NCBI GenBank assembly: GCA_902782645.1
Contig: CACZNV010000177.1
Location: 1-32,371, forward strand
Direction: 5' to 3'
Origin: an uncultured Ruminococcus sp.
GTDB taxonomy: Bacteria; Bacillota; Clostridia; UBA1212
Length of the DNA: 32,371 bases
Part shown: positions 1-32,371 of the stretch, piece by piece
Layout of the letters: every line of letters starts with the position of its first letter
Numbering within the stretch: the stretch's first letter is position 1
Notes under the pieces: generated by a model
Seen by the model: only the letters and a program-made list of their open reading frames with translations
What the model was told of the DNA's origin: nothing
Database searches by the model: none
Program-made: the position numbers and the translations under genes

Positions 1-179
1 AAAACTATGTTGTAGAAAATGTAGCCGCAAATCTCCCCGTCATCGCCAATGCAGCATGCAATGTGACCGAAGGAGGAGTGCAGCGCCGCCAGGGTCTCTT
101 CGTCCCAGGGCTCGCTGAAGCAGCTTTTTTCAAGAGCCTCAATCTTTTTGTAGAAAGAGTTGTCCGCCTCAACGATCAT
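1..179 (-). CDS. rimI: Ribosomal protein S18 alanine N-acetyltransferase (RimI), 5' part only
   Basis: The gene starts at ATG 179-177 and runs off the left edge, leaving 59 complete codons. The visible protein begins MIVEADNSFYKKIEALE and contains CFSEPWDEETL, the N-terminal signature of RimI-type GNAT acetyltransferases (Cys-Phe...Pro-Trp, then helix). RimI acetylates the N-terminal alanine of ribosomal protein S18 using acetyl-CoA. The acetyl-CoA binding motif lies outside the window. Its ATG overlaps the end of tsaB by 11 bases, so it is translationally coupled as the last visible gene of the deacetylase-tsaE-tsaB-rimI run. In many Firmicutes rimI sits beside tsaB, which supports the call. 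Confidence 0.85.
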   Translation of the reverse strand, partial: MIVEADNSFYKKIEALEKSCFSEPWDEETLAALHSSFGHIACCIGDDGEICGYIFYNIV

Positions 180-891
180 TTTCGGGACTCCTCAGCGTTA
201 TATGAACTTCCTTGAAATAATCCGCGGAGGCCTTCTCCGGCGTAAACTCCGTGAAATTCTTACCGTTCCCGCCGGTTTTTTTGCAAACAGCCCGCCAGGC
301 GCCAATGTAGCTGCCTGTTATCACGGACTCATCGGGGTATACAGCTCCTTCAAAACCCTTTTCCAGAGCCTCCCTGTTTTTAATGCAGCCGTCGCCGCAT
401 ATAACCAACGGTCTTTTATCCGATGTCTTTTCGATTATGTCCGCAGTGTAGTCCGACTGAACCCCGGTGATGTTTTCGAGAGTTCCGTCTTCTAAGCATC
501 TGTAGAGAGCGTAGAAGCAGAGTGTGTTCCTTGCGTCCATCATCGGAAGGATGAAGGAAGCCTTGGCGTCGGCGCAGGGAAATGCGGACTCGGCAAGAAA
601 ATCCAGGGTATTTACAGTCACAAGCGGCTTGTTCGAACCGTATGCCAGCATTTTGGCGCAGGCCACGGCAATTCTGAGGCCCGTGTAGGAGCCCGGTCCG
701 TTTGTGACGCCAATGACATCCACATCGTCTATCTTAAGGTTTGCATCTTTCAGGGCCCTGTCGATAACCGGGATGAGCATCGATGCATGGGTCTTTTCTC
801 CGCTGTCAAACCCTTCGGAAAGAAGCTTTCCGTCTTCTATCACAAAGACATTTGCAAGCTTTGCAGACGTGTCAATGAAAAGCAGCTTCAA
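169..891 (-). CDS. tsaB: tRNA t6A37 biosynthesis dimerization protein TsaB
   Basis: TsaB is the non-catalytic partner of TsaD in making N6-threonylcarbamoyladenosine at tRNA position 37; it is an ASKHA-fold cytoplasmic protein. With the TTG start at 891-889 the product is 240 residues beginning MKLLFIDTSAKLANVFV, the usual TsaB N-terminus, and GPGSYTGLR (about residues 66-74) is the family hallmark. I chose TTG because GGAGG lies about 10 bases upstream and because a longer reading from 957 adds 22 residues unlike the family (MTIFPQITARLQ...). The gene overlaps the end of tsaE by 20 bases and overlaps rimI by 11, so the three are likely translated in a coupled way. TsaD is not in the window. 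Confidence 0.9.
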   Translation of the reverse strand: MKLLFIDTSAKLANVFVIEDGKLLSEGFDSGEKTHASMLIPVIDRALKDANLKIDDVDVIGVTNGPGSYTGLRIAVACAKMLAYGSNKPLVTVNTLDFLAESAFPCADAKASFILPMMDARNTLCFYALYRCLEDGTLENITGVQSDYTADIIEKTSDKRPLVICGDGCIKNREALEKGFEGAVYPDESVITGSYIGAWRAVCKKTGGNGKNFTEFTPEKASADYFKEVHITLRSPENDR

Positions 892-1357
892 CAGCTTTGC
901 CCTCCTCCCCTTCCGCCGAGATTGTAATCTCGCGGTAATTTGCGGAAATATCGTCACGGCGCAATATGTTTATAACAATGCTGCCGGGCTCGTTCTTCTT
1001 TGCAAAAACATTTTCGTACCACTCGCAGATGAGCACCGCATCCTCTCCGAAATCAAAAAAACCTGCGTCATAAAGATCTTCAGGCGATCCCAGGCGGTAG
1101 GCGTCGCAGTGCACAATGAAGGCGGTTTCTCCCGTCTTCGGAAAAGTACCCCTGTACGTGTTGATCAGCGCAAAAGTGGGACTTGTCACATGGTCCCTGA
1201 CGCCAAGCCCTTTGCAAAGCCCCTGCACAAAAACAGTCTTTCCGGCTCCCAGATCGCCGCTCAGAAGTACAAGGCTTCCCGGTTTAAGAAGCCCTGCAAG
1301 CTTTTCTCCTGTATTCCGGGTCTTAACACCCGATTTGGAAATGATTTTTACAGACAT
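872..1357 (-). CDS. tsaE: tRNA t6A37 biosynthesis ATPase TsaE
   Basis: The 161-residue protein is the usual length for TsaE, the P-loop ATPase that resets the TsaB-TsaD complex during t6A synthesis. The Walker A motif GDLGAGKT is at about residues 34-41, followed by the family-typical FVQGLCKGLG and the later segment TSPTFALINTY. The ATG at 1357 lies 37 bp after the polysaccharide deacetylase stop, with no terminator between them, so the two are probably cotranscribed. The 3' end overlaps tsaB. The cytoplasmic location and role follow from the family; the sequence itself shows an intact P-loop. Confidence 0.92.
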   Translation of the reverse strand: MSVKIISKSGVKTRNTGEKLAGLLKPGSLVLLSGDLGAGKTVFVQGLCKGLGVRDHVTSPTFALINTYRGTFPKTGETAFIVHCDAYRLGSPEDLYDAGFFDFGEDAVLICEWYENVFAKKNEPGSIVINILRRDDISANYREITISAEGEEGKAVEAAFH

Positions 1358-1394
1358 ATTTTTTCGGTCAATTGTTCTCCGTCCGGTCTTTTCT

Positions 1395-2486
1395 TCAGTT
1401 GAACACTTTGTGCCTTACGGGGGTCGTCTCCGGGGTGAGCCTGTCAAAAGCGTATCCCTGCTTGAGGCCCTCTTCAATGATTTTGCCCAGTGCATTGGCG
1501 GTGTTGTGCATCGTGTCGAAGTCGTGCATGAGAACCACGTTTTCACCGTATCCCACTCTGAATGCAGAGATAACCGCATCGGCAATCACGTCAGCATCAA
1601 GTATATCCATGGCATCCTCAGGGGAGATGTTCCAGTCAAAATATGAATAACCGAGCTCCGGCAGTTTCTTCGTAAGCTGTGTCATAATGCCTTCGCAGTA
1701 CTTCTTGCTCGTTGAGTTAGAACCGCCTCCCGGAAATCTTGAAATTAGAGGTCTGTAATTCAGCTGCTCTTTCAGTATCTTGTCAACTGCATAAAAATCT
1801 TCAAAGAAGCTGTCCACCGACTTGTAGCAGACCGAATAATCGTGGGAATAAGTGTGGATGCCCACGCTGTGGCCCTCTTCAAGAGCCCTTTTTACGTATT
1901 GGATTGTATCCTCATTGATTTCTCTGCCCACAACAAAGAAAGTTGCCTTAACGCCGTACTTTTTGAGCTCGTCAAGAATCTCGCCTGTTACAACACTGGG
2001 GCCGTCGTCAAACGTAAGATAAACGGTGGCTCCGTTCCAATTTGAAGGTTTGACAACCGTTGAAGCATCGTAATGAACCTCCATGTATTTTGAGGGCTCA
2101 ACGGTGGGCGTGGGAGTAGGTTTGTCTTCAGGGGTGGCCGTGACATACGGGGTTTCGGTGGCTGCAGCTGTTTCAGTTTCGGAAGGCGCCGGGGTCTCCG
2201 AAACCGGTGTCGCTTCTGTTCCGGTGCCGGTAGGGTTTGCGGTTGTGTTTTCTCCGTCAGGTGTCGCAGTAACCGAAGGAGCAGCTGTTCCCTGAGTTTC
2301 TTTTCCTGCGTTGTTTTGTCCGGGAGGCATGAGCTTCATCATAACCATACCGCCGACAAGAGCAACGCCCGCAAGAGCCACGCAGGCCCCGGGCAGAACA
2401 AGCTTTTTGATAAGCATAAGTACAAGGCCGGCAATAATGACGGCAAATCCGGCGGCAAGACCCAAACCCAGCAAAACAGGATTCAT
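1395..2486 (-). CDS. Membrane-anchored polysaccharide deacetylase (NodB domain, CE4)
   Basis: The product is 363 residues from ATG 2486-2484, which has GGGAG a few bases upstream; a longer in-frame reading adds 29 residues that do not look like a leader. Residues 3-50 form two hydrophobic segments (a membrane hairpin), 55-135 are a Thr/Pro/Glu-rich linker that could cross the cell wall, and 150-363 are a NodB domain. All five CE4 motifs are visible: TFDDGPS (158-164, catalytic base and metal Asp), HTYSH (211-215, metal His), RFPGG (250-254), DW (284-285) and LMHD (319-322). It probably removes acetyl groups from peptidoglycan or another wall glycan outside the membrane. Its placement in front of tsaE is likely transcriptional convenience rather than shared function. 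Confidence 0.9.
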   Translation of the reverse strand: MNPVLLGLGLAAGFAVIIAGLVLMLIKKLVLPGACVALAGVALVGGMVMMKLMPPGQNNAGKETQGTAAPSVTATPDGENTTANPTGTGTEATPVSETPAPSETETAAATETPYVTATPEDKPTPTPTVEPSKYMEVHYDASTVVKPSNWNGATVYLTFDDGPSVVTGEILDELKKYGVKATFFVVGREINEDTIQYVKRALEEGHSVGIHTYSHDYSVCYKSVDSFFEDFYAVDKILKEQLNYRPLISRFPGGGSNSTSKKYCEGIMTQLTKKLPELGYSYFDWNISPEDAMDILDADVIADAVISAFRVGYGENVVLMHDFDTMHNTANALGKIIEEGLKQGYAFDRLTPETTPVRHKVFN

Positions 2487-2544
2487 ACAATACTCCCTTT
2501 TCTTCGGTATATTTTCGACAGCTTCATTGTCGAATCCAACTTTT

Positions 2545-2573
2545 ATTTTACAACAGGAAAGCCGTGAAAGCAA
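2545..2573 (-). promoter_or_regulatory. Candidate sigma-A promoter for the deacetylase-tsaE-tsaB-rimI run
   Basis: Reading the minus strand, TTGCTT (2573-2568) is followed by a 17-base spacer and TAAAAT (2550-2545). The -10 matches five of six consensus bases. It lies about 60 bases upstream of the deacetylase start codon. Confidence 0.55.
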
Positions 2574-2607
2574 ACAAATTCAGCACCCCGGATTAATCCT
2601 TTCAAGG

Positions 2608-2636
2608 TTGATTTTCGCATCTGTAAGTGATAAAAG
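2608..2636 (+). promoter_or_regulatory. Weak candidate promoter for the radical SAM gene
   Basis: TTGATT (2608-2613), a 17-base spacer and TAAAAG (2631-2636) precede the radical SAM start by about 35 bases. Each box matches four of six consensus bases, so this is tentative. It is back to back with the deacetylase promoter in the 184-bp divergent spacer. Confidence 0.35.
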
Positions 2637-2670
2637 TTAATCGATCTTTTTGTGAAGGAAGGAGCTTTTC

Positions 2671-3582
2671 ATGGCCTACATTTGCAGCGACTGTCCGAGA
2701 AATTGCGGAGCCCTCCGCGGCGAATCGTCGGGGAACGGTTTTTGCGGCGCACCCTCCGGCATCACTGTCGCCAAGGTGATGAGGCACATGTGGGAGGAGC
2801 CCTGCCTTGGCGGCACAAAGGGTGTTGAGAACATATTTCTCTACGGCTGCAACCTGAAATGCGTGTACTGCCAGAACTATAAGATCAATGCCTCCCCTGC
2901 CGCCAATGCAGTTTCCCGCTACAAAACATACAGTGTTGAGGACTTTTCTTGCCTTCTCCTCGCTGCCGCCAAGACGGATGCCTCGGCAATAGGCATCGTT
3001 ACGGGCGACCACTATATAAGGCAGATTGCCGGCGCGCTTACGGATGATGTCAGGGCTGAAATAAAAAAGCCGCTCGTTTTTAACTGCGGCGGCTATATGA
3101 AACCCGAAATGCTTGAGCTTCTTTCGGGAAAAATCGATATTTTCATGCCCGATTTAAAGTATTCCGACGAAAACCTTGCCGGCTCTCTTTCACACGCTAA
3201 GGACTACCCTTCCGTTGCCTTGGAAGCGATTAAAAAATGCTTTGAAATGACAGGACCCGCAGTTTTCGGGGATGACGGGCTTATGAAAAAAGGTGTAATT
3301 GTCAGACACCTGGTGCTGCCTGGGCAGATAAGGAATACCCTTGGCGTCATCGATGAACTTAACGAAATGTTCAATCCCGGCGATATAGTTTTCAGTTTGA
3401 TGAGCCAGTATCTGCCGGTACCGGGGTTTGAGCCTCCGGAATGTTTTAAGAGGCTGCGGGGTCCTATAAGCAGAGCCGAATACAAAAAGTCGAAAGAGTA
3501 TTTTGAAAACGCCGCCAACCTTACCCTTGGCTTTACACAGGACCCTTCCTCCTCAGACAGTTCCTTTATCCCGGATTTTTGA
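2671..3582 (+). CDS. Radical SAM protein, PflX/pyruvate-formate-lyase-activase-like (COG1313 type)
   Basis: The 303-residue protein starts at ATG 2671, with AAGGAGG-like bases about 10 upstream. The radical SAM cluster motif CxxxCxxC is C60, C64 and C67 in GCNLKCVYCQNY, which would bind a 4Fe-4S cluster that cleaves S-adenosylmethionine. Before it is an N-terminal cysteine set (C5, C8, C12, C25) in SDCPRNCG...GFCG, typical of PflX-like proteins and possibly holding a second metal site. The downstream VFNCGGYMKPEMLELL and MPDLKYSD match that group. Its substrate is not known. It stands alone, divergent from the deacetylase, with its own terminator, so context does not name a partner. The last 12 residues are Ser-rich and probably disordered. 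Confidence 0.85.
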   Translation: MAYICSDCPRNCGALRGESSGNGFCGAPSGITVAKVMRHMWEEPCLGGTKGVENIFLYGCNLKCVYCQNYKINASPAANAVSRYKTYSVEDFSCLLLAAAKTDASAIGIVTGDHYIRQIAGALTDDVRAEIKKPLVFNCGGYMKPEMLELLSGKIDIFMPDLKYSDENLAGSLSHAKDYPSVALEAIKKCFEMTGPAVFGDDGLMKKGVIVRHLVLPGQIRNTLGVIDELNEMFNPGDIVFSLMSQYLPVPGFEPPECFKRLRGPISRAEYKKSKEYFENAANLTLGFTQDPSSSDSSFIPDF

Positions 3583-3590
3583 CTCTTTAC

Positions 3591-3655
3591 ACAAGCCGCC
3601 AAGATAAATTCGAAACAAGCGGTGTCTTGCGACGGATTAGTGGCGGCTTGTTTTT
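3591..3655 (+). terminator. Long-loop rho-independent terminator after the radical SAM gene
   Basis: ACAAGCCGCCA (3591-3601) and TGGCGGCTTGT (3641-3651) form a perfect 11-bp stem followed by a T run (3651-3655). The loop is unusually long, 39 bases, which lowers confidence that it folds fast enough to terminate efficiently. It begins only 9 bases after the stop codon. Confidence 0.6.
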
Positions 3656-3698
3656 CGCGAGCAAACCTCTCGCAGTACATTCGTACAGCTTCGGATTT

Positions 3699-3824
3699 GC
3701 GCACGAAAAAATAACTCGAAAATCGAAGGTTTAAGCAAGTCGGGATCGCGCACGCAAAAATAACTCAAAAATCGAAGGTTTAAGCAAGTCGCGGTCGCGC
3801 ACGAAAAAATAGTTCAAAAATCAA
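3699..3824. repeat. 49-bp direct tandem repeat, about 2.6 copies, running into the end of the lipoprotein gene
   Basis: Units start at 3699, 3748 and 3797, exactly 49 bp apart, each beginning GCGCACG followed by an A run; the first two copies are nearly identical and include AATCGAAGGTTTAAGCAAGT. The third copy is cut short inside the last codons of the lipoprotein gene. There, TCAAAAATC (3814-3822) and GATTTTTGA (3825-3833) form a 9-bp inverted repeat overlapping the stop codon. On the minus strand each unit ends in a T run, so the array could contribute to 3' end formation for that gene, but I see no strong GC stem. Confidence 0.75.
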
Positions 3825-4542
3825 GATTTTTGATTTTTGAGCGGATTTCATTGGCGATTGAGTAGTAGCTTTCCGGGAAAGGCGTTCCGTACCTGTCTCT
3901 GAATTCCGAGACAAGAGAATCACCCGGCAGAGCAAAATTATAACCGCATGTGTCTTTTCCATCAAGCTTGTACGCAGCCATAGTGTAGGTTTCACCCTCT
4001 TTCATCGGAACTTCAAATCCGCGAGTGCGCCTTATATACTCCACTCCATCCTGAAAGACGAGCACCTTGTCAATGTCATCGGTCTTGCCGAGTTCAGAAT
4101 TCATCTCTTCCGGGCTCTCTGCAGTCTTTCCGGTCAGATAACGGTAAGCGTCAGCGTCGTTTTTAAACTGAACATACGAATCCTGACCTAAAGTGATAAC
4201 GTCACCCTTTTTAAGCAAAGATCCGGTGCTTTTTTCCACTGAGAAAGTTACCAGCGTGTAGCCGCGGAACAGCATATCCTCTTTATCGAAGCAAACGTGA
4301 TATTCGGTTTTAACAACCTTTCCTTTAAGAAAGGAATAATCCAAATTGCGGTCCCGGCAGTATTTCTCATAATCGTTTAAATCTGCAAATATGTATGCAT
4401 CATAGGCTTCATCTGCAATTGTACCGGGGAGTGACATAACCTTTTCAAAGTTTGATTTGCTGCTCTGCACGCTGCACGAGCAAAGCACTGCCAGGACAAC
4501 GCCAATGACAGCCAGGAAAATAATACTTTTCTTAATTTTCAT
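3814..4542 (-). CDS. Small secreted lipoprotein of unknown function
   Basis: The 242-residue product starts at ATG 4542 with GGAGG upstream. Residues 1-22 are a hydrophobic export signal (KIKKSIIFLAVIGVVLAVLC) followed by a probable lipobox ending at C23 (L-C-S-C; the Cys at -2 is unusual). The mature part has no domain I recognise; it is mixed charged and aromatic, with segments such as GDVITLGQDSYVQF and RRTRGFEVPMKEGETYTMAAY that suggest a small beta-rich fold. It starts 21 bp after the metzincin stop and probably shares its transcript. One sampled line has about 52% GC, unlike the protease gene, so the two need not share an origin. A partner or inhibitor role for the protease is only a guess from position. 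Confidence 0.75.
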   Translation of the reverse strand: MKIKKSIIFLAVIGVVLAVLCSCSVQSSKSNFEKVMSLPGTIADEAYDAYIFADLNDYEKYCRDRNLDYSFLKGKVVKTEYHVCFDKEDMLFRGYTLVTFSVEKSTGSLLKKGDVITLGQDSYVQFKNDADAYRYLTGKTAESPEEMNSELGKTDDIDKVLVFQDGVEYIRRTRGFEVPMKEGETYTMAAYKLDGKDTCGYNFALPGDSLVSEFRDRYGTPFPESYYSIANEIRSKIKNLDF

Positions 4543-4563
4543 ATGAACACCTCCATAAACAAA

Positions 4564-7500
4564 TTACCACTTGTTCTTCAAGTTTATTATATCGTGCCAC
4601 TTGGGTGTAGCACAAGTAAGGTTACTATAGGAATATGGATTGCCTTGGTTCATCAAGGCAGAGACTGATGCGTCATTTGGATACCCTCCTCTCCCATTTG
4701 TTACTGATGCTAAATCAGTTAATTGTTTTGGATGAGCCAACTTCAAAGCATGCCCCAGTTCATGCAATATTACCTTTTGGATTACTATATCATCCGCTCC
4801 GCTAAGTGCTCCTGAACTTGATGTGTTCAAATAAATATGCACCTTGTGCCAGGTATTTCCTATTCCAGTTTCGGAATAAGCTCCATATGGAACTGTTACT
4901 CCATAAGTAAAATCATCAGTGGGAGTATAGCCTTTAAAGGTAACTTCAAATGGAGTAATTCCATACGGAACACTGTCATCTGGACCATAAATAACGATTT
5001 TGGTTGATATTCCATTCAAGTAATCGATTACATCAAAATTGGAGGAATCAATGATGGAATTATTATATACCGAGTCAGAGCCTGAATCATCTATCATTAT
5101 CTTTATGTGAATAATACTTCCTTGCCCGTAATAGTTGCCATTCCAGTAATTGTTGAAAGAAGAAGTTTCAACTTCCTCAAAAATCCATTTAGCATATTCG
5201 TTTTCAGATCCAAGATCAATACATTTGACAGAATAATCATCGGACTGTGCAGTTATTGATGAATCATTATACATTGATGACACATTAACCAAGTAGTAGT
5301 ATCCTGCGTTATTGCTTATAGACCAATTATCATTTAAAGATCCTGTCTGAAGTATCGGAGAACTGCCTGAACTATTCCCACAAATCATTAATTCTTGCAA
5401 ACCACTGTTATTTTTTCTTCCCATCGAATATAGCTTATATCCGCTCCCAGTCCACTCAACATACCATAGCTGACGCCCGTCCATTGTATTTTTTGAAGCA
5501 AGCGAAAAACTTGTATTTGAAGTTGCAGTTAAATATAAGTTTTTGGAAGCGTTCTTAATCATATATACGGAACCGCTGCTTATTCCGATTGTTTCAACAG
5601 ATGGATTGCCCACAGTAAGTGTGCATCTATCTGTGATATATGGATAAGAGAACAAAGATACTGTAATATATATTTTCCCGTGATTTATTGCAGTTACAGC
5701 GCCTGAGTTTATATCAATATATGCGATTCTCTCGTTTTCTGATGACCATTCAACTGATAAAGAATTCTCGCCATGGTATGTAGAATAAGTCGCCGCAGAA
5801 AAATCAGCAACCTCGCCAATCGTCATACTTGTTTTCTTATATTTAACAGCAACGCCCCTATAATCTGTCGAAACTCTGTTTGCAGACCAAACCTGGAGCA
5901 AACTAGTTGACGAATAATCTGAAAGTACTATATCCCAGTCTGCCTCATAATTTTCAGGACAAGTTACTGTTTTACTATCACCATATTGACTGTATATGTA
6001 ATATCCTTGGGCATTACTGCCTATACGCCATTTTGCCGCATAAGGAGTTGATGAATTTGACGTTCCAATCGTTTTACATACTAATGACGAGTTCTGACAA
6101 TACCAACCCATACTATTGTCAAGCATCGAACGGATATTATACAATCCACTACCTAAATAGGATAGTTTGAATAGTTGGTAGCGATTATTAGGCAAGCTAG
6201 GAACACCAAAATCTGTTTCATAAGCGGTCAAGGGTTCATATTCGTTATATGAGCTGTTATCATAGAATTCTATTCTATTGTTTTTATAAAGGTTATCAAA
6301 GTAGTAAACTCCGTTCTGCAAATAGATGTAGACTTTACAATATGCACAATACGGTTCCCCATCAACAAAAACGAATGCATAAATATCCGTTGTTCCTGCC
6401 TTTATACCAGTGACCGTTCCATCCGAAGAAACTGAAGCTATTGAGCTGTTACCTGAAATCCACAAAGGTGTCATAGATGCCGGAGAAACAAATGCCGAAA
6501 GGGAGAATGTTCCGCCCTCAGGAATTGAACAGCTGGAAAAACTGATACTTATTTGTGGCGTATATGTAAACACCACGTAGGGTCTATTCTGTGTGGTCGT
6601 ACATTCACAGGAGTCAAAACACTTATCGTTTGATTCTATTGCATTTTTTAGTATAAAACCGCAGTCAGCGTTGTAAATTGAGTTTTTCCATTTCTTAGCC
6701 AAGTCTGTAATATCAAAGCCAGTCCACTGGCTGTTGTTCATTGTGGCGCCATAATTGACTGATGCATCAAAATTCTGGCCTATATCATTCCATGACACAT
6801 TACTCTCATTCCAATTATTGACATTAATAATTGGATGAACATCGATGGTTTGTGCCGTTCCACCAGATGATTCTCTAGCATAAAATAGAACGCTAGAAAT
6901 CTGTGACGCTGAAATAGTTGTATACTCTATGGACGAAGTTAATCCGCTGAGTTTAACAACTGTGCGTCCGACACCATAATTTGTATCTGGTGTTCCCACG
7001 CGATTGTAAAGGAATGATCCAAAATTAGATGCTGGTTTGTTTTGAAAAATAGGTGCATCTTGAATTCCATTAACACTGTGAGTATTGTCAGACACAACCA
7101 ATGATGTTTCGATTGTAACAGGAAATACAACACTCTCATTTTTCAAAAATAGCGGGTCAACTGAAATGGTTATTATGTACTCGCCACCCTCTGAAATTGT
7201 CTCAACAGACATGCTAGCAAATCCAATGTGGTTTGCTGAATCACATACAAAAACTTCACCAAGCATGAGGCAATCCTTGAAGTTTTCTTGAGTAGTAAAG
7301 TAAAAACCTTCTTCATCAGAATTGATAATGAGACCATCGGTTTTAAACCTAAATGAATACTCATTACTGGCGGAACTATCCAGCAAGAGAATCGTCTCCA
7401 TCATTCCCGACAACAGAGGCTTATAACTTAAGCACGCATCTTTGCCAAACGAGTCAGGATACAGAACAGAAAAAAAATCTAGTTTTCCTTTAGCAGATTG

Positions 7501-8028
7501 TATTGCATTGGGAGTTATCGAAACGTCAAATTTATTATACTTGAACCTAACGGGGTCTTTAACATCTTTAGGAAAAATAAGGCCTATATCATTACAATTA
7601 GGAGAAAAACCCTCTCTGTTAGCCCTAATTGAAATATCTTTTTCCAATACGTTGCCACAATCATCAATAAATTTGACATTATCATCAAAGTAATACACCG
7701 CACGTTTTCCCTCTTCTGTTTGGAAAACATAAGTGTTAAGTGATTCCTCCTGTGGAAGGCGACAAGTATAGTTCTGAGAATCAAATTGATTGGGATCAAC
7801 ATAGTTCTTTATACGACACTCAGCATTACAATCGAAGAAAGACTCCGTTATTAAAGCCTCTTCGATGTTTTCACTTTTGCGACAAATGGTGTTATCAGCA
7901 TTTTCTAATTCCTCAATCCCAGTGCTTGTGTTATCCATGTAATTCGTTATAGCCAAAGATGGAAATGTTCCAACTGATACAATGGTGACAAGCAAAACTA
8001 AGACAACAAGTCTCGTTACATTTTTCAT
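4564..8028 (-). CDS. Large secreted metzincin-type zinc protease with DNRLRE, Big_2 and ricin-like domains
   Basis: The 1154-residue protein starts at ATG 8028, with AGGAG upstream. It has a signal peptide (1 to about 26, ending SLA). Later regions are a DNRLRE-like domain (about 325-490), a Big_2-like Ig domain (about 493-570), a first beta-trefoil/ricin-like stretch (about 574-720), a second Big_2-like domain (about 725-806) and a second ricin-like stretch (about 817-953). A C-terminal metallopeptidase follows. Its zinc motif is HELGHALKLAH (H1089, E1090, H1093, H1099), with a Met-turn SALM (1123-1126) about 27 residues on. Metzincins normally have Gly where K1096 lies. The catalytic domain is at the C-terminus, the reverse of the more common order. 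Sampled lines have 35-42% GC, against about 55% in a sampled neighbour line, suggesting acquisition by transfer. Residues 27-320 match nothing I know. Confidence 0.85.
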   Translation of the reverse strand: MKNVTRLVVLVLLVTIVSVGTFPSLAITNYMDNTSTGIEELENADNTICRKSENIEEALITESFFDCNAECRIKNYVDPNQFDSQNYTCRLPQEESLNTYVFQTEEGKRAVYYFDDNVKFIDDCGNVLEKDISIRANREGFSPNCNDIGLIFPKDVKDPVRFKYNKFDVSITPNAIQSAKGKLDFFSVLYPDSFGKDACLSYKPLLSGMMETILLLDSSASNEYSFRFKTDGLIINSDEEGFYFTTQENFKDCLMLGEVFVCDSANHIGFASMSVETISEGGEYIITISVDPLFLKNESVVFPVTIETSLVVSDNTHSVNGIQDAPIFQNKPASNFGSFLYNRVGTPDTNYGVGRTVVKLSGLTSSIEYTTISASQISSVLFYARESSGGTAQTIDVHPIINVNNWNESNVSWNDIGQNFDASVNYGATMNNSQWTGFDITDLAKKWKNSIYNADCGFILKNAIESNDKCFDSCECTTTQNRPYVVFTYTPQISISFSSCSIPEGGTFSLSAFVSPASMTPLWISGNSSIASVSSDGTVTGIKAGTTDIYAFVFVDGEPYCAYCKVYIYLQNGVYYFDNLYKNNRIEFYDNSSYNEYEPLTAYETDFGVPSLPNNRYQLFKLSYLGSGLYNIRSMLDNSMGWYCQNSSLVCKTIGTSNSSTPYAAKWRIGSNAQGYYIYSQYGDSKTVTCPENYEADWDIVLSDYSSTSLLQVWSANRVSTDYRGVAVKYKKTSMTIGEVADFSAATYSTYHGENSLSVEWSSENERIAYIDINSGAVTAINHGKIYITVSLFSYPYITDRCTLTVGNPSVETIGISSGSVYMIKNASKNLYLTATSNTSFSLASKNTMDGRQLWYVEWTGSGYKLYSMGRKNNSGLQELMICGNSSGSSPILQTGSLNDNWSISNNAGYYYLVNVSSMYNDSSITAQSDDYSVKCIDLGSENEYAKWIFEEVETSSFNNYWNGNYYGQGSIIHIKIMIDDSGSDSVYNNSIIDSSNFDVIDYLNGISTKIVIYGPDDSVPYGITPFEVTFKGYTPTDDFTYGVTVPYGAYSETGIGNTWHKVHIYLNTSSSGALSGADDIVIQKVILHELGHALKLAHPKQLTDLASVTNGRGGYPNDASVSALMNQGNPYSYSNLTCATPKWHDIINLKNKW

Positions 8029-8216
8029 AATAATCTCCTATTTTCTACATTTATTTAGAAAATTAAAACAAAGTAACGCCTACGTTCGTATTTAAAAGAA
8101 TTCGGTTGTGTTCCTTTTACAAAGGCAAATTCGCAAACTCACTAAAGTCGCGTAGTCGAATGCATTCATTTTAGTTTTCTATTTAATCATTAGTTCACAT
8201 CAGGATGTTCATAATT

Positions 8217-8245
8217 ATTATATTATTATGTTTTCGATTTGTCAA
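8217..8245 (-). promoter_or_regulatory. Perfect consensus sigma-A promoter for the metzincin gene
   Basis: On the minus strand TTGACA (8245-8240), a 17-base spacer and TATAAT (8222-8217) match the consensus at every position. The expected start near 8210 would give a leader of about 180 bases before the AGGAG site and the ATG at 8028. I see no riboswitch in that leader. Confidence 0.85.
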
Positions 8246-8484
8246 CACCTAAGTTTCATAGTTTAGTTGTTCAATTCTATGTAATGTGCATTTAGTTAAA
8301 CATTAATTAGCTCTGAGCGATGATACTTTTAAAGATAAAGCCCATATAATGGTGTAAATTCAAAAGGGTTGCGACACCGACTCGGCATAAAGCATCAACA
8401 TAAAACTACATCTAACACATTCAGTGGTCTATTCCCTGTGACTCACATAAATAAACAGCCGGCCGTTTGCAAACGTTAATACTC
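8246..8484. other. AT-rich non-coding spacer
   Basis: There is no credible gene, RNA or repeat in this stretch. A TATAAT at 8345-8350 on the plus strand has no good -35 partner and no gene after it. The AT-rich composition continues that of the metzincin gene, so the stretch may be part of the same acquired segment. Confidence 0.5.
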
Positions 8485-8519
8485 AAAAAGCGGGAGCAGA
8501 CAACCTCGTGCCTGCTCCC
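8485..8519 (-). terminator. Rho-independent terminator of the GH-like membrane protein gene
   Basis: GGGAGCAG (8492-8499) and CTGCTCCC (8512-8519) make a perfect 8-bp stem; reading the minus strand it is followed by GCTTTTTGAG. It begins 26 bp after the stop codon of the gene at 8546. Confidence 0.85.
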
Positions 8520-8545
8520 AATTTAACTCAGTATTACTTTTTGAA

Positions 8546-11500
8546 TCAGTATAACTTTTCTGACTCGCCCGCAACGTCGAACGTGAAGCCGCCCTTGTGA
8601 GCCTCGGCGGTGTAATCGCCAAAGTACTTTCTGGCGATGGACTCCCGCTCCACTGCAAGGCTGATATCGTCTATCTTAAGCGCAGCGTAGTCGTCGCAGA
8701 CATATGAAACCTGAATTTTGACAGCACCGAGGGGCACCTGATTCGAGAGAGTGTATTTAATCGGCATGGTCTTACCGCCAATTTCGAACTCAGCAGACAT
8801 TCTCTCATTCTTAATTCCGTCTTCGAAGAACTCTACAACCATCTTTGCACTGCCGCTGCCGGTGTAGGAACCGAGGAAGTTGAGTTCGATTACATCGCCG
8901 GTCTGCAGGTCGCCGATGAGGGGAGATTCGTTCCTTTTGCGGACCTCTTTCCCGAGGGCAATGTTTTCCACCGCCACATGGGAATGGAACGGAACGAGGT
9001 AAACGTCGCCGGTCCAGTTTCCGTTGGCGTCAACCGATTTCAGGAGTCCTGTCTCGTCATCGCCAAGTTCAACAAGCTGATACGACTTCTCGCCGGCTTT
9101 TACCGCAAGGGTTGCGCCGGTGCCGCCCGCATAGCCCGGCCTCGGGTTGTTCTGTTCGATAAGCTTGGCGACGCTCTTGATATCAGCAGCGGTGCCCTCA
9201 TCGCTGATGTTCAGTATGTTGATGTATTTGCCGCCGTGGGACCATACATATTCAAGCTGTTTCTGGGGCGTGCCTCTCTTGTATGAGGTCATTGAGTTGT
9301 ACTCGCCCATGGTAACGTTCTTAAAACCGGCGGAGAAAGCCAGGTTCAGGAAGTTGGTGTCGTCCTGGAACCACATTCCGTACCTTGTGGCGCCGAAGTG
9401 GCAGCCCAGGGTCATCATGGCGTCCACAGGCGACATTCTGGTGTCTGCCTGACCGAGGAAGCCTGAAATCGCGTCGCCCTCCGGGATGGAGTGGCCCGAG
9501 ATGATCTCTGACGGGAAACCGGCAAGCAGCGCCTCGCGGAAAGCCTCAGTGAGCCTCTTGTTGACGATTTTTCTCGTAAACAGCGCCCACTGTTCAAAGA
9601 AAGCTCCGCTGAACCTGTCCCAGCTGCCCCTGTTTCCCAGTGCACCGTTTCTGGGCGCGTCGATATCTTCCCTCGATTTGAAGGATGTGCCGAATTTGTT
9701 ATTGATGTTCTCAATACTTCCGAATCTTTCCAGGAGGTAGCTTCTGAAGCCCTCGATGTTGTTCGGGTTGTAGTCGCCGAAGGTCTCGCCCACGTTGATT
9801 TCAATCTCGTGGATCGGTTCAAGCCCCACAAGCTTCTCCGGATCTCCCGTGAAGTTCGAATAAAGGTCCTGGAGAGTTGTTCTGAGAGGATAGATTCTCA
9901 TCTTGTCCAGTTCGATGATGCCCTCAGCGTAAGTCGCGTTGTAGAACTGGGAGTCCAGCTCGACGTAGTTTGCGGTCTCATTGGCGTTGGTATAGCCAAG
10001 GTATCTCTTGAATCCGTTCTCGTCAACAACATTTGCGAGGAGCTGAGTTGAGCTTGTAATGTTGAATCTGTGGGTAAAGCAGGGTTCCCAGACGTTGTAG
10101 GACTTGCTGTAGTTTCTTATCTTGGCGGTGCTCCTCCAGTCCGAATAGTTTGCCTCCGCAAGAAGCTGAAGCCTCTTTTGCGAAAGAACCGTAATGATCT
10201 TGCCGGCAAGGTCAGTTCTTATGTGCTGGAATTCCGCAGACTTAATGTAGTCGGTGTTGCTGACGTTGAGGCCCTTCACCGCATCAAGCTTCATGTTGCT
10301 GTTTACCGTATACCAGTAGAATATGTTCTCGTACACGCCAATGTCAATCTTGTCGCCGTATACATCATCTTCACCGCCAAAAACTCTGATGTAGGATCTG
10401 TTGGCGTCGCTTGAGTCCTTGGCGATAGATACGATGAGGCTGTCCTCCGAAAAAGCGGACTGGGCAACAAAAGCCGCCGTCCCGTCAATGTTGAAATTGA
10501 CCTTTAAAAACTCGACTGAGCCTGTGCCTTCTGATACAGCATACACAGTTCCGCGGTAGACCTCATTGCTGTTTCTGTCCGTCACTATGAAGCCGTCCGC
10601 ACTGCCCGCTTTGGTGCTCTTGGCTATTTCGATTTCGTGGCCCGCCGCCGAAGCGCCCAGCGCAGCGGTTCCTGTGCTGATAAGCTTAATCTCTTTGAGA
10701 GAATAGATTGCGAAGGGAATGTTGCCATCGCTGTCGGCTTTTTCCGCAGCCACAAGAAGCCTTTCCTGACAGGAGCCGTCAAAATCTCCCGTCAGTATGA
10801 CGTAGGGCGCCCTGTCCTTAAACTCGGGCGTTATCACCATGTAGGGCATCCCGTACTCGTCGAAAACCTTGACGGATTTAGTTTCAGGAGATCTGCCGTC
10901 AAAAGCACTTGCCGCGACTACAATACGTCCGTCCACCTTTGCAGCAGCAACCCTGACGCCGCCCTTTACATCCGCAGAGAATGCCAGAAACTGTGCGGTC
11001 TTTGCCGAATACCTGTTGAAAACTCTTATGAGAGTGTGGTTTTCGCTGTTTCTGCCCTCGCCCGCAATTATCACCGGCATTGTTTTACCGGTTTCCAGAC
11101 CCTTGCCGTAGCCTTGAGTGCCGTAAATTTCCGTCGAAAGTCCCAGTTCGAGATCCGAGTCGGTATATTTCACGGTGTATCCGCTGTTGTTTGAAACTGT
11201 GTCCGGAAGATTCACGAGAGCATTGTCGAGGTTCTCCTGTTCGGCGTCCCTGATCAGCATGCTGATCATCTCGAAAGTGTAGTAATCGTCAAATACATTG
11301 GCGCCGCTGCCTTTGTCAAGGAGCACGCAGAGCTTTTTCTCGTAAATAAAGGCCTCTTTGCCGAGTTTTTCAGCCACCGCGTCGAGGGTCACATTGCCCG
11401 ATCCGCAGTCAAGACCCGTTGCGCTGCCCAGAAGTCCGGCGTCCACCGTCATAACCTTGTCGGAATAGGTGCAGATGCTTTTATCGCCAATAACACCGGA

Positions 11501-11851
11501 GACATCCCTGTACTCGCCGTTCACATAAACCTTTTGTTTGCCTTCCTGAAAAGCAATTCCGTTGAAATTTTTGAGAAGCTTATCGGCAAGCGCGGCCGGA
11601 GTATATGCGGAATAGTCAATCTTGTCTGTAAACCCGTAAAAAATCACTCCAGGATCCTCCTCCTTTTTAGGCTCGCTCGTAGGCACCGCCGTCTTTCCCC
11701 CGTTTTTTCCGGCGCATCCGCCAATCGCAAGAGACGACAGAACAATCGCCGCGATCAGGATCAGTGCGACGCCCGCAACCACATAATTTGCGGAGTTCGT
11801 AAAGAAAGCTTTGACTTTCTTCACGTCTGAAGAAGTATTATTACCAGCCAT
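8546..11851 (-). CDS. Membrane-anchored protein with a copper-amine-oxidase-N-like region and a GH-A/GH42-like barrel
   Basis: The 1101-residue product starts at ATG 11851, with GGAGG about 7 bases upstream; a TTG four codons earlier is possible but overlaps that ribosome site. One membrane segment (24-47) is followed by a Lys/Glu/Pro linker, so the rest is probably outside. Residues 85-180 (VYVNGEYRD... and LDAVAEKLG) resemble the copper amine oxidase N-terminal fold. The next part, to about 670, is beta-rich and unassigned. At about 675-905, RSYLLERFGSIENINNKFGTSF resembles the GH42 beta-galactosidase signature, and MGEY (848-851, E850) sits where a clan GH-A nucleophile would. E682, E684 or E689 could be the acid/base. 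Residues 955-1101 look like a carbohydrate-binding beta sandwich. It is a single-gene unit with its own promoter and terminator. The substrate is unknown. Confidence 0.7.
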   Translation of the reverse strand: MAGNNTSSDVKKVKAFFTNSANYVVAGVALILIAAIVLSSLAIGGCAGKNGGKTAVPTSEPKKEEDPGVIFYGFTDKIDYSAYTPAALADKLLKNFNGIAFQEGKQKVYVNGEYRDVSGVIGDKSICTYSDKVMTVDAGLLGSATGLDCGSGNVTLDAVAEKLGKEAFIYEKKLCVLLDKGSGANVFDDYYTFEMISMLIRDAEQENLDNALVNLPDTVSNNSGYTVKYTDSDLELGLSTEIYGTQGYGKGLETGKTMPVIIAGEGRNSENHTLIRVFNRYSAKTAQFLAFSADVKGGVRVAAAKVDGRIVVAASAFDGRSPETKSVKVFDEYGMPYMVITPEFKDRAPYVILTGDFDGSCQERLLVAAEKADSDGNIPFAIYSLKEIKLISTGTAALGASAAGHEIEIAKSTKAGSADGFIVTDRNSNEVYRGTVYAVSEGTGSVEFLKVNFNIDGTAAFVAQSAFSEDSLIVSIAKDSSDANRSYIRVFGGEDDVYGDKIDIGVYENIFYWYTVNSNMKLDAVKGLNVSNTDYIKSAEFQHIRTDLAGKIITVLSQKRLQLLAEANYSDWRSTAKIRNYSKSYNVWEPCFTHRFNITSSTQLLANVVDENGFKRYLGYTNANETANYVELDSQFYNATYAEGIIELDKMRIYPLRTTLQDLYSNFTGDPEKLVGLEPIHEIEINVGETFGDYNPNNIEGFRSYLLERFGSIENINNKFGTSFKSREDIDAPRNGALGNRGSWDRFSGAFFEQWALFTRKIVNKRLTEAFREALLAGFPSEIISGHSIPEGDAISGFLGQADTRMSPVDAMMTLGCHFGATRYGMWFQDDTNFLNLAFSAGFKNVTMGEYNSMTSYKRGTPQKQLEYVWSHGGKYINILNISDEGTAADIKSVAKLIEQNNPRPGYAGGTGATLAVKAGEKSYQLVELGDDETGLLKSVDANGNWTGDVYLVPFHSHVAVENIALGKEVRKRNESPLIGDLQTGDVIELNFLGSYTGSGSAKMVVEFFEDGIKNERMSAEFEIGGKTMPIKYTLSNQVPLGAVKIQVSYVCDDYAALKIDDISLAVERESIARKYFGDYTAEAHKGGFTFDVAGESEKLY

Positions 11852-11900
11852 TTTATCCTCCAAAACATAAATGTGACCCTATCGGTCTCAATCTGGGTTT

Positions 11901-11929
11901 ATTTTATCAAACACGCCAATAAAAAACAA
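11901..11929 (-). promoter_or_regulatory. Candidate sigma-A promoter for the GH-like membrane protein gene
   Basis: On the minus strand TTGTTT (11929-11924), a 17-base spacer and TAAAAT (11906-11901) lie about 50 bases upstream of the ATG at 11851. The -10 is good (five of six) and the -35 is weak (three of six). Confidence 0.5.
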
Positions 11930-12067
11930 CGGAAACCGGGCAGTTTCACCGGCCGTATAAATAATATTTCCGGCACTTCCGCAATGATCGGAAATATAGT
12001 AGAATTCTCTTACAACATATCAGCTTCTTCAGGAAAACTGTTTGCGGCATCTTCAACACTCAATTCT

Positions 12068-12541
12068 ATGGCAAATTTCACTGCTGCTGTCCTGATATTT
12101 ATTTTCCCGCTCACCTGGTGTGCGGTTCTTGACCTTACCTGCGGAGTTATCCCCGACAAGAACCACGTTCTTGTGTTTTACGGCGGTCTGATGCTTGCAC
12201 TCATGCAGCCAACCGGAACCGCGCTTATTTCCCTTGCGGCGGCGGCAGTCTTTTTGGGTTTGTCATTCGCCGCCGCGAGATTGAAAAAGCCTGTTCTCGG
12301 CGGCGCAGACGTAAAGCTTATGGCAATCATAACCGTCTGCGCCGGGTTTGCCGCCGCCCTTTCCGCTTTCATGACGGCCTTTGTTCTGGCGGGCATTGCG
12401 TCTGTTGCCGTCAAGGCCGCAGATTTCCTGCGGCGGCGTTTTTTGAAAGAAAACAGCCGCCCCCTTCTTTCGAAATACGGGGGCGGTATACCGTTTGCGC
12501 CTTTCTTATTGGCGGGTGTCTGCCTGTACTATTCGTTTTAG
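12068..12541 (+). CDS. Stand-alone prepilin peptidase-like protein (A24 family)
   Basis: The 157-residue form from ATG 12068 is nearly all membrane: five to six hydrophobic segments. The two aspartyl sites of A24 peptidases are visible: D in LDLTCGVIPD near the N-terminus, and GGADVKLMA, the GxGD motif with Ala for the second Gly. It lacks the N-terminal methylase half of full PilD, like the short CpaA/TadV enzymes that process Tad-type pilins. The start is uncertain: no clear Shine-Dalgarno site precedes 12068, and the frame stays open back to 11873. No pilin or pilus assembly gene is in the window, so its substrate is not visible. It converges on obgE with 29 bp between stop codons. Confidence 0.75.
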   Translation: MANFTAAVLIFIFPLTWCAVLDLTCGVIPDKNHVLVFYGGLMLALMQPTGTALISLAAAAVFLGLSFAAARLKKPVLGGADVKLMAIITVCAGFAAALSAFMTAFVLAGIASVAVKAADFLRRRFLKENSRPLLSKYGGGIPFAPFLLAGVCLYYSF

Positions 12542-12570
12542 CGGATTTTTCGGGAAAACCTGGCGCTTTG

Positions 12571-13905
12571 TCAGAACGAGAAATCGAACTCCGTGTCCGC
12601 GATTCTGACTGTGTCGCCCTCTTTGATGCCCATCTCCTCAAGCTTTGCGATGACTCCCTTCTGTCTGAGGACTCGCTGGAAATAGCCTGAGGACTCATAG
12701 TCGCCAAGGTTTACCGAATCAAGCAGATGCTCGATGAACCTGCCGCAGATAACGTATACATCGCCGTCCATTTCCACAGTGAAGAGCTCTTCCTCTCCGT
12801 CCGTGAAAGCGGTTTCTTCTTCGTCGATAATGTCCTCGAAGGTGCTCTCCTGAGGTATGAAATCCAGGAGCGAACCGCAGTAGTCTGCCAGCTCCGTAAT
12901 GCCCTTGCCGGAGACTGCGCTTATCTCAAACAGCTTATAGCAGCCCTTCTCGCTGTACTCTTTTACGGAAGGATCTTTTTCGATTGCCTCAGCCAGCCAT
13001 TTTTCGTATTTTTTGCGGAATTCCTCGACTCTTTCTTCTGCTCCGGGGACGTCTGTCTTGTTGCAGGCGACCACCTGAGGTCTTTCGGCAAGTCTCTCGT
13101 GGTAGAGTCTCAGTTCTTCGTTAATCTTCAGGAAGTCGTCAAAAGGATCTCTTCCGGAATACGGTGAAACATCCACTATATGGAGGATCAGCCTTGTACG
13201 CTCAATATGTCTCAGGAAGCGGTGACCCGCACCTTTTCCCTCCGATGCGCCCTCAATGAGACCGGGTATGTCGGCGGTGACGTAACCCCTGCCGTCCCTG
13301 GTCTTTACCACGCCAAGCTTCGGCGTAAGGGTTGTGAACGGATAGTCGGCAATTTCAGGCTTGGCGGCTGTGGTGACGGAAAGATAGGAGGACTTGCCCA
13401 CGTTGGGGAAGCCCACGAGGCCCACGTCAGCAAGAAGCTTCAGTTCAAGGGCCACGTCAAACTCGAAACCCGCCTCGCCTGCCTTGGCGAAGTTGGGGAC
13501 CTGCCTTGTGGAGGTGGCAAAGTTGCTGTTGCCCTTGCCGCCCCGGCCGCCCTTGGCGGCTACAAAGCGTTCGCCCTCGTATTTGAGATCCGCAAGCACC
13601 GCGCCTGTTCTGACGTCCTTGACGATAGTTCCCGGCGGAACTTTTATGGTCACATCTGCGCCGTTTTTGCCCGTCATCTTCTGACCGGCTCCGTTGGCGC
13701 CGTTCCCGGCGGTGTATTTTCTCTTGTATCTGAAGTCGATAAGGGTTGAGAGCCCCTTGTCGACAACAAACACCACATCTCCGCCCCGGCCGCCGTCGCC
13801 GCCGTCAGGTCCGCCCGCAGCGATATACTTCTCCCGTCTGAAGGAGACTGCGCCGTGGCCGCCGCTGCCGGATTTTATGTGAATAACCGCTCTGTCGGTA
13901 AACAT
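12571..13905 (-). CDS. obgE: Obg family GTPase ObgE/CgtA
   Basis: At 444 residues the protein has all three expected parts. The glycine-rich Obg fold is at 1-157 (GPDGGDGGRGGDV). The G domain is at 158 to about 340, with G1 GFPNVGKS (165-172), G2 YPFTTLTP (188-195), G3 DIPG (212-215) and a G4 CNKTD. The C-terminal OCT domain begins at about 365. Obg binds the 50S subunit and links ribosome assembly to GTP/ppGpp state. It follows the SpoVB-like gene by 18 bp and is the last gene of the long minus-strand run. The G1 continues SYLS rather than the common TLLS, a mild substitution. AGAGG lies about 11 bases before the ATG. No clear terminator is seen before the convergent gene end at 12541. Confidence 0.95.
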   Translation of the reverse strand: MFTDRAVIHIKSGSGGHGAVSFRREKYIAAGGPDGGDGGRGGDVVFVVDKGLSTLIDFRYKRKYTAGNGANGAGQKMTGKNGADVTIKVPPGTIVKDVRTGAVLADLKYEGERFVAAKGGRGGKGNSNFATSTRQVPNFAKAGEAGFEFDVALELKLLADVGLVGFPNVGKSSYLSVTTAAKPEIADYPFTTLTPKLGVVKTRDGRGYVTADIPGLIEGASEGKGAGHRFLRHIERTRLILHIVDVSPYSGRDPFDDFLKINEELRLYHERLAERPQVVACNKTDVPGAEERVEEFRKKYEKWLAEAIEKDPSVKEYSEKGCYKLFEISAVSGKGITELADYCGSLLDFIPQESTFEDIIDEEETAFTDGEEELFTVEMDGDVYVICGRFIEHLLDSVNLGDYESSGYFQRVLRQKGVIAKLEEMGIKEGDTVRIADTEFDFSF

Positions 13906-13923
13906 AATTATTAGTACCTCTTG

Positions 13924-15561
13924 TTAGTTTTTGATTCTGAAAAATCTGTCTGCCCTGCCCAACGCAGATTTTATCTTTGGCGACATCTCGCCAAGGTCTT
14001 TCGATGTGAGACCGCCAAGCCTTCTCAGGGCGATGTAGTAAACGACAAGCGTTACTATTCCGGCAGGAATTATGGGAATTAGATAGGACACATACCCTTT
14101 CAAAGCAATTTTCAACAGCAGTCTCAATGCCCCGTACACGGGATACCCCGCAAGGACTCCCGCTGCGGAAGCGGCCACCGGCGGTGCAAACGCCCGGATG
14201 ATTGAGAATTTTATACCCGCCCTCCTCTTCATAACGTAAAGGTTAAGCAGCAGAGGGATAAGATATGAGACATATGTCGCAATTATCGCGCCGTAGATAT
14301 TCAGCCCTTTAATGCCTATCAGCACATAGTTCAGCACTGCTTTCAGCACCACGCAAAGGCACATAAACGCTGATGACGTGTAAAACTTGTTGACGCCCTG
14401 AAGAATGGAGCTTTGCAGGTGGACAGTGCAGAGGAACACAACGCTGAACGACGACAGCGAAAGCAGGATGATATTGTCGCCGTAGCCCAGTACCCTGTAT
14501 ATGGGGCCCGAGAAGACCGCGTAAATAGCGGCAATCGGCACTGCGGCAATGTAGCAAAGTTTAAAAGCGCTCTGAGCCTTTTTCGACACGTCGCGCATAT
14601 TGTTTTCCGCAAACGCCAATGTAATCGCCGGGAGCACGCTGACGCACAGGGCCGTCGCCAGCGACCCGGGCACGTTTATAAGCTGCCTCATGGCCATGTA
14701 CTGGCCGTGGAGTATCTTGGCGGCACTCTCGTCAAAGCCTGCCCTTAGGAGCGAGGATTTGATCATTCCGTTGTCGATAAGGTCGCCGCCAAACTGAACT
14801 GCGGACGAGATAAACAGGGGCAGACTGTAGAAAAGGATTTTCTTGATGAGGTCCCTGTCGGTAAGACTGCTGTGGCCTGCGGTCCTCAGCTCTTTTTCGT
14901 GGTCGATAAGGTCGGCAAACTCCCGCCTGTCGGATTTGTACTCAATAAGACATATGGCAAGGGCAACCAGCGATCCTGCAAAAGTACCGAGAGAGGCACC
15001 TGCCACCGCCCAGACAATACCTTTACTCCTTAAGAGAAGAACACCTGCAGCTGAGAACAGAACGTGAACTATCTGTTCCACAATCTGGGAGGCTGCCGTG
15101 GGCCTCATGTTTCTGCGGCCCTGGAAGTAGCCTCTGAAGCCCGACAGGACGGCGCACACAAAAACCGTGGGTCCGAGGACCATGATGCCCGCCCAGGAGT
15201 CCTCGTTGGACATAAGTCTTGCCAGGGGCTTCGAAAAGGCCATTATCGCTACGGTCAGGAAAAAGCCAAGGGCCACGAGAAGTCTCGTGGCGATTGAAAA
15301 GGCCCTCTTGGCGTCGTCGCTGCGCTTTTTGGCGCTGAGCTCAGAAACTATTTTGGAAATAGCCACCGGGAATCCGGCGGTGGCGATAACATACACAAAT
15401 GCGTAAACACTGTATGCGGAGCTGTACACGCTGTACCCCGCATAGCCGCCCAGGAGCGACTTTATGAGGGGTACAAACACGAGAGATATGAGTTTGACCG
15501 ATATGTTCGCGATTGAAAGTATCAAAAATCCGCGTGTTATCGTCTGTGCGGTTCTTTTCAT
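13924..15561 (-). CDS. SpoVB/MurJ-like polysaccharide or lipid flippase (MOP superfamily)
   Basis: The 545-residue product is a polytopic membrane protein with about 14 hydrophobic segments. It begins with TRGFLILSIANISVKL and carries the AGFPVAISKIVSELSAKK and GFRGYFQGRRNM stretches typical of SpoVB and related proteins. Members move lipid-linked wall or capsule precursors across the membrane; in spore formers SpoVB acts in cortex synthesis. I cannot tell from sequence whether this one carries lipid II or another glycan. AGGAG lies about 13 bases before the ATG. It sits 90 bp after the GH99-like gene and 18 bp before obgE. Nothing in the window proves sporulation. Confidence 0.85.
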   Translation of the reverse strand: MKRTAQTITRGFLILSIANISVKLISLVFVPLIKSLLGGYAGYSVYSSAYSVYAFVYVIATAGFPVAISKIVSELSAKKRSDDAKRAFSIATRLLVALGFFLTVAIMAFSKPLARLMSNEDSWAGIMVLGPTVFVCAVLSGFRGYFQGRRNMRPTAASQIVEQIVHVLFSAAGVLLLRSKGIVWAVAGASLGTFAGSLVALAICLIEYKSDRREFADLIDHEKELRTAGHSSLTDRDLIKKILFYSLPLFISSAVQFGGDLIDNGMIKSSLLRAGFDESAAKILHGQYMAMRQLINVPGSLATALCVSVLPAITLAFAENNMRDVSKKAQSAFKLCYIAAVPIAAIYAVFSGPIYRVLGYGDNIILLSLSSFSVVFLCTVHLQSSILQGVNKFYTSSAFMCLCVVLKAVLNYVLIGIKGLNIYGAIIATYVSYLIPLLLNLYVMKRRAGIKFSIIRAFAPPVAASAAGVLAGYPVYGALRLLLKIALKGYVSYLIPIIPAGIVTLVVYYIALRRLGGLTSKDLGEMSPKIKSALGRADRFFRIKN

Positions 15562-15651
15562 ATCCTAATACTTACTCCTTTGTAAAGCGGTCTTTTCAAA
15601 GCGCTGCCGGCCCGGAAAACAATCTGCCGGCGAAGTGCGCAATGTATTGTA

Positions 15652-17469
15652 TCAGACCTCAAAGAAAAATCTTCCTGCGGGGACTGCGTTGCCCTTCATG
15701 TAAACGTCAAGGATATCGCCGTTCTGAAGGTTGGCGTCGCACCACTTGAAGCCGAAGGAAGGCTTGCCCGCGCCGTCAAGGCCCAGGGCTTTTCTGCTGA
15801 CGGAGATTTCAAGCACATTTCCTTTTACGGAAACTGCGCCCGTATCGCCCGAAGCTTTTCTTGCAAAGCCTTTCGATATCTTCTCCACAACAGCCTTGCC
15901 GGTTCTTGCGCTGGGGCTCAGCATAAAGTCGAAGCCCTCAAAGCTCTCAGCAGTTGCCTTGGCGGTGGTGATCAGAAGCTTCATGAATGCGATTCCGCCT
16001 GTCTTAATGTTTTCAGCGCACTCGCACATGAAATAGAGGTTTTCGTCGTCGTAAGCGCACTTTGTGAGAATAATCTCGTTGGGCGCCTTCTCCGCTTTGA
16101 ACCACTCGCCAACCCATCCGGCGGCGTCTCTTCCGAGGCCCGATCCAAGGTAGCCCGCAAATTCGGACTTCACGTCTTTCCACTGGGCTGTGTCGCCGCC
16201 AATGTTTACCGTCTTTTTTTCGATTTCCACCGGTTTGCTGTCAAGGCCCTTGTACCTTCTGATGTTGGCGACAAGCTGGTAGTAATAGTTGTCACCCAGG
16301 ACGGTTGATGTGGGCTCGCAGTCTCTGCTGTGCTCGTAGTCGTACTGGTCGGGGAACGCATTGTCGGTGCCCTCCCAGTTTTCGAACCTGCCGGCAATGA
16401 GTTCGTTCCAGCCGGTTACGAAAATGAATTCCGGATCCACTTTAAGAGCATAATCCCACTGCTGCTGGAAGTTTCTGCCGTAGAGAGAAACGTTCGGGGT
16501 GTTTTCGGTCACGGTGGTCTTTACGCCGTAATTATCGTAGGAATAGGTGTAATCGCCCTTGGCGTAGCTTCTTCCGTAAACGCCTTTGCCCCCGTTGGTG
16601 TTCATGGCGTGGAGTCCCTGGTCATTGGCGTTTTGGGCAACGTTGACAGTCATCTGCTCCACGGTGCCGTCCTTTTTCACGCCGTACTTTGTCTGTGGAT
16701 AAACGGAGCACCAGCCCCACCACTTCACGTCCGCGTCATATGGTCTGTCTGCGGCGAAATATGTGGGCTCGTTGTGGCGGAATGTGAAGAAATCCAGTAT
16801 TTCCCTGTCGAGGGGATCGTTAGGATCCAAACACTCCGGATGGGCCATGATTATCGGCTTTCCCTCCCAGTAGAAGAAGAGGCACTCGTTTTCGGGCTTG
16901 GAGTAAAAGTCCTTGTAGACGTTTCTCAGCATGGTCCTTGACGTGGGAACTGCACAGAAATTCAGCATGAAGGCAAATTTCGGAACATTGATGCCCTGCT
17001 TCATAGCCTTCTTGTACACATCGGCAAGGAAAAGGTATTCCGGAGTCCATAGAAAATCTCCGTTGGTGCAGTCGAAGAAAAGCACGTCGACACCTGCGTC
17101 TGCCAGCAGCTCCGCATTTTTTCTCACCACAAACTCATCGTGGTCGTCGTAGTATCCGTATATCGGTTTTCCCCAGAAATAGGGAGTTCCGGAGCTTGTC
17201 TGATCCCAGCAGGGATGGTTGAAATCGTTTATTGCGTCCGGGTTCCGGGAGATGATTTCGGTCACGTTTCTTGCCGGGTTTCTGCCCGCCGATGAGGAGT
17301 GCCATGTCCAGTAAAATATACCGACAAATTTACCCCTGGAAGGGCCCGTTTCCTTGGCGGAAGGAAGGCGTCTTCCCAGTGCGTCCACTGCGCCCCATTC
17401 GCCCGGATCGGCGTAGAGCTTTCGGGAACTGAGTTTTGAAGGGGAGCAAGCAATAAGTTTTTTGTCCAT
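15652..17469 (-). CDS. GH99/WbsX-like TIM-barrel protein with C-terminal CBM9-like domain
   Basis: The 605-residue protein begins at ATG 17469, with GGAGG 7 bases upstream, and has no signal peptide. Residues 45-405 read like a glycan-acting TIM barrel: FVGIFYWTWH (48-57), GVDVLFFDCTNGD (126-138) and FIFVTGWNEL (348-357). The last resembles the GWNEW motif of WbsX/GH99-like proteins. Residues 412-605 look like a CBM9/DOMON-type sandwich (YDDENLYFMCECAE). Such domains usually work outside the cell, so a cytoplasmic form is odd; a non-classical route or a cytoplasmic glycan intermediate are alternatives. It lies 33 bp after the membrane protein gene and before the SpoVB-like flippase, which could fit a surface-glycan role. 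The family call is by motif only. Confidence 0.65.
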   Translation of the reverse strand: MDKKLIACSPSKLSSRKLYADPGEWGAVDALGRRLPSAKETGPSRGKFVGIFYWTWHSSSAGRNPARNVTEIISRNPDAINDFNHPCWDQTSSGTPYFWGKPIYGYYDDHDEFVVRKNAELLADAGVDVLFFDCTNGDFLWTPEYLFLADVYKKAMKQGINVPKFAFMLNFCAVPTSRTMLRNVYKDFYSKPENECLFFYWEGKPIIMAHPECLDPNDPLDREILDFFTFRHNEPTYFAADRPYDADVKWWGWCSVYPQTKYGVKKDGTVEQMTVNVAQNANDQGLHAMNTNGGKGVYGRSYAKGDYTYSYDNYGVKTTVTENTPNVSLYGRNFQQQWDYALKVDPEFIFVTGWNELIAGRFENWEGTDNAFPDQYDYEHSRDCEPTSTVLGDNYYYQLVANIRRYKGLDSKPVEIEKKTVNIGGDTAQWKDVKSEFAGYLGSGLGRDAAGWVGEWFKAEKAPNEIILTKCAYDDENLYFMCECAENIKTGGIAFMKLLITTAKATAESFEGFDFMLSPSARTGKAVVEKISKGFARKASGDTGAVSVKGNVLEISVSRKALGLDGAGKPSFGFKWCDANLQNGDILDVYMKGNAVPAGRFFFEV

Positions 17470-17502
17470 AATAACCTCCGGGATTGTTTTAGTCGTAAAA
17501 TG

Positions 17503-18120
17503 TCAGAACTGCCTCAGACCGCAGTACATGACGGCGGTATTTGCGAGAAGCACGAATATCTGACTTATGAATTCCTGTACGCTGTAGGCGCTTCTTACAA
17601 ACGCGAACACCAGAGCACCGCCAAGGACGATAACGGCCGCAAGGGATATCACCCAGGCCACATTCCTTACGGAGCCGCCGTTGCGGCAGTACATCGCAAA
17701 CAGAAAGTATGCAACAAGCAGCAGCACCCTGCCTATATTCATGTAAATTGAGTAGCTCTTAAACACATCGGCGCTCTTTATCGTCGTGCAGAAGTATATC
17801 GCGTAGAAAAGGAAAACAGCCGCGCAGAATATTGCCGCCACCAGCGAAAAGGTTTTTGCGATGGGATAGAGGTCTCTCAGGCTGATAATAAGGAACAGCA
17901 GCGCGGTGAGAAGAGCCGCGAAGGGGAACAGAGGGAAAAGCGGTGCTTCCGCGAAAAAGTAGGAAAAAAAGTTCTTGTCGGGAGTGTATTTTGTCAGGTA
18001 TGCAAAGTAATTTGCCACCTCGTGCCAGTTGCTTGTGAATATCCAAAGTGAGCCGAGCACTCCCAGCATCACGGCAATTATCCGCCGGATGTCGGCGCCT
18101 TTCTTTCTTTTTTCAGCCAT
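17503..18120 (-). CDS. Integral membrane protein of unknown function
   Basis: The 205-residue protein has a positively charged N-terminus and about six membrane segments (around 13-29, 60-81, 90-112, 125-144, 153-176 and 184-202), with a longer extracytoplasmic loop near 30-58. I recognise no family. Its ATG overlaps the last codons of yqeG by 8 bases, so it is translationally coupled to it. The gene has normal local codon use and no sign of damage. Confidence 0.7.
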   Translation of the reverse strand: MAEKRKKGADIRRIIAVMLGVLGSLWIFTSNWHEVANYFAYLTKYTPDKNFFSYFFAEAPLFPLFPFAALLTALLFLIISLRDLYPIAKTFSLVAAIFCAAVFLFYAIYFCTTIKSADVFKSYSIYMNIGRVLLLVAYFLFAMYCRNGGSVRNVAWVISLAAVIVLGGALVFAFVRSAYSVQEFISQIFVLLANTAVMYCGLRQF

Positions 18121-18643
18121 TTTGTTCTTCTCTCCTCATAACCGAAGCTTTTTTTCGAATCGAATTCTTGAAAAGCTTTTCAAGCACGCGCTTGAACTTC
18201 ACGAAGCCGGGCTCGTTGTCGAGTTTGATCGGCTTCACCAGCACCGGCACGCAGCCTGCTCTCCTTGCGCCCCAGATGTCTGTAAACAGCTGGTCGCCTA
18301 CTACAACGGCCTCGCTGAGGGCGCAGCCGCATTGGCGTGTGCACTGTCTGAAGCCTTTTTTCTTCGGCTTCAGGGCATCGCCAATGAAATCAAGTCCCAG
18401 GCTCTCCGCTATGCCTTTGATTCTCTTGGAGTGTCCGTTGGAAAGAATGCAGACGTAAAGGCCCAGGGATTTCAGCTTTTTGCAAAGGTCTGCGATTTTC
18501 TCCCCCGGCATGGTCTCGTCGTAGGAGAGGAGGGTATTGTCGGCGTCGAAAATCACACACTTTGCGCCTTCCGACACAAGCTTTTCGAAGTCTATGTCAA
18601 GCACTGTTTCCGCAGTGTAGTCGGGCACTAATTTACTGCTCAT
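18113..18643 (-). CDS. yqeG: YqeG family HAD-IIIA phosphatase
   Basis: The 176-residue protein carries the HAD nucleophile motif FDADNTLL (D33 nucleophile, D35 acid/base), CILSNG as motif II, KPKKKGF with the motif III lysine, and VVGDQLFTDIWGARRAG as motif IV with the metal aspartates. This matches YqeG, a small cytoplasmic phosphatase common in Firmicutes whose substrate is not firmly established. The ATG is 6 bases after the HIT stop and has no strong Shine-Dalgarno site, so reinitiation is likely. It overlaps the downstream membrane protein gene by 8 bases. Confidence 0.88.
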   Translation of the reverse strand: MSSKLVPDYTAETVLDIDFEKLVSEGAKCVIFDADNTLLSYDETMPGEKIADLCKKLKSLGLYVCILSNGHSKRIKGIAESLGLDFIGDALKPKKKGFRQCTRQCGCALSEAVVVGDQLFTDIWGARRAGCVPVLVKPIKLDNEPGFVKFKRVLEKLFKNSIRKKASVMRREEQNG

Positions 18644-18649
18644 TTGCTG

Positions 18650-18994
18650 TCAAACCATTTTTTCGGTCATCTGAACACCGCCAAGGAGATGGTAGTGGAG
18701 ATGCGCAACGCTCTGACAGGCGTCCTTGCCGCAGTTCGTCATAACTCTGAAGCCGGTCTTGGACACGCCAAGCTCCTCCGCCAGTTTTCCGATCACAAGC
18801 TGGATATGTCCCAGGAGCATCTTGTCCCCGTCGGACAGTTCCAGTACATTGGCGGCGTGCTTTTTGGGCACCACCAGCACGTGAACCGGCGCCTGGGGAT
18901 TGATGTCCTTGAATGCGTAGCAAAGATCGTCCTCGTAAACCTTAGCGGACGGGATTTCGCCCTTTATGATTTTGCAAAAAATACAATTGTCCAT
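18650..18994 (-). CDS. HIT family nucleotide hydrolase (HinT-like)
   Basis: The 114-residue product has the full histidine triad HLHYHLLGG (H98, H100, H102) and the N-terminal zinc pair in CIFCKI (C4, C7). Also present are IPSAKVYEDD and VVPKKH, all typical of HinT-type purine nucleoside phosphoramidases. These hydrolyse AMP-lysine-like phosphoramidates, and can act on aminoacyl-adenylates made by tRNA synthetases. That makes its position 30 bp after alaS fitting, though the functional link is an inference. GGAGG-like bases (AGGAC) precede the ATG. Confidence 0.92.
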   Translation of the reverse strand: MDNCIFCKIIKGEIPSAKVYEDDLCYAFKDINPQAPVHVLVVPKKHAANVLELSDGDKMLLGHIQLVIGKLAEELGVSKTGFRVMTNCGKDACQSVAHLHYHLLGGVQMTEKMV

Positions 18995-19024
18995 GATTGT
19001 CCTCCGTCAAAACGCCGATGTCAT

Positions 19025-21664
19025 TCAAATGAACGTTTTTACAGCCGCAAGCATTCCGTCTATCGCGGAGATATCCTTTCCGCCTGCCTGAGCCATATCG
19101 GGACGTCCGCCGCCACCGCCGCCGCACATCTGAGCAGCCTTCTTGATGACGTCGCCGCACTTTACACCGCTCTTCACGCAATCAGGCGAAGCCATGGCAA
19201 CGATGGAAACTTTTCCGCCGAAAGCTGACGCCAATACGCAGAGGGAGCAGGCCGCCTTGTCGCGGATTTTCTCCGCAAGCTCCCGGAGCGCATCTCCTGC
19301 AAGATCGTCAAATCTGCCTGTAAATACGGTAATTCCGTTAACGGTCTCAGCGCCGTTTATAACATCGTCAACACCTGACGACGCCTTTTCTCTCTTCATG
19401 CGCTCAATCTCTTTTGTTAACTCTTTGACCTTCTCGCCCTGGGCTTTGATCTTGTCCACAACGTCAAGGCTTGTCGCTCTCGCAGCATCGCAGACCTCGC
19501 CAAGCAGTTCCTCTTTGTTTTTGTAGTACTTTATCGCCTCAAGGCTCGTGACTGCCTCGATTCTTCTGATGCCGGCGCTTACTGCGGACTCGTGGAGTAT
19601 CTTGACCAGTCCGATGGATGAGGTGTTCTTCACATGGGTGCCGCCGCAGAATTCAACGCTGTAGCCGCCCATATCCACGACCCGCACGATGTCGCCGTAC
19701 TTCTCGCCGAAGAGTGCCACCGCACCGAGCTTTCTGGCCTCGTCGATGGGAAGCTCCTTGACCGTTACGGGATATTCCGCTGAAATAGCCTCATTGACAA
19801 GGCGCTCCGTCTCTTCAATCTCTTCAGGAGTCATTGCCTGCATGTGGTTGAAGTCAAAACGCAGCCTTTCTGCGTTGACGCTTGAACCTGCCTGGTGAAC
19901 GTGGGCTCCCAGAACCGTTGTGAGGGCCTTCTGGAGAAGGTGGGTTGCGCTGTGGTTTCTTGCGGTGGCTTTCCTCTTGGCGGCGTCCACGTTGAGCTTG
20001 CACTCATCGCCAACGCTTATCTCGCCGTCCACCACGCACACGGAGTGCATCCAGCGCTTGTCGTTTGTTTTTGTGACATTGATGATTTCCACCACTGCGC
20101 CGTTATCGGAGACGATTTCGCCTCCGTCAGCCTCCTGGCCGCCGGACTCAGCGTAGAAAGGAGTCTTGTCGAAAATGAGAACGGCCTCTTCGCCCTGGCT
20201 TGCGGAATTGGCGGTTTCAAGGGCACCCTCGGCGTTCTTTTTGAGAATGCAGATGACCTTGCCGTCGCAGGAAAGCTTCTCATATCCCAGGAATTTGGTC
20301 TCGCCAATGTCCTTCGGAATGACCGCTTCCTTGCCGCTCCAGGAGCTCTCGCGGTTCTTGATGGCCTCACGGGCCTTTTCTCTCTGCTGCTTCATGCAGG
20401 CTCTGAAAGCCTCTTCGTTGACCGTAAGTCCGCTCTCCGAAAGGACGTCCCTTGTGAGGTCAAAGGGGAAGCCGTATGTGTCGTGAAGCTTGAATGCTGT
20501 CTCTCCGGAGATTTCCTTCTCACCCGTAGCCTTGGCTTTTTCAATCACATCGCCAATCATAACCATGCCCTGATCCAGTGTCGCGGAGAATCTCTCCTCC
20601 TCGGCGGCAATGACTTTTTTGATGTAATCGGCCTTCTCTTTGAGCTGCGGATATGCGTCGCCTGAGTCTTCAATCACCACCTCGGCAAGCTTAATGAGGA
20701 ACGGTCCTTTGATGCCCAGCTGTCTTCCGTGCCTGCAGGCGCCTCTCAAGAGCCTTCTGAGGACGTATCCTCTGGCCTCGTTTGACGGAACAACGCCGTC
20801 AGACACCATCATAACGGTGCTTCTGATGTGGTCGGTGATAACTCTTATGGACACATCGTCCTTGTAGACCTCGCCGTACTTCTTGCCGGCAATCTCGCAG
20901 ACCGTGTCAAGGATTCTTCTAACTGTGTCAACCTCGAAAAGGTTTCCAACTCCCTGTAGGACGCAGGCAAGTCTCTCAAGACCCATTCCCGTATCGATAT
21001 TGGGGAAAGCGAGGCGCTCGTAGCTTCCGTCGGCTTTTCTGTCGAACTGGGTGAAAACGAGGTTCCAGATTTCCATATAGCGGTCGCAGCTGCAGCCGAC
21101 TTTGCAGTCCGGCTTTCCGCAGCTGTACTCCGCGCCTCTGTCAAAATGAATCTCCGAGCAGGGGCCGCAGGGACCTTCGCCGTGCTCCCAGAAGTTGTCC
21201 TCTTTTCCGAAGCGGTATATTCTCTCGGCGGGTATTCCCACCACTTTGTTCCAAATGTCGTAGGCCTCGTCGTCATCCTTGTATACGGTGATGTAGAGCC
21301 TGTCTGCGGGAATCTTCATATCCTCTGTGAGGAATTCCCATGCCCACGGAATAACTTCTTTTTTGAAGTAATCGCCAAATGAAAAGTTCCCGAGCATCTC
21401 GAAGAAGGTGCCGTGCCTTGCGGTCTTGCCCACATTGTCGATGTCCGGTGTTCTGATGCACTTCTGGCAGGTGGTGACCCTTTTTCTCGGGGGAACCTGG
21501 GCGCCCGTAAAATACGGTTTGAGGGGCGTCATTCCGGCGTTGATGAGAAGGATGCTGGGATCGTTCTCAGGAACAAGTGAAAAGCTGGGGAGTCTCAAAT
21601 GTCCCTTGCTTTCGAAGAAAGAGAGGTATCTCTCGCGGATCTCGTTTAATCCAAGTTTTTCCAT
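19025..21664 (-). CDS. alaS: Alanyl-tRNA synthetase
   Basis: The 879-residue length is normal. The class II catalytic core is at the N-terminus (RHGTFFEMLGNFSFGDYFK near 83-101). The editing domain follows, with its zinc ligands HSATH (H571, H575) and CGGTH (C673, H677). A DHHA1 C-terminal domain ends in a glycine-rich stretch GGGGGRPDMAQAGG. It attaches alanine to tRNA-Ala and clears mischarged Ser and Gly. No T-box is visible in the 161-bp leader; in particular no GGTGGNACCGCG-like sequence is present. It lies downstream of the PP2C-like gene and before the HIT gene. Confidence 0.97.
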   Translation of the reverse strand: MEKLGLNEIRERYLSFFESKGHLRLPSFSLVPENDPSILLINAGMTPLKPYFTGAQVPPRKRVTTCQKCIRTPDIDNVGKTARHGTFFEMLGNFSFGDYFKKEVIPWAWEFLTEDMKIPADRLYITVYKDDDEAYDIWNKVVGIPAERIYRFGKEDNFWEHGEGPCGPCSEIHFDRGAEYSCGKPDCKVGCSCDRYMEIWNLVFTQFDRKADGSYERLAFPNIDTGMGLERLACVLQGVGNLFEVDTVRRILDTVCEIAGKKYGEVYKDDVSIRVITDHIRSTVMMVSDGVVPSNEARGYVLRRLLRGACRHGRQLGIKGPFLIKLAEVVIEDSGDAYPQLKEKADYIKKVIAAEEERFSATLDQGMVMIGDVIEKAKATGEKEISGETAFKLHDTYGFPFDLTRDVLSESGLTVNEEAFRACMKQQREKAREAIKNRESSWSGKEAVIPKDIGETKFLGYEKLSCDGKVICILKKNAEGALETANSASQGEEAVLIFDKTPFYAESGGQEADGGEIVSDNGAVVEIINVTKTNDKRWMHSVCVVDGEISVGDECKLNVDAAKRKATARNHSATHLLQKALTTVLGAHVHQAGSSVNAERLRFDFNHMQAMTPEEIEETERLVNEAISAEYPVTVKELPIDEARKLGAVALFGEKYGDIVRVVDMGGYSVEFCGGTHVKNTSSIGLVKILHESAVSAGIRRIEAVTSLEAIKYYKNKEELLGEVCDAARATSLDVVDKIKAQGEKVKELTKEIERMKREKASSGVDDVINGAETVNGITVFTGRFDDLAGDALRELAEKIRDKAACSLCVLASAFGGKVSIVAMASPDCVKSGVKCGDVIKKAAQMCGGGGGGRPDMAQAGGKDISAIDGMLAAVKTFI

Positions 21665-21741
21665 AAATTATAAATTGCCTTTCTACGGCACCGGAGGTCT
21701 CGTTTCCCGGGGCGCGCTGCCGATTGATTTAAAATCATGAC

Positions 21742-21776
21742 GCCTGACACGCTTCAAAAACTTCAGCGCGCCAGGC
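21742..21776. other. Strong intergenic hairpin between the PP2C-like gene and alaS
   Basis: GCCTGACACGCT (21742-21753) can pair along all 12 positions (two of them G-U on the minus-strand transcript) with AGCGCGCCAGGC (21765-21776), with an 11-base loop. On the minus strand no T run follows directly, only ATTTTAAAT some bases later. It could be a weak terminator of the PP2C-like gene, an RNA processing or stability element, or part of the alaS leader. Confidence 0.5.
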
Positions 21777-21825
21777 AGTGTCTGTTAATTTGTATTTCCG
21801 TTTGCCGCCAATGTCGCCGGCCGCC

Positions 21826-24693
21826 TCAGCCCTCCGGCGGTGTTGTCGGTGTTGGCGTGGGAGTAGGAGTTTCGCCGTTATCCGGCGTAGGGCTCGGCGT
21901 AGGAGTCTCGCCGTTGTCCGGCGTGGGGCTCGGGGTCGGAGTCTCGCCGTTGTCCGGTGTGGGACTCGGCGTCGGAGTTTCGCCGTTGTCCGGTGTGGGA
22001 CTCGGCGTCGGAGTTTCGCCGTTATCAGGTGTGGGGCTCGGAGTCGGGGTCTCGCCGTTGTCAGGTGTGGGACTCGGCGTCGGAGTTGATGTGGGCGTCG
22101 GGGTCGGCGTTGATGTGGGCGTCGGGGTCGGCGTAGGTGTAGGTGTAGGTGAATTTGTGGGTGTAGGAGTCGGCGTAGAAGTCGGCGTTGCAGTTGCCTC
22201 AGCTACCTCCGGCGTGTTCGAAGGAACCGGAGTTGCAGGACTTGCGCTCTCTTCCGCAGTTGTCGGCGTGGGCTCCGGGGCTGAAGTTTCGGGGTCCCCG
22301 GTCTCGGATTCCTGAGTCTCTAAAGGCGTCTCATCTTCATGATTTGAAGGAGTCTGGGACTCTTCCGCATAATCTGTGGAGCCGGGGGTTCCCGTCTCGT
22401 ACACCGGCGTTGTTCCCGATGAAGGCTTGCTGTCCTTTCTGAACATCTCGATTGCGAAGAATGCGAGAACAACCACTATCACCAGGCAAACCAGGAAAAT
22501 GACAATTGTAGGCCAGATGCTTTCCTTTGGCGTGTCTTTTGAGATTCCCGTAAACCTCTTTGCTGCCTCCGAAACGGTGGGCGCAGGGGCAGCTTCATCG
22601 GCCTTTTCGGGCTCATCGTCAGGGTTGTCTAAATCGATATCGGTCTCGAAGAAGTTGACTGCCTCCTCGATGGCTCCGTCGGATTCGTTTGACGTATAGA
22701 GTTCGGTCACGCCCTCATCGTCAACGTCGTAAGGTCTTGCATTGTAGCCCTGATCCAGTTCCTCCTCTTCTGAAGCGGAGGGTTCTTCAATGTCCGCTGT
22801 GCCGGAACCGACTGCAGTCTCGCCGACTGCTTCTTCCACAGTGCCGGCTTCGCTTTCGTTCGTTTTGAGATCTCTGTCCTCTTCCACAGCGGATTTGCGT
22901 CTTCTTCCGAACCTGAATCCGGAATCTTCGTCTTCAACAGGATTCTCCGGGATAACTGCTGCGGTTTCGGACCCGCCAACGGCTTCCTCATCGGCAGCCT
23001 CTGTTTTTTCACTTTTTTTCGCTTCAGGAACGTTTTCGCGCCTTACAGTCGTCTTCAGGGCCTGTCTTAAAGCCTCTCTGAAAGAAGTCTTTTGCGGCTT
23101 TTTCTCAATGGTGGGAACATCTTCCGTGATGTTCTCTTCCTCCATGTCAAAGAACACAATGTCATCGGTGAGTACTTTTTTGCTGCGCCGGGCCTCTTTT
23201 TCTGCCCTTTCAGCTTCGGCTCGCTCAGCGGCAGCCTTCTCAGCTGCAGCTTTTTCAGCGGCTGCTCTTTCTGCGGCAGCCTTCTCGGCGGCAGCTTTCT
23301 CCAAAGCAGCCTTCTCTGCTGCGGCTTTCTCGGCGGCTGCTCTTTCGGCGGCTGCTCTTTCGGCGGCAGATCTTTCCGCAGCTTCCCGGGCGGCTCTTTC
23401 AGCAGACTCCTTGGCGCGTTTTTCGGCTTCCTTCTCGGCTTTCTCAGCGGCGGCCTTTTCGGCTGCCTCTTTTGCGGCAAGAGCAGCAGCAGCTTTTGCG
23501 GCTTCTTTCTCTGCCTTCTTAGCGGCTTCAGCTTCTGCCTTTTCGGCTTTCTTTGCAGCCGCTTTTTCCGCCGCGGCCTTTTCAGCGGCCTCTTTGGCGG
23601 CAAGGGCGGCCGCTGCTTTTGCGGCTTCCTTGGCGTCCTTTTCAGCCTGCTCCTTGGCAAGTTTTTCCGCCTCATTTGCGGCTTTTTCCGCAGCAGCTTT
23701 TTCGGCCTGCTCCCGTTCAGCTTTTTCGGCCTCTGCGCGGGCATTCTGTTCGGATTCGGCTTTGGTTCTCTCCTCGGCAGAGGCACGGGCCGCCAATTCG
23801 GCAGCGGCTATCGCCGCAGCTTCAGCCGCCGCGTCTGAAACGTTCTTTGCGGCGGGTTTTGCGGGTTCGTCATTGGCGTCTTCCGTCTCGGAGTTCTCGT
23901 CGCTCTCGCCGTAGCACTTTACAACGATGGCGGAAAAATCGCCCACGCTTGTGTCGACGCACCTGTTGAGAATTCTGGCTGCAATCTCCCCGGGGTCACT
24001 CTCGGAGGCAGCCTCAAGGAGCATATTTTTGTCGATGATGTCCGCAAAGGATGTGCCGAGGATAACAAATACCTCGCCCTCAGTGGCGGTGACGGTCTCG
24101 ATGTCCGGCACCGACGCGTCGCGGTTGATGCCCAGGTAGCGCACCAGCTTTTTCCTCTGGGGATGGCCCTTGAGCTTTGCCATGGGAACCACGCCCATTG
24201 ACACCATTTTCATGGCCTGGGTGTGCTCCACGGTGAGTTCTCTCACATTTCCGTCTTTGATTGAATAGATTTTGACGCAGCCAACATTGGCGACAGTGAC
24301 TTTGTCGTCGTCTGTGCAGAGCAGCGCGCATGAGACCTTTGTGTAGATGTCGTCGTCGTTTTCAATTGTCTGCGACACGTCAAGAGCGGCGTCGGCGAAG
24401 TAGTTTTTCAGAAGGCGGTCCACGTTTGTGTCCGTGTTCTTCAGGAAAAAGGCGTGGTACTTCTTCAGTTTTCCGAAAACCGCGTTAACCGATGACGAGC
24501 CGGTGGCAGGAGAATATAACCCTGTCGCCAATGCAAACATCTGACGCCCTCCTCTTGCGGATTTTTGCGTCAGCCTGATTCTGTTCTCGCTCATCGCGGG
24601 CGTGATGACCTTGGAATTGAAATAAAAATTGTCGCAGAACTTTTCGTCTCCCGGTCCCGGGCAGTATACGACAGCTGATTTAAAGCTTAACAT
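21826..24693 (-). CDS. PP2C-like (probably inactive) domain, helical rod, membrane segment and wall-spanning Thr/Pro repeat
   Basis: The 955-residue protein starts at ATG 24693 after GAGAGG. Residues 1-265 align by eye to the PP2C Ser/Thr phosphatase fold: DNFYF (21-25), [34 protein letters not shown] and DFSAIVV (252-258). The metal-binding residues are degenerate: DGMGG is TGLYSPATG (57-65), GDSR is GCVK (138-141), and the final DN is GD. Residues 285-505 are Ala/Glu/Lys-rich and almost certainly one long helix or coiled coil, TolA-like. Residues 510-725 are acidic and disordered. One membrane helix (about 727-750) follows, then a Thr/Pro/Ser tail with six copies of a 12-residue repeat. With no signal peptide the PP2C part is cytoplasmic and the tail outside. 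No kinase partner is in the window. Confidence 0.75.
21859..22074 (-). repeat. Six-copy 36-bp in-frame tandem repeat
   Basis: Each 36-bp unit encodes [12 protein letters not shown] (residues 874-945 of the PP2C-like protein). Copies differ only by silent changes (for example GTTATC versus GTTGTC), which suggests recent expansion with selection on the peptide. Copy number could vary between strains through slippage. Confidence 0.92.
23179..23841 (-). repeat. Low-complexity Ala/Glu/Lys-coding stretch
   Basis: About 660 bp encode imperfect repeats of the AEKAA and AAAEKAAAE type (residues 285-505). The third codon positions vary, so this is an older, partly diverged array and not a fresh duplication. 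It produces long spurious open frames on the other strand. Confidence 0.85.
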
Positions 24694-24735
24694 CTGTAAC
24701 GACCTCTCAATTTCTGGTTTTAAATTTACTTTAAG

Positions 24736-24765
24736 ATTTTAGCATATTCAAGCGTCTTTATTCAA
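24736..24765 (-). promoter_or_regulatory. Candidate extended -10 promoter for the PP2C-like gene
   Basis: On the minus strand TTGAAT (24765-24760), an 18-base spacer ending TGC, and TAAAAT (24741-24736) precede the ATG at 24693 by about 40 bases. The TGn before the -10 strengthens the call. It would let this gene and alaS be transcribed separately from thiI. Confidence 0.6.
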
Positions 24766-24783
24766 CGCTGAATTTGGCTAAAC

Positions 24784-26007
24784 TCAGCCGCAGGTGAACA
24801 CTTCGGTGCCCTCTACAGCCTCGCTTTCGAGCCTCTCATAGTCGTACTTGGACTCTTCCTCAATCACTTCTTCCAGCGACGGTCTCGTCTTGGGGTGCTT
24901 GGGAGTAAACACGGTGCAGCAGTCTTCGTAGGGAAGCGTGCTGGTGTCGAAAGTGCCTATCTCCCTGGCGATTGCGATGACGTCCACCTTGTCCATGGCA
25001 ATGAGGGGTCTGAAGACGGGCATATTGGCGGCAGCGTCGGTGCAGTACATAGCCTGCATTGTCTGACTGGCGACCTGGCCGATGCTCTCGCCGGTGACAA
25101 GCGCTGCGCATCCGTTCTTTCTCGCCAATGTCTCCGCAATTCTCATCATGGAGCGCCTCATTATGACGGTTCCCAGCTCGTCCCGGCAGTGTTCGTGGAT
25201 GGCAAGCTGCACTTCGGTGTAGGGCACCACCATGACCTTGATCTCGCCGCAGTAGTTGGACATGATTTTCGCCAGTTCAAGCACTTTCTCCTTTGCCCTC
25301 TCGCTGGTGTAGGGGTAGCTGAAGAAGTGAACCGCGCAGATTTTCACGCCCCTCTTCGAGACCATGTAGCCTGCCACCGGGCTGTCGATGCCTCCCGAAA
25401 GGAGGAGGCAGGCCTTTCCGTTGCTGCCGATGGGCATGCCGCCCTTTGCCTTGGCGATGTCCGTGTAAACGAAGCTCTCCTCCCTGACCTCGCAGTAGAG
25501 GATGAAATCCGGGTTGTTTACGTCAACCGTAAGCTCTCCGAACTCGTCAAGGAGCACACCGCCAAGCTCAGCGGATATCTCAGGCGAAGTCATGGGAAAA
25601 CTCTTGATGCCGCGCCTGGTTTCGACTTTGAATTTTATTGTTCCCTGCACTCCCGCTTTCCTGAGTGCCTCTATTTTTTCCGCAGCAGCCTTGATTGCAA
25701 TCGCCTTTATCTCCTCAAAATCGGATTTGCACGCAATTGCAAGGCTTGAGGACACCACGCCGAAAACGCTGGACGCGGCATCCATAGCGGCTGCGTAGTC
25801 GAAAGGAAGCGAGACAGGCACAATGTAGAACCTGGACTGGGACCAGTGTATATCCGGGTTGCCCAGGTCCTTCAGCTTCTCCTTCAGATTCCTGTAAAGA
25901 TTCTTTTCAAACGTGGAGCGGTTGAGCCCCTTAAGCGCAATTTCGCCTATTCTTACGAGGATAATGCGGTTCTCAGTTCCTTCTTTTGTCACCTTGACAT
26001 AGTTCAT
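24784..26007 (-). CDS. thiI: tRNA 4-thiouridine synthase ThiI (no rhodanese domain)
   Basis: The 407-residue protein has the ThiI N-terminal ferredoxin-like region (RIGEIALKGLNRSTFEKNL), a THUMP domain (about 60-170) for tRNA binding and a PP-loop ATPase with SGGIDSP (204-210). The family marker EDCCTVFTPKHPKTRP lies near the C-terminus. It adenylates U8 of tRNA for sulfur insertion; in some species it also acts in thiamine synthesis. The rhodanese domain of E. coli ThiI is absent, as in Bacillus, where a dedicated cysteine desulfurase (NifZ) encoded beside thiI supplies sulfur. Here that role fits the cysteine desulfurase half of the fusion gene 121 bp upstream. AGGAG lies about 12 bases before the ATG. 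Confidence 0.95.
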   Translation of the reverse strand: MNYVKVTKEGTENRIILVRIGEIALKGLNRSTFEKNLYRNLKEKLKDLGNPDIHWSQSRFYIVPVSLPFDYAAAMDAASSVFGVVSSSLAIACKSDFEEIKAIAIKAAAEKIEALRKAGVQGTIKFKVETRRGIKSFPMTSPEISAELGGVLLDEFGELTVDVNNPDFILYCEVREESFVYTDIAKAKGGMPIGSNGKACLLLSGGIDSPVAGYMVSKRGVKICAVHFFSYPYTSERAKEKVLELAKIMSNYCGEIKVMVVPYTEVQLAIHEHCRDELGTVIMRRSMMRIAETLARKNGCAALVTGESIGQVASQTMQAMYCTDAAANMPVFRPLIAMDKVDVIAIAREIGTFDTSTLPYEDCCTVFTPKHPKTRPSLEEVIEEESKYDYERLESEAVEGTEVFTCG

Positions 26008-26128
26008 AAAATCAGTTTTCTCCTAAATGTTTGCTTCCGGGACACTGCCCGTTTATTTGTCCGGAGCCTTTCCTGCCCCGGGTCAATTTTCAAAGTGCGG
26101 CTTTTGACCTTGTAAAAGCCTGCTGATT

Positions 26129-28003
26129 TCAGCCTCTCACGGCCCTCTTCAGCTCCTTGACGGCCTTGAAAAGAACCTCTGCGCCCTTTCTGATCTCCTC
26201 TTCAGTTGTAAATCTCGAGAAGCTGAATCTCACGCTGCCGTCAATAATTTTCACCGGAACATTCATGGCCGTAAGCACGTGGCTCCTGTTTTTCTTCTTT
26301 GACGAGCAGGCCGAGCCCACGGACACGAACATGTTTTCAGACTCAAGGGCGTGCAGCAGAACTTCCGCTCTTATAGGCGAAAACGATACGTTGAATATGT
26401 AGGGCAGCGTGGCGTCCGGGTCCGAATTGATATGGATTTTGTCGCCGTACTTTTCAAGAAGGAGCTCCCTGAAAAGATTTCTTGCCCGTTTAACGTTCTC
26501 ATATGACTCGCCAATGTCTTTAAACGCATCCTCTGCCGCCGCTGCAAAGCCCCTTATCGCAGGAAGGTTTTCGGTGCCTGAACGGAGACCGCTCTCCTGG
26601 CCGCCGCCGTGGGTCACGGGAGCCAGCCTGATGCCCCGCCTTGCGTAAAGGAATCCGGCGCCCCTGGGGCCGTGTATCTTGTGGGCGCTTGCCGTCAGCA
26701 TGTCGCACCCCAAATCTTTTACGTCGATTTTCAGTTTCCCGTAGCCCTGCACGCAATCTGTGTGAAGGATTATTTTGGGATTTATCGAGTTTTTAACCGC
26801 TGCAATTTCCTTTATAGGCATTATTGCGCCGGTCTCGCTGTTTACGGTCATGACCGAAATGAGAGCCGTGTCGCTGTCTATCATCTCGAAAAGGGCCTTG
26901 ATGTCGATCACTCCCCTGCCGTCCACCGGGCAGAGCTCCACCTTGTAGCCAAGGCTTTCGAGGCTCTTTGCGGTTTCAAGGACCGACGGGTGTTCCACAG
27001 CTGAGACGATAACCTTGCTGCCGGAATGTTTATTGGCGGCAAGATAACCTTTTATTGCAAGATTGTTCGCTTCCGTTCCGGAGGCGGTGAATGTGATTTC
27101 GTTTCTGTCGGCGCCCACCGTTCCGGCAATGACGCCGCGGGCAGCCGTAAGTTCCTTCTCGGCAAGCATTCCCAGCCTCGTAAGCGAGGAGGGGTTTCCG
27201 TAGAATTTCCTTGCCGTTTCAGCCACAACCGCAGTCACACGGGGGGTCTGCCTCGTTGTGGCGCTGTTGTCGAAATAAATAACACGCTTTTCGCAGAAAG
27301 CGCTCTCCTCGTACTGCTCGTAGAGGTCGGGGCGCCTCTCCTTGGTTATCTTTTCGGCCTCTTTAAGCCGCCAGGCTTCGATGTCCGCATGGTTTCCCCC
27401 CGTGAGAACCTCCGGCACATCCGCTCCTTCAAAGGTCGCGGGCTTTGTGTATTGAGGGTACTCCAGCAAAAGCTTTTCGAAGGACTCGTCGCCGCCGGAC
27501 TCCGGTGACCCCAGAACTCCCGGGACAAACCTTGAAACGGTGTCAATAAGAACGGCTGCGGGAAGCTCCCCTCCCGTCAGCACATAATCTCCGATGGATA
27601 TCTCCTCGTCGCAGAAGGCGTCGATAAACCTCTGGTCGATGCCCTCGTAGTGTCCGCAGACAACTATCATGTAGGGGTTTCCGGCAAGCCTTTTTGCGGT
27701 TTTGGCGTCAAGTTTTGTGCCCCTTGGCGACATAAGAACCGTGTAGGGTTTCCCGAAGCCCTTTGCGGCGGCGTTTTCGGTTGCCGCGCGGCAGCATGAA
27801 GCGAGAGGCTGGCAGGTCATGAGCATGCCCGGGCCGCCTCCGTAGGGGGTGTCGTCCACCTTGTTTTGCTTGTTTTCCGAATAGTCCCTGATTTGGTAAA
27901 AACCCAGGTCTATGTGGCCCGAGTTCACCGCCCTCCCCACTATGCTTTCGGAGAGAGCAGTTTTCACCATTTCGGGAAACAGCGTCAGAACGTCAATTTT
28001 CAT
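26129..28003 (-). CDS. trmD: Fusion of tRNA m1G37 methyltransferase TrmD with a NifS/IscS-type cysteine desulfurase
   Basis: One uninterrupted frame encodes 624 residues. Residues 1 to about 232 are TrmD: LTLFPEM, YGGGPGML (54-61), SPRG (92-95), CGHYEGIDQRF (116-126) and the trefoil-knot segment ISIGDYVLTGGELPAAVLIDTVSR, with R158 and D172 as likely catalytic residues. Residues 241-624 are a complete class V cysteine desulfurase. It has IYFDNSATT at its start, H338 stacking on PLP, D416, the PLP lysine K442 in SAHKIHGPRG, and the persulfide cysteine C566 in SVGSACSS. The join is EQYEESAFCEKR at about 27283. No stop and no in-frame ATG, GTG or TTG lies at the join, so the second half cannot easily start on its own. 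It lies directly upstream of thiI, and the usual rpsP-rimM-rplS neighbours are absent. Confidence 0.93.
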   Translation of the reverse strand: MKIDVLTLFPEMVKTALSESIVGRAVNSGHIDLGFYQIRDYSENKQNKVDDTPYGGGPGMLMTCQPLASCCRAATENAAAKGFGKPYTVLMSPRGTKLDAKTAKRLAGNPYMIVVCGHYEGIDQRFIDAFCDEEISIGDYVLTGGELPAAVLIDTVSRFVPGVLGSPESGGDESFEKLLLEYPQYTKPATFEGADVPEVLTGGNHADIEAWRLKEAEKITKERRPDLYEQYEESAFCEKRVIYFDNSATTRQTPRVTAVVAETARKFYGNPSSLTRLGMLAEKELTAARGVIAGTVGADRNEITFTASGTEANNLAIKGYLAANKHSGSKVIVSAVEHPSVLETAKSLESLGYKVELCPVDGRGVIDIKALFEMIDSDTALISVMTVNSETGAIMPIKEIAAVKNSINPKIILHTDCVQGYGKLKIDVKDLGCDMLTASAHKIHGPRGAGFLYARRGIRLAPVTHGGGQESGLRSGTENLPAIRGFAAAAEDAFKDIGESYENVKRARNLFRELLLEKYGDKIHINSDPDATLPYIFNVSFSPIRAEVLLHALESENMFVSVGSACSSKKKNRSHVLTAMNVPVKIIDGSVRFSFSRFTTEEEIRKGAEVLFKAVKELKRAVRG

Positions 28004-28078
28004 AATTGTCAGTCAACTGCAGTAGTATCAGGCGCGGTGCGCCTTTTTGTGTCGTATCGTTTTCCGCGGCGCAGGCTT

Positions 28079-29386
28079 TCATTGGGGCTTGCCGAGAAGC
28101 TTAAACATGTTCTTCTTATATGCCTCAACGCCGGGCTGGTTGAAAGGATTCACGCCAAGCATATATCCGCTGATTGCGCATGCCCTCTCGAAGAAATAGA
28201 TGAGCCCGCCAATGCTTTTCGCATCCAGCTTCTCAATCGATATTTTGAGGTTGGGAACGCCGCCGTCGATGTGAGCCATTGCCGTGCCCTTGGCGGCCTG
28301 CTTGTTAACATAGTCCATGCCCTTGCCGGCAAGGTAGTTAAGGCCGTCGCAGTCGTCCTCATCTTTGCCTATAACAAGGTCAACCGCAGGCTTTTTGACT
28401 TCAATGGCGGTCTCGAACATGAGTCTAACGCCGTCCTGGATGTACTGGCCCATGGAGTGGAGGTCTGTCGTAAAATCGCATCCTGCAGGGAAAAGGCCCT
28501 TGCCGTTTTTGCCCTCGCTCTCGCCGTAGAGCTGCTTCCACCATTCGGTGACGTAGTGGAGGCCGGGCTCGTAGTTGACCAGCAGCTCCACGGATTTGCC
28601 TTGGCGGTAAAGGGCCGTTCTTGCGGCAGCATATCTGTAGCAGTCGTTCTTTTCGACGGAGATGTCTCCGTACTCGCCGAAAGCTTCCTTGGCGCCTTCT
28701 GTAAGAGCGTCCGTGTCGATGCCGGCAACGGCAATCGGAAGAAGTCCCACAGGTGTCAGTACACTGAATCTGCCGCCAACGTCATCCGGAATCACAAAGG
28801 TTTCATAACCCTCTGCGTCAGCCATTTTCTTAAGAGCGCCCCGGGCCTTGTCTGTGGTGGCGTAAATGCGCTTTGCGGCGCCGCTGCGGCCGTACTTTTT
28901 CTCAAGGAGTTCTTTAAAGAATCTGAATGTGACCGCCGGCTCCGTGGTGGTTCCGGATTTGGAGATGACGTTTACCGAGAAATCCCTGTCCTTCACAAGT
29001 TCAAGGACGGACGAAAGATAGACGGGGCTGATGGAGTTGCCGGCAAAAACAACGGCTGTTCCGCCCTTCCCGGCAAGTGCATTGGCGTTTGCAAAGGGGT
29101 CCGTCAGCGCTTCGATCACAGCTCTGGCGCCAAGGTAGGATCCGCCGATACCCACCACCACAAGCACCTCCGAATCGCTTCTGATTTTCCTTGCGGCCGC
29201 TTTCACCCGTTCATACTCATCGCCAAGCTGAAAAGGCAGATCATACCAGCCGAGAAAGTCGTTCCCGTCGCCTGTCCTGCCGGCAAGCTTTTCGTGTGCG
29301 GTTTTTATTTCGTCTTTCAGAGAATCTATAACGCCTGCGCCTATAAAACTTTCAGCGCCGCTCATGTCAAATTCAACGATTGCCAT
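28079..29386 (-). CDS. pgi: Glucose-6-phosphate isomerase
   Basis: From ATG 29386, with GGAGG 6 bases upstream, the product is 435 residues, near the usual 440-450 of the Gram-positive form. A longer frame to 29518 adds 44 residues unlike the family and would read through the promoter. [13 protein letters not shown] (78-88) and SKSGTTTEP (142-150) are the sugar-phosphate binding signatures, and [10 protein letters not shown] near the C-terminus matches the family. It interconverts glucose-6-phosphate and fructose-6-phosphate in glycolysis. It is followed after 75 bp by the trmD fusion on the same strand, so read-through is possible, but no functional link is evident. Confidence 0.95.
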
Positions 29387-29447
29387 AAAACCCTCCGGTT
29401 TGCTAAAGTTGCAGGGGCGCGCGGTTTGCGCGCGCACATACACTTTT

Positions 29448-29476
29448 ATTATATAACGAATTCGCCGTTCGCGCAA
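29448..29476 (-). promoter_or_regulatory. Candidate promoter for pgi with a GC hairpin in the leader
   Basis: On the minus strand TATAAT (29453-29448) is preceded, 17 bases back, by TTGCGC (29476-29471), a weak -35. The leader then contains alternating GCGCGC tracts (about 29416-29435) able to form a short stable hairpin before the GGAGG site. Confidence 0.55.
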
Positions 29477-29623
29477 GATAAAAACCTTGCCGGGTTCACC
29501 GGTTGGGAAGTTTTTCATTGGCGTGTTTCCCGTGCACCCGCCGCTCCCCGCAGCCCTCGCCGGAAAGGGTCCCCGTCTCCGCCTAAAAACAGCAAAAAGC
29601 TGCTTTTTTGCACCGAATTTTTC

Positions 29624-29652
29624 TTGAACTTTTCAATCCGATGTTGTATGAT
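29624..29652 (+). promoter_or_regulatory. Sigma-A promoter for upp
   Basis: TTGAAC (29624-29629), a 17-base spacer and TATGAT (29647-29652) each match five (TATGAT) or four (TTGAAC) of the six consensus bases. They lie about 57 bases upstream of the upp ATG. No pyrimidine-responsive attenuator is visible in this short leader. Confidence 0.7.
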
Positions 29653-29709
29653 TTCCTGTTGGAAGAACAGGACGGAATTCCCGACCGATTCCGAAAGGAG
29701 AAAAATGTT

Positions 29710-30342
29710 ATGAGCGAAAATCTTCACATCATCGATCACCCTCTCATTCGTCACAAACTTACAATCATGCGCAGAATCGAAACAGGTTCAAAAGATTTCA
29801 GACAGCTCCTTAACGAGATTTCACTTCTCATGGGGTATGAAGTAACCAGGGACATTCCGCTCCATGATATTGAGATTGAAACTCCTCTCTGCAAAACAGT
29901 TGCTCAGGAGATTGACGGTAAAAAGCTTGCCATCGTGCCTATTTTAAGAGCCGGCCTCGGAATGGTTGACGGACTTCTCAACCTTCTCCCTGTCGCAAAA
30001 GTAGGTCACATCGGTCTCTACCGCGACCCCGTCTCCCACAAGCCTGTTCCCTACTACTGCAAGCTCCCTGAGGATATCGGCGAAAGACTTGTCATTCTCT
30101 GCGACCCCATGCTCGCAACCGGCGGCAGCTCCTGCGACGCTATAGACCTTCTCAAGAGAAGAGGCGCCACAAACATTAAACTTATGTGCCTTGTTGCGGC
30201 TCCCGAAGGCGTTCTAAAAGTTGAAGAGACCCACCCCGACATCCAGATTTACTGCGCTGCTCTTGACGATCACCTCAACGATCACGCATACATCGTTCCG
30301 GGACTCGGCGACGCCGGCGACAGACTGTTCGGAACAAAATAA
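29710..30342 (+). CDS. upp: Uracil phosphoribosyltransferase
   Basis: From ATG 29710, preceded by AAAGGAG, the protein is 210 residues, the normal length. The PRPP-binding loop DPMLATGGS (132-140) is intact, and [12 protein letters not shown] (77-88) and the C-terminal [14 protein letters not shown], which closes over uracil, are typical. It salvages uracil to UMP with PRPP. A longer frame back to 29608 overlaps the promoter and is not used. It is a single-gene unit, divergent from pgi and convergent with clpP. Confidence 0.97.
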
Positions 30343-30379
30343 TTCATTAAACAATTGTTAAATTGAGCATAAAAACAAA

Positions 30380-30423
30380 CCTGCGCACAAATGTCCGCGA
30401 GACAGAAGGCGCAGGCTTTTTTT
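30380..30423. terminator. Bidirectional terminator shared by upp and clpP
   Basis: CCTGCGC (30380-30386) and GCGCAGG (30409-30415) form the stem. On the plus strand CTTTTTTT follows; on the minus strand the stem is followed by TTTGTTTTT. The 22-base loop is long but the T runs are good on both sides. Confidence 0.8.
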
Positions 30424-30443
30424 GCCTTTATTTAGCTAAAATT

Positions 30444-31028
30444 TTAAGCTTTATCGGCGATGATGTGATCGATGATTCCGTACTCTTTTGCCTCTTCCGG
30501 GAACATCCAGTTGTTTCTCTCCGTATCCCTCTCAACCTCGGCTATATCTTTGCCTGTGTTCTTTGCGAGAAGCGTGTTGAGTCTGTTCTTTATGCGGATA
30601 ATCTGGTCCGCCTCGATGAGCATGTCGGACGCCTGTCCTTCGACGCCGCCAAGGACCTGGTGAATCATAACCTGGCTGTTTTCAAGGGCATATCTCTTTC
30701 CGGGAGTACCTGCCGCAAGAAGGAATGCACCCATGCTGGCTGCCATGCCGACGCAGATGACGCTGACGTCGCAGGAAAGGCTCTTCATGGTGTCGTAGAT
30801 ACCGAGGCCCGCGGAAACGGATCCGCCGTAGCTGTTAATGTAAACTGTTATGTCCTTATCAGGATCAATCGCCTGCAGATAAAGAAGCTGTGCAATAACT
30901 GTGCAGGCAAGGTCGTCGTTGATTTCGTTGAAAATGAGAACGATGCGGTCCTTAAGAAGCCTTGAATAAAGATCGTAGCCCCGCTCCTTCTCTCCGTCGC
31001 TTTCGTAGAAATTGGGATTTATAATCAT
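30444..31028 (-). CDS. clpP: ATP-dependent Clp protease proteolytic subunit, atypical (Asn in the catalytic triad position)
   Basis: From ATG 31028, with GGAGG upstream, the product is 194 residues, normal for ClpP; the frame is open further upstream but across the promoter. The nucleophile is S98 in GMAASMGAFLL and the base is H123 in VMIHQVLGG. Aligning ERDTERNNWMFPEEAKEYG with E. coli ERDTERDRFLSAPEAVEYG puts N172 at the position of catalytic D171. The codon is AAC, read at 30513-30515. Other departures are GMAASMG for GQAASMG and HQV for HQP. Listeria ClpP1 is a known ClpP with a Ser-His-Asn triad that works mainly in a mixed complex with ClpP2. No clpX or second clpP is in the window. 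Confidence 0.92.
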   Translation of the reverse strand: MIINPNFYESDGEKERGYDLYSRLLKDRIVLIFNEINDDLACTVIAQLLYLQAIDPDKDITVYINSYGGSVSAGLGIYDTMKSLSCDVSVICVGMAASMGAFLLAAGTPGKRYALENSQVMIHQVLGGVEGQASDMLIEADQIIRIKNRLNTLLAKNTGKDIAEVERDTERNNWMFPEEAKEYGIIDHIIADKA

Positions 31029-31127
31029 AATGAGTCCTCCGTCATTACTTTTTTCGCATGGTTTCACGCCGGACAGCTTCTGTTTTATGTCTTTTCCGGC
31101 CCGCCGGCAGGTCTTGTCAGCGTGTGA

Positions 31128-31156
31128 ATTATATACCATCTGGCGGCTTTTTTCAA
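31128..31156 (-). promoter_or_regulatory. Sigma-A promoter for clpP
   Basis: On the minus strand TTGAAA (31156-31151), a 17-base spacer and TATAAT (31133-31128) form a near-consensus promoter about 100 bases upstream of the ATG at 31028. I see no clear CtsR heptad repeat around it. Confidence 0.8.
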
Positions 31157-31303
31157 TCTTTTCGGCATTTACCGGAAATGGGTTCTTTTTCAAGTGTTTT
31201 TCAATTGTTTTCCATTGGCGGTGCGGGTTGGCGAGGTGTCAGAATGTCAATTTAAAGGTCTGAAAACATCAGCGGGAGCGGGCCTTACCTGTGTGTTTGC
31301 ACC

Positions 31304-31332
31304 TTGCCTGTTCCGGCGTTTTGTGTTAGAAT
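31304..31332 (+). promoter_or_regulatory. Extended -10 promoter for the phosphodiester-glycosidase-like gene
   Basis: TTGCCT (31304-31309), a 17-base spacer ending TGT, and TAGAAT (31327-31332) give an extended -10 promoter. Transcription would start near 31339, giving a leader of about 127 bases. Confidence 0.65.
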
Positions 31333-31334
31333 GT

Positions 31335-31430
31335 GGACAGTCATGAATCGCCCTGTCCGCAATCAGCGAACCGGGCAAGGCTTCAACAAACCGGCGCCCG
31401 GGAGAGCCTGAGGCGTTCCGGATTTTTTCT
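31335..31430 (+). promoter_or_regulatory. Structured 5' leader with a possible pseudoknot and an overlapping terminator
   Basis: A first hairpin pairs GGACAG (31335-31340) with CTGTCC (31353-31358), although its 5' arm straddles the expected transcription start. Next CCGGGC (31371-31376) can pair with GCCCGG (31396-31401), and AGGCT in its loop (31378-31382) with AGCCT just after (31405-31409), an H-type pseudoknot. Alternatively CCGGCGCC (31391-31398) pairs with GGCG-tt-CCGG (31412-31421), followed by six T (31423-31428), which is a rho-independent terminator 38 bases before the start codon. The two folds share bases and exclude each other, the layout of a transcription attenuator or riboswitch. 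It does not match a riboswitch class I know. Confidence 0.5.
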
Positions 31431-31465
31431 GCACGAAAAAGCAGCTTTGAAAGAGAGAAGGTATT

Positions 31466-32371
31466 ATGAAAAAACTACTTATCCTTTTGATTTGCATCGG
31501 AATTCTGGTTTCCTGCGGTGCTTTGAACGCATTCGCCATTCCGGATACCAAGCTTAACGGTGAGATTTCAAGAACCACCGAAACGCTTTACGAGGGTGTG
31601 ACCTGCACTCACATCTCAATAGGAGCGGATTCAAAATTGAGGCAGCAGGAGCTCTGGGTTGTTGAATTTGACCCGAGAGACACAAACCTCGATATTCAGG
31701 TCGCCTGCGGCGGGCAGTACACGTCACAGCTCAGAACCGTTAAGGCCACCATGGAGAACTTTAAAGAAGCGAATAAGGACAAAGGTCTTGTTCCGATCAC
31801 TGCAATAAACGGAGATCTCTGGATGGTTGCCTATGCCCACGCAAGAATCGAAGGCAAAGGAACCGAATACGGCGGATTCAGCGATGCCGTCGTTAAACAT
31901 GAACTCACCATTCCGAGAGGACTTGACATGTACAACGGAGAGATCATATCCAGCCCTCACTCCTCCGCAGAGACTCCCTTCGAAGGAAATTTCGATGCAT
32001 TCGGCATCACCCCCGACGGCAGAACAGTCCTCGGAACACCGTCTCTTGTCATAAAGATGAACGATCTTACGGACACTTCCGTCAAAGAGGTCAAACTTAC
32101 AGGTCTCAACAGGCTTCCCGCCGACAAGGCCATCATGCTCTACTCCGATAGAATAGGCACCGACAATGCATCTCTCGACGATGCTTACGAGATTGTCATC
32201 GACTGCGACTACGACTACGTCATAAAGCAGGGTTCGGTAATTAAAGGAAAGGTAACCGCCATCTGCAAGGAAGGGGACGAGAATCCGAAGATGCAGGAGA
32301 ACCGTCTTATCCTTACAGCCAGAGGCAAGAACTACATCTCCAAAGTGGATCAGATTAAAGTTGGCGATGAG
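31466..32371 (+). CDS. Secreted phosphodiester glycosidase family (NAGPA-like) protein, 3' end outside the window
   Basis: The open frame from ATG 31466 (AGAAGG upstream) runs 302 codons to the window edge without a stop. Residues 1 to about 25 are a signal peptide ending NAFA; a cysteine in LVSC could alternatively be a lipobox. The mature part matches the N-terminal half of the NAGPA-like domain: the ELWVVEFDPRDTNLDIQVA strand, then ITAINGDLW, the family's characteristic Asn-Gly strand, and later DMYNGEIISSP. Relatives remove covering sugars from phosphodiesters or act on wall glycopolymers; the bacterial substrates are mostly unknown. The part after about residue 190 is beta-rich. It has its own promoter and structured leader, so its expression is probably conditional. 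Confidence 0.78.
   Translation, partial: MKKLLILLICIGILVSCGALNAFAIPDTKLNGEISRTTETLYEGVTCTHISIGADSKLRQQELWVVEFDPRDTNLDIQVACGGQYTSQLRTVKATMENFKEANKDKGLVPITAINGDLWMVAYAHARIEGKGTEYGGFSDAVVKHELTIPRGLDMYNGEIISSPHSSAETPFEGNFDAFGITPDGRTVLGTPSLVIKMNDLTDTSVKEVKLTGLNRLPADKAIMLYSDRIGTDNASLDDAYEIVIDCDYDYVIKQGSVIKGKVTAICKEGDENPKMQENRLILTARGKNYISKVDQIKVGDE

Follow-up and report, generated by a model that had tools for sequence, protein, structure and literature searches.

A 32,371-nucleotide stretch of DNA from an uncultured member of the Clostridia (hereafter the window) carries a gene in which the tRNA methyltransferase gene trmD is fused in frame to a complete cysteine desulfurase gene, here called nifS. 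The fusion is real, conserved, of single origin and apparently unreported, and its benefit is probably co-expression or nothing.

The fusion gene and its surroundings

The fusion gene is a single 624-codon frame on the minus strand with an ATG start and no internal stop, and it is followed directly downstream on the same strand by thiI. The features concerned are listed below.

26129..28003 including stop, minus strand: trmD-nifS fusion gene, 624 aa, supported by Pfam and NCBIfam, in 27 of 31 order genomes
27308..28003, minus strand: TrmD domain, residues 1 to ~232, tRNA m1G37 methyltransferase family; motifs GHYEGID, SIGDYVLTGGE and GGNH
27284..27307, minus strand: linker, approximately residues 233-240, poorly conserved, no in-frame ATG, GTG or TTG
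26132..27283, minus strand: cysteine desulfurase domain of IscS/NifS type, residues 241-624; H338, D416, Q419, K442 and C566
24784..26007, minus strand: thiI, 407 aa, tRNA U8 4-thiouridine synthetase without a rhodanese domain, the expected sulfur acceptor
28079..29518, minus strand: pgi, glucose-6-phosphate isomerase, newly adjacent on the upstream side in the genus of the window and in one sister genus; no functional part of the fusion

Pfam assigned the N-terminal half to tRNA_m1G_MT (PF01746; residues 24-225, E 4.7e-50) and the C-terminal half to Aminotran_5 (residues 242-605, E 2.4e-67), and the NCBIfam desulfurase models aligned end to end over approximately residues 240-622; the desulfurase half is complete. 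These assignments bear out the sequence-only reading, which had described one 624-codon frame holding TrmD and a whole desulfurase, with no stop or usable start codon at the join and with thiI immediately behind it; the window gene indeed has no in-frame ATG, GTG or TTG there, and thiI lies at 26007-24784 on the same strand.

Two other proteins encoded in the window were noted in passing. The first, of 955 aa (21826-24693, minus strand), has repeats rich in alanine and glutamate together with a [16 protein letters not shown] repeat tail, gave no Pfam match, and differs in its repeats among relatives. The second, of 1154 aa (4564-8028, minus strand), is probably secreted and by eye carries a C-terminal zinc-metalloprotease-like motif, HELGHALKLAH.

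Distribution of the fusion

The fusion occurs in the greater part of one clostridial order, mostly uncultured, and was not seen elsewhere within our class and phylum samples, which answers the question of breadth that the sequence-only reading had raised. Among 31 sampled genomes of the window's order, 27 carry it, 24 at full length and three (G005, G024 and G025) cut at contig ends, and the carriers span four families (f1, f2, f4 and f6). The four genomes in which no fusion was seen comprise two from family f5, where trmD and nifS are separate genes, one from f3, where trmD and a nifS-thiI pair lie at different sites, and G008, a 69% complete assembly in which trmD was not found. Among named relatives, the nearest come from ruminant-gut and similar assemblies (UBA1243, RGIG10266 and RGIG3519), and a search with the fusion protein alone reached three close relatives, its other matches being weak ones to desulfurases. 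Wherever a fused locus is long enough to show it, thiI adjoins the fusion. The thiI of one close relative (G001, L039:182-1404) is split into two overlapping frames, either by an assembly frameshift or because the gene is broken.

The class sample held 391 genomes, 16 from the window's order and 375 from outside it. The 375 gave no full-length match to the fusion, the best match being to the desulfurase alone (2.5e-114), and in a phylum sample of 398 genomes searched at E <= 1e-118 the sole match was the window's own genome, with none in the 397 others. Horizontal spread beyond the order therefore finds no support in either set.

Both halves retain the features of working enzymes

TrmD is nearly universal, is a drug target and is usually a single-domain protein. 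The TrmD half of the fusion exceeds the cut-offs of both NCBIfam TrmD equivalogs, with 293 bits against 220 for NF000648 and 279 bits against 195 for TIGR00088. Its SAM-binding knot motifs, GHYEGID and GDYVLTGGE, and its G37-binding GNH are conserved as in 27 TrmDs of the class, and the general-base position holds Glu or Asp, both of which are also found across the class. Decay of this half was considered and rejected, as the motifs are intact and class TrmDs often carry Glu where Asp is usual. Because many bacteria cannot live without trmD (PMC7408541), and no copy other than the fusion gene was found in the 2.15 Mb window assembly, the TrmD half is expected to be active and is predicted to be an m1G37 methyltransferase.

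The desulfurase half has the PLP lysine, the His, Asp and Gln of the active site and a persulfide Cys in a GSAC loop. The key residues named beforehand (H338, D416, K442 and C566) proved correct; together with Q419 they are invariant in an alignment of 24 fused genes and three unfused relatives. Sequence searches returned solved-structure matches for the TrmD and desulfurase halves alike, and the nearest solved structures to the latter are cysteine desulfurases. The second half is thus a cysteine desulfurase, yet no member of the named NCBIfam subfamilies: none of the cut-offs for NifS, IscS, DndA or PRK02948 was reached, the best NifS model scoring 372 bits against 531.

Because the scores fall below all of these cut-offs, the assignment of a partner to the desulfurase rests on gene order. 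Of 20 related unfused desulfurase genes of the class, 19 lie directly upstream of thiI, so the fused half descends from a ThiI-linked desulfurase. This agrees with the earlier view of it as a ThiI-linked type comparable to Bacillus nifZ (PMC5372745), and its placement directly upstream of a rhodanese-less thiI is that expected of a ThiI-dedicated, NifZ-like desulfurase. A second, IscS-type desulfurase in the window's genome adjoins an IscU-like gene and can serve Fe-S clusters. Two mnmA-type genes were also found in this genome (G000:C77:591-1172 and G000:C8:622-1188), and because of them the fused desulfurase might additionally have a role in s2U34.

The two domains are joined by a short and variable linker

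Across fused genes the linker between the TrmD RPD motif and the desulfurase core is 8 to 34 residues long, and conservation near the join is lowest within it, at a mean majority of 0.42-0.44 vs 0.73 and 0.67 in the domains. AlphaFold modelled both domains of the fusion well (mean pLDDT 83.4) but placed them relative to each other with low confidence (pTM 0.62), and the structural matches listed for the model were all to the desulfurase half. Such a short, variable and unconserved linker points to two independent enzymes on a tether.

Probable origin from an overlapping gene pair

Gene names in the neighbourhoods compared here were assigned from sequence resemblance by eye and by tblastn. Normally rplS is the gene next after trmD. 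Most families of the order resemble the canonical ffh-rpsP-KH-rimM-trmD-rplS operon in keeping rpsP-KH-rimM directly upstream of what is the ancestral trmD site, but they differ from it in having nifS-thiI in place of rplS, which lies away from trmD wherever it was found in the order. In f5 the gene order is ftsY, a ylxM-like gene, ffh-rpsP-KH-rimM-trmD-nifS-thiI, where trmD and nifS share 4 nt (ATGA). The fused gene occupies the same site behind rpsP-KH-rimM in f2, f4, f6 and one further genome (G007), whereas in the window's genus and in G006 it is pgi that precedes the fused gene and thiI. The nifS-thiI pair itself is ordinary across the class, and because the rimM-trmD neighbourhood is conserved, it was presumably this pair that moved to trmD and not the reverse.

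Trees of NifS, TrmD and ThiI each recovered a single fused clade with f5 as its sister, with support of 92/97, 100/98 and 99/94, respectively. The simplest reading of these sequences is one fusion event, with f5 keeping the precursor state. Fission as the source of the f5 arrangement is disfavoured, f5 being sister to the fused clade and not within it in all three trees. The sequence-only reading had held that a close relative with separate genes in an identical arrangement would speak against it; f5 is such a relative, and because of its sister position it is better regarded as the likely precursor than as a refutation.

The history suggested by these comparisons has four steps. First, a nifS-thiI pair would have settled downstream of trmD, the last gene of the ffh-rpsP-rimM-trmD operon. 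Second, trmD and nifS would have come to overlap by 4 nt. Third, loss of the overlapping stop would have produced a single fusion in the ancestor of most of the order. Lastly, in the window's genus and a single sister genus, the block would have moved next to pgi.

Comparison with known fusions and desulfurase-ThiI pairs

No description of a TrmD-desulfurase fusion was found in the open-licence PMC literature, though TrmD fusions as such are a known kind (PMC11187310; also PMC1829167). The TrmD half of the TrmD-Tm1570 fusion (PF01746-PF09936) of Calditerrivibrio nitroreducens (PDB 8b1n) is active, and the two genes occur far apart, adjacent, overlapping or fused (PMC11187310). The present fusion shares with it an N-terminal TrmD, a C-terminal second enzyme and the same series of arrangements, but the second domain there is a SPOUT methyltransferase (PF09936) whereas here it is a PLP-dependent desulfurase (Aminotran_5) beside its partner gene thiI. 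Bacillus subtilis has a dedicated desulfurase gene, nifZ, directly upstream of a rhodanese-less thiI (PMC5372745); the order of genes is the same and s4U8 is the expected product, but NifZ is a separate protein and the desulfurase here is fused behind TrmD. Desulfurases joined to another enzyme domain are also known, namely the CD-rhodanese of Pseudorhodoferax and plant ABA3 with its MOSC domain (PMC8931425); there the partner accepts sulfur or is linked to an acceptor, in contrast to the methyltransferase found here, which does not use the sulfur.

Other additions to TrmD were observed within the class. G052 (L078:1625-3211, minus strand) encodes a TrmD joined to a tyrosine phosphatase-like domain (PF13350), with ~47 extra residues inserted inside TrmD. 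C-terminal GNAT acetyltransferase domains follow TrmD in other class families (L111:1731-3128 and L112:1337-2467, both plus strand), and C-terminal extensions of ~130-290 residues without a Pfam match were found at L075:2242-3783 (plus), L076:2070-3152 (plus) and L077:3543-4742 (minus), the first two from the same family. The GNAT and phosphatase fusions imply that the TrmD C-terminus tolerates additions, and they make a special link between methylation and thiolation less weighty.

Functional interpretation

We consider it likely that the fusion combines two ordinary tRNA-modification enzymes, each working independently, in one bifunctional polypeptide, with fixed 1:1 co-expression as its main effect. 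Judging from the conserved residues and gene order, the N-terminal TrmD would methylate G37 of tRNA to m1G37, while the C-terminal desulfurase would draw on cysteine to load C566 with a persulfide and pass the sulfur to the separately encoded ThiI for the synthesis of s4U8. The short, unconserved linker would fix the stoichiometry and co-expression of an essential enzyme with the sulfur donor of ThiI. The analysis itself establishes the architecture of the gene, its conservation and single origin, the unfused sister state and the gene order, whereas the two activities, the transfer of sulfur to ThiI, the oligomeric state of the protein and the selective reason for the fusion are inferred. Of the two functional readings offered from the sequence at the outset, co-expression fits better, and a single tRNA-bound enzyme coupling m1G37 to s4U8 is not upheld by the linker, the structure model or the existence of unrelated TrmD fusions.

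The strongest alternative, which we hold to be possible but somewhat doubtful, is that the fusion is a neutral by-product, stop loss in the 4-nt overlap having joined two co-translated genes without benefit and return fission being improbable. The tightly overlapping precursor seen in f5 and the unconserved linker fit this reading, and the TrmD C-terminus seems tolerant of other fusions, both in the class and elsewhere (PMC11187310). Yet no return to separate genes has occurred in 27 genomes with identities down to ~50%, and the TrmD and desulfurase halves are both fully conserved. Single origin and retention are no proof that 1:1 expression is the benefit, and the fusion may be neutral.

Functional coupling, in which the TrmD half brings tRNA to the desulfurase and ThiI so that m1G37 and s4U8 arise jointly or one governs the other, we regard as unlikely. 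The two halves both take part in modifying tRNA, thiI is invariably adjacent, and the fusion has been kept in all sampled descendants even after the move beside pgi; retention in all 27 carriers could also mean an unrecognised physical coupling. However, the linker varies in length and is unconserved, the arrangement of the domains is not confidently modelled, other TrmD fusions unrelated to this one exist, and the association began between operon neighbours. TrmD modifies those tRNAs in which G37 follows G36, and ThiI modifies U8 in many, so any coupling could reach no more than a part of all tRNAs.

We find it less probable still that internal initiation also yields free NifS, making two products from the gene: in-frame ATG, GTG or TTG codons occur near the join in 8 of 24 full-length fused genes, but their positions differ between families with no common start, and the other 16, the window's included, have none. 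Finally, the sequence-only reading raised the risk that a sequencing error had concealed a frameshift or stop where the halves meet. The window is a single contig out of 180 in its assembly, but chance, misassembly and sequencing error are all excluded, because 23 further full-length genomes from four families have this frame open as well, at 49-90% identity.

Significance

An order-wide fusion with surviving unfused sister states provides a compact natural record of the passage from operon overlap to bifunctional enzyme, and it sets up a direct test of any link between G37 methylation and U8 thiolation. If the fusion did act as a tRNA-modification hub, m1G37 and s4U8 would be installed in a coupled way in this order.
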